Below are positions 1 to 64,000 of a stretch of 64,000 nt of DNA, one piece after another. The stretch is taken from assembly GCA_021776595.1 (NCBI GenBank), contig JAJFFP010000008.1, positions 1-64,000 of the forward strand, given 5' to 3'. The stretch's first letter is position 1. Every line of letters starts with the position of its first letter. The translations under genes and the position numbers were made by a program. The notes under the pieces are model-generated. The model did not search any database. It was not told the origin of the DNA and saw only the letters and a list, made by a program, of their open reading frames with translations. Origin of the DNA: Robiginitomaculum sp. GTDB taxonomy: Bacteria > Pseudomonadota > Alphaproteobacteria > Caulobacterales > Maricaulaceae.

Positions 1-536
1 TCGCTCTTGGCGGCTTTGATCTGTGCATTACTGTAAGGCACACCAACAATCCGGTTGGTTTTCAGATCCGCCTCTATGGTGCGACCGTCCAGAATATTAT
101 CGCGCAAGAACACGTAGGGCGGCATAACTGATTCAGGCACAACGGCGCGCGGATCGGTAAGGTGCGCCAAATGCCAGGCATCGGAATATTTTCCACCAAC
201 ACGGGCCAGATCAGGCCCGGTGCGTTTTGACCCCCACTGAAACGGATGGTCATACATGCTTTCCGCCGCCAGGCTGTAATGGCCATAACGCTCTGCCTCA
301 TCACGCAGGGGACGGATCATCTGGCTATGGCACAGATAACAGCCCTCGCGGACATAAATATTACGCCCTGTTAGCTCCAATGGCGTGTAGGGGCGCATGC
401 CATCCACCTTTTCTATGGTGCTGGAAATGTAAAACAAAGGCGCAATCTCGACCAGGCCACCAATAGAGACGACAATCAATATCCCCAAGGTCAGCAGGAG
501 AGAATTTTTTTCTAGTATTTCATGTTTTAATGCCAT
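1..536 (-). CDS. ccoO: cbb3-type cytochrome c oxidase subunit II (CcoO/FixO), 3' end cut by window edge
   Basis: Membrane-anchored monohaem cytochrome c subunit of the high-affinity cbb3 terminal oxidase; it passes electrons toward the CcoN catalytic subunit on the periplasmic side. About 178 codons are visible. The translation has an N-terminal membrane segment (about residues 13-35) and a haem c site, CYLCH, at residues 66-70, followed by the family-typical [10 protein letters not shown] stretch. The start at 536 is set by a strong AGGAGG that overlaps the ccoN stop codon, so the two genes are translationally close (9 bp apart). ccoQ and ccoP would be expected beyond position 1 but cannot be seen. 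Assignment to the family is secure; only the C-terminus is missing. Confidence 0.95.
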
Positions 537-545
537 GATACCCTC

Positions 546-2201
546 CTATGACGTTGCGGCGATGGTGGCGGGCAAGGGTGCCATATCTGGCACTGCCTCG
601 CCTTTACGCACATCACCACGCGCTGTGCGCCACAGATTATAGGCCATTATCAGTGCCCCGCAGAGGAATAACAGACCGCCCGTGGCACGAATGATATAAT
701 AGGGGTGCATGGCCTCGACCGTTTCCACGAATGAGTATTCCAGGAAACCAAAGCTGTTATAGGCACGCCACATCAGACCTTGCATAATACCACTGACCCA
801 CATGGAGGTAATGTAGAACACAATCCCGATGGTCGAAATCCAAAAATGCCATTCAACCAGGTCGTTAGAATAAAGCCTTGTGCGTTTCCACACCCACGGC
901 ACCATACAATAAAGCGCACCAAAGCTGACATAGGCCACCCAGCCAAGCGCACCAGAGTGCACGTGACCAATGGTCCAGTCGGTATAGTGCGACAGTGAAT
1001 TAACCGCCCGGATTGACATTACCGGGCCTTCAAAGGTGCTCATACCGTAAAAGGCCACAGAAACCACCAGCATGCGCATAACCGGATCGGTGCGTAGCTT
1101 GTCCCAGGCCCCGGAAAGCGTCATCAGGCCATTAATCATGCCGCCCCAGGAGGGCATCCACAAGGCGATTGAGAACGTCATCCCCAAAGTCTGCGCCCAC
1201 ATTGGCAATGCAGTGTAATGCAGATGGTGCGGCCCGGCCCAGATGTATATGAAAATAAGTGACCAGAAATGCACGATCGAAAGACGATAGGAATAGACCG
1301 GACGTTCTGCGCGCTTGGGAACGAAATAATACATCATGCCCAAAAAGCCTGCGGTCAGGAAAAAGCCCACCGCATTATGGCCATACCACCATTGGGTCAT
1401 GGCATCCTGAACACCTGAAAACGCCGAATAGCTCTTGTGTTCCGTCCAGGCGACCGGAACCGCAAGGTTATTTATGATATGCAGCATGGCCACGGTGACA
1501 ATAAAAGCCAGATAGAACCAGTTGGCCACATAAATATGCTTGATTTTACGTTTCCATAAAGTGCCCAGAAACACCAACAGATAGGTCACCCAGACAATGG
1601 TCAGCCACAAATCAATATACCATTCCGGCTCTGCATATTCACGGCTCTGGGTAATGCCGCTGACATATCCGGTGGCCGCAAGCACGATAAAAAGCTGATA
1701 GCCCCAAAACACGAACCAGGCCCATGCACCGCCTGCCAGACGCGCATGAGAGGTGCGCTGCACTACATAAAAAGATGTTACCATCAGCGCATTGCCACCA
1801 AAGGCAAATATTACTGCCGAAGTATGAACCGGCCGCAGGCGCCCAAAGTTAAGCCAGCCTATGTCCGGAAAATACAAGAGACTTGGAAAAGCAAGTTGCG
1901 AAGCAATAATAACCCCGACCAGAAACCCGACCAGCCCCCATAATACGGTGGCAATGATACCGGCTTTGATAATGCCCTCTTCATAGCGCGATTGATCAAA
2001 GTGCAGTCCATTTGCAGCACGCATAAAAAGCGCGGTAATACCCAGTACAAATGAGCCAAGTAAAATGATCGCATGAACCTTCATCAGTGGATCATGCGTT
2101 TTCGCCGTCAAAAATAAACTTATCAGTGCCAGAACGCTTAAAAAAGCACCTAGTGTTATCACATCCAGTCCCAAGCCCCCGCGGGCTTTAGAGTTATTCA
2201 T
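546..2201 (-). CDS. ccoN: cbb3-type cytochrome c oxidase subunit I (CcoN/FixN)
   Basis: Catalytic subunit of the cbb3 oxidase, reducing O2 at a haem b3-CuB centre and pumping protons across the inner membrane. It has 551 residues, a little longer than most CcoN, with about 12 or more membrane helices. Histidine ligand regions of the haem-copper superfamily are visible: [32 protein letters not shown] and [12 protein letters not shown]. First gene of the visible operon, directly followed by ccoO. A GGGG-type ribosome site precedes the ATG. I looked for an FNR/FixK box (TTGAT-N4-ATCAA) in the 272 bp upstream and saw no convincing one, so oxygen control is expected from the family but not shown here. 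Confidence 0.97.
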
Positions 2202-2473
2202 CTTGAGACACCCCTCATTGCACCGTGCTTGTTAACGGCAATTCCAGATATACTATCAACGCTTGTTTGGGCCTGATCTCAAGAGAAAAACTGCTGCTTA
2301 TATTCAAATGCGCTAATATGTCGCAACACCCGGAAATCCCCTTCAAGCGCTATTTATTAAACCAGATTTCAAACCATAAACAGATTCGCAGGGAACCGGG
2401 TAATAAATTCACACGTTTTACGGGTATTTCTACCAAACTGTTGTTTGGTCATAGATACTGGTGCCCATAATTA

Positions 2474-3553
2474 TCAGGCCAGATGAAACGCCAGCGTTCT
2501 GTCCAAACGCCTGAAGGCACGCCCCGGCATCTGCGATACCGGTCCCAGCGGCAAGGCTTCAAACCCGCGTTGCACCAGTTGCGCGCCATGCTGACAGGTT
2601 GACAGGAAAGATGGTGCCGTTGCTGTGCCACGACACACCGGCTCAATAGTACCACCAAACTGTAGCTTATAGCGATAATCGCCAATGCCAAGGTGGACTT
2701 TTTTAATTTTGTCTTTGGCGTGATCCTGCAACAGCTTGAATAACAAGGTGTGACCTACGCCAAACCGGGCAAAGTCCGGATTGTAGACCGGAAACCAGTA
2801 ATGGGCGGCAAGGTGGTTTTTCATACCAAAATGGGCGGCGGCCAACTGACCACCAACCCGCAAGGTTGAAAGCTGTCCGGTAAAATATTCATTTTGCATA
2901 CCCCCAATAGTTTGCAATAGCTTTACCGTCCAAGGTACGGAAAACACGTCAAAAACACCGGTTTCATGATATTGTGCACTTTTCCATTCCAACATAGTGG
3001 TAAAGCATTGAGGATCGCGATCATTGGCTTCAAAACTGACCGTGCCATGGTTTTTCTCAAGACGGCGGGCATTGCCTTCGTATTTCTTGAAACTTTTTTT
3101 ATTGTCAGTCAGCCGATCCTCATACCAATGCTCATACCCTTTGGACAAATCGGCTGTGTGGCAATTTTCCTCTGCGTCGAATGTATCAGCGAAACTGTGT
3201 TGAGAGGTGGGAATAAACTCAAAATGGTAAATGCCAATACCGGCAGCCCGCAACACCTCTTTCAGGTTAAATGACAAGCCGGCTTCGGCAATCAGTCCCT
3301 GAAAATCACTCAATGGCCCACCAAGCGGCAAGGCATAACCCAAAGGCCCTTTTTGAAACGGCAAAAAGCCTTTTATGTCACCTTTTTGGCTAATGACAGC
3401 AACGCGTGTATCACGACGTACCTGATCACATGCCCAAGCGAACTCCACATTAAAATAGGGGCTGTGAAGTGCCGGGTCGGCATTTTGAAAAGCGCGCCAG
3501 GCATCTACTTCTGCATAGTTAAGTTCTGATGGTCTTTTGACGATTACGTTCAC
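2474..3553 (-). CDS. FemAB/BioF2-like GNAT N-acyltransferase (HfsK-like)
   Basis: 359-residue cytoplasmic protein with the double-GNAT layout of the FemAB / BioF2-like acyltransferase family (related to CelD/BcsL). Recognisable stretches include an N-terminal YFNVEFAWACDQVRRD segment and a C-terminal acyl-CoA fold region (VGGQLAAAHFGM ... HLGIGDYRYKLQFGG). It sits divergently, 109 bp from the flippase that opens the polysaccharide gene run, which suggests acylation of an amino sugar freed by the nearby deacetylase. In Caulobacter a protein of this type, HfsK, modifies holdfast polysaccharide; that parallel is inference from family and context. It lacks a signal peptide. The exosortase/PEP-CTERM associated FemAB family is an alternative, but no exosortase gene is visible. 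Confidence 0.75.
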   Translation of the reverse strand: MNVIVKRPSELNYAEVDAWRAFQNADPALHSPYFNVEFAWACDQVRRDTRVAVISQKGDIKGFLPFQKGPLGYALPLGGPLSDFQGLIAEAGLSFNLKEVLRAAGIGIYHFEFIPTSQHSFADTFDAEENCHTADLSKGYEHWYEDRLTDNKKSFKKYEGNARRLEKNHGTVSFEANDRDPQCFTTMLEWKSAQYHETGVFDVFSVPWTVKLLQTIGGMQNEYFTGQLSTLRVGGQLAAAHFGMKNHLAAHYWFPVYNPDFARFGVGHTLLFKLLQDHAKDKIKKVHLGIGDYRYKLQFGGTIEPVCRGTATAPSFLSTCQHGAQLVQRGFEALPLGPVSQMPGRAFRRLDRTLAFHLA

Positions 3554-3662
3554 TTTTCTTGCCTTTTGTTTTTATCATCTTTGTTCACGGGCCATTAGTG
3601 CGTTTGTCATATCATCAAATTCCTAACAACGCGCTAGCGCGGCACAAAGATGAGGTAAATAC

Positions 3663-5132
3663 ATGCTCTGGCGTCATTTATTTGGTTATTTGCCGGTCAA
3701 TATAGCCCAGGCCGTGGCAGGTTTTGGTGGTATTTTCCTGCTGACACGCCTGATGACGCCCGAAGATTATGGCCGTTACGGTCTGGCCATGGCGGTCATG
3801 ACCTTTTTCCATTCGATATTATTTACATGGCTGGAAGCCGCGATGGCGCGATTTTATGCGCGTGCCGAAGCCAGAAAGAAACTGAATGATTTTCTAAAAA
3901 CCGCTTTTTTGGCCATGTTCGCCATGATCATATTCGGCATAATTCTGGGCGGTTTGGCCATTTCACTTTTGCCAATACCCGTTGAGTTCAAAACCATTCT
4001 TGGCTTTGCGCTTGGCGCGGCCATTTTGCGCGCCTGCCTTAATCTGACACTGGAAGCCCGGCGCGCCGCCAGGGAAGTAAGCCGCTATAGCCTGTTCGAG
4101 TTTTTTCATATTTCGGTAGGCTTTACCTTGGGGATATTATTAGTGGCCGCAACCGATTTACGTGCCGCCGGTCCCTTTGCCGGGATTTCAATAGCCGCCG
4201 GTATCGCCGTCTTGTTTGATCTTCCGCAATTGCTCAAACGGGCCAAAGGCGGCAAGGCAAATCTGGCCGAACTTAAAGTTTTTGCACTTTACGGTCTGCC
4301 GATTTCCATCTCCTTAGTGCTGGAATATGCCCTGTCTTCAGCAGATCGTTTTTTAATTGCCGGTTATCTTGGCACTGCCTCGGTTGGTATTTATACGGCC
4401 GGTTATGGTTTGGCCAACCGCACACTGGATGTTATTTTTATCTGGGCAGGAATGGCCGCCGCGCCATTAACCATTGCCGCGCTTGAACATGGCGGCATGG
4501 AAGATGCCCGTGTCATGGCCCGCAAGGCCTTTGGGTTTATGGCACTTCTTACTTTTCCAGCGGCAACCGGATTGGCATTGGTGGCGTTTCCACTGGCTGC
4601 GGTGATGACCGGTCCCGCATTTCGTGACCAGGCTGCGCATATCATCTCCTGGATTGCTCTTGCGGGATTAATGAACGGGGTGATGACGTATTATTTGCAC
4701 GAAGCCTTTACACTTTCAAAGCGTACCGGCGTAATGGCCGCAGTCATGGCCTTTCCGGCTGTTCTGAATATCGTCCTGAATATGCTTTTATTACCCGTAA
4801 TGGGCTTGCAGGGCGCGGTAATTGCCACCGTGATCGCCTATTTTTTTGGCATGGTGCTAAGCGCCATCATTGGCCGTCGTTATTTTCCACTTCCTTTGCC
4901 TTTTGGTGCCGCCACCAAAACCATTTTAGCCTGCGCCGTCATGGCCGGGGGGGTGTTAATCCTGCCCTTGCCTGATCATTGGCCCGATATGGCGCTATTG
5001 CTGGTCAAAGCCGGTGTTGGTGCCATGTTTTATGGTATCGCCGCGCTTTCTATGAACCTGGCTAACTGCCGCGAAATCATACGGCGATTACATCAACGTC
5101 TGCAAAAGCAGGAAAAGGCCCTGGCCTCATGA
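3663..5132 (+). CDS. oligosaccharide flippase family protein (Wzx/HfsF-like)
   Basis: 489-residue polytopic membrane protein with roughly 12-14 hydrophobic helices, of the MATE/Wzx polysaccharide-flippase superfamily. It would move the undecaprenyl-linked repeat unit from the cytoplasmic to the periplasmic leaflet. The N-terminus (GFGGIFLLTRLMTPEDYGRYGLAMAVMTF) is typical of Wzx-type proteins. First gene of a tightly packed operon: its stop overlaps the next start by 4 bp (ATGA at 5129-5132), and the next three genes are joined the same way. By position it matches hfsF, which in Caulobacter precedes a glycosyltransferase and a deacetylase gene. The upstream start (ATG, preceded by GATGAGGTAA) is clear. 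Confidence 0.87.
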   Translation: MLWRHLFGYLPVNIAQAVAGFGGIFLLTRLMTPEDYGRYGLAMAVMTFFHSILFTWLEAAMARFYARAEARKKLNDFLKTAFLAMFAMIIFGIILGGLAISLLPIPVEFKTILGFALGAAILRACLNLTLEARRAAREVSRYSLFEFFHISVGFTLGILLVAATDLRAAGPFAGISIAAGIAVLFDLPQLLKRAKGGKANLAELKVFALYGLPISISLVLEYALSSADRFLIAGYLGTASVGIYTAGYGLANRTLDVIFIWAGMAAAPLTIAALEHGGMEDARVMARKAFGFMALLTFPAATGLALVAFPLAAVMTGPAFRDQAAHIISWIALAGLMNGVMTYYLHEAFTLSKRTGVMAAVMAFPAVLNIVLNMLLLPVMGLQGAVIATVIAYFFGMVLSAIIGRRYFPLPLPFGAATKTILACAVMAGGVLILPLPDHWPDMALLLVKAGVGAMFYGIAALSMNLANCREIIRRLHQRLQKQEKALAS

Positions 5133-6073
5133 GCACTGCACCGCAAATTACCTGCAATCATGTATGGAAAAATACGCAGGCACCAATTTTAAGTGTGCTC
5201 ATCCCTTTTTACAAAGACGATCCGCAAGGCTTGCTTATGGCATTAAGCAAAGCCCCTTCAAAAGGTGTTGCGATCATACTTTATGATGATGGCAGCCAGA
5301 ATGCGTCACTGGATGAACGTATCCGCTGCACAGTGGAAGGTTTGCCCGTTCCTGCACAATTGATCACCGCGCAACACAATAAAGGCCGTTCGGCGGCACG
5401 AAACGCCCTGCTTGGTGCTGCCAGAGGGAAATGGGTGTTGTTTCTGGATGCCGATATGATGCCGGAAAATCCATACTTCGTTCAAAACTGGCTAAATTAT
5501 ATTGAAGAGGTAAAGCCAGCCATTGCCTTTGGCGGGTTTAGTGTGCAACCCATTAATGACGTTGAGCCAGCGCTGGCGTTACATCAGGCATTTTCGCATA
5601 ACTCTGATTGCCTGCCCGCCGTTACGCGCGCCAAAAACCCGACCAAGCATGTCTGCACATCAAATTTGCTGGTTCGCCGCGATGTACTTGCCGATTGTGC
5701 GTTTGATGATGGCTTTAGCGGGTGGGGCTGGGAAGATGTGGAATGGGCTGCCAGAGCTGCCAAACAATACGCGATCCATCATATCGATAACCCGGCAAGG
5801 CATTTGGGCCTTGAAAGCGCCGAGACTTTGGTGCGCAGGTTTAGGGAATCAGCGCCTAATTACGCCCGCTTTGTTGCGCGGCACCCGGAGCTGGCGCGAT
5901 CGCTTCCCAGTTGGAAGGCGGCACATCTGCTGCAAAAAGCCCCCATGGTTACGGTTTTCAAACCTCTTTATGCCTTACTGGCGCAAGATAAATCCGGCCT
6001 GGTTCCACTTAAACTGCGTATTCTGGCGCTCAAACTCTGGCGGTCATGCTGGTATGCAAAGGCTTTATCATGA
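5129..6073 (+). CDS. family 2 glycosyltransferase with galactosyltransferase-like C-terminal motif
   Basis: 314-residue GT-A fold glycosyltransferase. The nucleotide-binding acidic motif YDDG is at residues 52-55, the metal-binding DAD at 107-109, and a GWGWEDVEW motif at 198-206 is the hallmark of the GT7/N-terminal galactosyltransferase C-terminal region. It would add a sugar to the growing lipid-linked repeat unit at the cytoplasmic face. The start overlaps the flippase stop (ATGA) and its stop overlaps the deacetylase start (ATGA), so expression is probably coupled. Position between flippase and deacetylase matches hfsG in Caulobacter, but sugar specificity cannot be read from sequence. 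Confidence 0.85.
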   Translation: MSTAPQITCNHVWKNTQAPILSVLIPFYKDDPQGLLMALSKAPSKGVAIILYDDGSQNASLDERIRCTVEGLPVPAQLITAQHNKGRSAARNALLGAARGKWVLFLDADMMPENPYFVQNWLNYIEEVKPAIAFGGFSVQPINDVEPALALHQAFSHNSDCLPAVTRAKNPTKHVCTSNLLVRRDVLADCAFDDGFSGWGWEDVEWAARAAKQYAIHHIDNPARHLGLESAETLVRRFRESAPNYARFVARHPELARSLPSWKAAHLLQKAPMVTVFKPLYALLAQDKSGLVPLKLRILALKLWRSCWYAKALS

Positions 6074-6846
6074 CGAACATGCCCTATATTCCCTCTGATG
6101 GACTGATTAATAGTTTCAGGCGACGTTTTACCCGGTTGCAGGCCAGAAAACCGCTGGATTGTGCCCAGGGGCGCTTTCTGGTGAGTTTCACTTTTGATGA
6201 CTTCCCCCGCAGCGCCGCCATCAATGGGGCCAAAATTTTGGAAAAATATGGCTGGCGTGGCACCTATTATACCAGCGCCGCTTTTGTAGGCACGACCAAC
6301 CATCTGGGAGATTTATTCAAGCCAGAAGATATAAGCAAGCTGGTATCCCAGGGCCATGAAATTGCCTGCCATACGGAGCACCATATTGATTGCGCACTCA
6401 ATGCACCGGTTGTGATCGAGCGTGAAATCAGACGAAATCAGGCGCGCTTGCGCACATTGGGGGCACCAAAACCAGTATCATTTGCTTATCCCTACGGGGA
6501 AATTTCAGCATCGGCCAAAACACTGTTGGGGTCGCATTATCAAACCCTGCGCGGGGTGCGTGCTGGCATTAATCGTCGCTATAGCGATGCCCATCAACTC
6601 AATGCCGTGCCTGTTGAAGGCGGTCTGGACGCAAAAGCCCTAGCCATTTCCTATGTTGAAAAATTAAACGAGGCTCCCGGCTGGCTAATTTTTTATGCCC
6701 ATGATGTGCGTGATGCCCCTGGCGAGTGGGGATGCACACCGGCGCTTCTGGATGCGGTATGTGCTGTGGTTAAAAACGCTGGCCATGAAGTGCTGCCGGT
6801 TTGTGATGCCATGTCTGCCCTGACCGGTTTGGAGGAAGCTGCATGA
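6070..6846 (+). CDS. polysaccharide deacetylase (NodB homology; HfsH-like)
   Basis: 258-residue carbohydrate esterase family 4 enzyme. Catalytic-base motif TFDD at residues 41-44, metal-ligand motif HTEHH at 101-105, the FAYPYG motif at 138-143 and a late YAHDV histidine at 211 are all present, so it should be active. It would remove N-acetyl groups from amino sugars of the polymer. I chose the ATG at 6070 because it overlaps the preceding stop as ATGA; a start at 6046 would give 8 extra residues inside the upstream gene. No signal peptide is visible, so action on a cytoplasmic lipid-linked intermediate is more likely than on the exported polymer. In Caulobacter, HfsH deacetylation is needed for holdfast adhesion and cohesion. 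Confidence 0.9.
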   Translation: MTNMPYIPSDGLINSFRRRFTRLQARKPLDCAQGRFLVSFTFDDFPRSAAINGAKILEKYGWRGTYYTSAAFVGTTNHLGDLFKPEDISKLVSQGHEIACHTEHHIDCALNAPVVIEREIRRNQARLRTLGAPKPVSFAYPYGEISASAKTLLGSHYQTLRGVRAGINRRYSDAHQLNAVPVEGGLDAKALAISYVEKLNEAPGWLIFYAHDVRDAPGEWGCTPALLDAVCAVVKNAGHEVLPVCDAMSALTGLEEAA

Positions 6847-7757
6847 CCCCCGATGTTTCCGTAGTCATCCCGACATTTCGCCGCCCTGAACGGGTAAAAC
6901 GCGCAGTCAAAAGTGTCTTATTGCAAAAGGGATTTCAGGCTCTGGTTGAAATCGTGGTATTGGATAATGATCCGGATGCCTCTGCAAGATCAGTCGTGAC
7001 AGCCCTGGCAGCCAGCACCCACTGGCCGATTGTTTATGGTCACGAGCCAGAGCCCGGAATCGCCAATGCCCGCAATAGTGCCTTGCAACTGGCACAGGCT
7101 AAACTGATCGTATTTCTGGATGACGATGAGATTGCTCATGAAGGTTGGCTGGCAGCTTTATTGGACACACAAAGCCAAACCAATGCAGATATTGTGTTCG
7201 GACCGGTGCAGGGTCGTGTAGAGGGAAAAGTCGCCCACCAAAGCTATATAGAGGACCGTTTTACACGCAATGGTCCAAAAACTTCCGGGGTGATTGATAA
7301 TTATTATGGCTGCGGTAATTCGTTATTGAAACGTGCCAAATATTTTTCTGATTCTCCAATATTTGATACCGCCACCAATGAAACCGGTGGCGAAGATGAT
7401 GCACTTTTCTCAAAAGCGCTGGCCGATGGTGCCGTTGCAGCCTGGGCAGCCGATGCTTTGGTTTACGAAGAAATCCTGCCCGAACGGGCGACGCTTTCCT
7501 ATTCACTTTCCAAAGCCTTTGCCTTTGGTCAGGGACCAACGCAGACCTGTTGGCAACGCCGCAAGTTTTTTGGGGTGCTCTATTGGATGATGATTGGCAT
7601 TGGGCAATTTGCTATCTATGGCTGCGGCTATGGCATCAGCAGACTATTCCAGCAAAAAAATGCAACCGTATTACTCGACCGGGCCATACAGGGACTGGGC
7701 AAGGTTTTGTGGTTCAAGGGACTGGAACCACGATTTTATGGCGTCTCTGCCTTATGA
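6843..7757 (+). CDS. family 2 glycosyltransferase
   Basis: 304-residue GT2 glycosyltransferase starting with the classic VSVVIPTFRRPERVKRAV motif. DND at residues 41-43 and the DDDE metal motif at 93-96 are visible, with GGEDDALF further on as the probable acceptor-side acidic motif. The C-terminal 80 residues carry a hydrophobic stretch (YWMMIGIGQFAIYGCGYGI), suggesting membrane association. Its ATG overlaps the deacetylase stop (ATGA). The last 22 bp overlap the convergent polymerase gene. It is the last gene of the plus-strand run; HfsL-like or HfsJ-like roles are possible but not distinguishable here. Confidence 0.85.
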   Translation: MTPDVSVVIPTFRRPERVKRAVKSVLLQKGFQALVEIVVLDNDPDASARSVVTALAASTHWPIVYGHEPEPGIANARNSALQLAQAKLIVFLDDDEIAHEGWLAALLDTQSQTNADIVFGPVQGRVEGKVAHQSYIEDRFTRNGPKTSGVIDNYYGCGNSLLKRAKYFSDSPIFDTATNETGGEDDALFSKALADGAVAAWAADALVYEEILPERATLSYSLSKAFAFGQGPTQTCWQRRKFFGVLYWMMIGIGQFAIYGCGYGISRLFQQKNATVLLDRAIQGLGKVLWFKGLEPRFYGVSAL

Positions 7758-9001
7758 GAAGGTCCAACGCCAAATAGTTTTGCCGCCGTGGCGGCAAAGA
7801 CAATCCAGCCAAGATTATTTTGCTGCAAAATATTACTTTCCGACATTGAAAACAACAGAAATACCAAAGTTGAGATCAACCCCCAATAGGCTGCCCTGCC
7901 CCGCAACACCATGCGCAGACCCGCCATTATGGCGGCGATATAGGCAACAGCAAACATGAGCACCCCGGCAAGCCCAATGGACAGCCAGGTCTCCAGCCAG
8001 CCATTATGTGCGGTAGGCACCAGCCATTGCGTGCGCTGGCGCACCCAAAATGCCGGCCCGGTTTCATCAAGCCAGAAAACGGCGTAGCCGTGCCCTAGCC
8101 AGGGGTGGTGTTTGGTCTGCTCGAATAGAGCCTGCCAAATGTCAGTTCGCCCGGTCAGGCTGGGGTCCTTGCCAATCAGACCAAACATGAATTTTGGCGC
8201 ATATTCAACGCCAAGCACCAATGCCGTGCCTAAAACGACTGCAAAGTAAATGAGCGGTATGCCAAGGAATGGGCTTTGACGAAATACATATAATCCGGCC
8301 ACGCCGCCTATTCCCAAAAACAAAGCCATGAGCGAGGTTTTCGATGTTGATAACAAGACCAGCACGATGGCCAATGCCAAAATGCCTCCCCATAGCAGAC
8401 GGCGTTGAGGTTTGAAAATCATGGCGCAAAGGGCCAGGTGCGCACATTTAGCCATATTCATGCCAAGGTCATTTTTTTCATACCAGAGACCCGCCCAGGC
8501 ACCGGGAAATATTTCCTGCATTACGCCTTTGGATGGCACCAGCAGGGCCAGTAAAAAACTCATCACTGCCAATATGGCAAAACAGGTTGCCATGAGTTCT
8601 ATGAAGTCGCCCCAATCGTATCGCGAGGCTATATAAATAGCAAAAATCGTGGTCATCATCAGCGCGATAGAGCGGCGAAAGGTGTCAGAAGGTGAAATTG
8701 ACCAGAGCGTTGACGCCAATGCCAATAATACCGGCAATAAAATCAATATGCTACGCAACATATCCTTGGCAAGAAACCAGGGGCGGCCCAGCACAAAAAC
8801 AATAACTGCTGCGTAGATCGGATAATAAAACAGTTTGATGAATGGCAGATCATCTGCGGCCGCTTTTTCCACAATAAGCGGTCCAAAAAAACCACCCGAA
8901 AATACCAGAAGGAATAGCAGCACCAACAGCGTCTCAACCACACCGCCAACCTGCCCCAATGTGAACGGGCGCGGTGGTGCGTATTCCAGAGCCAGACTCA
9001 T
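7736..9001 (-). CDS. O-antigen ligase/polymerase family membrane protein (Wzy-like; HfsC/HfsI-like role)
   Basis: 421 residues with about 10-12 hydrophobic helices and a large periplasmic loop holding the Wzy_C signature: LTGRTDIW, then HHPWLGHGYAVFW and AHNGWLETWL. Proteins of this family either polymerise repeat units in the periplasm or ligate O-antigen to lipid A. In this locus, beside flippase, co-polymerase and exporter genes, polymerisation is the likelier job, as for HfsC/HfsI. It is the last gene of the minus-strand run that begins at the Wzz-like gene, with a 117-bp gap after the acyltransferase gene. It ends inside the convergent glycosyltransferase gene (22-bp overlap). Confidence 0.85.
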   Translation of the reverse strand: MSLALEYAPPRPFTLGQVGGVVETLLVLLFLLVFSGGFFGPLIVEKAAADDLPFIKLFYYPIYAAVIVFVLGRPWFLAKDMLRSILILLPVLLALASTLWSISPSDTFRRSIALMMTTIFAIYIASRYDWGDFIELMATCFAILAVMSFLLALLVPSKGVMQEIFPGAWAGLWYEKNDLGMNMAKCAHLALCAMIFKPQRRLLWGGILALAIVLVLLSTSKTSLMALFLGIGGVAGLYVFRQSPFLGIPLIYFAVVLGTALVLGVEYAPKFMFGLIGKDPSLTGRTDIWQALFEQTKHHPWLGHGYAVFWLDETGPAFWVRQRTQWLVPTAHNGWLETWLSIGLAGVLMFAVAYIAAIMAGLRMVLRGRAAYWGLISTLVFLLFSMSESNILQQNNLGWIVFAATAAKLFGVGPSHKAETP

Positions 9002-9118
9002 GCCGGCACCGCCTGGGCAGGCCGTGTAAGCAAGACCGAAAATGCTGAGTCTGTATAGTGCACCATAACGCCTACAATAAAGGTGGTTATGGTTAACAAG
9101 GTATGGAGGTCGCAGCCG

Positions 9119-10171
9119 TTATTGGTGCAATCTGGCACGTAAAGCGGACATATGCCGCTCGACTAAATGATACATAAGGGCTGAAAACCCCAAGGTTAGC
9201 GCCAAACCAACTATAAAGGTCATAATCGCACCGGTATGAAAATATTTGATCGTCAATTCTATCGCGGTTGGGTGGATGAGATAAGCGGTATAGGAAACCT
9301 TGCCGATAAAGCGCAATACGCCCCAGTTTAACCAGGTAAAAAGCGGCCAATCGCTTTTGGTGATCGCCAGATAAAAAACAGGAAATAGCGCCATGCCTTG
9401 CAAGCTGTAGCGCCATGTTTCCCGAAATGCCGGATCGCGATACAAAAGACAAAACAACAAAACCGCCCCGGATAATGCCAGAGCCGCCAGCGCTTTGACC
9501 TTGCCATTAAAGCGCACAGGATCAAGCACCGGATTGTTCCACAAGGCCATGATGCAGCCAAACATAATGGAATCAATGCGCGTGTCCGTAGCGTAATAGG
9601 TGCGCACCTGCGGTGTGTGCAGCCCGGTTACAAGATAGATCCGCCATAACAGCACCAGGGCACAAAAAATCGCAATGCTCGTGGCCATCCGGGCATAGGA
9701 AAACCGGTGGGCCAAGAGCATGAAGGATAAGGGAAATAACAAATAAAAGTGTTCTTCTACGGACAGGGACCATAACACGGTCAGTCCAGGCACCAGATAT
9801 TCAGGATTTCCGAAAATCAGATAGTAATTGGTCATTTGCAAAGCCTGCGCCATAACGGCATACCAGCGCATATGGTTTTCCAGCACACCAAAAAGGCTTA
9901 GCAACATGACCAGTATCAGCACGATATAAAATGGTGGGAATATGCGATACACCCGGCGTAGATAGAATTTTGTAAGGCTTATGTTATCCGTATTCTCAAA
10001 TTCCAGCCGCATCAGCGTTGTAATCAGATAGCCGCTTAAAAAGAAGAAAATGGTCACACCCAGCCCACCAGGAATGATATGGCCCAGACCGGCATGACCG
10101 GCAAAAACCAGCATTACGGCAATGGCGCGCAAACCATCAAGCGATTGGATATAGAAGCCTTTTTGAGACAT
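9119..10171 (-). CDS. acyltransferase family 3 protein (OafA/YrhL-like)
   Basis: 350-residue integral membrane acyltransferase with about 10 helices. The family motifs are visible: LDGLRAIAVMLVFAGHAG near the N-terminus, with its key histidine, and the LWSLSVEEHFYLLFP block. Members move acetyl or other acyl groups from a cytoplasmic donor onto extracytoplasmic sugars, so this one probably O-acylates the exported polymer. It lies in the minus-strand operon between the CpsD-like gene (36 bp upstream) and the polymerase gene. No obvious C-terminal SGNH domain follows. The family is certain; the exact substrate is not known. Confidence 0.9.
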   Translation of the reverse strand: MSQKGFYIQSLDGLRAIAVMLVFAGHAGLGHIIPGGLGVTIFFFLSGYLITTLMRLEFENTDNISLTKFYLRRVYRIFPPFYIVLILVMLLSLFGVLENHMRWYAVMAQALQMTNYYLIFGNPEYLVPGLTVLWSLSVEEHFYLLFPLSFMLLAHRFSYARMATSIAIFCALVLLWRIYLVTGLHTPQVRTYYATDTRIDSIMFGCIMALWNNPVLDPVRFNGKVKALAALALSGAVLLFCLLYRDPAFRETWRYSLQGMALFPVFYLAITKSDWPLFTWLNWGVLRFIGKVSYTAYLIHPTAIELTIKYFHTGAIMTFIVGLALTLGFSALMYHLVERHMSALRARLHQ

Positions 10172-10207
10172 AAATCAGCTATGCCAGAACCATGTTAAGA
10201 TTTTATC

Positions 10208-10918
10208 TTATTGGGCCGCTTGGCGGGCATTGTCAAAAGCAGCATTGGGGGCCGCATTATAAATGACGCCAAGGCAGCGCCCGCCCCTGCCTTCAATTTG
10301 CATCCGCAATTTCTGAACCGATGCACCGGCCTGCGCCGGGTGGGCAATAATAACAACCCCATCAGCATCAGCAGCGGTTACTAATCCTGCGCGGCTGCGA
10401 TCCAGTGCCGGGGCATCAATAATCGTCAGATCGGCTTTTGTGCGCATAGAATCCCAAAAGTGCTTTGCTGGCCGAAAATGCACCTGCTGATTATCACGCA
10501 ACAAATCTTTACGAAAACGGCTGACATACAAGGTATGGGCACCGATCTGGTGCATTTTCAAGTAAAAGCGATCCCCTGCCTTACGGCCATCTTTGCGCAC
10601 CAATTCAGGGTGAACGCGCCAAAAAAGCGACACCCCCTTGGGTGCAGCCTCAGTTGCCCCTCCAACAGCGCCATAAAGCGCCTGTGCCTTGGTGCTCGCA
10701 AAAAAACGGTGTTGCGCATTGGCGTAAAAATCGAGATCAAACAGCCACAAGCCCCGGCGCATGCGGGGAACCATCATTCTGGCAAAGGCGCGTGAACAGG
10801 TCGAAACCCCCACCCCGGACTGTGCACCAATAAACTGCAGCACAACCCCGGATCGACGTATAGCCAATTGTTGATAGGCCTGACACAGGCCACCCAGCTC
10901 TCTGCTAAGATCAATCAT
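10208..10918 (-). CDS. CpsD/CapB-like P-loop protein with degenerate Walker A (HfsB-like)
   Basis: 236-residue protein with the fold pattern of the BY-kinase/CpsD family: a P-loop-like strand (QFIGAQSGVGVSTCSRAF), a Walker A'-like LFDLDF and a DLTIIDAPALD Walker B-like strand. The P-loop reads GxxxGVGVST where an active kinase would have GxxxxGK(S/T), so the invariant lysine is replaced by valine, and no C-terminal tyrosine cluster is present. It therefore looks like a structural partner rather than an active tyrosine autokinase. It lies directly downstream of the Wzz-like gene, the split arrangement also seen in hfsA-hfsB. ATP binding and phosphorylation are both doubtful. Confidence 0.7.
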   Translation of the reverse strand: MIDLSRELGGLCQAYQQLAIRRSGVVLQFIGAQSGVGVSTCSRAFARMMVPRMRRGLWLFDLDFYANAQHRFFASTKAQALYGAVGGATEAAPKGVSLFWRVHPELVRKDGRKAGDRFYLKMHQIGAHTLYVSRFRKDLLRDNQQVHFRPAKHFWDSMRTKADLTIIDAPALDRSRAGLVTAADADGVVIIAHPAQAGASVQKLRMQIEGRGGRCLGVIYNAAPNAAFDNARQAAQ

Positions 10919-11020
10919 AAACGTAAGACTTCCGAATCCATAAATTCAGTAAAGTCAATCTTGGTTAACGAGATGTGACTGAAAGCCGTCTGCATTAACA
11001 TTTAATGAGCCATCATGGCA

Positions 11021-12634
11021 CTAAACGTGAGTGCGAATATTACCAAGGATCGGCAAGTCTGATGATTGAGTGGTCGCCGCCAGCGGTTCTTCGCTCTGAA
11101 TATAGGGATAGGAGGGCGGTATATGGTGCGCTGGCGGTGGTGTGGGAGCGCGCATCGGGTGCTGGTAGGCGCGCGCTGGGCCAGTTGGTCTGGAAACGCC
11201 ATCCTCGCGCTGGCGCACCGGGCCTTTGGCAATGGAATACAAAGCTGTAAACAAACCAACGCACAGCGCCGTAAAGCTGGCAAACAAAAATGCCAATATG
11301 GTCGCCGGGCGTTTCAAAGACTTTCCCTTGACCGGCAGGGTTGGGCGTTCGACCACACGAATGTTGTCAGATCTTAATGCTGCCAGATTACGTCTGGTGA
11401 TCATTTCCTGCTCACGGGTAGCAAATTGTTCGTAATTGCTCTCCATAATCCTGGCCCGGCTGGCCAGGCGCTGGTAGGTCGGGAACAGGTTCTGAAACTT
11501 TCGCTGCTTGGCTTTAATGTCGGCAATCTGCGATTTCAGAGCCGATATTTTAGCCGCATTTGAACGCTGTTCTGTCTCCAGGGATAAGTTATTGGTCTGA
11601 AGGCCCTGATAAATGGTATTCACGCCGGTTCGTCTGGTGCCCGTGCTTTTGCTGCTGCCACTTTGTAAAAACTTCTCCATACGTGCGATCCGCGCATCGA
11701 TTTCCTGCACCGGACTGGATTTTGGCAGATACCGGGCCAGTAATTGCTCGCGCTCAAGTTTAAGCGCTGCCAATTGCCCGGAACTGGCATCATCGGTAAA
11801 TTGCTCAACGGTTTTAGGGGTTTGCTGCAAGCGGGTGTTGGTAATGGAAAGCGCGCTTTCAATTTCCTGACGCCTGGCCTCTGCGGTTAACAATTGGTCG
11901 CGCAAAACGGCAATGCGTGTGCTTAATGCTGTGCGCTCTGAAACGAAATCGCCAATACCGTTTTTGGCCAGAAAACGTTCCAGATCCCGATTAACTTCGC
12001 GCAATGCCTCTTCAGAGGATTTGCGTTCTTCGGCAAATCCACCATTGTCATCATCAAGCAGGACTTCGCGGCGATATGATTGATACTCTTCAATAAATGC
12101 GCTTAGCACATCTTTGGCCACTTGCGGGTTGTTGTGGCGAAAGGCTACGCTGACCAATGGCTGATTAGGTGCCGTATAGGCGGAAAGGCTCTTCTCAATA
12201 TTGTGTATGGCCGCCCCGTGTATAAGTTCCCGCTTGAAAGGCTCGGCTTCCAGTTCCATAGCCAGTTTTGGATATATGCGGCGAAGGCCGATTTTTTTAA
12301 GCACACGCTCTTTGAGTTCAACAGCCGTAAAAAAACTGACCTCGGCCTGAATCATCTGGTCTGCAGAATATGCGGTGCCCTGCCCTGCGGTGCCGACTAC
12401 CGGATTGTAAATATATTCTTCGCCAAACTGCACCAGTATCCGCCCGCTGGCCGTATAGGTTTTCTTGAGTTCCAGCACCATAGTCATAGACGCGCTAAAG
12501 AGCACGACAAACACAAGCAGCATCAACCATTTGCGCACCCACATAAAAGACAGCAATTCCAACAGGGACACGCCTGAAAGGCGGGCCCAACCACTGGCTT
12601 GCTCTGAAACTACTGAGCTGGCATTCACTTGCAT
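11021..12634 (-). CDS. Wzz/GNVR-domain polysaccharide co-polymerase (HfsA/Wzc-N-like)
   Basis: 537-residue inner-membrane chain-length determinant. A first membrane helix at about residues 34-53, a long periplasmic region rich in heptad-like coiled coil (about 190-420) and a second helix at about 450-475 give the Wzz topology. The C-terminal cytoplasmic tail is proline-rich and ends at residue 537 without a kinase domain; that function is split off in the next gene. Expected to control chain length and to bridge the polymerase to the outer-membrane exporter. It is first in the minus-strand run and divergent (116 bp) from the exporter gene. HfsA is the closest functional parallel. Confidence 0.85.
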   Translation of the reverse strand: MQVNASSVVSEQASGWARLSGVSLLELLSFMWVRKWLMLLVFVVLFSASMTMVLELKKTYTASGRILVQFGEEYIYNPVVGTAGQGTAYSADQMIQAEVSFFTAVELKERVLKKIGLRRIYPKLAMELEAEPFKRELIHGAAIHNIEKSLSAYTAPNQPLVSVAFRHNNPQVAKDVLSAFIEEYQSYRREVLLDDDNGGFAEERKSSEEALREVNRDLERFLAKNGIGDFVSERTALSTRIAVLRDQLLTAEARRQEIESALSITNTRLQQTPKTVEQFTDDASSGQLAALKLEREQLLARYLPKSSPVQEIDARIARMEKFLQSGSSKSTGTRRTGVNTIYQGLQTNNLSLETEQRSNAAKISALKSQIADIKAKQRKFQNLFPTYQRLASRARIMESNYEQFATREQEMITRRNLAALRSDNIRVVERPTLPVKGKSLKRPATILAFLFASFTALCVGLFTALYSIAKGPVRQREDGVSRPTGPARAYQHPMRAPTPPPAHHIPPSYPYIQSEEPLAATTQSSDLPILGNIRTHV

Positions 12635-12709
12635 ACCGAATCCATACGATCACAAAAGGCTTCTGCTACATCATTCAGCTATCGTGTTTAACAATTCCTA
12701 ACCATTCTC

Positions 12710-12725
12710 GTTAAGATTTACGTAA
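12710..12725 (-). promoter_or_regulatory. possible CtrA-like site in the divergent polysaccharide promoter
   Basis: Read on the minus strand, the sequence is TTAC-N7-TTAAC, one mismatch from the alphaproteobacterial CtrA consensus TTAA-N7-TTAAC. It sits 76 bp upstream of the Wzz-like start and 26 bp upstream of the exporter start. In an AT-rich promoter such a short motif arises easily by chance, so this is only a candidate for cell-cycle control. Confidence 0.2.
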
Positions 12726-12750
12726 ATAACCGCCTGAACAGGAAATTACT

Positions 12751-13545
12751 GTGAATTTACCCCCAATTCGTATTGCAACTACCCTGTGCATTTCTCTGGC
12801 TCTGGGTGCATGCGCAGGTGCGGGCGGCTATAACCGCTACCCAACAGGCACCAGTCAGCGCAATCTGGGCGCTGCCAATGGGTTTTCGCAACAAAATATC
12901 CAGCAGACCGGGTTTCGCTCCTGGCGTGATTCGGATCCGCAATACCGGCTTCTGCCCGGCGATCAGCTTGATATTATCGTATATTCAGCACCCGAATTAT
13001 CCCGTCTATTGCTGGTTGGACCAGACGGACGTGTGCAAATGCCTTTGGCACCGCCAGTAATGGCAGCCAATTTAACTATTGGGCAATTGGAACAAAAGTT
13101 ACGCAAAGCGCTTTCCAGCCAACTGGTTAACCCCAATGTGGAAATTACTCCGCGCGCTTTTGGCTCGCAACGCGTTTATGTTGGTGGCGAGGTGGGACAG
13201 CCCGGTGTATTTGAACTGCCTGGGCAAATTGGCGTAATGGAAGCGGTAATGATGGCCGGTGGCTTACGCACAACCGCCAGAGCCAGCAAGGTCGTGCTGA
13301 TCAGGCGTCATCCCGATGGCGGCCCAATGATGAAAATCATCGACATTAAGTCCGTGTTGCATAAAGGCGCACGAGCGGATCTTATTCCACTGCAACGCGG
13401 GGATGTTGTCTTTGTGCCGCGCTCCGGCATTGCCAACCTAAATTTATTTATGCAGCAATATATCCGTGATGCCCTGCCGGTCAGCTTCTCATTGTCTTAC
13501 TACCTTGGCGGAAGCACGGGAGGGCCGGCAGTTACCGGACCGTAA
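12751..13545 (+). CDS. Wza-type polysaccharide export lipoprotein with SLBB domain (HfsD-like)
   Basis: 264-residue outer-membrane polysaccharide exporter. A lipobox LGAC places the lipidated cysteine at residue 21. The Poly_export domain follows (YRLLPGDQLDIIVYSAPELS, about residues 65-140), then an SLBB domain (VYVGGEVGQPGVFELPG and after). The gene begins with GTG at 12751; no in-frame ATG gives the signal sequence. It is divergent from the co-polymerase gene, so one 116-bp region carries both promoters. Its length is short relative to E. coli Wza, as for HfsD, consistent with fewer SLBB repeats. Convergent with the small SEL1-like gene 9 bp downstream. Confidence 0.9.
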   Translation: MNLPPIRIATTLCISLALGACAGAGGYNRYPTGTSQRNLGAANGFSQQNIQQTGFRSWRDSDPQYRLLPGDQLDIIVYSAPELSRLLLVGPDGRVQMPLAPPVMAANLTIGQLEQKLRKALSSQLVNPNVEITPRAFGSQRVYVGGEVGQPGVFELPGQIGVMEAVMMAGGLRTTARASKVVLIRRHPDGGPMMKIIDIKSVLHKGARADLIPLQRGDVVFVPRSGIANLNLFMQQYIRDALPVSFSLSYYLGGSTGGPAVTGP

Positions 13546-13553
13546 ACCTCTTC

Positions 13554-13829
13554 TTAGCAATGATTTCCCTGCAGCCATTTACGCGCAGCGCGCTGGGCTT
13601 TGACAATCTGGCTATTGTCCATCTGATCAGACACTTCCTGACGATAGGTTTTTGCTGTTTCATAGCCAAGAACTGCCGCCAGATTAAACCACTTATGGGC
13701 TTCAACCAAATCCAGTTCCGGCCCTTCGCCGGATGAATAAATCAGGCCAAGGCGGTTCAGGTCTTCCGCATCCGGTGAACTCACCACTGCATTATGAGCT
13801 TCTTGCACTTCGACATCTGTAAATGCCAT
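13554..13829 (-). CDS. small SEL1-repeat-like protein
   Basis: 91-residue soluble protein starting MAFTDVEVQEAH. It contains one tetratricopeptide-like SEL1 unit (DLVEAHKWFNLAAVLG, about residues 40-56) and ends with AQRAARKWLQG. I chose the ATG at 13829 because GGGGAGA lies at a good distance before it; the longer frame running back to 13979 has no ribosome site and looks non-coding. It has no signal peptide. Such single-repeat proteins are usually protein-binding adaptors; nothing in the neighbours indicates its partner. It is convergent with the exporter gene. Confidence 0.75.
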   Translation of the reverse strand: MAFTDVEVQEAHNAVVSSPDAEDLNRLGLIYSSGEGPELDLVEAHKWFNLAAVLGYETAKTYRQEVSDQMDNSQIVKAQRAARKWLQGNHC

Positions 13830-14198
13830 GATCTTATCTCCCCAAGTCCAAACCCTGCCCAATATTTTTCCAAGGGTCAGGTTGGTTTCACCATTTGTGG
13901 TCAATCCACATGAGGGATTTTTTCGTCTTATCGTTTCAAATAAGTTAAAGTAATGAAGGTTTTTTATTTGTAAAAACAATGGGTTCGATACACGTTTGAT
14001 TCACCCACCTTAACCAAAACTTACAATATTGAAGCTGATTTCGTATAAACCAATGTTTACAACACCTATAGGCGATCATTTCCTCGTGAAGTCGGCATGG
14101 AGCAAAAGCAAAACCCCTGAAATGTCTTGACAATATGCGGCATCGTCTCTCTATGCCCATGCAGAAAATTCTAAAAAGTAAACGCACGGGATCGTAAA
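13830..14198. other. 369-bp gene-free stretch
   Basis: Between the SEL1-like gene and the esterase lipoprotein gene. It is AT-rich and must hold the promoters of both divergent genes. I see no RNA gene, palindromic repeat or credible small ORF in it; an antisense frame of about 90 codons across 13945-14217 has no ribosome site and overlaps the esterase start. Confidence 0.5.
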
Positions 14199-15974
14199 AT
14201 GCGTCTAAAATTACCACTAATCGTCTTGATCATGGGCGCTTTATTGCTTGCCGCCTGCCAAAAGCCATTACAGCCTCCCGCCAAACCAGTGGCCGATACA
14301 AAAACTCTTAGGCATATAGAAAGCGGAGACATCGTAGGCTCAATAACCAGCCCGGCCGGTGCCTATCAGTGGGCAGCCATTCCTTATGCCGCTGCACCGG
14401 TTGGCGATTTACGCTGGCGTGCACCGCGTCTGGTCCCTGCCTGGCAAGGGATAAAAGAAACGCTGGACCTTGGCGTTCGCTGCGTTCAACGGGCCAGAAC
14501 CGCCGATATTTATGATGATCTGGGTGCGCTGGTCGGACAAGAAGATTGCCTGGTGCTTAATGTTTGGACACCACCATTAGTCAAAAAATCTATTGCAGCG
14601 GAAACTCAACAACTCCCTGTCATGTTCTTTATCCACGGTGGCAGCAATGTCTGGGGATATGGTGGACAGTATGACGGCCAGTATCTGGCGACACGTCATA
14701 ATATGGTTGTGGTATCGATCAATTACAGGCTGGGACCATTTGGCTGGTTCGCCCATAGCGCCTTGCGCAACACCGCCCTGAGCGGACCCGACCAAAGCCC
14801 CAATTTTGCCAATCTTGATATGATGGCGGCACTTGAATGGGTTAAGCGCAATATTGCCGTATTTGGCGGTGATCCGGATCAAGTCACGATCTTTGGCGAA
14901 TCTGCCGGGGCGCACGATGTAGCCTCATTGCTGGTTATCCCCCGCGCACGGGGGCTATTCAAAGGCGGTATCATTCAAAGCGGGTATTTTACATCACGTT
15001 CATTCAAGGATGCAGAGTTTGGCACACCTATAGGTTCTGGTTGGGATTATAAGGGGGCGAAGGCTGTGATTGATGCGCTGGACCCTCCTTCGGACTTAAC
15101 GGATATGGACCTTGCTACCTTTATGCGTGAAGCCAGTGCTGCGGATATTTATGTCGCCTCTCAGGAAAGTGGGGAAACCGAACCGGGCTCACCGCTGATC
15201 ATATCGGATGGCATTTTGCTTCAACAACCAAGCCTTGAAGATGCGTATCAAGACCCTGGCTTTGAGATTGTTCCAGTTATAACCGGCACCAACCGTGATG
15301 AAACCAAACTGTTTAATGTAACTAATGATAAACTGGTGAAAAAGTTTCTGGGAATACTGCCGCGTCCTCGCAATGCTCGCCAATATGCTTTACAGGCAGA
15401 GTATGAGAGCGCCATCTGGCGCGCCCGCTCGGTGGACACACAGGCACGGCGCCTAACGCAAAGTCCTGGTTCAGCGGTTTATGCCTATCGTTTTGACTGG
15501 GATGAAGAAGGTTCATTCCTGGGCTCAGATTTTTCTCTTCTACTGGGTGCAGGCCATGCCATGGAGCTGCCATTTGTTTTTGACGGATTTGATTCATTCC
15601 CGGTTGGTAATGGTCATATATTTCCAGAAAACAGAGCCAGAGAACGTGATGCGTTATCGCAAGCCATGATGTCCTATTGGGCTGCTTTTGCCACCCATGG
15701 AAAACCTGGACGGGGCATGGGTGATAATCTGGCTTTATGGCAGCCCTGGGAAAAAAATCAGGGTCAATTGATGATTTTAGATACGAAAGCAGGTGGCGGC
15801 ATACGCCTGTCCAGCGAAGATATTACCATTGAAAGCGTTTTGGACGCGCTGGCAAACGACTCACGGTTTGAAAAAGTAATTGAAAAGTGCCTGGCGTTTT
15901 TGGGAGTTAGGGGCTGGTTCCCGGAAATTCGTGCTCAAATCGCTAATTTTGAACCTCCAGTTTGTAAACAATAG
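14199..15974 (+). CDS. type-B carboxylesterase family lipoprotein
   Basis: 591-residue alpha/beta-hydrolase of the carboxylesterase/acetylcholinesterase family. A lipobox LAAC puts the lipidated cysteine at residue 20, so the enzyme is probably anchored in the periplasm or outer membrane. The oxyanion stretch FFIHGG is at 143-148, the nucleophile GESAG at 233-237 (Ser235), a probable acid Glu368 in GTNRDE and His453 in GAGHAMELPFVF, so the triad is complete. It hydrolyses an unknown ester or amide. It lies 115 bp upstream of the TonB-dependent receptor in the same direction, which suggests a joint role in using an extracellular esterified compound; that link is inference. Confidence 0.9.
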   Translation: MRLKLPLIVLIMGALLLAACQKPLQPPAKPVADTKTLRHIESGDIVGSITSPAGAYQWAAIPYAAAPVGDLRWRAPRLVPAWQGIKETLDLGVRCVQRARTADIYDDLGALVGQEDCLVLNVWTPPLVKKSIAAETQQLPVMFFIHGGSNVWGYGGQYDGQYLATRHNMVVVSINYRLGPFGWFAHSALRNTALSGPDQSPNFANLDMMAALEWVKRNIAVFGGDPDQVTIFGESAGAHDVASLLVIPRARGLFKGGIIQSGYFTSRSFKDAEFGTPIGSGWDYKGAKAVIDALDPPSDLTDMDLATFMREASAADIYVASQESGETEPGSPLIISDGILLQQPSLEDAYQDPGFEIVPVITGTNRDETKLFNVTNDKLVKKFLGILPRPRNARQYALQAEYESAIWRARSVDTQARRLTQSPGSAVYAYRFDWDEEGSFLGSDFSLLLGAGHAMELPFVFDGFDSFPVGNGHIFPENRARERDALSQAMMSYWAAFATHGKPGRGMGDNLALWQPWEKNQGQLMILDTKAGGGIRLSSEDITIESVLDALANDSRFEKVIEKCLAFLGVRGWFPEIRAQIANFEPPVCKQ

Positions 15975-16089
15975 GCAAATTCTCCAAATAGACGCAATAA
16001 TTCCCCAAAACAGCACTGGACGTGCAGTTCACAAAATGGTGAAATAAGCGCAATGCGCATTGAATCGCTATTTTTTAGAGGGGAAGAGT

Positions 16090-18681
16090 ATGACTAAGTT
16101 TAAACTACGCGCCATTGCGACCACAGCACTGGTTGCATCGTTTGCATTACCAGGCGCGGTATATGCACAGATGGAAGACGAAATTGTCGTCACCGCCACC
16201 AAACGTGAAAAAACACTTCAACAAACACCGGTTGCTGTCACAGTAACTTCTGCTGACACCATTGAGAAAACTCAAATTCTGGACATCAATGATTTGCAAT
16301 CGGTTGCCCCTTCTTTACGGGTTTACTCTCTGCAAACCTCCGCCAATACCAACTTTATTATTCGTGGTTTTGGTAATGGTGCCAACAATGCGGGTATTGA
16401 ACCATCGGTTGGTGTATTTATCGACGGCGTTTATCGCTCTCGTTCGGCCGCCCAGATTGGTGACTTGCCGAAACTGGAACGAGTTGAGGTTCTTCGGGGG
16501 CCACAAAGCACACTATTTGGTAAAAATGCCTCTGCTGGTGTGATCAGCATTGTCACTTCAAAGCCATCTTTCGATACCACTGGCTATGTTGAAGTTGGCA
16601 CCGGCAATCTCGACCTTCGCCTGTTAAAAGCCTATATTTCAGGGCCACTTTCTGACAGGGTTGCCGCCAGCATTGGCGGTAGTCTGAACAAGCGTGACGG
16701 CTATACAGACAGCGCCCTCGGTTTTAGCAAACTTAATGACCGTGATCGCTTTAATCTTCGCGGGCAGATTCTGTTTCAGCCATCCGATAATCTGGATATT
16801 CGCCTGATCGCGGATTATAGCGAAATTGATGAAGTATGCTGCACCGTGTCGAACTTCACCAATGGCCCAACCGCTGGCGCCATAGCGCTGCTTGGTGGTG
16901 CTGTTGCACCTTCCAGCAATCCGTTTGCTTATACTGCGTTTACAAATAAAGACCCAAGAAACACGGTGCAAGATGGTGGCCTGTCCGCTCATGTGGATTA
17001 CCAGGCTGAAAACTTTGCCGTCACATCTATCACTTCTTATCGCAGTAATGACAGCCTGGCCGATTATGATGCTGATTTCAGCACTGCCGAGTTGCTAAGT
17101 TCTGTAACCAGTCAAAATGACATTAATACATTCACCCAGGAATTGCGTTTAACCTCGACCGGCGAAAACACAATCGACTGGATGGCTGGCGGGTTCTATT
17201 TCCACGAAAAGGTAAAAGTTGCCGACACAGTCGTCGCCGGCTCTGATTTTCGCCCCTATGTTGACATTCTGGCGGGTGGCCCGGCGGCCCTTGGTGCGGT
17301 TGAAGCAGCTAATGGCTTTGCACCGGGGTCTTTCTTTGCCAATGGCACCGGACTTTTTGATAACTTTACACAAAACAATGAAGCCTTTTCTGCTTATGGC
17401 ACATTGGACTTTCACCTTAATGACCGTCTGACCCTGACCGGCGGCGTCAACTATACTGATGACAAGAAAAAAGTGTCGGGCAGTGCTCTGGTAACAGAAC
17501 CATTTTCCGGTGTTGATCTTGCCGGTGCTGGCGGATTTAATACACTGGTTCTTGGTGGTATTGCACAGAACTTCCCTAATATTGCTGCGGCGTGCGGGCT
17601 TGGACCTCTTGCCTTCTCCCCGGCTAATGTTGGTGCATTGTTCGCGGTTGCATCCTGCCCCTTCCTGCCTGGAAACCCTCCGGGTGCCTTGGCATTTCAG
17701 GGCCTTCAGGCCCAGGTTGCCGCCGGGGTTGGTGCACTTGATCTGAACAATCCGGCACAGAACCCGCTGCTTGGCCTGCAAGCCCTGCAATTCCTGCCAC
17801 CATTCCTTGGTTTTCCAAACGCAGTGGAAAATGGCCGGACACATGACAACAAACTTACCTGGACGGCTCGGCTGGCCTATGATGCCAGCGATAATGTCAG
17901 TGTTTATGCCAGTGCCGCGACCGGCTTTAAGGCTACATCATGGAATTTATCCCGTGATTCACGTCCGGCCATCGCAGATACGGCCGCTATCAACGGTGCC
18001 GGTCTGGCCCTTGCCAATCAGTCGTTTGGCACACGCTTTGCCGGCCCTGAAAATGCCACAGTCTTTGAACTTGGCTTGAAAGCACGTTTTGATCGCGGTG
18101 CTATTAACGTTGCCGTCTTTGATCAAACTATCAAAGGCTTCCAGTCCAACACCTTCCTTGGCACTGGCTTTGTTCTTGGCAATGCTGGCAAGCAATCCAC
18201 GCAAGGTATTGAAGTGGATGCTACCTATGTTCCGGTTGATCCGCTGAAACTGACCTTTGCCATGACCTTGCTGGATCCGGTCTTTAACTCTTTTGTTAAT
18301 GGTCCCGGACCGGGCGGCACAGTTGTCAATTTATCCGGCCAAAAACCTGCTGGCATTCCTTCGGTTAGCATCGCCACTTCGGCGACCTATACCCATAATT
18401 ATGCCAATGGCATGACCGGGTTTATCCGTGGTGATTACCAATACGAAAGTGGCGTTCAGGTTGTAGAAGCAATCACAGGGCCACGCCGCAAAGTCAGCAC
18501 GGTTAATGCCAGTGCTGGCCTTGGCTGGGAAAACGGACTTGATATTCGTTTCTGGGCAAGGAATTTGTTTAATGATAAAAACTTCCTCAGCGCTTTCCCT
18601 GGCGTTGTGCAGGCCGGAACGGTAAATGTTTATCCGAACCAGCCACGCACTTACGGGGTTTCCTTACGGAAAAGCTTCTAA
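16090..18681 (+). CDS. TonB-dependent receptor
   Basis: 863-residue outer-membrane receptor. Signal peptide to about residue 26 (ending VYAQ), TonB box EDEIVVTATKRE at about 29-40, plug domain to about 165 (IIRGFG, VDGVYR-like VFIDGVYRSR, LRGPQSTLFGKNASAGVI) and a beta-barrel ending in the terminal phenylalanine KSF. I chose ATG 16090, preceded by GAGGGGAAGAG, over an upstream TTG at 16060. An unusual stretch at about 475-580 is rich in Ala, Gly, Leu and Phe with two cysteines; it lies between barrel strands and may form an external loop. Substrate unknown; no Fur box or iron gene is visible nearby. A good terminator follows. Confidence 0.94.
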   Translation: MTKFKLRAIATTALVASFALPGAVYAQMEDEIVVTATKREKTLQQTPVAVTVTSADTIEKTQILDINDLQSVAPSLRVYSLQTSANTNFIIRGFGNGANNAGIEPSVGVFIDGVYRSRSAAQIGDLPKLERVEVLRGPQSTLFGKNASAGVISIVTSKPSFDTTGYVEVGTGNLDLRLLKAYISGPLSDRVAASIGGSLNKRDGYTDSALGFSKLNDRDRFNLRGQILFQPSDNLDIRLIADYSEIDEVCCTVSNFTNGPTAGAIALLGGAVAPSSNPFAYTAFTNKDPRNTVQDGGLSAHVDYQAENFAVTSITSYRSNDSLADYDADFSTAELLSSVTSQNDINTFTQELRLTSTGENTIDWMAGGFYFHEKVKVADTVVAGSDFRPYVDILAGGPAALGAVEAANGFAPGSFFANGTGLFDNFTQNNEAFSAYGTLDFHLNDRLTLTGGVNYTDDKKKVSGSALVTEPFSGVDLAGAGGFNTLVLGGIAQNFPNIAAACGLGPLAFSPANVGALFAVASCPFLPGNPPGALAFQGLQAQVAAGVGALDLNNPAQNPLLGLQALQFLPPFLGFPNAVENGRTHDNKLTWTARLAYDASDNVSVYASAATGFKATSWNLSRDSRPAIADTAAINGAGLALANQSFGTRFAGPENATVFELGLKARFDRGAINVAVFDQTIKGFQSNTFLGTGFVLGNAGKQSTQGIEVDATYVPVDPLKLTFAMTLLDPVFNSFVNGPGPGGTVVNLSGQKPAGIPSVSIATSATYTHNYANGMTGFIRGDYQYESGVQVVEAITGPRRKVSTVNASAGLGWENGLDIRFWARNLFNDKNFLSAFPGVVQAGTVNVYPNQPRTYGVSLRKSF

Positions 18682-18710
18682 TACTGGATCAAATAATTCT
18701 GATAGAATTA

Positions 18711-18741
18711 AAGGGCTGGCAGCAATGCCGGCCCTTTTTTT
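18711..18741 (+). terminator. rho-independent terminator of the TonB-dependent receptor gene
   Basis: A 10-bp stem (AAGGGCTGGC pairing with GCCGGCCCTT, one T-G wobble), six-base loop, then a T run. It starts 30 bp after the receptor stop codon. Confidence 0.85.
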
Positions 18742-18755
18742 GTTTTCCCGTCTTT

Positions 18756-18851
18756 GTCATTACCGGGTTTATCCTGGCAATCCAGGAATAAACACTTACC
18801 TCATCCTGAGCTTGTCGATGGATGGATTATCCGAACAAGTAGGGCAATGAC
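18756..18851. repeat. degenerate palindromic intergenic repeat (REP-like)
   Basis: Bounded by GTCATTACCGG at one end and GGGCAATGAC at the other (imperfect inverted ends). It contains CTCATCCTGAGCTTGTCGA followed by TGGATG, a form widely dispersed between genes in alphaproteobacteria. It fills the gap between the convergent receptor and dihydroorotase-like genes. The inner hairpin is worn. Confidence 0.6.
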
Positions 18852-18872
18852 GCCCCGGTTATTTCATAAAAA

Positions 18873-20168
18873 TCAAGATCGATCATCAAAAACGCAAACG
18901 CCCTGGACAAAGGTCATTAACACCCTGCCCTGCATACGGCGTCCGTCAAAAGGCGTGTTCTTGGATTTGGAACGTAATTTATTTGCATTGCAAACCCAGG
19001 GTTTTTCCAAATCAAAAAGAACCAGATCCGCAGGTTTTCCAACTTCGATAACCCCAGTATCCAAACCAAGCATCCGGGCCGGTGAAAAACTTACCGCCGC
19101 CATTACCTCTGGCAATTTCGCATCACCATTATGAACCAGTGATAATGCCGCGCTAAGCAGAGTTTCCAGACCAGTGGCGCCGAGGGAGCTTTGGGAAAAT
19201 GGCAATCGTTTTTCTTCTGCCGGGCGCGGATCGTGCCCAGAGACCAAAGCATCTATGGTGCCATCAACCAGTCCGGCAATGAGTGCCATGCGGTCACTTT
19301 CTGTACGTAAGGGCGGCGAAAGCCGCGCAAACGTGCGATAATCCCCTACATCCAGCTCATTAAGTGTCAAATGATGTATGGACGCAGAGCAAAACACCTT
19401 CACACCACGAGTTTTGGCACGGCGCACCGCATCCAGGGCGGCACCGGTAGAAAGCTGATCAATCAGGACAGTGGTCCCACTAGCTTCCGCTAAGGCAATA
19501 TCGCGTTCCACCATTATGAGTTCACCAACTGCAGGAATACCGCTCAGGCCAAGCCTTGACGCAAAATCACCTGCATTCATCACACCACCTTTGCCAAGGT
19601 CAGGCTCTATGGGGCGATTACTAACCAGAGCATTCATACCCCTGGCATAACTCAAGGCGTTTTTCATAACGCTGGCACTTCCAACCGGCTGGTCGCCATT
19701 TGAAAACAACACAGCACCCGCCTCGGCCATCAGGCCTATTTCAGTCAGCAACTCACCTTTTAGGTCTTTGGTTAAACCACCTGCGGGCACAATATGCACA
19801 CTGGCTTTCTCCGCCCCGCGACGCAAAATAAAGTCCACCATGGCCGGATCATCAATCGCTGGCTCCGTCTGCGGCGATATAACCAGTGTCGTAATACCTC
19901 CTGCGGCGGCGGCCAAACCTGCCGAGGCCAGGGTTTCACGCTGCTCAGCACCCGGCTCACCGGTTTTTACCATAATATCAATAAGGCCAGGCGTCAGTAT
20001 AAGTCCGGTCGCAGTGATATGCCCGGCCCCATCGGGTGAAAGAGAATGGCCAATCTGTGAAATTACACCGTCTTTAATTCTGACATCCAATACCTTGTCG
20101 GTATTACTTTTTGGGTCGATAACCCGCGCACCGGTAATTAGTGTGTGATCTCTTGAAGCCTTATTCAT
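18873..20168 (-). CDS. dihydroorotase-like protein lacking metal ligands (PyrC'/PyrX type)
   Basis: 431-residue amidohydrolase-fold protein of the dihydroorotase family. Where active enzymes read PGLIDxHVHLREPG, this one reads [14 protein letters not shown], so both histidines of the HxH metal site are gone; the late DHAPHT motif is replaced by GHDPRP. It is therefore probably inactive. The ATG at 20168 overlaps the end of pyrB by 8 bp, so the pair is co-translated, as in the Pseudomonas-type pyrB-pyrC' arrangement where the inactive subunit holds the aspartate carbamoyltransferase complex together. A second homologue with most ligands intact is at 30825-32159. A longer upstream start would run deep inside pyrB and is not credible. 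Confidence 0.88.
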
Positions 20169-21108
20169 GGCGGCCCTCCGCCAGACTTGCCAACACAGCC
20201 ATGCGCATGGCCACACCTGATTCAACCTGCTCGTTTATCAGGCTGACGTTCGGGTCATCGGCAATTTCTGAATCGATTTCAACCCCACGGTTCATCGGAC
20301 CGGGGTGCATGACCAGTGCACCTTTTTTGGCAAGGTTCAATTTTTCGCGATCCAGTCCAAAATAATGAAAATATTCCCGCGATGATGGTACGCAGGCGCT
20401 GTTCATGCGCTCTTTTTGCAGGCGAAGAACCATAACCACATCGCATCCCACCAATGCCTGTTTCATATCATGAAACACCTCTACACCCCACGCACTGGCT
20501 TTTGTCGGCAACAGTGTTGGCGGCGCACACAGACGCACCTGGGCCCCCATGAGGGTTAATAAAATGATGTTTGATCTGGCAACACGGCTGTGCACCACAT
20601 CACCGCAAATGGCAATTTTTAATCCAGACAGATCGCCAAAATGTGCGCGCAAGGTCAGTGCATCCAGCAAGGCCTGCGTCGGGTGCTCATGGGCACCATC
20701 GCCTGCATTTATCACAGCACAATCAACTTTCTGGCTAAGTAGCGCCGCCGCCCCTGAAGCGCTATGGCGCACCACCAGCAGATCCGGGCGCATGGCATTC
20801 AATGTTACCGCTGTATCAATCAGGGTTTCGCCCTTGGCGATAGAGGAGGTTTGGATTGCCATATTAATGACATCGGCCCCAAGGCGCTTGCCCGCCAGTT
20901 CAAAAGAGCTTTGCGTTCGTGTTGAGGGTTCGAAAAAGAGGTTGATTAATGTGCGCCCATTTAGCAAATCCTGATGCTTTTTGCGCTGCCGGTTAAGCGC
21001 GACAAACTGCTCAGCCCGATCCAGAAGCGAGATCACTTCCAGCCGATTTAATCCGGCAATCCCCAGCATATGAGGTCCGGTAAACGTATCAGAATAGCTT
21101 TTGCTCAT
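20161..21108 (-). CDS. pyrB: aspartate carbamoyltransferase catalytic subunit
   Basis: Condenses carbamoyl phosphate with L-aspartate, the first committed step of pyrimidine synthesis, in the cytoplasm. 315 residues, the normal length. The carbamoyl-phosphate motif [13 protein letters not shown], the [12 protein letters not shown] motif and the late [11 protein letters not shown] motif are all present. I chose the ATG at 21108, which has GAGGG at the right distance; the longer frame adds an unlikely extension. It is divergent from gatC (124 bp). No regulatory pyrI gene is next to it; the inactive dihydroorotase-like gene is coupled downstream. Confidence 0.96.
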
Positions 21109-21232
21109 GCAAAGATACCCTCTAGCGCGGCTGACCGTGTTACGCAAGCTGCCGTATGTGCCAGGGATCGCTTGCCCTTTGCCTTAGGCTTTGTTAGGCC
21201 AGCGACTTGCTCTGTTTTTTAAGGATTTACCC

Positions 21233-21520
21233 ATGTCTGTTGATGCAAAGCTGGTGCGCAAGATTGCCCATCTCTCCCGCCTTGGTGTAGCGGAAGGTCG
21301 CCTGGCCCCGCTTGCCGACGAACTCAATGCCATATTGCACTGGATAGAACAGCTTAACGAGGTAGATATCGAAGGTGTTGCCCCGATGGCTTCTGTTGAA
21401 GATGTCTCAACGCCAGTGCGCGAGGACATCATTAATGATGGTAACATCCGCGATCAGATACTGGCCAACGCCCCTCGAACTGAAGAAGGCTTTTTTGTTA
21501 TGCCAAAGGCTGTTGAATAA
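21233..21520 (+). CDS. gatC: Asp-tRNA(Asn)/Glu-tRNA(Gln) amidotransferase subunit C
   Basis: 95-residue small subunit of GatCAB, which converts Glu-tRNA(Gln) (and Asp-tRNA(Asn)) to the amidated form. GatC stabilises the A-B complex. The sequence fits the family along its length ([24 protein letters not shown], LRxD-like [18 protein letters not shown] at the end). ATG 21233 follows AAGGA and gives the usual length; an upstream TTG at 21191 is rejected. The stop codon shares a base with the gatA start (TAATG), so the two are coupled. Confidence 0.95.
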
Positions 21521-22992
21521 TGAGCAAATTAAACGAACTTACGCTGGCTGAGGCACGCAAAGGTCTTACAGATAAAACTTTTTCTGCGCGCGAGCTAACG
21601 AGTGCGCATCTGGATGCAATAGAATCTGCCGGTGTGCTTAATGCCTATCTGTTAAGCACCACTGATCTGGCCTTGACCATGGCAGACGCATCCGATGCAC
21701 GGCGTATGAATGCGCAAACCGGTCCGCTCGATGGCATTCCTTTGGGTATTAAAGACCTTTTTTGCACTAAAGGTGTGCGCACCACGGCGGGGAGTAAAAT
21801 CCTTGGCGACTTTACCCCGACTTATGAAAGCACGGTCAGCGCCAATTTGTGGCGTGATGGCGCGGTGATGCTGGGCAAACTCAATCTCGATGAGTTTGCC
21901 ATGGGCTCTTCCAATGAAACCTCCGCTTTTGGCCCGGTGGTTAATCCATGGCGTGCCAAAGGCGAAGCTCAAAACCTGGTGCCAGGCGGCTCCTCCGGTG
22001 GTTCTGCGGCGGCGGTGGCAGCGCAGTTGTGCCTTGGGGCAACTGCAACAGATACTGGCGGCTCCATCCGCCAACCGGCCAGTTTTACCGGTACTGTTGG
22101 GGTGAAACCCACCTATGGGCGCTGTTCGCGATGGGGAATTGTCGCGTTTGCCTCCTCTTTGGATCAGGCTGGTCCAATCGCCCGCACGGTAGAAGATGCG
22201 GCCATATTGTTAAACTCCATGGCGGGGTATGACCCAAAGGATTCCACCTCAATCAAGGCTGATGTGCCTGACTTTACTGCCGCCTGCACCCAACCCTTGA
22301 AAGGCAAGCGCATTGGCATTCCCAAAGAATACCGGGTTGATGGCATGCCCGCAGAGATAGAAAAATTATGGGCAAACGGGATGGATTGGCTGCGCGCCGA
22401 GGGTTGCGAGATAATCGATGTTTCTCTGCCGCATACCAAATATGCCTTGCCTGCCTATTACATTATCGCTCCTGCTGAAGCCTCATCAAATCTCGCCCGC
22501 TATGATGGTATGCGTTATGGTTCCCGTATTGAAGGGGCCGATCTTGCCGAAACCTACCAAAACACTCGCGGCCAGGGCTTTGGTGAAGAAGTGCGCCGAC
22601 GTATCATGATTGGCACCTATGTGCTCTCTGCCGGGTTTTATGACGCCTATTATATTCGTGCGCAAAAGGTTCGCGCCCGCATAACCGAAGATTTCAAGAA
22701 TGTATTTGAAAAATGCGATGCGCTGCTCACCCCAACGACCCCCAGTTCTGCTTTTGGCATTGGGGCACGCAATAATGATCCATTACAGATGTATCTGAAC
22801 GATATTTTCACCGTTACGGCCAATCTTGCAGGCCTGCCCGGTATTTCCGTGCCCGCTGCCCTGGATAATACTGGCCTTCCCCTGGGCCTGCAGGTGATTG
22901 GAAAAGCCCTTGATGAAGAAACCTGCTTTGCCGTTGGTGCCGCATTGGAACGTGCAGCAGGCTTTAACACAAGACCAGGAAAGTGGTGGTGA
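21520..22992 (+). CDS. gatA: Asp-tRNA(Asn)/Glu-tRNA(Gln) amidotransferase subunit A
   Basis: 490-residue glutaminase subunit of GatCAB, of the amidase-signature family; it releases ammonia from glutamine and channels it to GatB. The Ser-cisSer-Lys triad is visible: Lys78 in GIKDLF, the cis-serine in PGGSSGGS (155-162, probably Ser158) and the nucleophile Ser182 in TGGSIRQPA. It ends RPGKWW, close to the family's usual end. Start overlaps the gatC stop by one base. It is followed by a 70-bp gap with a perfect short palindrome before gatB. Confidence 0.97.
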
Positions 22993-23018
22993 AGGAAGTT
23001 ATTTCCCTTCACCTCAAT

Positions 23019-23036
23019 CCTCTCCCAAGGGAGAGG
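23019..23036. repeat. short perfect palindrome between gatA and gatB
   Basis: CCTCTCCC-AA-GGGAGAGG, a perfect 8-bp inverted repeat inside the 70-bp gatA-gatB gap, with flanks (CCCTTCACCTCAAT) like a common alphaproteobacterial intergenic repeat. No T run follows, so it is not a standard terminator; it may still affect mRNA stability between the two genes. Confidence 0.6.
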
Positions 23037-23062
23037 AAGAAAAAAGAAACGGAAAGAAAAGA

Positions 23063-24541
23063 ATGTTTACAGCGGAACGTGTAGCCGAAAAAAATGACTG
23101 GATAACCACCAATACCGGGGATTGGGAAATTATCATCGGGCTGGAAATCCATGCCCAGGTGGCCTCCAATGCTAAACTGTTCTCCGGGGCGGCCACAGAA
23201 TATGGCGCCGAGCCTAATACCCAGGTGTCATTGGTGGATGCGGCAATGCCTGGCATGTTGCCGGTATTGAATGAGTATTGCGTCGAACAGGCTGTGCGCA
23301 CCGGTATGGGCTTAAAAGCGCGAATCAATGCCTTTTCGCGCTTTGATCGCAAAAATTATTTCTATCCCGATCTGCCCCAAGGTTATCAGATCAGCCAGCT
23401 ATACCACCCCATTGTTGGCGAAGGCGAAATGCTGGTGGAACTGGATGACGGGACCAGTATTGCGGTGGGTATTGAGCGCCTGCATCTGGAACAGGATGCC
23501 GGTAAATCTATCCATGACCTTGATCCCAATGCCACCTATGTGGACCTTAATCGCTGCGGCGTGGCGCTGATGGAAATTGTATCCAAACCGGATATGCGCT
23601 CGGCTCGCGAGGCCGCCGCTTATGTGCGTAAATTGCGGGCCCTTGTGCGTTATCTTGGCACCTGTGATGGCGATATGGAAAAGGGTAATTTACGCGCTGA
23701 TGTGAATGTTTCTGTGCGCCGCCCCGGTGGTGAGCTTGGCACACGTTGTGAAATAAAAAACCTGAACTCCATGAGGTTTATCCAGCAAGCCATTGAATAT
23801 GAAGCCAGACGTCAGATTGAAATTCTGGAAAGCGGCGGCTCAATTGATCAGGAAACCCGGCTTTATAATACCGATACTGGCGAAACGCGCACGATGCGCT
23901 CAAAGGAAGACGCGCATGATTATCGTTATTTCCCGGACCCCGACCTGTTACCGGTCAAGCTAAGCCAGGATTGGTTGGACAAAATTGCCGCCAACCTTCC
24001 CGAACTTCCCGATGAAAAAAAAGCAAGATATGTCAGCGAGTTTGGCTTGTCAGACTATGATGCCGGTGTTTTGGTCAGCGATCGTGAAAAAGCCGCCTAT
24101 TATGAGGAAGTGGCCAAAGGAAATGACAAAAAACTGGCGGCCAACTGGGTGCTCAATGAAGTGTTTGGCAAGCTCAACAAGGAAAATGTTGAAATAACGG
24201 ACAGCCCGGTTTCTGCGGTGGCCAATTGTGCGATTGTGCACATGATCACGGAAAATATAATCTCCGGTAAAATCGCCAAACAGGTGTTTGAAATCTGCTG
24301 GGCTGAGGGTGGTGACCCGCAAGCCATTGTCGAAGAACGCGGTCTGAAACAGGTCACCGATACCGGCGCTATCGAAGCCATGATCGATGAGATCATTGCC
24401 GCCAACCCGGATCAGGCGGCCAAGGTCAAAGACAAGCCAAAAACCCTCGGCTGGTTTGTCGGACAAGTTATGCAGGCCAGTAAAGGTAAAGCCAACCCAC
24501 AGGCGGTAAACAAGATTTTGCGGCAAAAATTACTGGATTAA
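23063..24541 (+). CDS. gatB: Asp-tRNA(Asn)/Glu-tRNA(Gln) amidotransferase subunit B
   Basis: 492-residue tRNA-binding and kinase subunit of GatCAB. Family motifs are clear: [10 protein letters not shown] at the N-terminus, [40 protein letters not shown], then the helical and YqeY tail domain to the end ([15 protein letters not shown]). I chose the ATG at 23063, with GGAAAGAAAAG before it; the frame stays open back into gatA but that part encodes the end of gatA in another frame and repeat DNA. It is followed 1 bp later by the DUF202 gene. Confidence 0.96.
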
Positions 24542-24542
24542 C

Positions 24543-24923
24543 ATGCCAGAAACAGATAATAGACCGGCCCCCATAGTCGACTCGCGCGAGGAACTGGCAC
24601 AGGATCGCACAGCCCTTGCCAGTGAGCGCACGTATGCTTCATGGGTGCGGACGGGTCTGGCCAGTTTGGCGACAGCACTGGGTATAGCCAAATTCATTGA
24701 CGACAGCGTGCCGGTATGGGCTGTGCGTTCCATTGCATCACTATTAATTTTATTGGCTATGCTCTCTTTTTTACTTGCCGCCTGGCGCTATTCTGACTTG
24801 AGTAAAAAGCTCAATAATTTAGACATTGCCCTCATTCCACATCAAATTGTGCTGCTGATTAGCGGCGTTATGATTATCTGTTCAACCCTTGCGCTTGGGA
24901 TTATATGGATGATGACTGGCTAG
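24543..24923 (+). CDS. DUF202 (YidH-like) small membrane protein
   Basis: 126-residue protein with the DUF202 signature DRTALASERTYASWVRTGLASLA (residues about 21-43) and three hydrophobic helices (about 40-58, 60-80 and 100-122). Members are small inner-membrane proteins of unknown function, related to YidH and the transmembrane part of Vtc proteins. It starts 1 bp after the gatB stop and is likely co-transcribed with gatCAB, although a functional link is not evident. The family call is firm; the function is unknown. Confidence 0.85.
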   Translation: MPETDNRPAPIVDSREELAQDRTALASERTYASWVRTGLASLATALGIAKFIDDSVPVWAVRSIASLLILLAMLSFLLAAWRYSDLSKKLNNLDIALIPHQIVLLISGVMIICSTLALGIIWMMTG

Positions 24924-24943
24924 CTGTTTGGTTCCGACATAAA

Positions 24944-24972
24944 GCTAAATCTTGATGCGTTTCAACAAGCCC
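24944..24972 (-). repeat. 29-bp direct repeat, copy A (encodes tail GLLKRIKI-stop)
   Basis: On the minus strand this encodes GLLKRIKI followed by TAG. It differs from copy B (27808-27836) at two bases, both at third codon positions that leave the peptide unchanged (CGC/CGA and ATC/ATA). The two copies flank the TolB-like/TPR gene in the same orientation. Copy B is the true end of the thioesterase gene; copy A has no credible gene in front of it. Confidence 0.7.
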
Positions 24973-25179
24973 AGGGTCACTGGCCGTTTGCCAGTTTGCA
25001 GGTGTAGCCTGTCATGCCCCAGTTGACCCTCAGATTGTAAATGAAACAACCCGCATAAACCTGTTGAATTAGGCGCTACGGCCTCCGTTTTCGCTATACC
25101 TGAATTTCTTGCTAACATCGCACTCAATACGCTATGACCACCAAGCCGTGCTTTAATGCACGTCGTGGGGAAGCCATTT

Positions 25180-27450
25180 ATGAACACTTTAATTACTGAG
25201 TTGCGTCGTCGTAACATCTTTCGTGTAGCCGGTGTCTATGCCGTTGTTGGCTGGTTGCTCGCACAGGCGGCAGGTGTGCTTGAAACCTCAATGAACATGC
25301 CCGCATGGTTCGACACCATGGTGGTCAGCTTGCTGCTGATCGGGTTCCCCATCGCCATGCTGCTGGCCTGGGCGTTTGAAATGACCCCTGAAGGGGTGAA
25401 GCGCACTGAGAACGTGGCCGAAGGGGACAGCGCAACTGCAAAAACCGGGCGTAAACTGGACTATGTAATTGTTATAGGGCTGGTGCTGGTTGCCGCATTG
25501 GTGGTGTGGCAAGGTATGCGCGATCCATCCGGGCCCTTCGAGGCCGCGAAAAGCGCGGCACCTCAGGGTGAGGTTGGAAAAGTTGCCGATAACGCGGCAC
25601 CTCAGAGCCTACCCCGAACTGGATCCGGGGGTGAGGTTGGAGGTGTAACAAATATCAACCCTCATCCAGAGGTGCTTGGCGATAGCCAAGCCTCGAAGGA
25701 TGCTGATGCCCAAACCACCCAAGCCCCGTCCATCGCGGTTTTGCCGTTTGAGGATTTCTCGCAAGACAAGGATCAGGAGTATTTCGCCAACGGGATTTCC
25801 GAGGAATTGCTGAACGTATTGGCGCGGATCAAAGGCTTGCGGGTGGCGTCGCGCACCTCGGCGTTTTCGTTCCAGGGTGGCGATGCCAAGACCGGCGAAA
25901 TCGCCGAAGCCCTGAACGTCGGGCATATTCTGGAGGGCAGCATCCGTAAATCCGGCACCACTTTACGCATTACCGCGCAATTGATCGACGCCTCCACTGA
26001 CCAACATATGTGGTCCGAAACTTATGACCGGCCATTGACCGCCGAAAACCTGTTTCAAATCCAGGACGAAATCGCCGCCGCCATCGTCGGCGAACTCAAA
26101 GGCCGGTTGTCTATTCGCACAACCGAAGCCCCGGCCCGCACTCAATCGCTGGAGGCCTACGAGCTTTACCTGAGAGCACGCGTAAATATGAACAAGCGGC
26201 TACCGGCGACACTGACCGCCGCTGTGGCTGGTTTCAAACAGGTGATTGCGCTCGACCCTGATTTTGCCCCTGCTTATGCCGGGCTGGCCGATAGTTATCT
26301 GCTGATGCTCAAGTACACGGATATAAGCTTTGACGAGAGCCAACGTCTTGCGAAACCCAATGTAGAGCGCGCCTTGCAACTTGCCCCGAATGCAGCAGAA
26401 AGCCTGACCTCTGCTGCATTTCTGGCATTAACGAAGAATGAATTTGAAAAAGCAGTGGCGTTGGCAGACCGTGCCATTGCGGTAACCCCGAATTATTCGG
26501 ATGCCTATTTGCGTAAATTCAACGCATCAAATGGCACCAAAGAGCGTTTAGCCAGTATTGAAAAAGCCCGCGCTCTTGACCCGCTATCTGCAGTAATTCT
26601 ATCTAATCTTGGCGCTGCACAAGTTAGGGCAGGTGACAGAGAGGCCGCCAGAAAAACCATGCGTGACAATGTGAGCTGGAACCCGGATAGCATTTTTGGC
26701 TATATAGGTTTGGGCGCATTGCTGTATCAAGAAGGCGAACTTGCCGCCGCCCATAGCCACTATAAAGATGCACAAGCGCTTAATTCTGAAGCAAGTATTA
26801 TACAAACTCCGCTTTCCAATTTATATTTTGATGTTGGCTTGTACGGCGAGGTGTCCGCCGTTTCGCCACAAGTTAGTGATCGCGCACTTGCCCTGTTGCT
26901 GGGTGGACAAAAACAGCAGGGCATGAAACTGGTGCAGGATAATCCGGATGACCCAAGCATGGGTTATGTTTTGTATGTGGCCGGGGATGTAAAAAATACC
27001 TACGCCATAATGCGCAAATTCGTAAAACGGTATAATGTGTTAGAGCAAACCGTGAATGCTGACACTGCAGAATGGTTAGCCACAATTGCGTTTATTTTCC
27101 AGGAAAACGGCGATCCTGATGCGAATATTCTCATAGGTAATCTTGAAACCTATTTAGGCAAAGACGCCAGCGCCGCAGACAAAGTTTTCAACAGCGACTT
27201 GCGCGCCGGCATCATTTTGCAATTGCTCAAGGGCGACAAGTCCGCCGCCTATGCCTGGCTTGACCGCTATCTGGATTTGGGATTTGCCGACACCGTCCTG
27301 CTAACCACGCCGCCGTTTGAATCCTTACGCCGCACCCCAAAATTTGCCAAACGCGAAACCCGCATGGCGCAAAACGCCGCGCGGCACCGCGCTAAAATCG
27401 AAGCGCAACTAGCCAACCCGAAACCAAACTGGGTGAAGGAAACCCCGTAA
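25180..27450 (+). CDS. membrane-anchored TolB-like/TPR protein (adenylate-cyclase-associated type)
   Basis: 756 residues. Order: cytoplasmic N-terminus starting MNTLITELRRRNIFRVAG, helices at about 15-35 and 45-65, a third at about 92-110, a low-complexity linker at about 110-178, a TolB-like N-terminal module (SIAVLPFEDFS ... FANGISEELLNVLARI ... GHILEGSIRKSG, about 180-300) and tetratricopeptide repeats to the end. This is the common architecture attached to class III adenylate cyclases, here without a cyclase domain. Probably a signalling or scaffold protein. ATG 25180 has GGGGAAG before it. Oddity: the linker is made of palindromic repeat DNA read in frame (25554-25702). It is flanked by both copies of the 29-bp repeat. 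Confidence 0.82.
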   Translation: MNTLITELRRRNIFRVAGVYAVVGWLLAQAAGVLETSMNMPAWFDTMVVSLLLIGFPIAMLLAWAFEMTPEGVKRTENVAEGDSATAKTGRKLDYVIVIGLVLVAALVVWQGMRDPSGPFEAAKSAAPQGEVGKVADNAAPQSLPRTGSGGEVGGVTNINPHPEVLGDSQASKDADAQTTQAPSIAVLPFEDFSQDKDQEYFANGISEELLNVLARIKGLRVASRTSAFSFQGGDAKTGEIAEALNVGHILEGSIRKSGTTLRITAQLIDASTDQHMWSETYDRPLTAENLFQIQDEIAAAIVGELKGRLSIRTTEAPARTQSLEAYELYLRARVNMNKRLPATLTAAVAGFKQVIALDPDFAPAYAGLADSYLLMLKYTDISFDESQRLAKPNVERALQLAPNAAESLTSAAFLALTKNEFEKAVALADRAIAVTPNYSDAYLRKFNASNGTKERLASIEKARALDPLSAVILSNLGAAQVRAGDREAARKTMRDNVSWNPDSIFGYIGLGALLYQEGELAAAHSHYKDAQALNSEASIIQTPLSNLYFDVGLYGEVSAVSPQVSDRALALLLGGQKQQGMKLVQDNPDDPSMGYVLYVAGDVKNTYAIMRKFVKRYNVLEQTVNADTAEWLATIAFIFQENGDPDANILIGNLETYLGKDASAADKVFNSDLRAGIILQLLKGDKSAAYAWLDRYLDLGFADTVLLTTPPFESLRRTPKFAKRETRMAQNAARHRAKIEAQLANPKPNWVKETP
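25554..25702. repeat. three palindromic repeat blocks read in frame inside a coding region
   Basis: Block 1 (25554-25577) is CGCGGCACCTCAG then GGTGAGGTTGG. Block 2 (25593-25640) repeats both halves but with about 25 extra bases between them that form a CCCCG/CGGGG hairpin of the usual REP type. Block 3 (25663-25702) is a hairpin with CTTGGC-GATA-GCCAAG at its heart and outer arms CATCC/GGATG. All lie in the linker of the TolB-like/TPR gene and keep its frame open. Confidence 0.75.
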
Positions 27451-27482
27451 TCCTGAACCACATTATCAAAACAAACCCACCC

Positions 27483-27571
27483 GTGTCACCCCGGAAGCTA
27501 ACAGGCTATCCGAGGTCTATGGTGACTGAGCACTGCATTATGGATCCCGGCGCGGGGGCCAGGATGACACG
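27483..27571. repeat. REP-like palindromic intergenic repeat
   Basis: Ends are imperfect inverted repeats: GTGTCACCCCGG on the left and CCAGGATGACACGG on the right. An inner GGATCCCGGCGCGGG segment is typical of the GTCAYCCCGG family of dispersed alphaproteobacterial repeats. It follows the TolB-like/TPR gene by about 30 bp. Confidence 0.65.
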
Positions 27572-27663
27572 GTTTGAGTTGCGGGATGATACGGTTTGTG
27601 TGTTACCTTGGCCCTCTAAACCTTACTTCGCAGCCTGTTATGGCTTGTCCTCGCCCTCCCTCC

Positions 27664-27770
27664 GTCAGCTACGCTGACACCTCCCCCGTAAACGGAGGAG
27701 GAAAAAGCACAAGGCTTCTATCCTCCGTTTACGGGGGAAGTGACCCCACCAGTTCGTGTAACTGGTGGGG
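27664..27770. repeat. composite palindromic module of three hairpins
   Basis: Three nested signals: GTCAGC-TAC-GCTGAC (27664-27678); an 18-of-19 inverted pair CTCCCCCGTAAACGGAGGA (27681-27699) against 27721-27739, separated by 21 bases; and a perfect 11-bp stem CCCCACCAGTT with loop CGTGT (27744-27770). A dispersed non-coding repeat rather than a gene. Confidence 0.75.
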
Positions 27771-27807
27771 TCGATAGGGGGACTTCTTAAACTTATCTAA
27801 CCGGGGC

Positions 27808-27836
27808 GCTAAATCTTTATTCGTTTCAACAAGCCC
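27808..27836 (-). repeat. 29-bp direct repeat, copy B (3' end of thioesterase gene)
   Basis: Contains the last eight codons (GLLKRIKI) and the TAG stop of the hotdog thioesterase gene. It matches copy A at 24944-24972 in 27 of 29 bases, in the same orientation, 2.86 kb away. Confidence 0.7.
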
Positions 27837-28243
27837 GAAAACAGCAAAATGGTTTTGTCCCCGCAAAACAGTTTGCCACGCACAAACATCAGGCCGGATT
27901 TGGTTTTACGCGCCAACTCACCTTCAGCTTCAATCCAGTGTCCCGGCCAGGCGGCGGTCACAAATTCATTATTCATGGTCACGGTAACGCCATGATCGCC
28001 CTCGAATGCGCGTTTGGCGATGGCAAATAAAGCGCTATCGGCAAAGGTCATCAACATACCCCCATGCACTGCGCCGCCACCATTGCAATGGCGTTTTTGT
28101 GCATAAAACCGGATTAGCCCCTGCCCCGGTTCTGGCTGGCGGTTTTTGTGAATAAAAATCGGGCCATTGGTATGCTCGAAACGGTCCTCTGTGGACCATT
28201 GCTCATAGCCTTCAGGAGCTTTGACTGTTCTATTGGTTTCCAT
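27809..28243 (-). CDS. PaaI-type hotdog thioesterase family protein
   Basis: 144-residue single-hotdog protein. The family core GGGAVHGGMLMTFADSALFAIA (about residues 55-75) contains the HGG motif and the acidic residue on the following helix, as in PaaI-like acyl-CoA thioesterases. It would hydrolyse an acyl-CoA in the cytoplasm; the substrate is unknown. I chose the ATG at 28243 (METNRTVKAPEGYEQW); the frame stays open further upstream into the DUF3179 gene but that part is out-of-frame overlap. It is transcribed after the DUF3179 gene (46-bp gap). The terminal GLLKRIKI is duplicated 2.86 kb away. Confidence 0.85.
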   Translation of the reverse strand: METNRTVKAPEGYEQWSTEDRFEHTNGPIFIHKNRQPEPGQGLIRFYAQKRHCNGGGAVHGGMLMTFADSALFAIAKRAFEGDHGVTVTMNNEFVTAAWPGHWIEAEGELARKTKSGLMFVRGKLFCGDKTILLFSGLLKRIKI

Positions 28244-28289
28244 AGAGAGCCAATAAAACGTCAATTGCCGCTGTGCAACACCAAATGCT

Positions 28290-29270
28290 TTATGGCTTGA
28301 TTTTCCATCTGCCTTTGGGCTTGAAAGCATGAAAGACAAAAGCAAATGTGGTATCATAGGGGATTTCCACCCACTGGCCTTGTGCATTTTTTTTGCTGAC
28401 TGATACGCCGGGTACAAGCTGTCCACCGGCTATACGCGCAGTGTCCAATGCAGAGGCATGATCGCCTTCATAATGCAGACGAACATCACCATCGATGACA
28501 TCTTTTTGTTTGCGGATCAGATTAAGGCCATAGGCGGTATCACCGACAACCACCACGCGCGCCATAGGCTCTATGTGCCGGGGCAGATCGCCACGGTAAA
28601 GAAACGGTTTGGCGGCACTGTCGTAACTGACATAGGGGTTGCGGCCATAGGGGCGCGATTTGGGATTATTGGGCACCAGAATTTTCCCTTGTGGAAATCT
28701 TTTTTTGAAACTGGCAAAGGATTCCAAACGTGACGGCAGTTTTTTTAGCTGCACCTGATTATATTTACCGATAATCCCTATGCCGGTAAATTGCTGCCAC
28801 CAGGTTTCACTAAGCCGGTCATACATAATCAGGTTTGAATTGAACAACATACCTGATGTGCCAAACATCGGGGACGAATTATTTTTGGCAAAGCGGCGAT
28901 CAAACACAATGGCCGAATTACATAAAGGGCAATAGGTCACAATAACCGGCACCCCACCGATTTCATCATTGACTATTTCATGCCAGGTCATAATCCGTAA
29001 TGGATAGGCCCGCGCCACACCGTTTATTTCCAACCCGATAACCGGTTCGGATTCTGGTAAATCAGATACCGCTGCATCAACAAATATGGGGCGGTCTATG
29101 GAAGGAATACCATCTTTGGGCGGGCCACCGGCCATCACATCACTAAAGTCCACACTGGCTTTGGTGAAATCTGTATCCGGCCAGGCCTTTTTCATGGCCC
29201 CCGTAGGTTTTGCCGCCAACGGCATCGTCATAATGGCCAACAGCAATATTGTGAGGGAAAATAAACGCAT
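28290..29270 (-). CDS. DUF3179 domain-containing secreted protein
   Basis: 326 residues with a signal peptide (cleavage after about residue 20, PLAAKP). The DUF3179 hallmarks are present: ARAYPLRIMTWHEIVND, VTYCPLCNSAIVFDR with its CxxC, and LFNSNLIMYDRLSETWWQQF. The family is found widely in bacteria and archaea and its role is unknown; the paired cysteines suggest metal or redox chemistry in the periplasm. It probably shares a transcript with the downstream thioesterase gene, although no functional link is obvious. A short AT-rich promoter region separates it from the divergent immunity-type gene. Confidence 0.88.
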   Translation of the reverse strand: MRLFSLTILLLAIMTMPLAAKPTGAMKKAWPDTDFTKASVDFSDVMAGGPPKDGIPSIDRPIFVDAAVSDLPESEPVIGLEINGVARAYPLRIMTWHEIVNDEIGGVPVIVTYCPLCNSAIVFDRRFAKNNSSPMFGTSGMLFNSNLIMYDRLSETWWQQFTGIGIIGKYNQVQLKKLPSRLESFASFKKRFPQGKILVPNNPKSRPYGRNPYVSYDSAAKPFLYRGDLPRHIEPMARVVVVGDTAYGLNLIRKQKDVIDGDVRLHYEGDHASALDTARIAGGQLVPGVSVSKKNAQGQWVEIPYDTTFAFVFHAFKPKGRWKIKP

Positions 29271-29406
29271 TAAAGCCTCCAGGAGAGTTGAACAGGTTTA
29301 TTCCCGTTATAGTCAGAACAGCAAACACGGACCATTCACCTTTACGAGAGCAGGCCGCGCGCCTATATTGATTCCGCTGAGGGGCAATAGATAAAGGAGA
29401 TTGGCG

Positions 29407-29586
29407 ATGGAATTCGCACTCGTTCCCCTATTGCTCTATTTTTTACCCTGGATTATTGCGCTTATTCGCGGGCACCATAATGCCGGGGCAATATTTTTAT
29501 TGAACCTGCTGTTGGGCTGGACGTTTATTGGCTGGATTGTGGCCTTTATCTGGTCATTTACCAACGTCAGAAGGTGCTATGGATAA
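29407..29586 (+). CDS. superinfection immunity family small membrane protein
   Basis: 59 residues and almost wholly two membrane helices joined by a short basic loop (LIRGHHNAGAIFLLNLLLGWTFIGWIVAF), the pattern of the Imm_superinfect family named after phage T4 Imm. The ATG at 29407 follows AAGGAGATTGG. Most chromosomal members have no proven phage role. Its stop overlaps the start of the TIGR02301 gene by 8 bp, so they are co-translated. Confidence 0.8.
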   Translation: MEFALVPLLLYFLPWIIALIRGHHNAGAIFLLNLLLGWTFIGWIVAFIWSFTNVRRCYG

Positions 29587-29989
29587 GATAAACTTGCCTT
29601 GGCAATTTGCCCTGGCAAGTATTGCACTAATGCTGGCCCCCTCGCTGGTGAAGGCGCAGAACGCCATAGAACGCCCGGCCAACACCACGCGCACCCGTTT
29701 GATGCTGGCCGATGCCCTGGGAGCCATACATTACCTTACCGTGACCTGCTCTGGCCTTCGCGACCAAAGCTGGCGCGCCCGTATGAGTGAATTATTATCG
29801 CTTGAACCGTTATCGGCTTATGAGCGTGATGATCTGGTGGCCGCGTTTAATCACGGATACCGACAGGAAAAGTATTATTTCCCACAATGCAATGCACAAA
29901 CAGTCAACCGAATTTTGGCACAAAAACGAATAATTGCCGAACAAGGTCAAATTTTATCAACCGCGTTAGCAGATCCTTATCTTCATTGA
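29579..29989 (+). CDS. TIGR02301 family secreted protein
   Basis: 136-residue protein with a signal peptide ending near SLVKAQ (about residue 24). The core LADALGAIHYLTVTCSG ... WRARMSELL ... FNHGYRQEKYYFPQC matches TIGR02301, a family restricted to alphaproteobacteria with unknown function. Two conserved cysteines may form a disulfide in the periplasm. I chose ATG 29579, which gives the signal peptide and an 8-bp overlap with the previous gene; an upstream start at 29528 would bury the signal sequence. Confidence 0.83.
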   Translation: MDKINLPWQFALASIALMLAPSLVKAQNAIERPANTTRTRLMLADALGAIHYLTVTCSGLRDQSWRARMSELLSLEPLSAYERDDLVAAFNHGYRQEKYYFPQCNAQTVNRILAQKRIIAEQGQILSTALADPYLH

Positions 29990-30058
29990 GTTATATCCAA
30001 TACCGTCAAGAGGCGAAAAATCGCCCGGACAGGTGAATGGATAATCAGGGGTGGGGCT

Positions 30059-30319
30059 ATGCGCGCCAGTTGCGAAGCTGTGGAAATTTTACCAAAGAAC
30101 GAACAAAAAGATCAGGCATTGGATCTAATTCTGGATGCCTGGGATACAGCATTAACGAGGGGCTGTGCCCCGGAACAAATTGCTACATCCGCTATTTTTG
30201 CGGCCTTTGCCGATCTGATCGATGTGTATGGCGAAGATGTCGTGGCCGAAATGGCGCATCGCTTGCCGGCGCGCGTCCGCAGGGGCGAGTTTTCCATGCG
30301 TCACGGCCCCGCAAATTAA
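30059..30319 (+). CDS. small conserved cytoplasmic protein of unknown function
   Basis: 86 residues, acidic, with a regular helical look (ALDLILDAWDTALTRGCAPEQIATSAIFAAFADLIDVYG split by a turn) and a basic C-terminal segment (LPARVRRGEFSM). I do not recognise a named family, but the pattern resembles short alphaproteobacterial proteins with a helix-turn-helix-like bundle. ATG 30059 has a G-rich AGGGGTGGGG sequence before it. A terminator follows directly after the stop, supporting it as a real gene. No signal peptide. Confidence 0.65.
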   Translation: MRASCEAVEILPKNEQKDQALDLILDAWDTALTRGCAPEQIATSAIFAAFADLIDVYGEDVVAEMAHRLPARVRRGEFSMRHGPAN

Positions 30320-30352
30320 AAAAGGCCGAGCTAAATAAGCCCGGCCCTTTTC
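30318..30352. terminator. bidirectional terminator between convergent genes
   Basis: An AAAAGGCCGAGCT arm pairs with AGCCCGGCCCTTTT across a loop of about 6 bases, with one bulged base and one mismatch. A runs on the left and T runs on the right let it serve both the small plus-strand gene and the secreted minus-strand gene. Confidence 0.75.
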
Positions 30353-30381
30353 AGTAAAATGAAAGTAATCCAAGAAGAAGG

Positions 30382-30738
30382 TTAGCCCTCTTCGCCATTG
30401 TTGACGTCAACATTGCATTTGGATTTCATTTCAGTCGCAATCGGTTGGAATTTTTCGATCACACCCTGCATCTTTTCCGGCGTAGCCGCCAGCGCCACGA
30501 GCTTGCTTTGTCTTTCTTCGCTACCTTCTTCTGTAGTTGCCAAGGCATGAAGCAGCACATAATCATCAGCGGATAGGCCCGTTTTTACCAGATCGACCGC
30601 GCAACTGCACTCAGCGGCGGTATTTTCACCGTCCTTCATACACACACCGTGTATGTCTTCTTCCATTGAACCGGCTATTGCGCTTGATGATATTGCCAGT
30701 GCAGCAATCAGAGCTGTTGTTTTAATAATGAGTTTCAT
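30382..30738 (-). CDS. small secreted protein of unknown function
   Basis: 118 residues with a clear signal peptide (cleavage near SSAIAGS, about residue 23). Four cysteines follow, in GVCMKDG, AAECSCAVDLV and MKSKCNVD, probably forming disulfides in the periplasm. The ending is acidic. I do not recognise a named domain, although the AAECSCAVDLVK ... LSADDYVLL pattern looks conserved in small alphaproteobacterial periplasmic proteins. A good TTTCTCCTG-type ribosome site (read on the other strand as CAGGAGAAAAAA) precedes the ATG. It is a single gene. Confidence 0.7.
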   Translation of the reverse strand: MKLIIKTTALIAALAISSSAIAGSMEEDIHGVCMKDGENTAAECSCAVDLVKTGLSADDYVLLHALATTEEGSEERQSKLVALAATPEKMQGVIEKFQPIATEMKSKCNVDVNNGEEG

Positions 30739-30824
30739 TTTTTTCTCCTGTCAGGGTTAACCTGACCCCCTCAGGTTGAATACTGCATTTAATGCCACCG
30801 GGCAAATGCAAAAATTATGCTTGT

Positions 30825-32159
30825 TTAGATTGGCAGGGCTTCTTCGAATAAAATTGGTTTTCCGGTGCCCTCTTCCATCACCGCACCATCACGCATCACA
30901 CAACGGCCTCGAATAACCGTAGCCATGGGCCAGCCGGTAACACTTTTACCGTCAAATGGCGTCCAGCCGCTTTTACAGGCGCTATCTGCATCTGTGATCA
31001 TACGTTTGGCATTCATATCAACCAGGGTAAAGTCTGCATCATAACCTGCGGCCATGCGCCCTTTCCCTGCCAGCCCAAAAATGCGTTTTGGTCCGGCACT
31101 GGTCAGATCGACAAAGCGTTCAAGGCTAAGACGGCCCTTATTCACGTGATCCAGCATAATCGGCACCAGTGATTGCACACCAGGCATCCCGGATGGCGAG
31201 CCGGGATAAGCCACCGCTTTTTCTTCTAATGTATGTGGCGCATGGTCAGAGCCGATGACATCGACCAGCCCCGTGCGCAGGGCCGTCCACAATCCGGTGC
31301 GGTGATCGTTTGTGCGTATGGGGGGGTTCATCTGCGCCCGCCCCGCCATGTCTTCATAACAATGCGGCGCACGCAGGGTCAGATGCTGCGGCGTCACCTC
31401 GATGGTGGCAATGTCCTTTTGGGATTGCAAAAATGCCATTTCTTCAGCCGTGGAAACATGTAAAACATGCACACGTTTTCCCGCCTCTCGCGCCAGTCTG
31501 ATTAAACGCTGGGTGGCGAGCAGGGCCGCCTTGGCATCGCGCACCTCTGGATGGGACGACCAATCACCCTCAATCGCCAGTGCCTTACGCTCATTAAGGC
31601 GTCCCTCATCCTCGCAATGAAAGGCGGCGCGGCGCGAAATGGCAGCCAGAACACGCGCCACCCCGGCATCATCGGCCACCAGCAAAGATCCGGTGGATGC
31701 CCCCATAAATACCTTAACCCCGGCGCAACCCGGCACTTTTTCCAGTGCGGGCAGCAGGTCCGCATTATCATTGGTTGCCCCCGCATAAAACGCATGATCG
31801 CAATGCATTCGCCCTTTGGCCAATGCCAGTTTGTGCTCCAACGCTTCCACCGTCGATGTAGTGGGGCTGGTATTGGGCATTTCAAACACACCGACCACAC
31901 CACCCAGCACCGCAGCGCGAGAACCACTTTCCAGGTCTTCCTTGTGGGTTGGGCCGGGTTCACGAAAATGCACCTGGGTATCAATTACGCCGGGCAACAC
32001 ATGCAGGCCAGAAGCATCTATCTGCTCCCCCGCATCGGCACGATTAAGATCACCAATGGCAATTATCTTGCCGCCCCTGACCCCGACATCGGCCAAACCA
32101 ATGCCATCATGATTGACGAGGGTGCCGCCAGTTATCAGCAGATCAAAATTTTCAGTCAT
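30825..32159 (-). CDS. pyrC: dihydroorotase (probable active enzyme)
   Basis: 444-residue amidohydrolase-superfamily enzyme; dihydroorotase closes N-carbamoyl-aspartate to dihydroorotate in pyrimidine synthesis. The carboxylated-lysine region GVKVFMGAS, the histidine strands AFHCEDE and VHVLHVS, and the aspartate in GSDHAPHT are all intact. The first metal motif reads DTQVHFREPG, with Gln where most enzymes have His; I recall this variant from other alphaproteobacterial dihydroorotases. It is likely the working counterpart of the inactive homologue coupled to pyrB. Allantoinase or hydantoinase activity is less likely. Divergent from ygfZ by 50 bp. Confidence 0.85.
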   Translation of the reverse strand: MTENFDLLITGGTLVNHDGIGLADVGVRGGKIIAIGDLNRADAGEQIDASGLHVLPGVIDTQVHFREPGPTHKEDLESGSRAAVLGGVVGVFEMPNTSPTTSTVEALEHKLALAKGRMHCDHAFYAGATNDNADLLPALEKVPGCAGVKVFMGASTGSLLVADDAGVARVLAAISRRAAFHCEDEGRLNERKALAIEGDWSSHPEVRDAKAALLATQRLIRLAREAGKRVHVLHVSTAEEMAFLQSQKDIATIEVTPQHLTLRAPHCYEDMAGRAQMNPPIRTNDHRTGLWTALRTGLVDVIGSDHAPHTLEEKAVAYPGSPSGMPGVQSLVPIMLDHVNKGRLSLERFVDLTSAGPKRIFGLAGKGRMAAGYDADFTLVDMNAKRMITDADSACKSGWTPFDGKSVTGWPMATVIRGRCVMRDGAVMEEGTGKPILFEEALPI

Positions 32160-32209
32160 TTGTTACGACTCGCCTTGCCATTTGGGATTGAAAGTCGAAT
32201 ATACCCCAT

Positions 32210-33007
32210 ATGAATATTTTCGCACCCCCCCGCACCCGTGCCGTCTTGGAGGTAACGGGCGAAGACGCCACTGATTTCCTGCAAGGCCTGATTACCAACG
32301 ACATTACGCGACTTGAGCGCGAAGGGATGGTCTACGCAGCCTTGCTAAGCCCTCAGGGGAAAATCCTGCATACTTTTTTCATCAGCCATGGCGCAGATGG
32401 TGGGTATTGGCTGGACACACCAGAAGAAAACATAACGGACCTGATGCGACGCTTGCGCATGTTTCGCCTTCGCGCAAAAGTCCACATCGAAGATAAATCC
32501 GCAGATATGATGGTCGCCTTAGGCACAGATACCGGCTTTGCCGATCCCAGATCAACTTTGCTGGGCACCCGCGTAATTGTGCCCATTGCCGACATTGCCC
32601 CACCGCCGTCAGATTATGAAGCAGATCGTATCACAGCTTGTGTGCCTGATGAGGGTGCCGATTTTAACAGTGAAGAGACTTTTCCCTCTGATGCCAATAT
32701 GGATTTACAAAATGGTGTGGCGTTCAAAAAAGGCTGTTATGTAGGTCAGGAAGTGGTTAGCCGCATGAAACGGCGCGGCACCATACGCAAACGCATGGCA
32801 CTGGCCGCCTTTGACGGCCCGGCACTGGATTATGGAACCGAGATTATGGCCGGTGCAGCCCGCCTTGGGGACATTCGCTCCTCAACGGATAGACAAGCGC
32901 TGGCACTGATCCGCACAGACCGTCTGGAAAAAGCCATGGGTGATTGCGCCTTGATCACTGCTGATGGCACCTCTTTGGTCCTTACCTTGCCGGAGAGTCA
33001 AGAATGA
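32210..33007 (+). CDS. ygfZ: YgfZ/GcvT-like folate-binding protein
   Basis: 265-residue protein of the GcvT/YgfZ family (COG0354, human IBA57 relative), which acts with folate in maturation or repair of certain Fe-S enzymes. The diagnostic KGCYVGQE motif with its conserved cysteine is at residues 174-181. N-terminal part AVLEVTGEDATDFLQGLITND matches the family. Length is typical of the alphaproteobacterial forms. The stop overlaps the start of tag by 4 bp (ATGA), so the two were co-translated before tag broke. Confidence 0.92.
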   Translation: MNIFAPPRTRAVLEVTGEDATDFLQGLITNDITRLEREGMVYAALLSPQGKILHTFFISHGADGGYWLDTPEENITDLMRRLRMFRLRAKVHIEDKSADMMVALGTDTGFADPRSTLLGTRVIVPIADIAPPPSDYEADRITACVPDEGADFNSEETFPSDANMDLQNGVAFKKGCYVGQEVVSRMKRRGTIRKRMALAAFDGPALDYGTEIMAGAARLGDIRSSTDRQALALIRTDRLEKAMGDCALITADGTSLVLTLPESQE

Positions 33008-33560
33008 CCCTGCCCCGCTGTTCCTGGGTGCCGCCAACGGATGCTCTCTATTGCGATTATCATGATCATGAATGGGGCGTTCCAGAATATGATTCCCGTG
33101 CGCTATGGGAAAAACTGGTGCTCGATGGCATGCAGGCCGGGCTTTCCTGGATCACTGTTTTGCGAAAAAGAGACAGCATACGTGAGGCATTTGACGGCTT
33201 TGATCCGGTCAAGGTCGCCGCCTATGGCGATGCAGACATGGAACGTCTCCTAGGCAACCCTGGCATTATCCGCAGCCGTCTGAAATGTCAGGCCGCCATC
33301 CATGGTGCGAAAATGGCGAGAACTTTTCCACCTATATGTGGGACTTTGTTGGCGGCAAGCCGATTCAAAACACTTGGAAAACCAATGGCGCTGTGCCTGC
33401 CAAAACAGAATTATCTGAGACCATTGCCAAGGACCTCAAAAAACGCGGCTTCAAATTCTGCGGCCCCGTGATTGTTTACGCCTTCTGCCAAGCCGTTGGC
33501 ATGGTCAATGACCACACAACAGATTGCCATTGTTATGAAAACGTCAAGGCGATGGGGTAG
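33004..33560 (+). pseudogene. tag: DNA-3-methyladenine glycosylase I, frameshifted by an internal deletion
   Basis: Tag removes 3-methyladenine from DNA. Frame 1 gives a good N-terminal half (RCSWV, YHDHEWGVPEYDS, QAGLSWITVLRKR) up to QAAIHGA at about 33312; the C-terminal half (ENGENFSTYMWDFVGGKP ... LKKRGFKF ... NDHTTDCHC) continues in another frame. Compared with E. coli Tag, about seven residues between these parts are missing, which with the frame change fits a deletion of about 22 bp. The zinc ligands in both halves (early Cys and His, late His and Cys) are still present, so the loss looks recent. If the frame is left as is, a 155-residue protein with a wrong tail results. Confidence 0.85.
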
Positions 33561-33859
33561 GATAAAGGCTGGGATAATCCGAAATAAACTTTGGCCACAG
33601 TTTAAAGTCATCACGAGCATTTTTAATCTTTGTCATAACATTACCATTCCGCTCTGGTATAGCTTCACTATCACTTGCCATGCAGGCGAAAATTTTATTC
33701 TATATCCCTTTCGCTTTGGCAGGTTCAATGTGCTTGTTGGGATGCATGCTTCATTACAATAGCGCTGTTGCATACTTTAATAAAAACCTTCACATTAGCT
33801 TGTGAAGTATTGCTTCATTTCTCGTCAGAGAAAATTCTGATAATTAATAGGTAAGAGTA
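33561..33859. other. 299-bp AT-rich gene-free stretch
   Basis: Between the broken tag and asnB. Base composition shifts toward AT here. Short open frames exist on both strands but none has a ribosome site or recognisable family. It contains the asnB promoter, with GGTAAGAG just before the asnB ATG. Confidence 0.5.
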
Positions 33860-35755
33860 ATGTGTGGTATAACTGGTGCTTGGTTAGAACAAGCATCCCC
33901 TTTACAGCTTAGATCATCGATTAAGTTAATGTCTCACAGAGGCCCTGATGATCAAGGTGAGTACATAGATCACTCAACGGGAGTGATGCTCGGCCATGCA
34001 AGATTATCAATCATTGATTTATCTAAATCTGGTCACCAGCCCATGCATTCTAAAGATTCCATGGTCTCCATGGTTTATAATGGAGAAATATATAATTATA
34101 AAGAAATTAGAAGCGAATTAGTTAAAAGGGGAGTGACGTTTGTTGGAACCTCCGACACAGAAGTACTGTTAAATTACTACTTAGAGTACGGTGAAGGTAT
34201 TTTTGAAAAATTAAACGGTATATTTTCAATTTCCATATACGACAAACGCAACAATACACTCACTTTGGCAAGGGATTCATTTGGAGTTAAACCTCTATAT
34301 TACTATTCAAATAATAATGCTTTTGCATTCTCAAGTGAAATAAAATCCTTACTTCCTTATATAGAAGGTAGCACCTCACTGAATCATGCTGCAATTCAGA
34401 GGTATCTTACTTTTTTGTGGTGCCCAGGGGAAGGAACTCCAATCCTAAAAGTTAATAAATTAGAACCTGGTTGTATGATGACGGTTACAGCAGATAGAAA
34501 AATTACAATCCAGAAGTGGTATAACCCGCCTCAAAACAAATCATCAGAAAAAATAATAGATAAAAAAACGGCCATCTTAGCTGTTCGTAAAGGGCTTGAG
34601 GTGGCAGTACAGAGACAACTTGTTTCAGATGTTCCAGTTGGCGCTTTTCTATCCGGAGGTTTAGACTCCAGCGCAATCGTTGCAATTGCAAAAAAGCATT
34701 TGTCGAATATCCAATGCTTCACGATTCAACCTACTGGTGGTAGTGATTCTGGTGATACTGATGATTTACCTTACGCCTATAAAGTAGCCAAACATTTGGA
34801 TGTACCGTTAGAGGTTGTGAACATTAATGCAAGCCAGATGATTGATAATCTTGAGCAAATGGTATGGCAGCTTGATGAACCACTTGCTGACCCTGCCCCT
34901 CTAAATGTTCTATATATTTCTCAACTTGCACGCAGTTGCGGTATAAAAGTTCTATTATCAGGCGCTGGGGGTGACGACCTTTTTACCGGATATAGCCGAC
35001 ATCTTGCTCTACAATATGAAAGTTTGTGGTCTTGGTTGCCAACCGGCATCCGTCAAAATATGGATGAATTATCTCGCAAACTCAATCACCGGACAACCCT
35101 TGGTCGTCGTTTGGGTCGATTGTTTTTGGGAGCAGGCGAAAGTGGTGACACCAGGTTAGCAAATTATTTTACCTGGATCAGGCAATCCGACTTGAATCCT
35201 TTATTTTCTGCTGACATGAAAGCAAAACTTAATAATGAAAAAGCCATTCAACCCCTTCTGGATTACCTTAATTTATTGCCACCGAATCTGAGCCGCCTTG
35301 AAAAAATGCTTGCCTTGGAACAACGGTTTTTCTTAACAGATCATAATTTGAACTATACTGATAAAATGTCTATGGCAGCTGGCATTGAGGTTCGTGTACC
35401 GTTCTTAGATAAAGATTTGGTGAATTTGGCTGCTCGCTTACCTGGACAATACAAACAACGCGGCACTATTGGGAAATGGGTTTTAAAAAAAGCAATGGAG
35501 TCATATTTACCTAAAGAGGTTATATATAGACCAAAAGCGGGTTTTGGTGCACCATTACGCCGTTGGATGCGCTTCGAGCTTCGCGAATTCTTAAATGACC
35601 TGCTGTCAGAAGATAGTATTAAAAAAAGAGGATTGTTTGAACCCAAGGCAATTCAGCAACTTCTATCTGATAATGATTCTGGACTTCGTGAAGAGAGTTA
35701 TGTTTTGTTTTCACTAATGTGTATCGAGATATGGTGCCGCCGCTACATAGATTAA
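33860..35755 (+). CDS. asnB: asparagine synthase (glutamine-hydrolysing)
   Basis: 631-residue class II amidotransferase. The N-terminal Ntn glutaminase starts MCGITG with the catalytic Cys2 and continues SHRGPDDQGEY, YNGEIYNYKEIR and SDTEVLL; the C-terminal synthetase domain has the ATP pyrophosphatase loop FLSGGLDSSAI and LLSGAGGDDLFTGY. It could make asparagine from aspartate, or amidate a sugar acid or other surface component, as many long AsnB paralogues in polysaccharide loci do. It stands alone, is clearly more AT-rich than its neighbours and uses AT-ending codons, so it probably arrived by transfer. No mobility gene is next to it. Confidence 0.93.
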   Translation: MCGITGAWLEQASPLQLRSSIKLMSHRGPDDQGEYIDHSTGVMLGHARLSIIDLSKSGHQPMHSKDSMVSMVYNGEIYNYKEIRSELVKRGVTFVGTSDTEVLLNYYLEYGEGIFEKLNGIFSISIYDKRNNTLTLARDSFGVKPLYYYSNNNAFAFSSEIKSLLPYIEGSTSLNHAAIQRYLTFLWCPGEGTPILKVNKLEPGCMMTVTADRKITIQKWYNPPQNKSSEKIIDKKTAILAVRKGLEVAVQRQLVSDVPVGAFLSGGLDSSAIVAIAKKHLSNIQCFTIQPTGGSDSGDTDDLPYAYKVAKHLDVPLEVVNINASQMIDNLEQMVWQLDEPLADPAPLNVLYISQLARSCGIKVLLSGAGGDDLFTGYSRHLALQYESLWSWLPTGIRQNMDELSRKLNHRTTLGRRLGRLFLGAGESGDTRLANYFTWIRQSDLNPLFSADMKAKLNNEKAIQPLLDYLNLLPPNLSRLEKMLALEQRFFLTDHNLNYTDKMSMAAGIEVRVPFLDKDLVNLAARLPGQYKQRGTIGKWVLKKAMESYLPKEVIYRPKAGFGAPLRRWMRFELREFLNDLLSEDSIKKRGLFEPKAIQQLLSDNDSGLREESYVLFSLMCIEIWCRRYID

Positions 35756-35980
35756 TGCTGCATTCTCATAAACAAGAATTGCCTACCCATTACATAAAAT
35801 CTCTGATGGACTATATTTTAGATTGTAACCATTCATGGAATTTTAACGGCAAATTATTCGAATTGACCTTGATCGGGCTTTATCACAAGCCTCACACCCC
35901 TGAGCTGCCCGTATCCACTTCATTTTGCGAATTCAAATAAATATCATAACGGGCATCACAACTATTTCTGCTTATACTCG

Positions 35981-36964
<984 letters not shown>

Positions 36965-37036
36965 TCATTTAATATTGCTCTAGCGCGCCTGCCTCTGCAC
37001 GGCAATGCGACATAAGCGTTATGCGCATTATCCACG

Positions 37037-37077
37037 TAAAAAAAGCGGCACCGGTTTGCACCGAGGCCGCCTTTTTA
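37037..37077 (-). terminator. rho-independent terminator downstream of the peroxiredoxin gene
   Basis: On the minus strand a GCGGC arm pairs with GCCGC, with an inner CGG/CCG pair and loop TGCAAA, followed by seven T. It begins about 17 bp after the peroxiredoxin stop codon. Confidence 0.8.
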
Positions 37078-37093
37078 TGACTTGCGTGGAAAC

Positions 37094-37627
37094 TTACTCT
37101 GCTGTGTCCTGCAACCATTTCAGCATGGTGCCCGCATCGGAAACTTCAAACGGATCAGAGCCGCAATTATCCGAAAACCCTTCTTCGGCAAACAGCACTT
37201 TAACTTCGCCATCTTCGGCATAAAGCGAATAGCGCCAGCTACGATAGCCAAAACCAAGATTGGATTTGTCCACTAACATACCCATTTTGCGGGTAAATTC
37301 GCCATTTCCATCGGGAAGCAGGAATACGTTTTCTGCGCCCAATTGCTTGCCCCATTGATACATTGAAAACGCATCATTGACGGAAAGGCAGATGACAGCA
37401 TCAACGCCCTGCGCTTTGAAATCTTCAAAAGCCGCTTCATACCCCGGCAAATGCGTTGAAGAACACGTCGGTGTGAATGCGCCTGGTAGGCAAAAAAGAA
37501 CGACCTTTTTGCCTTTGAACAGATCGTCAGTGCAGACGTCTTTCCACTCGAACGGATTATCACCGGGCAGGTCGTCATTACGAACACGGGTTTTGAAGGT
37601 TACGTCAGGCAATTGGTTATTGATCAT
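37094..37627 (-). CDS. peroxiredoxin, Prx5 type
   Basis: 177-residue thiol peroxidase that reduces H2O2 and organic peroxides. The peroxidatic site PGAFTPTCSSTHLPGY puts Cys55 in the Prx5-family motif; other cysteines (32, 46 and one near 156) are candidates for resolution. In this family glutaredoxin or thioredoxin regenerates the enzyme; no fused glutaredoxin domain is present. It lies next to dps (50 bp downstream of it, same strand) and near oxyR, so it is probably part of the peroxide response. Terminator follows. Confidence 0.92.
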   Translation of the reverse strand: MINNQLPDVTFKTRVRNDDLPGDNPFEWKDVCTDDLFKGKKVVLFCLPGAFTPTCSSTHLPGYEAAFEDFKAQGVDAVICLSVNDAFSMYQWGKQLGAENVFLLPDGNGEFTRKMGMLVDKSNLGFGYRSWRYSLYAEDGEVKVLFAEEGFSDNCGSDPFEVSDAGTMLKWLQDTAE

Positions 37628-37677
37628 TATAGTCTCCTCTGAATGATCGGATTGAAAGTATTTACGCTAAATTCGCC

Positions 37678-38154
37678 TTATTCATCCAGCGTGGATCGCA
37701 GCATCCAGGCGGTTTTTTCGTGAATTTCCATACGGCGGGTTAACAGATCGGCCGTTGGCTGATCATTGGCCTTCTCTACCACATCAAAAATGCTTCTGGC
37801 GCGCGCGGAAACAGCTTCATGATCCGCAGCAAGCGCGGCCACCATCTGCATTGCTTTTTCTCCGCCTTTAGCCTCCTGTAGTCCGGTAAGCGATCCAAAC
37901 TCAGCGTATGAACCCGGTGCCGGCATACCCAATGCACGGATACGCTCGGCGATTTCATCCACGGCCAGTGCCAGTTCCATATATTCAGTCTCGAACATTA
38001 AATGCAGACTGTTGAACATTGGCCCTTTGACGTTCCAGTGAAAATTATGGGTTTTCAGATAAAGCGTATAGGTGTCCGCCAACAGGCCCGCCAAACCATT
38101 TGCAATGGCAGTGCGGTCGTTTTCACTCATCCCTATATTGATTGATTGACTCAT
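37678..38154 (-). CDS. dps: Dps-family DNA-binding/ferritin-like protein
   Basis: 158-residue four-helix ferritin-like protein that forms dodecamers, oxidises Fe(II) with H2O2 and shields DNA. The inter-subunit ferroxidase residues are present: HNFHWNVKGPMF and EYMELALAVDEIAERIRALG. I chose the ATG at 38154, which has GGAGGAAT before it. The N-terminal tail is short and only weakly basic, so direct DNA binding is uncertain. Divergent from oxyR by 121 bp, and therefore probably under OxyR control. Confidence 0.93.
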   Translation of the reverse strand: MSQSINIGMSENDRTAIANGLAGLLADTYTLYLKTHNFHWNVKGPMFNSLHLMFETEYMELALAVDEIAERIRALGMPAPGSYAEFGSLTGLQEAKGGEKAMQMVAALAADHEAVSARARSIFDVVEKANDQPTADLLTRRMEIHEKTAWMLRSTLDE

Positions 38155-38275
38155 TTTATTCCTCCATCTGGCCACACGATTGGCCTCTTTTACGGGTTGT
38201 TGAGGATAAAATAAGCATTGCTTTTAAGTTTGTGAAACGATATTTGTCAATTCCATTAAACGAAAATGACGATTA
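38155..38275. promoter_or_regulatory. divergent dps-oxyR promoter region
   Basis: 121 bp between the dps and oxyR starts. It is AT-rich near the oxyR side (AAACGATATTTGTCAATT). OxyR binding here is expected from the gene pair, but I could not pick out a clear four-part ATAG-type OxyR site by eye. Confidence 0.4.
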
Positions 38276-39169
38276 ATGAGCCTCTCTTTACGTCAGTTGC
38301 GATATTTTACGGCCCTTTCCAAAACGCTGCATTTTGGCAAAGCGGCAGAGCAATGCTTTGTCACCCAATCCACCTTGTCGGCAGGCATAAAAGAGTTGGA
38401 GGAAAGCCTTGGGGTTCGCCTTGCAGAGCGCACCAAACGCCGTGTTGTGCTGACTCCTCTGGGCCAGGATGTTGCCATACGGGCGCAAAATATATTGCGT
38501 GATGCCAATGAGCTTATCGCCTTTACGGCCTCGTCTCGCAAACCGTTAAGCGGGACTTTGCGGCTAGGGGTAATCCCCACCATTGCGCCATATCTTTTGC
38601 CCCATGCCCTGCCAAAATTACGCCAGGAATTCCCTGATCTGGACCTTGTACTGGTAGAGGACCAAACGGAAAGGTTGCTACAAGCCCTGCGTGATGGCCG
38701 CGTGGATGTTGTTCTCATGGCCCTGCCCTGGCCCAGCCAGGAATTTACCAGCCTAACGCTTTTTACTGATTGTTTCATGCTGGCCTGCCCAAAAGGTCAT
38801 CCGCTGGCAAAATTAAAAACTGCCTCTGCAACTGATTTTGCAGAAGAACCTCTCTTATTACTCGCCGACGGACATTGTTTGCGCGAGCATGCCTTGCGGG
38901 CTTGCGCCTTTAAGGGACACGCCGGACAGCAAGGGTTGGAGGGCGCTTCGTTATTAACCATTGCCCAGATGGTTGCAGGTGGCCTTGGCATTACCTTATT
39001 GCCACAAATGGCTGTCGATGCGGGACTGGCGCGCCTGAGTAATTTGGCGCTGGTCCCCTTGAAAGAAGGCAGTAGCGCCCGCGAAATTGGCCTTCTTTGG
39101 CGTAAAACTTCTGGTCGTGAGGAAGAATTTCAAAAACTGGGACAGTTTTTTACGCCTCATCAGCAATAA
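38276..39169 (+). CDS. oxyR: hydrogen-peroxide sensing LysR-type regulator OxyR
   Basis: 297-residue LysR-family regulator. Winged helix-turn-helix at about residues 1-60 (LRQLRYFTALSKTLHFGKAAE), and a periplasmic-binding-protein-like sensor domain. Two cysteines in DGHCLREHALRAC (Cys201 and Cys210) have the same eight-residue spacing as Cys199 and Cys208 of E. coli OxyR, which form the peroxide-sensing disulfide. It therefore should activate peroxide genes, most directly dps and the peroxiredoxin beside it. Its stop lies 1 bp from the convergent dehydrogenase gene end. Confidence 0.94.
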   Translation: MSLSLRQLRYFTALSKTLHFGKAAEQCFVTQSTLSAGIKELEESLGVRLAERTKRRVVLTPLGQDVAIRAQNILRDANELIAFTASSRKPLSGTLRLGVIPTIAPYLLPHALPKLRQEFPDLDLVLVEDQTERLLQALRDGRVDVVLMALPWPSQEFTSLTLFTDCFMLACPKGHPLAKLKTASATDFAEEPLLLLADGHCLREHALRACAFKGHAGQQGLEGASLLTIAQMVAGGLGITLLPQMAVDAGLARLSNLALVPLKEGSSAREIGLLWRKTSGREEEFQKLGQFFTPHQQ

Positions 39170-39170
39170 T

Positions 39171-40037
39171 TTAATTGGCTTTTCTTTCCAGTCTGGCAAT
39201 CAGGCTGGAGGTATCCCATCGTTTGCCACCCAAGGCCTGCACTTCGGCATAGAACTGGTCCACCAGAGCCGCAACCGGTAGACTGGCCCCATTATGTCGC
39301 GCTTCTTCCAGGGTTATACGCAAATCCTTTCGCATCCAGTCCACCGCAAAACCAAAATTAAACTCACCTTGCAGCATGGTTTTATAACGGTTTTCCATCT
39401 GCCAGCTTTGAGCGGCGCCCTTGGAGATGGCCTCAATCACCTTTTCACCATCCAGCCCGGCGCGCCGCGCAAAATGCAAGCCCTCGGCCAGACCCTGAAC
39501 CACACCGGCAATACAAATCTGGTTGACCATTTTGGTTAATTGCCCGGCACCGGCTTCGCCCATCAAGGTGGTGGCTTTGGCATAACAAGCCATGACCGGC
39601 TCAACCTTTGCAAAATCATCCGCAGTGCCTCCACACATTATGGTCAACTGTCCAGCTTCCGCGCCGGCCTGCCCTCCAGATACCGGTGCATCAATAAAGC
39701 CAAGTTTGCGGATGCTGGCCTCTACACTTAGCTCTCTGGCCAGCGCTGCAGAAGCGGTGGTGTGATCAATAAAAACTGCCCCAGGTTGCATGGTCTCAAA
39801 TGCGGGGGCGGCGATGGCGCGCACATCAGGGTCATCCCCGACACAGGCAAATACCAGGTCACAGCCCTGCACTGCGTCTGTAATCGTGTCAGCAGCTATG
39901 CCGCCATATTGTTTAGCCCAGCCTATTGCCTTTTCTTTTGTGCGATTCCAGACCCGCACATCATGGCCGTTCTGGCATAGATACCCAGCCATGGGATAGC
40001 CCATCACTCCCAGACCAATAAATGCACAATTAGCCAT
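39171..40037 (-). CDS. NAD(P)-dependent beta-hydroxyacid dehydrogenase (3-hydroxyisobutyrate dehydrogenase-like)
   Basis: 288-residue oxidoreductase. Rossmann motif GLGVMGYPMAGYL at the N-terminus, substrate-binding DAPVSGGQAGAEAGQLTIMCGG, and the catalytic lysine in GQLTKMVNQI. Members oxidise 3-hydroxyisobutyrate, tartronate semialdehyde, 6-phosphogluconate-like or succinic-semialdehyde-type substrates; the exact one cannot be told here. I chose ATG 40037 (AAGGAAA before it) over a longer form. Convergent with oxyR and divergent from the acylase gene. No valine-degradation genes are nearby. Confidence 0.87.
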   Translation of the reverse strand: MANCAFIGLGVMGYPMAGYLCQNGHDVRVWNRTKEKAIGWAKQYGGIAADTITDAVQGCDLVFACVGDDPDVRAIAAPAFETMQPGAVFIDHTTASAALARELSVEASIRKLGFIDAPVSGGQAGAEAGQLTIMCGGTADDFAKVEPVMACYAKATTLMGEAGAGQLTKMVNQICIAGVVQGLAEGLHFARRAGLDGEKVIEAISKGAAQSWQMENRYKTMLQGEFNFGFAVDWMRKDLRITLEEARHNGASLPVAALVDQFYAEVQALGGKRWDTSSLIARLERKAN

Positions 40038-40099
40038 TTTCCTTGCCCTTCTCACTGACTTTGATAGCTTGCGCCCAATCGTAGGGGCAGGAGTGCAGT

Positions 40100-42427
40100 A
40101 TGAAAACCTTTTTACGCTGGGGCGGTCGTGTAATCGCTGGCTTATTGGTGGTTATTCTCATTGGCGCAGGTGGATTATATTGGCGTTTACAGAGCGCCCT
40201 TCCTCGCGTTAAGGGTGAATTAACCTTAACAAACCTCACCTCTCAGGTGAAAATTGCCCGTGACTCCCTTGGAATCGCACATATCTTTGCCTCAAACAGC
40301 CATGATGCCTTTTTTGCACTTGGGGTTGCTCACGCCCAGGACCGGATGTTCCAGATGGATATGAGCCGACGCTTTGGTGCTGGCCGGTTATCTGAACTGG
40401 TTGGCAAGCGGGCAATAATAACCGATGCGCGAATGCGCACATTGGGGTTGCGCCGCGCCGCAGAAGGCTCGTGGAAACACCTCACAAATGATGAACAAGC
40501 CGCCATCACCGCTTATGCAGATGGGGTTAATTCGATCATCAGTGCCAAAAAATATGTCACCCCGGCAGAATATCTGTTTTTGAACGCCAAACCTGAACCC
40601 TGGGTGCCTGCCGATACCTTAACGGTATTTAAGGTGATGGCCTACAGCCTCTCTGGTGATGCCTTTGATGAACCTGGCCAAAAACGATTGCGAGAAATAT
40701 TAGGCGAAGACCGCATGGCGCAATTCCTTCCGCTTTATCCAAAGGATGCCCCGGTCGCCTTGCGTGAAGAGGATATGACATCTGTTTATCCGGCCCCCTT
40801 AAAACCTGTGGAGACCAATGCCGGTGCACTGGGTCCAACCATGGGCGAAAAGATTAAAGGCTCCAATAACTGGGTGGTGGATGGAACCATGACTGACACC
40901 GACATGCCGCTTCTGGCCAATGACCCACATCTGGCCCTGACGACGCCCGGCACCTGGTATTATACGCGTCTGAATGCTCCGGGTATGATGGTGATTGGTG
41001 TCACCCTGCCTGGCACCCCGTTTGTCAGCCTTGGCCGTAATCGCAATATTGCCTGGGGATTCACGAATACCGGCCCGGACACTTCTGATCTGAAAGTGGT
41101 AGAAACTAAAAACCTCAACACCCACCGCATTAATGAGACCATCAAGGTCAAGGGCGAAGAAGATGTGCAGCTTAATATCGACTTTGCTCAAGGCGGCGTT
41201 GTGCTGGATCCAAAATGGTTTGACCTGGGCGATATGGCCGATGATGGACAAAGTGTGGTGTTATTAAGCACCCTGGATGATGACGATGATACCACCGCCT
41301 CCATTGGGCTGGCGAATATCCATGCCCGTAATTTTGAGGATTTGGATCGCGCTCTGACGCGCTTCAAAATGCCACAACAAAACATTGTGTATGCCGATAT
41401 AAATGGAAATATTGGATTTATTGCACCTGCGCGTGTTCCAATCCGTGATGAAGTCGGCAACTGGGTTGGTGAAATCCCTTATGCCGCCCTGCCCCGCACC
41501 CTAAACCCCGGTCGGCATTATGTTGCTACCGCCAATAACAAAATCGTGCCGGATAGTTACCCCTATTTTATTACCAATAACTGGTATGGGTTTCACCGTA
41601 TTAGACGTATTGTTGAAAATATTGAAGCCAATCCCAAACATAGTCTTGATAGCTTCAAAGCCATGCAGATGGATACGGTATCAGATTTGGCACGCCGGGC
41701 GTTACCTCTCATGATTTCCGCCAAACCGGAAACTAAAGCCGGACAGGAAATCCGCGATATGATTTCCACCTGGGATGGCAATCTAACCCCTGGCAGACCA
41801 GAAGGTCTGATATATTCTGGCTGGATGCGCGCATTTTCCAAACGGATCTATGCCGATGATCTTGGTGATGATTTTGAACGCTACTGGACTCCACGCCGTG
41901 GTTTTATGGAACGCATTATCAAGGGAGAATACGCCCCTTGGTGTGATGATTCCAGCACCACAGAATTTGAAACTTGTCAGCGTATAGCAGCAATCGCTTT
42001 TGATGATGCTGGAAAATCATTAAGCTCGGCTTATGGGAAAAACCCTAAAAAATGGCATTGGGGCGAGGCGCATGAGGCGGTTTTTGCCCACCCTCTCTTT
42101 GGCGGTGTGCCGGTCTTGAAGAATATTTTTTCTGTCCGTGTGCCTGTTGGCGGCGATGGCTCCACCCCGAATGTGGCGCATTACTCATACCGTGCCGGTA
42201 ATTTTGATGCGCCATGGGGACCAAGTATGCGCGCCATATACGATCTGTCTGACATGAATGCCTCATTATATATGTCAGCACCGGGCCAGTCAGGGCAAGT
42301 GTTGTCCAAATATTACAAAGACATGGCGCAAAAGTGGGCCAATGGGGAATATATTCAGATCAGGGATGACTGGACGCCGGAATCGCCACCACCCGAAACG
42401 CATATTCTGACGTTAATTCCAAAATAG
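40100..42427 (+). CDS. penicillin acylase family protein (peptidase S45)
   Basis: 775-residue Ntn-hydrolase precursor. A membrane anchor or uncleaved signal helix lies at about residues 10-28. The alpha chain ends and the beta chain begins at KGSNNW, with Ser255 as the expected N-terminal nucleophile after self-cleavage; ANDPHL and the later asparagine regions (ATANNKIVPDSYPYF) match the family. Members cleave amides such as penicillins or acyl-homoserine lactones, so quorum quenching is one possibility, but substrate cannot be inferred. Located in the periplasm. It precedes motB by 67 bp without functional relation. Confidence 0.9.
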   Translation: MKTFLRWGGRVIAGLLVVILIGAGGLYWRLQSALPRVKGELTLTNLTSQVKIARDSLGIAHIFASNSHDAFFALGVAHAQDRMFQMDMSRRFGAGRLSELVGKRAIITDARMRTLGLRRAAEGSWKHLTNDEQAAITAYADGVNSIISAKKYVTPAEYLFLNAKPEPWVPADTLTVFKVMAYSLSGDAFDEPGQKRLREILGEDRMAQFLPLYPKDAPVALREEDMTSVYPAPLKPVETNAGALGPTMGEKIKGSNNWVVDGTMTDTDMPLLANDPHLALTTPGTWYYTRLNAPGMMVIGVTLPGTPFVSLGRNRNIAWGFTNTGPDTSDLKVVETKNLNTHRINETIKVKGEEDVQLNIDFAQGGVVLDPKWFDLGDMADDGQSVVLLSTLDDDDDTTASIGLANIHARNFEDLDRALTRFKMPQQNIVYADINGNIGFIAPARVPIRDEVGNWVGEIPYAALPRTLNPGRHYVATANNKIVPDSYPYFITNNWYGFHRIRRIVENIEANPKHSLDSFKAMQMDTVSDLARRALPLMISAKPETKAGQEIRDMISTWDGNLTPGRPEGLIYSGWMRAFSKRIYADDLGDDFERYWTPRRGFMERIIKGEYAPWCDDSSTTEFETCQRIAAIAFDDAGKSLSSAYGKNPKKWHWGEAHEAVFAHPLFGGVPVLKNIFSVRVPVGGDGSTPNVAHYSYRAGNFDAPWGPSMRAIYDLSDMNASLYMSAPGQSGQVLSKYYKDMAQKWANGEYIQIRDDWTPESPPPETHILTLIPK

Positions 42428-42494
42428 ACGCTCATTTACACCTGAAATTAACCGCTATGGTGTTTTCTTGCCAAAAGAATTTGGTGGGAAAGCT

Positions 42495-43400
42495 ATGTCT
42501 GACGATCGTCCAATCGTAATTAAAAAAGTGATTAAGGTTTCAGGTGGTGGCCATCATGGTGGTGCCTGGAAAGTGGCCTATGCCGATTTTGTAACTGCAA
42601 TGATGGCGTTTTTCTTGTTGATGTGGTTGATCAATACCACCACACCAGAACAAAAACGCGGCGTAGCTGATTATTTTGCCCCGGCCAGCATCAGTGAATC
42701 ACGATCAGGCGCTGGCGGTATTTTAGGTGGCACGGCGCTTGGTGAAGATGGTGCCCGTAATAGCGGCACCACGGCCTTGGTAAGCAAGTTGTCACCAAAA
42801 GCACCCAAAACGCCAGACAGTAAAAAATCGAAATCCGGTGAAGACAAAGGCGCAGGCACTGATGTATCCGAAAGTGCCATTCAACAGGCCATGGCCCGGC
42901 GCGAGGAAATGGCATTTAAGTCCGCCGCCGAATCCCTTCGCCAAGCCATGCAAGATATGCCGGAACTGGCAGAATTATCCAAAAACCTGATAATAGACGA
43001 AACCCCTGAAGGCCTGCGCATCCAAATCATTGATCAGGAAGGGCGTTCGATGTTTGAACCGGGCTCTGCCAATTTGCGCCCCCATACCATTGTGCTGCTG
43101 CGCTCTGTCGCCAAAATCATCAACCGCCTGCCGAACCGCATCAGCATTTACGGTCACACCGATGCCTCCCCTTCGGCGGCGACCGGCTATTCAAATTGGG
43201 ATTTATCCTTTAACCGGGCCAATGCAGCGCGCCAGTTATTACAGGAAAACTATGTTCGTGAGGACCGCTTCTATCAGGTCACTGGTAAAGCTGGATCGGA
43301 GCCATTATTTCCCGACGATCCTTTTATGCCAGGCAACCGGCGCATCTCTATTGTATTGCTGCGTGAAGCACCGCCCTTGCCCGCCAACTATAAATTGTAG
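42495..43400 (+). CDS. motB: flagellar motor stator protein MotB
   Basis: 301-residue stator subunit. A single membrane helix at about residues 30-47 carries the proton-binding Asp31 (AYADFVTAMMAFFLLMWL), followed by the plug, a long linker and an OmpA-type peptidoglycan-binding domain (IYGHTDASPSAATGYSNWDLSFNRA split at about residues 210-235). ATG 42495 is chosen over an upstream TTG. It anchors the stator to the cell wall and couples proton flow to flagellar rotation. motA is not adjacent, as in several alphaproteobacteria where motA and motB are apart. The gene implies a motile stage. Confidence 0.94.
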   Translation: MSDDRPIVIKKVIKVSGGGHHGGAWKVAYADFVTAMMAFFLLMWLINTTTPEQKRGVADYFAPASISESRSGAGGILGGTALGEDGARNSGTTALVSKLSPKAPKTPDSKKSKSGEDKGAGTDVSESAIQQAMARREEMAFKSAAESLRQAMQDMPELAELSKNLIIDETPEGLRIQIIDQEGRSMFEPGSANLRPHTIVLLRSVAKIINRLPNRISIYGHTDASPSAATGYSNWDLSFNRANAARQLLQENYVREDRFYQVTGKAGSEPLFPDDPFMPGNRRISIVLLREAPPLPANYKL

Positions 43401-43416
43401 GCGATTTGTATCATCC

Positions 43417-44037
43417 TTAACCAGTGACTTTACACCCTGTGGTTTGTGCGCAAAGCATTTTGGTAGCGGCATTTATATTACCACCATTTCTGGCAATAAC
43501 GCCGGTTATTTCTGCGCGCTGATGCTGGCTGATCCACACCCCTGAGATTTCAATATCTACGACGCGCGGCTCGTTGTTAATGGTGATGATCCGCCATTTA
43601 ATTTCACGGGGTTTGTTTTTAACTGCACCGCCAGCAATGGTTGTATAAACAATGCTGTCTCCTGGCTTTCGTTCTTTGGTCTCATGAATTTGGATAACTT
43701 CATGACCGAAATCATCTAATTCTGAACGATAGACCCCAAGCGCGTAGTCTTGAAACGCTCTGGTAAATAGCGTTACCTGCGCTGGTGATGCCTTGGCCGC
43801 GTAAGGCCCCAGCACAAATCGCGCAATAACATTAACATCGGCAATTTGCAGAATTTCATTTTCAAATTCTTTTATGCGTTTATTCTCATCCATGGAAGGG
43901 TCTGCCAGGACATCCAGCACACGGTTAACTTTCTCCTGCACAAAGTGCATCGCCTCCTCGGAAGCGATCAAAGGTTTTGCCAACAAGGTGGAGACAGAAA
44001 ATATTATAAGAAACATCAGGCGCATGAACACATCCAT
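43417..44037 (-). CDS. mlaC: MlaC-family phospholipid-binding protein
   Basis: 206-residue periplasmic protein with a signal peptide to about residue 25. The MlaC/Ttg2D core is recognisable (RFVLGPYAAKASPAQVTLFTRAFQDYALGVYRSEL split across about 75-110, and a GVWISQHQR motif near 165). MlaC shuttles phospholipids between the outer-membrane MlaA complex and the inner-membrane MlaFEDB transporter. It starts 9 bp after the mlaA-like gene, so the two are coupled. The mlaFEDB genes are not in this window. Confidence 0.88.
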   Translation of the reverse strand: MDVFMRLMFLIIFSVSTLLAKPLIASEEAMHFVQEKVNRVLDVLADPSMDENKRIKEFENEILQIADVNVIARFVLGPYAAKASPAQVTLFTRAFQDYALGVYRSELDDFGHEVIQIHETKERKPGDSIVYTTIAGGAVKNKPREIKWRIITINNEPRVVDIEISGVWISQHQRAEITGVIARNGGNINAATKMLCAQTTGCKVTG

Positions 44038-44046
44038 TAAAACTTA

Positions 44047-44799
44047 TTATTGTACGGTGCCAACATTGAAATCAGGCAGGTCCTCCAGATTATCTTTACC
44101 ATTGGTTATGGCGCTTGCACGGGTCTGCCAATAGAGGTCTCGCACACTGGTATATTCATCAAAAGCGCTCTCTCTCATTTTATTTACAGACTGCAATGAC
44201 CGGCTGCGCTTATCCGTAAATTTAAGAACGCGTTTGGTCGTTGTGAATGTATTTTTGTCATCAAAGCGCGTGTAAGTCAGGGGTGCAAAAAAATGATCAG
44301 GAAACCGTCCAATAGTAGCACGAAGACTGCTTGGTCCCAGAATTGGCAATACAAGATACGGCCCCGGACCAATCCCTGTAACCGCCATGGTCTGTCCAAA
44401 ATCTTCCTTATGCCGCTCCATCCCTTCTGCTTTTGCGACATCAAACAACCCGCCAATGCCAACGGTTGAATTAAGGGCAAAACGCGAAAGCGTATTACCG
44501 GCCCGTGCCCATTCTCCCTGCAAAATATCATTGGCCAGCACCACAGGGCTACGTAAATTTTGGAAAAAATTACGAAGACCATTGCGCGCGGGTTTTGGGG
44601 TAATGGCCATGTATGTCTTGCTGACAGGTATCAAAATAGTCTTGTCCAGATTGGTGTTGAGATCAAACATGGCGCGGTTAAAAGGCTCCAATGGGTCCCC
44701 ATGCGTCTGACTATTCTGACTGGCACAACCGCCAACCCAGAGAAAAAAGAACAGGACGAGGAAGCGAAATAAGCGCCATACCATTGGTGTCTTCCTCAT
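44047..44799 (-). CDS. mlaA: MlaA/VacJ family lipoprotein (paralogue 1)
   Basis: 250 residues with lipobox VGGC (lipid on Cys25). The family core GDPLEPFNRAMFDLN ... RSPVVLANDILQGEWARAG ... RFALNSTVGIGGLFDVA ... GPYLVLPILGPSS is complete. MlaA sits in the outer membrane and removes misplaced phospholipids from the outer leaflet, handing them to MlaC, whose gene is next. A second close paralogue lies 60 bp upstream on the same strand. Length agrees with the family. Confidence 0.93.
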   Translation of the reverse strand: MRKTPMVWRLFRFLVLFFFLWVGGCASQNSQTHGDPLEPFNRAMFDLNTNLDKTILIPVSKTYMAITPKPARNGLRNFFQNLRSPVVLANDILQGEWARAGNTLSRFALNSTVGIGGLFDVAKAEGMERHKEDFGQTMAVTGIGPGPYLVLPILGPSSLRATIGRFPDHFFAPLTYTRFDDKNTFTTTKRVLKFTDKRSRSLQSVNKMRESAFDEYTSVRDLYWQTRASAITNGKDNLEDLPDFNVGTVQ

Positions 44800-44859
44800 T
44801 ACTGATCATGTTCATAAGCACTGTAACATGAACGACCGCTGAACACGAACTCAAGCGGA

Positions 44860-45594
44860 TCACTCCAACAGATTAAAATCTGGAAGGTCATCCATATCAA
44901 TGGCCCCATCGGTAATGGCATCTTTTCGTATCTGCTCGTAATAACTGCGGATGCTGACATATTCATCCAACGTATTTTTCCGTATGAGCTTCATATCTTG
45001 CAAGGTTTCAACGCGCCGATCCATGGTGTTTAGGGCCAGTCGAACCCGTCCGAATGTCTGTTTACCCTTGAAGCGGGTAAAACTAAGCGGAGAAAGAGTT
45101 AGCTCGGTAGCCAATCCGGTCAGATCGCGCATATTGCTGGGACCAAAAAGCGGCAGCACAAGATATGGCCCCGCCGATATGCCTTTGGTGGCCAGGGTCT
45201 GACCCAAATCTTCATAGTGTTTTTCGATACCAGCTCCCTTGGCAACATCAACTACACCGCCAAGTCCTACGGTCGAATTTATGGCAAAACGCGCTGTGGT
45301 TTTGGCAGCTCGCTTCCATTTACCCTGCAATATATCATTGGCCAGAACCACAGGGCTTTGCAGATTATCCAGAAAATTGCGCACCCCCTTACGGACAGGT
45401 CTTGGGGTAATCGTTTGATAGGTCTTGGCAACAGGTTTTAGCACCGCCTTATCAGCCACCGTGTTAAAAGCAAAAACTGCACGGTTCATTGGCTCCAGCG
45501 GATCGCCTTCACTATGCCGCCATGGCAAATGCGCACAAGAGCTTACAAAAAACCCTATGCTCAACACCAGTGTTGATCTGCCAAATCGATCCAA
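44860..45594 (-). CDS. MlaA/VacJ family lipoprotein (paralogue 2)
   Basis: 244 residues with lipobox VSSC (lipid on Cys20) and the same full MlaA core (GDPLEPMNRAVFAFN ... SPVVLANDILQGKWKRA ... RFAINSTVGLGGVVDVA ... GPYLVLPLFGPSN). Clearly a tandem duplicate of the next gene, but already well diverged, and both end in a DLPDFN motif. The operon order is mlaA2-mlaA1-mlaC. Whether the two have separate partners or substrates cannot be seen; both retain the lipid-passage helix region. Confidence 0.92.
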   Translation of the reverse strand: MDRFGRSTLVLSIGFFVSSCAHLPWRHSEGDPLEPMNRAVFAFNTVADKAVLKPVAKTYQTITPRPVRKGVRNFLDNLQSPVVLANDILQGKWKRAAKTTARFAINSTVGLGGVVDVAKGAGIEKHYEDLGQTLATKGISAGPYLVLPLFGPSNMRDLTGLATELTLSPLSFTRFKGKQTFGRVRLALNTMDRRVETLQDMKLIRKNTLDEYVSIRSYYEQIRKDAITDGAIDMDDLPDFNLLE

Positions 45595-45692
45595 AATATG
45601 TCCCCACTACTTTGACACATGATGATTACACGTGATCAGATAGCGGGGAAACCGTTTTCAACGCCACGGTGCAATCCAGGGCTTTGGCACAC

Positions 45693-47303
45693 TTAATGTC
45701 CAGCCTTGATAATATCGGCGATTTTTTCGGCAATCATGATGGTCGGGGCATTGGTGTTCCCCCCGACCAGACGCGGCATGACTGAGGCATCAACGACGCG
45801 CAGATTCTTCGCGCCATAAACCCGGCAATGCGGATCCACCACCGCCATTTCATCTTTGGCTGGCCCCATTTTACAGGTACCGATGGGGTGAAACAGGGTT
45901 TCGGTCTTTTCACGCACGAAGGCCTCCCAGTCTGCATCATTTTGCGGCAAGTTTTCCGGGGCCTGTAACGCCTTGCGTTCATCATCAAATGCCGGCGCTT
46001 GCAGAATATCCAGTGCCATTTTTGCGCCATTAATCTGGGTTTGCAGATCATGACCACGGGTCAGGTATTGGGGGTCAATCACCGGATGGTCTTCGGGGTC
46101 GCTGCTGGCCAGACGGATGGTGCCACGCGAATCCGGGTAAAGCACATAACTGTGCAAAGTGATGCCGTGAATTTTGCTGCGCGGCTCACCTCTGGCCGCC
46201 ACGATGGCAGGCACGAAATGAAACTGTATATCTGGCTCATCCTCGCCTTTCGTGCTGGCAAAGCCGCCGGTTTCTGCCGCATTGGAGGTCAACATACCCT
46301 TTTTGGTAAAAATATAACGCACCGCCTCGGTAATCTGCTTGGGCAGTGCGCGCAGGCTATAGGCATAGGATCGCGCGGTCTTGCCAGTAAAGGCAACACC
46401 GGTATCCAAATGATCCTGCAAGTTCTCGCCCACACCTGGCCGATCCACGGCAACGCTTATGCCCATTTCGCGCAAATGTTCTGCCGGTCCGATGCCCGAA
46501 AGCATGAGGATTTGCGGCGAGTTTACCGCCCCGCCGGTGACGATGACTTCACGGCGGGCGATGAGGTCTTTTTCTTCACCATTTTGTTTGATCCGAACCC
46601 CAATGGCCCGTGTCCCATCCATCAATACTTTCGTGGCCAGGGTTTCGACCATGATGGTCAAATTAGCTCGTGCCTGCACCTCGGCGTTTAGATAGCCTGC
46701 GGCGGCAGAGCACCGCCGCCCATTACGTTGCGTGACCTGATATGGACCGACACCCAGACGGTTTTGGCCATTAAAATCATCATTCTTGGGCAGGCCCCGC
46801 TCCATGCCTGCACGCACGAAGGCTTCGCTTAAAGGGTTAATGTAACGAAGGTCCGATACGCATAATGGCCCGCCAGCGCCGTGAAACTGGTCCTGTATGC
46901 TTTGCTGATCCTCTGATTTTCGAAAATATGGCAAAACATCGCTCCAGCCAAACCCTTGCGCGCCCAGGGCCTGCCAGGCCTCATAATCCACCTGGCCTCC
47001 GCGTATGTAGACCATGGCATTGATTGATGAAGAACCGCCCAGGGTCTTGCCCCGTGGCCAGTAAAGTTCACGATTATTCAACGCCGCCTGCGGCGCGGTT
47101 TCATAATGCCAGTTCAGATCATCCGAATAGATGGCATCAACGATCATGGCGGGGGTATGTATGGCGGCGCGATCATCGCGCGGCCCGGCTTCCAAAAGGC
47201 AAACACTCACATCCCGGTATTCGGTCAGGCGACTTGCCAGACATGCTCCTGCTGACCCAGCCCCGGTAATGATATAATCAAACCCGGTTATATTTTTACC
47301 CAT
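45693..47303 (-). CDS. GMC-family oxidoreductase (choline dehydrogenase-like)
   Basis: 536-residue FAD-dependent alcohol dehydrogenase of the glucose-methanol-choline family. FAD motif DYIITGAGSAGACLASRL near the N-terminus, GMC signature 1 (PRGKTLGGSSSINAMVYIRG), signature 2 (GGAVNSPQILMLSGIGP) and the C-terminal HPIGTCKMG plus NTNAPTIMIAEK regions are present. It oxidises an alcohol to an aldehyde; choline, a polyol or an aromatic alcohol are all possible. No betB or betI gene is nearby, so betA is not justified. ATG 47303 has GGAGGGAAA before it. Confidence 0.9.
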   Translation of the reverse strand: MGKNITGFDYIITGAGSAGACLASRLTEYRDVSVCLLEAGPRDDRAAIHTPAMIVDAIYSDDLNWHYETAPQAALNNRELYWPRGKTLGGSSSINAMVYIRGGQVDYEAWQALGAQGFGWSDVLPYFRKSEDQQSIQDQFHGAGGPLCVSDLRYINPLSEAFVRAGMERGLPKNDDFNGQNRLGVGPYQVTQRNGRRCSAAAGYLNAEVQARANLTIMVETLATKVLMDGTRAIGVRIKQNGEEKDLIARREVIVTGGAVNSPQILMLSGIGPAEHLREMGISVAVDRPGVGENLQDHLDTGVAFTGKTARSYAYSLRALPKQITEAVRYIFTKKGMLTSNAAETGGFASTKGEDEPDIQFHFVPAIVAARGEPRSKIHGITLHSYVLYPDSRGTIRLASSDPEDHPVIDPQYLTRGHDLQTQINGAKMALDILQAPAFDDERKALQAPENLPQNDADWEAFVREKTETLFHPIGTCKMGPAKDEMAVVDPHCRVYGAKNLRVVDASVMPRLVGGNTNAPTIMIAEKIADIIKAGH

Positions 47304-47377
47304 AATTTCCCTCCGTTTTGGCGAGTATAAGTGAACAGCGTTCACCAACAAAGCAGAAAATGGCCTTAATTCATATG

Positions 47378-48868
47378 TTAGTTTGCCCGTGTGCGCACAC
47401 GGGATAAGGCGTTTGCCCAGCCTTCTCGTTTATCATTGCGCTCCCTGGCGTCCATTATGGGGGAAAAGCTGGCCTCTACTTGCCAGTGTTGATCCACATC
47501 CATTAAATTTTCAAATATCCCGGCCCCGATTCCAGCCAGCATAGCCACGCCAAAGGCGGTGGTTTCAGTAATCCTGGGGCGTTGGACCGGCAAGTCCAGA
47601 ATATCAGATAAAAACTGCATGAGCCAGTTGTTGGAACTCATGCCACCATCAACTTTCAAGGACTTTGGCGAAATACCATCAGCTTTCATGGCATCTATCA
47701 TATCCGCACACTGATAGGCCACAGCCTCCAGGCCCGCACGGGCAATTTCCGCTTTGCCCGTGCCGCGTGTCAGGCCAATCAGGGCACCACGCGCCGCCGC
47801 ATCCCACCAGGGGGCGCCAAGACCGGCAAAGGCGGGCACCAGATAAACTCCGCCGGTATCTTTAATAGAACGGGCTAAAACTTCGCTCTCACTGGCTTCG
47901 CTGATAATGCCGGGGCCATCGCGCAGCCATTGCAATGTTGAACCCGCAGACAATATGGAGCCTTCCAACGCGTAGGAGCGCACACCCTCCAATTCCCAGG
48001 CAATGGTGCTAAGCAGCCGGTGCTTGGAACGCACCATCTGGTTGCCGGTATTGGCCAGCATAAAGGCCCCGGTGCCAAAAGTGATTTTACTCTCCCCAGG
48101 CCGGTAACAGGCTTGTCCAATGGCAGCGGCCTGTTGATCCCCGGCCATGGCCGTAATCGGTAACCCCGCCCCCGGCAAACCAGAAGCAATCAAGGCAAAC
48201 TTACCTGCATTGGGACATACCGCCGGGAGCAATGCCACCGGAACCTGAAACAGGTCCAGCAATTCCTCATCCCAGTCACCTCCTCGAATATCAAAAAGGC
48301 TGGTGCGCGAAGCATTGGTGGAATCGCTAAGGTGCACACCACCGGAAAGTCGCCAGAGCAAAAAGCTCTCCACCGTTCCAAACGCCAACTCCCCGGCTTC
48401 GGCGCGGGCGCGTGCCCCCGGTATTTCGTCCAAAATCCAGGCGATTTTACTGGCCGAGAAATACGGGTCGAGCAACAAGCCGGTGCGCTCGCTCACCAGA
48501 GGCTCATATCCCTGCCCGGCCAAACCTGCGCAAACGTCAGCTGTGCGCCGGTCCTGCCAGACGATTGCATTATAAATCGGCAAACCTGTTACCCTGTCCC
48601 AGATGATACTGGTTTCACGCTGGTTGGTAATGCCACAGGTCAGCACTTCCCAACCACTCTCGCGGGCATGCTCCAGGGCTTCACTAATAACCGCGCAAGT
48701 GCTGTCCCATATTTCTTCGGGGTCATGCTCTACCCAGCCTGGATGGGGATAGATTTGCGCAAATTCGCGCTGGGCAAGGGCAATAATTTCGCCTTGTAAA
48801 CTGAAAACGATGGCACGACTTGATGTGGTGCCCTGATCAATGGCTAATATGGCATGTTTGTCGGCCAG
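47378..48868 (-). CDS. glpK: glycerol kinase, with a probable CTG start codon
   Basis: Phosphorylates glycerol to glycerol 3-phosphate in the cytoplasm. 496 residues from 48868: LADKHAILAIDQGTTSSRAI, then PGWVEHDPEEIW, CGITNQRET and the downstream FGGY-kinase motifs (ITAMAGDQQAA, FGTGAFMLANTG, KVDGGMSSNNWLMQ) give a full-length enzyme. The conserved N-terminus has no in-frame ATG, GTG or TTG: an in-frame TAA lies just upstream, then the best start is CTG at 48868-48866, seven bases after AAGGGAG (an ATT one codon earlier is the only rival). Translation from the first GTG would lose about 74 residues including the ATP loop. Divergent from glpD. Confidence 0.92.
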   Translation of the reverse strand: MADKHAILAIDQGTTSSRAIVFSLQGEIIALAQREFAQIYPHPGWVEHDPEEIWDSTCAVISEALEHARESGWEVLTCGITNQRETSIIWDRVTGLPIYNAIVWQDRRTADVCAGLAGQGYEPLVSERTGLLLDPYFSASKIAWILDEIPGARARAEAGELAFGTVESFLLWRLSGGVHLSDSTNASRTSLFDIRGGDWDEELLDLFQVPVALLPAVCPNAGKFALIASGLPGAGLPITAMAGDQQAAAIGQACYRPGESKITFGTGAFMLANTGNQMVRSKHRLLSTIAWELEGVRSYALEGSILSAGSTLQWLRDGPGIISEASESEVLARSIKDTGGVYLVPAFAGLGAPWWDAAARGALIGLTRGTGKAEIARAGLEAVAYQCADMIDAMKADGISPKSLKVDGGMSSNNWLMQFLSDILDLPVQRPRITETTAFGVAMLAGIGAGIFENLMDVDQHWQVEASFSPIMDARERNDKREGWANALSRVRTRAN

Positions 48869-48952
48869 AATTTCACTCCCTTTATGGTCTTAATGATAAA
48901 TCCTAGCAGAGATGAGGCTGACAGGAACCAAAAAATCAGCCAATGATAAGCG
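48869..48952. promoter_or_regulatory. divergent glpK-glpD promoter region
   Basis: 84 bp that must hold both promoters and the two ribosome sites (AAGGGAG for glpK; AAGCG-type for glpD). A shared GlpR-type operator would be expected in such a layout, but no clear palindrome is visible and glpR and glpF are not in the window. Confidence 0.5.
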
Positions 48953-50437
48953 ATGAGTGATATAACTGACCTTCTGATTATTGGCGGCGGCATAAATGGT
49001 GCCGGCATTGCCCGTGATGCTGCCGGGCGCGGCCTCTCGGTTGTGTTATGCGAACAGGGCGATTTGGCCGGAGCCACATCATCGGCCAGCACCAAAATGG
49101 TGCATGGTGGTTTGCGTTATCTTGAATATTATGAATTTGGACTGGTCCGCGAAGCCCTGGCCGAGCGTGAACGGCTTTTGCACATTTCGCCCAATTTGGT
49201 CACACCCTTGCGCCTGATCCTGCCCCATGATGCCAAAACGCGCCCGGCCTGGATGATCCGTAGCGCATTGTGGCTCTATGACCATTTGGGCGGTGGCTCA
49301 TCCCTGCCCCGTTCGGGCTCAACGCACCTCGAAAGTTGTGATGAGGCCAAAACACTGCGCCACCAGCAGGGCAAAGCATTTCTGTATTCAGACGCCCGCA
49401 CCGATGATGCCCGCATGGTGGTGGTAAATGCGCTGGATGCAAAAGAGCGAGGCGCGAAAATCCACCCTCATACCAAAGTAATATCCTGCAAACGGCAGGG
49501 TCAGCACTGGCTGGTGAAGGCAAAAAGCAAAAAGGGTGATGAAAAGTCCTGGAAGGCGCGCGCCCTGGTCAATGCTGCCGGGCCATGGGTGGACGTTATA
49601 GATGATTGCACCGGCGCCAGTGCTGTTAAAGGCATGCGTCTGGTCAAGGGTAGCCATATTGTATTGCCAAAGTTGTTTGATGGACCACGCGGGTTTTTAT
49701 TTCAAAACCATGACCGGCGGGTTTTATTTGCCTTGCCCTGGCAGGGTGAATTCACCCTTTTTGGCACGACCGATACACCGTTTCATGGTAACCCCTATGA
49801 AGCAAAACTGGATGACCATGAACAGGATTATCTGCTTGAGGCGCTCAATCATTTTTTTGCAAGCCAAACCACTTCTGATGACATTGTCTGGTCCTATGCC
49901 GGGGTGCGCGCCCTCTTTGGCGATCTGGAACTGGATGCCTCCAAGCTCTCGCGGGAATATCATCTGGCCTTAACGGATACGCTTGAAGGTGCGCCGGTGC
50001 TGACTGTTCTAGGTGGTAAAATCACAACCTTTCGGGCCTTGGCTGAAAAAGCCGTCAACAAAATTGCGCCGCGTCTTGGAAATTCAGCACCGCAATGGAC
50101 AGGCACAACGATATTGCCTGGCGGCGATCTGCCCAATCGGTCATTGGCTCAATTCGAACAGGAAATGGCGAAAAAATACCCATTCTTGCCAGAGAAGATG
50201 CGAAACAGGTTATGCTGCGCCTATGGCACACGTTTGAGCCGTATTATCGGCAATGCCAAAGCCTTAACCAATCTTGGCAGGCATTTTGGTGGCGGGCTGT
50301 ATGAGGCCGAACTCAATTATCTCAAAACGTATGAATGGGCCAGCAGTGCCGAAGATGTGCTTTGGCGACGCACCAAGCTGGGCCTGTTCCTGAGCAATGC
50401 AGAACAGGTTGAACTGACTAAAAAGTTTAATACATAA
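48953..50437 (+). CDS. glpD: aerobic glycerol-3-phosphate dehydrogenase (FAD)
   Basis: 494-residue flavoenzyme at the inner membrane that oxidises glycerol 3-phosphate to dihydroxyacetone phosphate and feeds electrons to quinone. FAD motif LLIIGGGINGAGIARDAAGRG split at residues 7-27, substrate-site STKMVHGGLRYLE, and the late GGKITTFRALAEKAV motif are present; the C-terminal DAO_C domain is complete. Divergent from glpK, so the two enzymes form one glycerol-use module. Stop lies 2 bp from the convergent unknown secreted gene. Confidence 0.96.
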   Translation: MSDITDLLIIGGGINGAGIARDAAGRGLSVVLCEQGDLAGATSSASTKMVHGGLRYLEYYEFGLVREALAERERLLHISPNLVTPLRLILPHDAKTRPAWMIRSALWLYDHLGGGSSLPRSGSTHLESCDEAKTLRHQQGKAFLYSDARTDDARMVVVNALDAKERGAKIHPHTKVISCKRQGQHWLVKAKSKKGDEKSWKARALVNAAGPWVDVIDDCTGASAVKGMRLVKGSHIVLPKLFDGPRGFLFQNHDRRVLFALPWQGEFTLFGTTDTPFHGNPYEAKLDDHEQDYLLEALNHFFASQTTSDDIVWSYAGVRALFGDLELDASKLSREYHLALTDTLEGAPVLTVLGGKITTFRALAEKAVNKIAPRLGNSAPQWTGTTILPGGDLPNRSLAQFEQEMAKKYPFLPEKMRNRLCCAYGTRLSRIIGNAKALTNLGRHFGGGLYEAELNYLKTYEWASSAEDVLWRRTKLGLFLSNAEQVELTKKFNT

Positions 50438-50439
50438 AT

Positions 50440-51858
50440 TTAGTGCGGCTTATCACCTGGCGCTGGTCCAGGGTCTTTATGCTCCAGCGGTTTGGCACCA
50501 TTATTGAGGCCGCTGCCAGCGCGATTACAGGCCTCATTATTGGCATCGCCACAATTTATCGCGGCACCAATATCCGTTTTAGGGACATTGCGACCAAGTA
50601 TGCCTTTGTATTGACCACCAGCCCCCGGTTGAGAAGTCATACCTTTTGGGTCCGGTGTTGCCGTCATACATTTGCCCAGTGCCGGGTTCCAATTGCAATC
50701 GTCGGCAGGGCCGGAACTGGCGCTATCGGGTGCGGCCTGTCCCGAAGGAGACCCTCGCCCTCTCGATTCGCTATGGGTTTCAGAGTCTTTGTCGCCAAAT
50801 TCATCATAAGTTACAATATGGTCAGTTCTGGTTCCATCCTGATGGTAAACCGTCGCGCTATGGCCCGATGTTCCATCATCATTAAAAATCATCGTTTCCT
50901 CGACGCGTTCACCCTGCTCATTTTGACCCTGCCTACGCCTGACCGCTGAGCCATCTCTAAAACTCGTTGTCCAGCTTGATCTGACAGAGAGCCTGCCAGT
51001 ATCATAGGAACCCACTCTAAACGAGCTTACGCTCCGTGGGTCTTCAATCTGATCCCTTGGATCGCTTGGGCCTGCACTGGCCCGCCCCGTCTCATTGTTA
51101 TTACCACCATCAAAACAATTCTGTGGATTTGGCCCCATAATGCAATCACGAATGGACCCGCCAGAGGCTTCGGGCGATGCTTTCCCGGCATTCAGATTAT
51201 CACGCAAGCAGTTGGCCCGATCGGCGCTCTGGCTGCAATCCTGCCGCTCTCCTGTCTCGCGCCCCATGGCCTGCGCCGCTGGTGAGCCAAGATCACGAAG
51301 GCGTTGCAGCTCTTTAACCTGTTTCATGCGCCCGCTGGCTTCACCGATTTTTTTTGCCCGCACGGCAGACTGGCTTAATACCGGTGCGGAAAGGACAACG
51401 CCCGCACTTTTGGTATTCAGTTTTTTGTCCTGATTTTGCGTTATACCCCGATTGCATCTTGCGATCTGCTCTTGATTAAAAGGATAGCCTTTGACGGGAG
51501 CCGCTGCACTTGGTTGTTTGCGCAAGCGAAAGGAGCTGACTGGGCCAACCTGAAGCGCCAGTTTTTGACAGGCATTTACGCCAAAGCCGGCATATTTGAC
51601 ATTGGTGCTGCACACACGGCCCTTGCAGACCCAGTTAATGCCAGAGGATTTAACCGTGCCCTGAATTTTGGATGGGCGTTGCGTCACCACTTCAAACTCA
51701 AACGGATAAAGTGTGTTTTTGGTTATATGTAAATTATTTAGCGCAGAAGGTGCCGTCTTTATCGTACGGCTCTGCGCCAGGGCGTGAAGTGGAACTAAAA
51801 GCAGGGTAAGCAAAGCCAACCCGGCCAAAATCATCTTTTGCGAATGATTGATTTGCAT
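50440..51858 (-). CDS. large secreted protein of unknown function
   Basis: 472 residues with a signal peptide (helix at about 9-28, cleavage near ALAQS). Order: an N-terminal globular part with paired cysteines (NWVCKGRVCSTNVKYAG ... NACQKLALQVGPV, about 75-115), a basic middle, then a low-complexity region rich in Gly, Ser, Asp, Asn, Arg with further cysteine pairs, and an ETMIFNDDGTSGHSATVYHQDGTRTDHI-like beta-repeat area (about 330-375) that looks like YwqK/RHS-type short repeats. The tail is Pro/Gly-rich. I do not recognise the whole protein; the first part resembles a short cysteine module found in alphaproteobacterial secreted proteins. A longer N-terminus is possible but would hide the signal peptide. 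Confidence 0.7.
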   Translation of the reverse strand: MQINHSQKMILAGLALLTLLLVPLHALAQSRTIKTAPSALNNLHITKNTLYPFEFEVVTQRPSKIQGTVKSSGINWVCKGRVCSTNVKYAGFGVNACQKLALQVGPVSSFRLRKQPSAAAPVKGYPFNQEQIARCNRGITQNQDKKLNTKSAGVVLSAPVLSQSAVRAKKIGEASGRMKQVKELQRLRDLGSPAAQAMGRETGERQDCSQSADRANCLRDNLNAGKASPEASGGSIRDCIMGPNPQNCFDGGNNNETGRASAGPSDPRDQIEDPRSVSSFRVGSYDTGRLSVRSSWTTSFRDGSAVRRRQGQNEQGERVEETMIFNDDGTSGHSATVYHQDGTRTDHIVTYDEFGDKDSETHSESRGRGSPSGQAAPDSASSGPADDCNWNPALGKCMTATPDPKGMTSQPGAGGQYKGILGRNVPKTDIGAAINCGDANNEACNRAGSGLNNGAKPLEHKDPGPAPGDKPH

Positions 51859-51954
51859 TAGCGAACCTGTTTTCACAATACACCTCTTAGCTGTAATTTG
51901 CGCAATCATAGTGCTTTTCAGAGGTATTAGCAATTGCAGGTAACCCGTTATGTT

Positions 51955-52365
51955 CTAAAACATATTCAGCTCTAACCGGGCAATATCTGACATGCGCGAG
52001 GGGTCCCAGGGCGGATCAAAAGTCAAATTAACCTTCACATCGCGCACACCTTCAACCGAACGCGCTGCATTTTCCACCCAAATCGGCATTTCCCCGGCCA
52101 CCGGGCAACCAGGTGCTGTCAGGGTCATATCCACCTCGACATCGCGATCATCAGAAACGTCGACCTTATAGATCAGACCAAGTTCATAAATATCCACAGG
52201 TATTTCCGGGTCAAACACACTCTTGAAAGCGGCAATCAGTTCGTCGGTCAGACGATCCAGCTCTTCTTGAGGCAAGGCGTTTTCTTTTGCCGTGTCGGGA
52301 GTTTCAGCCGGTGTTGATAAATCAATTGTATCACGGACTTTCTTGTCCACTTCGCTCTCCATCAT
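51955..52365 (-). CDS. sufT: SUF system Fe-S assembly factor SufT (DUF59/MIP18 family)
   Basis: 136-residue protein: an acidic, flexible first 35 residues, then a complete DUF59 domain (VFDPEIPVDIYELGLIYKVDV ... LTAPGCPVAGEMP with the conserved cysteine in APGCP). SufT proteins assist maturation of Fe-S enzymes, acting after cluster assembly. The ATG overlaps the sufS stop (ATGA at 52362-52365). Last gene of the suf operon; an A-type carrier (sufA/erpA), often next in alphaproteobacteria, is absent here, the following gene being an unrelated secreted protein. Confidence 0.9.
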   Translation of the reverse strand: MMESEVDKKVRDTIDLSTPAETPDTAKENALPQEELDRLTDELIAAFKSVFDPEIPVDIYELGLIYKVDVSDDRDVEVDMTLTAPGCPVAGEMPIWVENAARSVEGVRDVKVNLTFDPPWDPSRMSDIARLELNMF

Positions 52366-53606
52366 GATAAAAACTTTCTGGCCTTTTCAAAGGCCTCCAA
52401 AAACCGGTTCACATCTTCCACCGTATTATAGGCGGCAAAGCTCGCCCGGCAGGTGGACGTGGCGGAAAAGCGTTGCATCAGGGGCTCTGCGCAATGATTA
52501 CCGGCCCGCACCGCCACGCCGTAACGGTCCATTAATTGCGCCAAATCATGGGCGTGCATACCTTGCACATCAAAGGAAACCACACCGCCTTTAGCAGGCG
52601 TATCGCCAATAATGCGAACATCATTGTATTTTTTCAAAGCCTGGGTGAGCTGGCGCATCAGATTGTATTCGTGCTCGGCCACGGCCTGGCGATCAAGTGC
52701 CATGACCCACTCAAGGGCAATGCCCAGGCCAATGGCCTGCACAATGGGCGGTGTTCCCGCTTCAAAGCGATAAGGCGGCAAGCCATACAGCACTTTATCC
52801 TTGCTGACGGATTCAATCATTTCGCCGCCGCCCTGATAGGGGCGCAAGGCATTTAGCCGCTTTGCTTTTCCATAAAGGGCACCAATGCCGGTTGGCCCAT
52901 AGAGCTTGTGCCCGGTTATGGCGTAAAAATCTACGTCCAGCTCTTGAACATCCACGATGCCATGCACGGCAGCTTGCGAGCCATCCAGCAGAATTGGCAC
53001 ATTATGAGCGTGAGCTATTTTCACCAATTCTTTGGCATCAGTCATCACTCCGGTTACATTAGACATATGTGAAAGTGTAACAAAGCGGGTTTTGGCACTA
53101 AAGGCTTGCGTATAGCTTTGCATATCCAATAGCCCGTCGTCCTGAACCCCGACCCATTTCAGCACCACACCCTTGCGTTCGCGCAAAAAGTGCCAGGGCA
53201 CAATATTAGAGTGATGCTCCATCTCGGAGAGAATGATTTCATCGCCTTCGCGCAAATCTGCACCGATGCTGGAAGCCACCAGATTGATGGCTTCGGTGGC
53301 CCCGGAGGTGAAGATGATTTCCTCGTAACTTTTTGTGTTCAAAAAACCGGCCACCGTTTGGCGCGCGCCTTCAAAGGCTTCGGTGCATTCATTCGCCATG
53401 GTATGCAGACCGCGATGCACATTGGCATATGAGGTGCGCATTTGATCGGCCAGACCATTAATGACACAAGCTGGTTTTTGCGCCGATGCGGCGCTGTCCA
53501 GATAGGTCAGGGCAAAGCCGTTGACCTCACGCGACAGAATTGGGAATTCTGCGCGCACAGCATAAGGGTCAAAGCTGGCCGGGGCTTGCAAAAAAGATGC
53601 GCTCAT
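52362..53606 (-). CDS. sufS: SufS-type cysteine desulfurase
   Basis: 414-residue PLP enzyme of group II desulfurases that takes sulfur from cysteine as persulfide for the SufBCD scaffold. The PLP lysine is in AITGHKLYGPTGIG, and the RAGNHCAEPLM and STCRASFAAYN motifs (with the active-site cysteine) are intact. Coupled by a 4-bp overlap to sufD upstream and by another to sufT downstream. No sufE or sufU gene, its usual sulfur-accepting partner, is visible. A second desulfurase of the IscS class heads the same operon. Confidence 0.96.
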   Translation of the reverse strand: MSASFLQAPASFDPYAVRAEFPILSREVNGFALTYLDSAASAQKPACVINGLADQMRTSYANVHRGLHTMANECTEAFEGARQTVAGFLNTKSYEEIIFTSGATEAINLVASSIGADLREGDEIILSEMEHHSNIVPWHFLRERKGVVLKWVGVQDDGLLDMQSYTQAFSAKTRFVTLSHMSNVTGVMTDAKELVKIAHAHNVPILLDGSQAAVHGIVDVQELDVDFYAITGHKLYGPTGIGALYGKAKRLNALRPYQGGGEMIESVSKDKVLYGLPPYRFEAGTPPIVQAIGLGIALEWVMALDRQAVAEHEYNLMRQLTQALKKYNDVRIIGDTPAKGGVVSFDVQGMHAHDLAQLMDRYGVAVRAGNHCAEPLMQRFSATSTCRASFAAYNTVEDVNRFLEAFEKARKFLS

Positions 53607-54709
53607 AACGCCGCCTCCAGCCAGTCAGTAATCGGCATAAGCATCATGGTATGCAGCGCTTCATCATCAAGTTCATCAAAGGCTGTACCCAAAAAAGCAC
53701 GAAGCAGCAGGGTTTTGGCCTGGGCTTCATCAAGGCCGCGCTGGCGCATATAAAAGAGCGCATTTTCATCCAGTGCACCAGCGGTATTACCATGAGCACA
53801 GGCCACATCATCAGCGTAAATTTCAAGTTCAGGCTTGGCAAAAACACTGGCACCTGTATTCAGAAGTAGCGCATCATGGGCCATTTCTGCATCGGTATGC
53901 TGGCCTGCGCGCCCTACATAAAACTTACCCTGAAAAACCCCGCGAGCGTGATCTTTAACAACGCCGCGTACCAATTGGCGCGTGATGCAATGTTCAACCC
54001 CGTGGGTGACATGAAAGGTTTGGTCACAATGACGCTCTTCGTCCAAAAGATACGCGCCATTAAGGCAGGATTTGGCTTCTTCACCTGCATAGGAAATGTG
54101 TGTTTCAAGGCGTGAAAGACGCGCACCAAAGGCAATGGCAAACTGGTTCAGTTTTGCTTTTTCTTGCATTTTTATCAGTGCGGTAACGACCTGCACGGCC
54201 GCTGCGCCGCCATTTTGATGGACCAGACGGGTCAGACTGGCCGCCTCACCAACATCATAGGCAAGCGCCGTATTAGAAAAATTATCTTCTGTCCTGTGAT
54301 CTTCAATAACCGTGGCAAAATGACCAGCTTTCAGTAAAATCTCCAGACTAGCCGCCCCCCGCCCCACAAAACGCAAGCAAAGAGAGGTGTTCAGGGATCT
54401 ACCAATATTCAGGCAATAATGATCATGCGTGGATGCACTGGCAAGCCGTGCCATTGGCAAAGCCTTATCATAGTTGGTATTGCCTTCGCGCGAGATGCTG
54501 GCCCCATCAGGAAGATCAGGGTTGCCGTGCAGCTCACCATCGATAAATTCCAGAACCACGGCCCCGGCCGGCACCGCCAAAGGCGCTAGTTGCGCCTTGC
54601 AATCCGGCACCTTTTTCGCCAGCGCGGCGCGCACATCAGTCCACTTCCAGGCTTCCATGCGCCGGTGTGGCAATGTCTCAGACTGTGGCAATATTTGGCT
54701 CATGCTCAC
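53603..54709 (-). CDS. sufD: Fe-S cluster assembly scaffold protein SufD
   Basis: 368-residue beta-helix scaffold protein that pairs with SufB and SufC to build Fe-S clusters and bring in iron. The C-terminal SufBD core is recognisable (GKFYVGRAGQHTDAEMAHDALLL, AKPELEIYADDVACAHGNTAGALDENALFYMRQRG split at about 255-335). The first start is a GTG at 54709 overlapping the sufC stop as GTGA, with GGGAG seven bases before it; an ATG two codons later is also possible. Ends with a 4-bp overlap on sufS. Confidence 0.94.
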   Translation of the reverse strand: MSMSQILPQSETLPHRRMEAWKWTDVRAALAKKVPDCKAQLAPLAVPAGAVVLEFIDGELHGNPDLPDGASISREGNTNYDKALPMARLASASTHDHYCLNIGRSLNTSLCLRFVGRGAASLEILLKAGHFATVIEDHRTEDNFSNTALAYDVGEAASLTRLVHQNGGAAAVQVVTALIKMQEKAKLNQFAIAFGARLSRLETHISYAGEEAKSCLNGAYLLDEERHCDQTFHVTHGVEHCITRQLVRGVVKDHARGVFQGKFYVGRAGQHTDAEMAHDALLLNTGASVFAKPELEIYADDVACAHGNTAGALDENALFYMRQRGLDEAQAKTLLLRAFLGTAFDELDDEALHTMMLMPITDWLEAAL

Positions 54710-55461
54710 GCGGCAGCTCCCAGGTAAGAATCATAACCTTCGGCTTCCAGTTTCATGGCCAGTTCAGGCCCGCCACTGTCCACAATTTTGCCGCCAACCA
54801 TCACGTGCACAACATCGGGTTTTATATATTCCAACAGGCGCTGATAATGGGTGATCACCAAAATGGAGCGACTGGCCGATCGTAACGTATTCACACCATC
54901 GGACACAATTTTCAGGGCATCTATATCCAGCCCGGAATCGGTTTCATCCAAAATGGCAAACCTCGGCTCCAGCATGGCCATTTGCAAAATTTCCATGCGT
55001 TTTTTTTCGCCGCCGGAAAAACCCACATTCAATGGCCGCTTCAGCATTTCCGGCTTTACCTTCAACAGCGCCGCTTTTTCACGTGCCAGTTTTAGAAAAT
55101 CCGGGGCGGACAGCTCATCTTCACCGCGCCTTTTGTGCTGGGCATTCAAGGCGGCGCGCAAAAAGGTCATGGCCGGCACGCCCGGTATTTCAACCGGATA
55201 CTGAAAGGAGAGGAAAATACCAAGCGCGGCGCGCTCTTCAGGCTCTAGCGCCAGCAAATCTTCGCCTTCAAATGTAGCGCTGCCGCTTTTAATTTCATAG
55301 CCCTCGCGCCCGGTCAGCACATTGGCGAGTGTGGACTTGCCCGTGCCGTTTGGCCCCATAATGGCATGCACTTCCCCGGCTGGAATATTCAGCGATAAGT
55401 CATTGAGAATGTTACCCTCAACACCCTCAACACCAACAGTTAAGCCTTTAATTTCAATCAT
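54706..55461 (-). CDS. sufC: Fe-S cluster assembly ATPase SufC
   Basis: 251-residue ABC-type ATPase that drives SufBD shape changes. Walker A GPNGTGKST, Q-loop LSFQYPVEIPG, signature GFSGGEKKRMEILQ and Walker B FAILDETDSGLDID are complete. Overlaps sufD by 4 bp. Upstream, unusually, lies a 147-bp stretch holding a palindromic repeat, then a cupin gene, then sufB, so sufB and sufC are separated instead of adjacent. Confidence 0.97.
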   Translation of the reverse strand: MIEIKGLTVGVEGVEGNILNDLSLNIPAGEVHAIMGPNGTGKSTLANVLTGREGYEIKSGSATFEGEDLLALEPEERAALGIFLSFQYPVEIPGVPAMTFLRAALNAQHKRRGEDELSAPDFLKLAREKAALLKVKPEMLKRPLNVGFSGGEKKRMEILQMAMLEPRFAILDETDSGLDIDALKIVSDGVNTLRSASRSILVITHYQRLLEYIKPDVVHVMVGGKIVDSGGPELAMKLEAEGYDSYLGAAA

Positions 55462-55481
55462 AAATCTTCACCAATTCCGCG

Positions 55482-55580
55482 TCATACCGGCGAAAGCCGG
55501 TATCCAGTAAAATGTTTAATTCTGCTCTCGCTGCACATGATCACACCGCTGACTGGACCCCGATTTTCATCGGGGTGACA
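55482..55580. repeat. REP-like palindromic element inside the suf operon
   Basis: Left hairpin ATACCGGC-GAAA-GCCGGTAT (55485-55504) and right hairpin CCCCGAT-TTTC-ATCGGGG (55559-55576), bounded by GTCAT and GGTGAC. Both stems are perfect. It is the common GTCATACCGGC...GGGGTGAC dispersed element and sits between the cupin gene and sufC. Confidence 0.8.
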
Positions 55581-55608
55581 AGCTTGTTGATATTTACAGC
55601 TTCAATCA

Positions 55609-56121
55609 TTATTCCTCACCATCAAAATAGTCCGCAGTGCCTTTGCCCTGCCAGCCCAGATGGCGAAACTTGGCTTCCCAGGGGGCACCATTTTCAGGGA
55701 TACCAGCCGAAGCCACAAACTTTTTTGAATCCGGATATACCACAACCATGGTGTCCGAGAGGGTGGAAAATGCCAGATATTTAAGATCGCCATCACCGGT
55801 ATTGATCAATTGGTGCGCCACCTCGGCGCCCCCCGGTGGAGCACCCAACACGTCCCCGGCCTTGACTGGGTATGTTTCTTCACCAAAGCGGTAATCTGCT
55901 GTGCCTTCAATGATAAACATCATTTCATCATCATTCAGGTGCGCATGATGCGGGAATGCCCGCTTGCCTGGCGGCACAATGGTTAGCATACAGCCGAGGT
56001 TTTTAGCCCCCAATAATGGACCGATACGCCCCAGTTTGGCAGCAAATTTCCCGTCATTGCCAAAGTCCATCATTTCGACATCATCAATGTTGAGGACTGG
56101 CTTTTTGGTTGCTTCAGTCAT
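55609..56121 (-). CDS. cupin domain-containing protein within the suf operon
   Basis: 170-residue single-domain cupin. The two beta-barrel motifs are visible: PPGKRAFPHHAHLNDDEMMFIIEG (about residues 53-76, with metal-type His and Glu) and YPVKAGDVLGAPPGGAEVAHQLIN (about 86-110, with His). It probably binds a metal. The function is unknown; a small-molecule enzyme or sensor role is possible. ATG 56121 has GGAGGGGAAG before it, an excellent site. It lies 17 bp before... the sufB stop side of the operon, so it should be co-transcribed with sufB. An insertion into the operon at this point is possible, given the repeat that follows. Confidence 0.85.
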   Translation of the reverse strand: MTEATKKPVLNIDDVEMMDFGNDGKFAAKLGRIGPLLGAKNLGCMLTIVPPGKRAFPHHAHLNDDEMMFIIEGTADYRFGEETYPVKAGDVLGAPPGGAEVAHQLINTGDGDLKYLAFSTLSDTMVVVYPDSKKFVASAGIPENGAPWEAKFRHLGWQGKGTADYFDGEE

Positions 56122-56137
56122 AGCTTCCCCTCCTTCA

Positions 56138-57628
56138 TCATCCCACACTCCCTTCCAGACTGACTTTCACCAGTGCTTGTGCCTCGACAGCAAACTCCAT
56201 AGGCAGTTTTTGCAACACATCGCGGGCAAAGCCATTGACCAAAAGCGCGGTGGCTTCTTCAGCATCCAGCCCGCGCTGACGGCAATAAAAAAGCTGTTCT
56301 TCCGATAGTTTAGTCGTTGTTGCCTCGTGCTCTAACTGTGCATCCGGGGTTTTCACCTCAATATAGGGCACGGTATGGGCACCACATTCATTGCCAACCA
56401 GCAGGCTGTCGCACTGAGTGAAATTACGCGCCCCATTGGCCTTTTGGTGCACACTGACCAGACCACGATAGGTATTGTTGGAGCGCCCGGCAGAAATCCC
56501 CTTGGAGATAATGCGCGAGCGGGTATTTTGGCCCAGATGGATCATCTTGGTGCCGGTATCGGCCTGTTGCGCGCCATTGGTGATGGCCACCGAATAAAAC
56601 TCTCCCTGGCTTTCATCGCCGCGCAAAATGCACGATGGGTATTTCCAGGTGATGGATGAGCCGGTTTCCACTTGCGTCCAGGACACACGGGCGCGTTCCT
56701 CGCGACAATCGGCGCGCTTGGTGACAAAATTATATACCCCGCCCTGCCCGTCTTCATCACCGGGCCACCAGTTTTGCACGGTTGAGTATTTGATCTCGGC
56801 ATCTTTTAAGATGACCAGTTCTACCACGGCGGCGTGAAGCTGATTTTCCTCGCGCATCGGGGCGGTGCAGCCCTCAAGGTAGGAGACATAGGCCCCTTCT
56901 TCAGCAATGATCAGTGTGCGTTCAAATTGCCCGGTGCTTTGCGCATTCATGCGAAAATAGGTGGATAGCTCCATCGGGCAACGCACACCTTTGGGGATAT
57001 AGACAAAGGTGCCATCAGAAAACACGGCGGTGTTCAGTGTGGCAAAGAAATTATCAGACGGCGGCACCACACTACCCAGATATTTGCGAACCAGATCCGG
57101 ATGATCGTGCACGGCCTCGGAGAAAGAGCAGAATATCACGCCCGATTTGGCCAGCTCATCGCGAAACGTGGTGGCCACAGACACAGAGTCAAACACCGCA
57201 TCCACCGCGACCTTGGGCGCACCTTCTACTCCCAACAGCACTTCCTGTTCACGTATAGGTATGCCCAGTTTCTCATAGGTTGCCAAAATGTCCGGGTCGA
57301 TTTCATCCAGACTTTTGGGACCATCGCCTTCTTTTTTTGGGGCGGCAAAATAATACATATCCTGATAGTCGATTTTGGGATAATTGACCATTGCCCATGT
57401 CGGCTCTTCCATGGTTAGCCAGCGCCGATAGGCGGCCAATCGCCACCGCAAAAGCCATTCGGGTTCATCCTTTTGAGCCGAAATATAACGCACTATATCT
57501 TCATTCAGGCCTTTGGGTGCAAAGTCCTGTTCAATATCAGTAACGAAGCCGTATTTATACTTGTCCGCCTCAAGGCTGCGTGCGGCCTCAACGGTGCTTT
57601 GATCAATGTTTTCCTTGACGTTGGTCAT
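56138..57628 (-). CDS. sufB: Fe-S cluster assembly protein SufB
   Basis: 496-residue scaffold subunit of SufBCD on which clusters form. Family stretches are clear: [45 protein letters not shown] split at about 185-215, [24 protein letters not shown] and LFYCRQRGL near the end. Length is standard. It lies between the IscS-like gene (10 bp) and the cupin gene (16 bp). The conserved cysteines and the late Glu/His region needed for sulfur transfer appear intact. Confidence 0.97.
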
Positions 57629-57638
57629 ATCGTTTCTT

Positions 57639-58790
57639 TTACGCTTCTTGTTTCTGGTCTAGTTGTTGGCCGGTCTGTGCGAAAGCACTGCCCCAGGCTT
57701 TGGCAAAGGCATCGATTTCATCATGTGTGGTGGACGAGCCTAATGAGATACGAATAGCGCATCCAAGTAATTTTTCAGGTAAGTGCATGGCGGTTAAAAT
57801 GCTAGTGGATTTTACCTTGCCCGATGCACAAGCCGATCCCGCTGATATAGCAAAACCGGCCAAATCCATCACCATTACCTGTGTATCGGATGCAAAACCC
57901 GGTGTCGCGATGCAGAGCGTATTGGAAACACGCGGCGCATTAGCACCCACAACAACGGCATCCGGGGCATGGTCTAACATGCTTTTTTGTAAATGATCGC
58001 GCTGGGCTTCTATCCGGTTATGCGCCACTAAATCCGATAATGCGGCTTTTGCTGCAGCAGCAAAGCCAACAATCCCGGCCACATTTTCTGTGCCGCCTCG
58101 ATGCCCTTTTTCCTGGCCGCCACCATAATGACGCGGGCTGATTTTGGCATCACAAGCCAGCGCCAGCGCGCCAACCCCCATGGGGCCACCTATTTTGTGC
58201 GCTGAAACCGCAAGGCTGTCCACACCTAACGCGGCAAGGCTGATCGGTATTTTGCCAAACCCCTGCACCGCATCCACATGGATAAAGCCGTCAGCTTCGT
58301 GCATAAGACTTGCCGCCTCGGCCACGGGCTGAATAACCCCGGTTTCATTATTGACCGCCATCAGCGCCAGTAATGGGCGCATATCTGAATCCGCATCCTG
58401 CAAGCTGCTTTGCAATGCCTCCAGGTCAATCACACCGTCTTTGGTTACCGGAATAATGCGTATGGGCAGAGCAGCATTGGCCGCCGCATCGCGTATACAG
58501 GGGTGCTCGATCGCACTGATGAACAGCGCAGAACAACCATTGGCTTTTGCAAGGCCCAACAGACCAAGATTATTGGCTTCGGTGCCACCAGCGGTAAAAA
58601 CCACATCCGAGCGTGCTGCGCCCACAGACCCGGCCAGCACTTCGCGCGCCTCTTCGACCATGGCACGGGCCTTGCGCCCTGCCCCATGAACCGAGGATGG
58701 ATTACCCGGCGCATCATAAGCGCGCAGCATGGCCGTGCGTGCTACTTCGCGCAACGGCGCGGTGGCGTTATAATCGAGATATACTGCCAT
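57639..58790 (-). CDS. cysteine desulfurase, IscS/NifS class
   Basis: 383-residue class V aminotransferase-fold PLP enzyme. It starts [16 protein letters not shown] and has the [31 protein letters not shown] and PLP-lysine [16 protein letters not shown] motifs, then the mobile-loop cysteine in GSACASGKV. It supplies persulfide sulfur for Fe-S clusters and perhaps tRNA thiolation. ATG 58790, 2 bp after iscR, is chosen over a longer frame that overlaps iscR. Together with sufS it gives two desulfurases in one operon, a layout known in alphaproteobacteria. Confidence 0.93.
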
Positions 58791-58792
58791 GA

Positions 58793-59248
58793 TTATCCCA
58801 TATCCTCCACCAGGCGCGCCCCGCCGGCCGTGCCCAGCACTTTGCGGTTCAATACATCGTCCAGCGTTACCGAACTTAAAAACAGATAGATATGGCGGCC
58901 CAACTCGTCCCACAAATCATGCGCCAGACACCGCCCGGTGCGCCCGGTGCAACCAATTTCAGAATTGCGATTACACGCGACCGTTTCGATCTGCTCATCA
59001 ACCGCCATGATAATTTCAACAATATTGATTTCACTGGCCGGGCGCGACAGACGATAGCCGCCGCCTGGACCGCGCACCCCCTTGACGACGCCATGCCGTC
59101 TCAACTTGGCAAATAATTGTTCCAGATAGGAAATGGATATGTCCTGACGGTCTGCGATTTCGGCCAAAGTAACGGGGCCTTTTTCCTTGATCGAGGCCAG
59201 ATCGGCCAGCGCCATCACCGCATAACGTCCTTTTGCACTTAACTTCAT
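58793..59248 (-). CDS. iscR: Rrf2-family Fe-S sensing regulator IscR
   Basis: 151-residue winged-helix regulator that holds a [2Fe-2S] cluster and represses Fe-S assembly genes when cluster supply is good. Helix-turn-helix at about residues 28-52 (LAEIADRQDISISYLEQLFAKLRR split), wing motif GVRGPGGGYRL, and cluster ligands Cys92, Cys100 and Cys107 with His110, matching the three-cysteine plus histidine set of E. coli IscR but with slightly wider spacing. First gene of the suf operon; a strong type 1 IscR site lies 111 bp upstream. Confidence 0.95.
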   Translation of the reverse strand: MKLSAKGRYAVMALADLASIKEKGPVTLAEIADRQDISISYLEQLFAKLRRHGVVKGVRGPGGGYRLSRPASEINIVEIIMAVDEQIETVACNRNSEIGCTGRTGRCLAHDLWDELGRHIYLFLSSVTLDDVLNRKVLGTAGGARLVEDMG

Positions 59249-59358
59249 GGGTAAATCTCACTTCCTGCCTCGCCATTTGTGCCTGCCTTATGCTAGAAGC
59301 ACCATTCTTGCGAATGATGACAGCATGGCTGGCCATTGGCTTGAAATTAATATGTGCA

Positions 59359-59383
59359 ATAACCAACTAAATTAGTCAAGAAT
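59359..59383. promoter_or_regulatory. IscR type 1 binding site upstream of iscR-suf
   Basis: Reads ATAACCAACT then AAATT then AGTCAAGAAT; it agrees with the 25-base type 1 consensus ATASYYGACTRWWWYAGTCRRSTAT at 22 positions. A -35-like TTGACT on the minus strand is embedded in it, so bound IscR would block the promoter. It is centred about 120 bp before the iscR start. Confidence 0.75.
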
Positions 59384-59481
59384 ATGAATCACCAATAACG
59401 CTGAATGTTAAGACAGTCATCCCACAAAGGCTGTTATAACCCACCGTTATGAATGGTATTATACAACAGGAATGAACCAAT

Positions 59482-60174
59482 ATGCCTGAAGTCATTATCC
59501 CCGGCCCTGAAGGCCGCCTTGAAGGTCATTATGCTCCCGCCGAAGCGGAAGATGCACCTCTGGCTCTGATTCTGCACGCCCACCCTCAAGGTGGCGGCTC
59601 CATGAATACGCGGGTGGTGACGGGTCTTTATGACATTTTCAAGCGGCGCGGGTATGCAACTTTACGCTTTAATTTGCGTGGTGTTGGGCGTAGCGTTGGT
59701 GAATATGACCATGGTCAGGGTGAGTTACAGGACGCAGCCACCGTTTTGGACTGGTTGCAGGCACTGAACCCCAATGCGTCATTATGCTGGATTGCCGGCC
59801 ACTCCTTTGGTTCATGGATAGGTATGCAGCTTTTGATGCGCCGCCCGGAAATTCGTGGCTTTATCTCGGTTTCGCCGCCGATGAATATGTATGACTTTGG
59901 CTTTCTGGCACCCTGCCCCACCTCCGGCCTGCTGGTTTACGGCTCGGCTGATCGCATCTGCCCGCCAGATGAGATTGAGCGGGTATCGGAAAAAATCCGT
60001 ATCCAGAAAGGCGCGGTGCTGACCCACAAGGTAATTCCCGGTGCCGGACATTTGTTTGAAAACCACGCCGAAGAGCTGGAAGCCGAAGTTGAAACCTATC
60101 TCGACTATCGTCAAAACGGCACCGTGGACCCTTCCATGGAAGAATACATGCAAACTAAGAAGGCGCGGCGATAG
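59482..60174 (+). CDS. alpha/beta hydrolase family protein
   Basis: 230-residue serine hydrolase fold. Oxyanion region LHAHPQGGGSMNTRVV near the N-terminus, nucleophile elbow GHSFGSW (about residue 113), and late histidine in GAGHLFENH; an acid lies in YGSADRICPPDE. So the triad is complete. This type of dienelactone-hydrolase-like protein is commonly found divergent from iscR in alphaproteobacteria, but its substrate is unknown. It shares the 233-bp promoter region with iscR, and its last 20 bp overlap the convergent anmK. Confidence 0.88.
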   Translation: MPEVIIPGPEGRLEGHYAPAEAEDAPLALILHAHPQGGGSMNTRVVTGLYDIFKRRGYATLRFNLRGVGRSVGEYDHGQGELQDAATVLDWLQALNPNASLCWIAGHSFGSWIGMQLLMRRPEIRGFISVSPPMNMYDFGFLAPCPTSGLLVYGSADRICPPDEIERVSEKIRIQKGAVLTHKVIPGAGHLFENHAEELEAEVETYLDYRQNGTVDPSMEEYMQTKKARR

Positions 60175-61258
60175 CGCCACCGCATATTGCTACCTTTACG
60201 CCCGTGGTTTGTGGCCAACTGGTGGGCATGTCCAAAACCCGGCGAATCGCTAAATAGGCGAAGGCTTCCGCCTCCAGAGCATCACCGCGCCAGCCCTTCG
60301 CCTCGACAGGTAGTGTATTCAGGCCAGTGCGGCTTGCAATTTGCGCCGTTAACACAGGGTTATGCCGACCACCGCCACAGACCAGCAAAGATTTCGGGCG
60401 CTCCGGCACAAAGCGCAAGGCATCGGCTATGGATTGCGCACAAAAGGCGCTCAAGGTGGCTGCCCCATCCTCCAGGCTCATCTCCTGCACCGCGGTTTCA
60501 TCAAAATCCCAGCGATCGACGGATTTAGGTGGACGCTGCCAGAAAAACTGACAATCCATTAGCGCCTGCACACGGGCTTCATCCACACTACCGACAGCAG
60601 CAATGTTCCCGTCCCGATCCATATCGCCAGCATCATGGCGCTGTATCCAGGCATCAAGCGGACCATTGCCAGGGCCGGTATCAAAGGCAAGGATTTGCCC
60701 GTTCTCACCCAGCCATGTCAGATTGCCAACCCCACCAAGGTTCAGGATCATCAGAGGTTTTGGCAAGTCAGCAGCCAACGCCTTATGATAGGCCGGTGCC
60801 AGCGGCGCCCCATGCCCTCCTGCGGCCATATCAAGGCTGCGAAAACCATAGACAACGGGGATACAAAAGGCATCTGCCAGCATTTGTGCATTACCGATCT
60901 GGCAGGTCTGACCATTTTTGCCATGCCTTGGCGGCTGGTGGATGAGCGTCTGCCCATGAAAACCAATCACATCAATGTCAGGTATTGTATATTCGCTTTG
61001 CTCCAGCACCATTTTGACCGCTCGTATGGCATAGTCAGTCAGCACATTTGCCGCTGGCTCAAAGCTGGCTGGGTCATTCCCCTTAAAGCGCCAGTGCAAA
61101 GCCTCATCAACTGCCTTTTGTATAAGGTTTTTATCCTCAGATTCAAAGGCGATTGCGGCAACCGGACCAAAGGCGGAAATCGTCTTTCCATCACTTTCGA
61201 TCAGGGCCGCATCCATGCCATCCAGCGAGGTTCCACTCATCAAGCCAATGGCGCGCAT
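60155..61258 (-). CDS. anmK: anhydro-N-acetylmuramic acid kinase
   Basis: 367-residue sugar kinase that converts 1,6-anhydro-MurNAc from cell-wall turnover into MurNAc 6-phosphate, allowing recycling. The N-terminal AIGLMSGTSLDGMDAALIE and the central GFHGQTLIHQPP, LNLGGVGNLTWL and FDTGPGNGPLDAW motifs of AnmK are intact. ATG 61258 has AAGGAAA before it. It lies divergently before tyrS, a pairing seen in many alphaproteobacteria. Overlaps the convergent hydrolase gene by 20 bp. Confidence 0.95.
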   Translation of the reverse strand: MRAIGLMSGTSLDGMDAALIESDGKTISAFGPVAAIAFESEDKNLIQKAVDEALHWRFKGNDPASFEPAANVLTDYAIRAVKMVLEQSEYTIPDIDVIGFHGQTLIHQPPRHGKNGQTCQIGNAQMLADAFCIPVVYGFRSLDMAAGGHGAPLAPAYHKALAADLPKPLMILNLGGVGNLTWLGENGQILAFDTGPGNGPLDAWIQRHDAGDMDRDGNIAAVGSVDEARVQALMDCQFFWQRPPKSVDRWDFDETAVQEMSLEDGAATLSAFCAQSIADALRFVPERPKSLLVCGGGRHNPVLTAQIASRTGLNTLPVEAKGWRGDALEAEAFAYLAIRRVLDMPTSWPQTTGVKVAICGGAIAAPS

Positions 61259-61338
61259 GTGATTTCCTTCAATTAGCACTTTTCGTTAAAGCCCGTGACC
61301 TGCTATGAGGCGATATCAGCATATCCGGCAGAGAGCTT

Positions 61339-62622
61339 ATGGACCAGTATAAATCAGAATTCGTGCGCAGCCTTGTTTCCCGTGGCTACCACTATCAGGC
61401 CACAGATATTGAGGGTATTGATCGCGCCGCCAAAGATGGCCCTTTGAGCGCCTATATTGGTTTTGATTGCACGGCCCCCAGTTTGCATATTGGCTCGTTA
61501 GTGCAAATCATGTTGCTCCGCCGCCTGCAACAGGCAGGAGGCAAGCCAATCGTCTTGCTGGGTGGCGGCACCACCAAAATCGGTGATCCGTCTGACAAGG
61601 ACAAGTCCCGCCCGGTGCTGACCGAAGAACAGATAAATGCCAATAAAGAAAGCCTGAAAGGGGTCTTTTCCAAATTTCTGACATTTGGCGATGGACCGAC
61701 CGATGCTGTTATGGTCGATAATGCTGACTGGCTGGAAGGCCTCGGCTATATTGATTTTTTGCGTGATGTGGGACGTTTCTTTTCGATCAACCGCATGATT
61801 GCACTGGAAAGCGTCAAGCGACGTCTTGATCGCGAACAGGAAATGACCTTTCTGGAATTCAATTACATGCTGTTGCAAGCCTATGATTTTCTGGAACTGA
61901 ACCAGCGCCATGACTGCCGCCTGCAAATGGGTGGCTCGGACCAATGGGGAAATATCATCAATGGTCGTGAATTAATTCATAAATACAAGGTCGAAAAAGC
62001 GGGCGAAGAACGCGAGGTCGAAAAGGCCTTTGGTTTTACCGCGCCTCTGATCACCACTGCATCAGGTGCCAAAATGGGTAAAACTGCCAATGGCGCCGTA
62101 TGGCTAAACGCCGATCAGCGTAGTCCGTATGAATACTGGCAATTCTGGCGCAATTGCGAAGATGCAGACGTGGGCCGCTTTATGCGCCTGTTTACCGATA
62201 TGCCCCTGGATGAAATTTCCAGATACGAGGCCCTTGAAGGCGCTGAGATTAACGATGCCAAGATTGTGCTTGCCAATGCCTGCACGGGCATGCTGCATGG
62301 TGAAGAGGCCGCAAAGTCCGCCGCAGAAACTGCCCACGCCACGTTTGAGCAGGGCCTTGCCGGCGATGCGCTACCCAAGGTGCAGTTAAGTGCGGATGAG
62401 TTCAAATGCGGGATTTCCCTGATTGCGCTATTTGAACGGGCCGGGCTGGTGGCTTCTCGCGGGGAAGCCAAGCGCCACATCAAGGCAGGGGCGTTAAAGC
62501 TAAACGGTCAAACCGTAACCGATATGCAAGCGCAGATTAGTGCACAGGATTTTACCGATCAGCAAAATCTGAAACTTTCGGTGGGCAAGAAAAAACACGC
62601 GCTGGTTCTACGGCCCGTCTGA
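61339..62622 (+). CDS. tyrS: tyrosyl-tRNA synthetase
   Basis: 427-residue class I aminoacyl-tRNA synthetase for tyrosine. The HIGH motif reads HIGS (residues 50-53), and the KMSKS motif reads KMGKT in ASGAKMGKTANGAV. Tyrosine-binding YMLLQAYDFLEL and GGSDQWGNI motifs are present, and the C-terminal S4-like RNA-binding domain starts near SRGEAKRHIKAGALKLNG. Length agrees with bacterial TyrRS. The last 15 bp overlap the convergent AsmA-like gene. Confidence 0.97.
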   Translation: MDQYKSEFVRSLVSRGYHYQATDIEGIDRAAKDGPLSAYIGFDCTAPSLHIGSLVQIMLLRRLQQAGGKPIVLLGGGTTKIGDPSDKDKSRPVLTEEQINANKESLKGVFSKFLTFGDGPTDAVMVDNADWLEGLGYIDFLRDVGRFFSINRMIALESVKRRLDREQEMTFLEFNYMLLQAYDFLELNQRHDCRLQMGGSDQWGNIINGRELIHKYKVEKAGEEREVEKAFGFTAPLITTASGAKMGKTANGAVWLNADQRSPYEYWQFWRNCEDADVGRFMRLFTDMPLDEISRYEALEGAEINDAKIVLANACTGMLHGEEAAKSAAETAHATFEQGLAGDALPKVQLSADEFKCGISLIALFERAGLVASRGEAKRHIKAGALKLNGQTVTDMQAQISAQDFTDQQNLKLSVGKKKHALVLRPV

Positions 62623-64000
62623 GGGCGGTGTTTCCTCTGGAGAGTCATCCGCCTTTTCCTCTTTGCTGTCCGTTGGCGCATTGCCAGGAATAACTTGGTC
62701 CACTTCCGCCGGATTGACACCCCCTTCAAAAATGCGCCGAAATACGCCCGGCGTTAATGCGGAGAGCGGATTTACAAACACCTGCAACGCATCAAACGGG
62801 CCTTTAACAGAGTATGACAAGCCGATCAGGCCCTCGCCCTTGCGCGATACAAGCGCTTTGCCAATTAACGGCAATTTTCCAAGCGCTGAGTTTAGGGAAT
62901 ACGCCGGAGCAAGGGCGCCGTTCAGGTCCATGTTTTTTTCTACCAGATCAACGCTGCCCGAAACCGTGACGCCCAAAGCCGGGCCGGTAGCCCGTGCCGC
63001 ACCAATATCCACCTTGCCATCATGAAATTCCAGTGGCGCAATCAGTTTTTTAAACCCCAAACCTTCGCCGCTCATGGTGTTGGCAATGCCGGTGAGTGAG
63101 CCCAGCGATAGCATACGCGCCATCACAGGCACATTGCCCAGTTTGAAATCTTGCATGGTAAAATTCAAACGGGTATGGCGGCCACTATCATCGCCCAATA
63201 CCCCGGCGATTTCCAATGTGCCATTATGCACACTATTGGCCCCAAAAAGCGCTTCAATCACCATGCCTGCATCATCACTTCGACCGGTTAACTGTCGCAC
63301 GTTCGCTTCATCTGGCTTTATTGAGAACACGGCGTTACCGTTTGGTGTTGCCGAACTAAAATCAAGATATTCAATGTCCTGATCGCCTCTTTTGAAGTGA
63401 ATATACCCATCACGTAATGTCAATGAATCCGAAGCCAGCGCACGATCAAATGAAAAATCTGCAACCAGTCCAAAGCCAAGATCGGTGCTGGCTCCCTGGG
63501 TCAGGCCGCGCACAAACCCGCGCGCATCGAGCGATTTTGCATGTCCTTTAAGCACAAAGGCACCGGCCATATCGCGCTGTAAATCGGCGGTAAAGTCAAA
63601 CAGTCCCTCCATGCTGGCCTGGCTGATCCGGGCGCTCTGCACACCCCCTTCTGCGGTAATGGAAAGATTGCCTTTTAAGGTAAATCCCTCGGTTTGGGCT
63701 TCAAAATCAGATATATCGTAACCGCCATCCTTGCGCCGACCCAGTAACAGGCTGGCATGACCGGGCTGTCCGGTTGGCTTCTCCCAATCCCCGCGAGGCG
63801 ACATTAATCGTGCCGAGGTCAGGTCTGCTTCCAGCTTTGCACTGGCGATGTTTTTGCCTTCACCGGAAGTGATCAGATGAATGTCCATCGGTCCATCAAC
63901 AAATAGCCGGGTTGGTATCCCAAGGTCATCAAATACTTTTGCATCCGCCGTAACGTCTATTTCCAGTTGTGTGCGTGGTTCATTGACGGGGAAAAAGGTT
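62608..64000 (-). CDS. AsmA/DUF3971-like large envelope protein, N-terminal part outside the window
   Basis: The visible 463 codons are the C-terminal part of a longer protein that runs off the window at 64000; the frame stays open to the edge. The AsmA-like C-terminal domain is recognisable (LNFTMQDFKLGNVPVMARMLSL, KLIAPLEFHDGKVDIGAARATGPALG, GKLPLIGKALVSRKGEGLIGLSYSVKGPFDALQVFVNPLSALTPGVFR, each read in parts). Proteins of this YhdP/DUF3971 class span the periplasm and are thought to carry lipids to the outer membrane. It ends in an acidic Glu/Asp/Pro tail. It lies convergent to tyrS, as commonly in alphaproteobacteria. Confidence 0.82.
   Translation of the reverse strand, partial: TFFPVNEPRTQLEIDVTADAKVFDDLGIPTRLFVDGPMDIHLITSGEGKNIASAKLEADLTSARLMSPRGDWEKPTGQPGHASLLLGRRKDGGYDISDFEAQTEGFTLKGNLSITAEGGVQSARISQASMEGLFDFTADLQRDMAGAFVLKGHAKSLDARGFVRGLTQGASTDLGFGLVADFSFDRALASDSLTLRDGYIHFKRGDQDIEYLDFSSATPNGNAVFSIKPDEANVRQLTGRSDDAGMVIEALFGANSVHNGTLEIAGVLGDDSGRHTRLNFTMQDFKLGNVPVMARMLSLGSLTGIANTMSGEGLGFKKLIAPLEFHDGKVDIGAARATGPALGVTVSGSVDLVEKNMDLNGALAPAYSLNSALGKLPLIGKALVSRKGEGLIGLSYSVKGPFDALQVFVNPLSALTPGVFRRIFEGGVNPAEVDQVIPGNAPTDSKEEKADDSPEETPPSDGP

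Follow-up and report, generated by a model that had tools for sequence, protein, structure and literature searches.

In-frame palindromic REP dimers in the linker of a TolB-like/TPR gene of Robiginitomaculum sp. and at fixed sites of glyS and carB

Dispersed palindromes that lie in frame in unrelated genes have been described as Rickettsia palindromic elements (RPE) (Ogata 2000, 2002, via PMC10969869 and PMC3733652). The CGTC-tagged REPs of the alphaproteobacteria are small palindromes whose tag frequently reads TGTC or CCTC and precedes a stem that begins with AT (PMC3733652). These REPs have a stem of 8-9 bp, a loop of 4-5 nt and a CCA tail, and occur mostly as head-to-head dimers without a dedicated transposase (PMC3733652). 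Some of the dimers lie inside open reading frames, including those of tRNA synthetases (Di Nocera et al. 2013, PMC3733652), and different REPs were found at about the same recB site in two Xanthomonas species (PMC3733652). REPINs consist of two inverted REPs with a short spacer and are mobilised by RAYT transposases (PMC3116915, PMC2817692).

The window analysed here is the whole stretch of 64 000 nucleotides from a Robiginitomaculum sp. (genome G000), which contains a TolB-like/TPR gene with a palindromic linker. The original prediction likened this linker to RPEs, and the likeness was borne out: dispersed palindromes entered the gene in frame, adding peptide and leaving the gene intact, the same was found in unrelated genes, and for glyS and carB orthologues with empty sites were identified. 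However, the host does not belong to the Rickettsiales, the elements are REP dimers, and the two are likened by description and not by sequence. The CGTC REPs share with this family the CCTC tag, the head-to-head dimers and the location of dimers inside open reading frames; the arrangement CCTC-ATCC...GGAT was present in dispersed copies and in REP unit 2, and head-to-head pairing was seen in the window units, in glyS and carB, and in the majority of the dispersed copies inspected. In contrast to the loop of 4-5 nt in CGTC REPs, the long units here have a large inner hairpin, the stem comprises 9 pairs but is bulged (5+4), and no CCA tail was seen. Because loop and tail differ, the family is regarded as a CGTC-like relative and not a member. 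Two further differences are that the palindrome family at one and the same slot varies here between species and genera, and that one gene family bears the element in ~20 homologues.

The likeness to REPINs extends to the two inverted REPs with a short spacer and to the presence of RAYT genes in the genome of the window; the difference is that here these REPs are missing from the scanned flanks of the RAYT genes and that REP-rich congeners have no IS200-like match. Two genes for REP-associated tyrosine transposases (RAYT, NF047646) were identified, at L107:1360-1881 (G000:C35, 186 bits) and at L104:20-700 (G000:C61, 80 bits). In the flanking stretches available for L101-L105 and L107, which hold the scanned Y1_Tnp genes, there was no R1 match (see below), and searches for an IS200-like transposase in G010 and G017, both REP-rich, were negative. 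A RAYT as the mover of these elements was therefore unsupported.

The features of the locus are listed in Table 1. The gene, for which an alternative upstream ATG at 25156 is possible, encodes three N-terminal helices, then the TolB-like domain, then the TPRs. In the AF2 model the helices span residues 2-37, 41-66 and 86-111 and precede an alpha/beta domain (183-304) and the TPR helices. Linker residues 110-179 (numbering from 25183) had a pLDDT < 50 and were without secondary structure in the AlphaFold model, which predicts that the linker is disordered. Folding of the whole linker gave a z of -5.0. The reading frame stays open through the entire palindromic linker, as had been claimed for all its blocks, and the ORF is uninterrupted. 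Directly past the stop codon, at 27480-27585, there is a further inverted pair (GTGTCACCCCGG ... CCAGGATGACAC). Just 3' of the gene, at 27643-27760, lies a CTCCCCC palindrome dimer (cctcccccgtaaacggaggagg ... cctccgtttacgggggaag), of a family that in G003 and G004 also fills the slots of glyS and carB.

Table 1. Positions in the window of the host gene, its linker and the elements within the linker
Feature	Position	Strand	Description	Basis
Host gene	25180..27450	+	Membrane-anchored TolB-like domain + TPR protein	ORF, Pfam TPR families, AF2 model
Linker, predicted disordered	25510..25719	+	Last membrane helix to TolB-like domain; almost wholly palindromic elements	
REP unit 1	25534..25573	-	Long type with CCGCG/CGCGG as inner stem	Model R1, 33.3 bits, E 3.8e-6
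REP unit 2	25660..25702	+	Long type, stem GCTTGGC/GCCAAGC	Model R1, 57.5 bits, E 4.3e-12
Extra unit	25579..25641	+	63 nt (21 codons): 39 nt tandemly duplicated from part of unit 1 + 24-nt nested insert	
Nested palindrome CCCCGAACTGGATCCGGGG	25612..25630	.	Second dispersed family	Sequence and composite copies elsewhere in genome

The linker was confirmed to be built from palindromic dispersed repeats. The covariance model R1, trained on 20 REP sequences from these genomes, among them unit 2 but not unit 1, matched unit 2 (E 4e-12) and unit 1 (E 4e-6), and a search of the genome for the blocks found many further copies. The two units lie on opposite strands with their heads inward, forming a head-to-head dimer by the R1 model. 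One model matches both units, and the third block is the family of the first in inverted orientation, not the separate family initially assigned; the element begins at ~25532 and not at 25554, the outer arm of unit 1 having been overlooked. The hairpin of unit 2 gave a z of -3.1, and this unit has 1 mismatch to the homologous unit of L086 in G006. The 63-nt extra unit is absent from the linkers of L017 and L086, both of the same linker type. Its direct repeats are GGGTGAGGTTGGA at 25566 and 25629 (spacing 63) and CGCGGCACCTCAG at 25554 and 25593 (spacing 39). The second block was correctly read as part of the first with extra bases carrying their own palindrome: 24 nt, at 25606-25629, with CCCCGAACTGGATCCGGGG within. 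The composite sequence of the second block is itself dispersed, for example at G000:C52:6141-6182 (86%) and C56:8334-8380 (81%), so the block may have been nested before it was copied into the linker.

Nested growth of repeats, also part of the original prediction, was seen in independent examples: the G012 glyS insert is one REP within the loop of another, a 24-nt (8-aa) unit occurs three and seven times in TolB/TPR paralogues of G017, and a CCGGATC palindrome lies inside the second REP of one G015 paralogue. That part of the claim stands; for the linker in the window, nesting in situ and the copying of an already nested element both fit.

The dispersal of the CCTC-headed family was assessed by model and pattern searches in which 150 candidates per genome were scored, and all counts are lower bounds. 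Exact copies of the pattern numbered 25 in the genome of the window and 12, 43 and 42 in the others of four congeneric genomes, while a reversed control pattern gave 0 copies in the same four. R1 matched at least 99 sites in the genome of the window and up to at least 101 in other congeners, and none of the candidates scored in three congeners. Most dispersed copies inspected were also dimers, some with a nested CCCCGGACCTGATCCGGGG-type insert, and the second block is therefore of a dispersed composite type. A short-type copy lies elsewhere in the window, at 18799-18824, where a TonB-dependent receptor-like gene and a dihydroorotase-like gene converge. At 22898-23060 the gatB ORF has a TTG-started extension that contains a palindrome-coded stretch; the true gatB start is probably further inside the ORF.

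Palindromic in-frame inserts are not peculiar to the TolB/TPR linker. The genome of the window has the same REP dimers in frame in single-copy glyS, in single-copy carB and in the E2 linker of pdhC. The glyS slot is empty in eight congeners, G006 among them. It is occupied by a CCTC REP dimer in a 72-73-residue version in G000, G010 and G017 (the coded peptide is, for example, FETRQKGAPQDE), by a nested dimer in G012 and by another in G011. CTCCCCC palindromes fill the slot in G003, G004, G008 and G013, and in G003 and G004 they form a dimer at the same site. In carB the CCTC dimer was found in G000, G010, G017 and G012 and CTCCCCC-type palindromes in G001, G003 and G004, the remaining readable congener sites being empty. 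The carB gene of G012 (L192, G012:C14) has a one-base frame change, possibly a homopolymer sequencing error, within a run of G that adjoins the REP dimer. Both genes hold the same palindrome family in all six species (6/6) that have inserts of a recognised family in both. On a three-gene tree the filled states do not form one clade, which calls for repeated gain or loss or for the exchange of alleles. Even sister species differ, glyS being REP-bearing in G011 and empty in G015.

A comparison of 79 genomes of the bacterial family, congeners included, gave alignments that split at this position of glyS in many genera. Among the sites scored across family and congeners 16 were filled and 23 empty, numbers that are not frequencies, many sites being unreadable with the pattern used. 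At least one of three palindrome families was present in 14 of the 16 inserts, and a fifteenth (G033) had a CGTCATCCTGAG-type palindrome pair. The genus g7 (G023, G039, G124) has near-identical glyS flanks and three different arrangements between them: one genome holds a dimer of CTCCCCC palindromes, another a dimer of CCTC REPs, and the remaining one a CCTC REP with a CCGGATC palindrome. Extra residues beside the inserts, such as LSDLPEADLIQIADAI, are shared across genera; they are as compatible with a single old insert that was precisely lost several times as with repeated gains.

The TolB/TPR linker was compared across 99 relatives and the own genome. REP motifs directly follow the last membrane helix in 20 homologues from six congeneric genomes; most of these are dimers and two are only a half or a remnant, while the linkers of REP-less homologues are mostly 55-69 aa. 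Homologues thus exist both with and without the insert, and no distant orthologue with the same linker in a genome without other copies turned up. The long/long type is found in the window gene, in its G010 orthologue, which adjoins the same thioesterase gene, and in one gene each of G004 and G006; the other linkers are short/short types and mosaics, and in several linkers a remnant arm of a long REP, GATCAGAGGGAGCCTCGAAGGATG, comes after a short REP. In G017 the 8-residue unit is expanded up to sevenfold, and three paralogues have near-identical linkers in common. Within-genome homogenisation of the linkers was, however, unsupported overall (permutation p 0.47). A single REP-bearing clade of TolB/TPR genes was rejected by AU tests on trees of the two gene halves with the linker left out (p 1e-4 for the N-terminal tree and 2e-34 for the TolB/TPR tree), a test that recombination would break. 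L081 (G004:C48:16500-34500) is a tandem array of ~8 TolB/TPR paralogues, some REP-linkered and some not, and constitutes a large lineage-specific expansion.

Substitution rates in glyS and carB were estimated from pairwise comparisons among G000, G010 and G017, six in all, each estimate being rough with inserts of ~40 codons. In 6/6 comparisons dS was lower in the inserts (0.31-0.42) than in the flanks (0.93-1.60) and omega was higher (0.40-1.25 versus 0.04-0.11), a pattern expected of repeated DNA under little protein constraint. The linker in the window had a dS of 0.46 against L086, with > 2.5 in the flanks. Against the syntenic orthologue L017 its dS was 0.82, compared with 1.86 and 1.23 outside the linker, and its omega 0.38, compared with 0.08 and, in the C part, 0.22. 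By this orthologue the signal is weaker than that of glyS and carB, and in the comparison with the paralogue L010, which has the other REP type in its linker, there was no such effect.

Several explanations were weighed against these data. The in-gene hairpins might act in the mRNA, through ribosome pausing for membrane insertion or through protection or cutting of the transcript, with selection keeping the palindrome. Strong predicted hairpins, both of the whole linker and of unit 2, the reduced synonymous change within the glyS and carB inserts and the position of the TolB-family elements directly after the last membrane helix are in keeping with such a role. Nevertheless glyS and carB encode cytosolic enzymes without a membrane segment, the element is missing from many homologues, and the palindrome type varies freely among species, and we consider a regulatory role improbable. 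A single ancient insertion handed down with the gene, its differences due to drift and precise loss, would account for the agreement of the G000 and G010 orthologues in dimer type and synteny and for the residues shared beside the glyS inserts across genera. The presence of distinct palindrome families at one codon between shared flanks, the lower dS in inserts than in flanks, and REP-bearing and empty sister species such as G011 and G015 for glyS all speak against simple inheritance, which is already disfavoured and which we rate as very unlikely.

It is equally hard to credit that the shared REPs serve as a recombination joint, by which TolB/TPR paralogues swap N-terminal membrane modules. 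On neither of the trees above do the REP-bearing genes form one clade, and in L094_3001 of G015 half a REP is followed by a downstream linker seemingly orthologous to that of a REP-less gene. Yet the likeness of N-terminal modules is no greater within genomes (median 0.714) than between them (0.72), the linkers have no within-genome excess, and glyS and carB bear the same insertions outside any paralogue family. Domain shuffling via the linker was unsupported in general, with one clear chimera only and no within-genome signal.

Instead, the linker is probably a tolerated mobile or selfish REP dimer that evolves as a repeat rather than as protein. A dispersed CCTC-headed dimer would have inserted in frame into this family of TolB/TPR genes, and the linker would later have gained 63 nt through tandem duplication and nesting of a second palindrome. 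Inserted dimers would survive only where the frame was left open and a flexible loop added, presumably without benefit to the protein. The inserted DNA may then be re-copied, nested into or exchanged for another palindrome, either by entry of a new palindrome into the old one followed by loss of the old arms, or by recombination between dispersed copies. The REP inside a REP loop in G012 glyS and the leftover long-REP arms beside short REPs would be relics of such turnover. A further proposal, which we regard as possible but somewhat doubtful, is that the glyS, carB and TolB/TPR codons are long-lived slots that, once filled, are entered again and overwritten by the palindrome family active at the time; hairpin-directed exchange would keep length and frame while unrelated REP families succeed one another across genera.

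In-frame REPs and RPEs are known; new here is that palindrome families are repeatedly exchanged at fixed slots in coding sequence, and such exchange across several species and families in essential genes goes beyond the literature found. A literature search for REP-coded peptides gave no matches. These data extend protein-coding palindromes to a further genus outside Rickettsia, one in which close relatives still show the empty sites. Single codons of essential genes here present a natural series of empty, filled, nested and exchanged states, which makes the movement of REPs without an obvious transposase testable by comparison of close strains.
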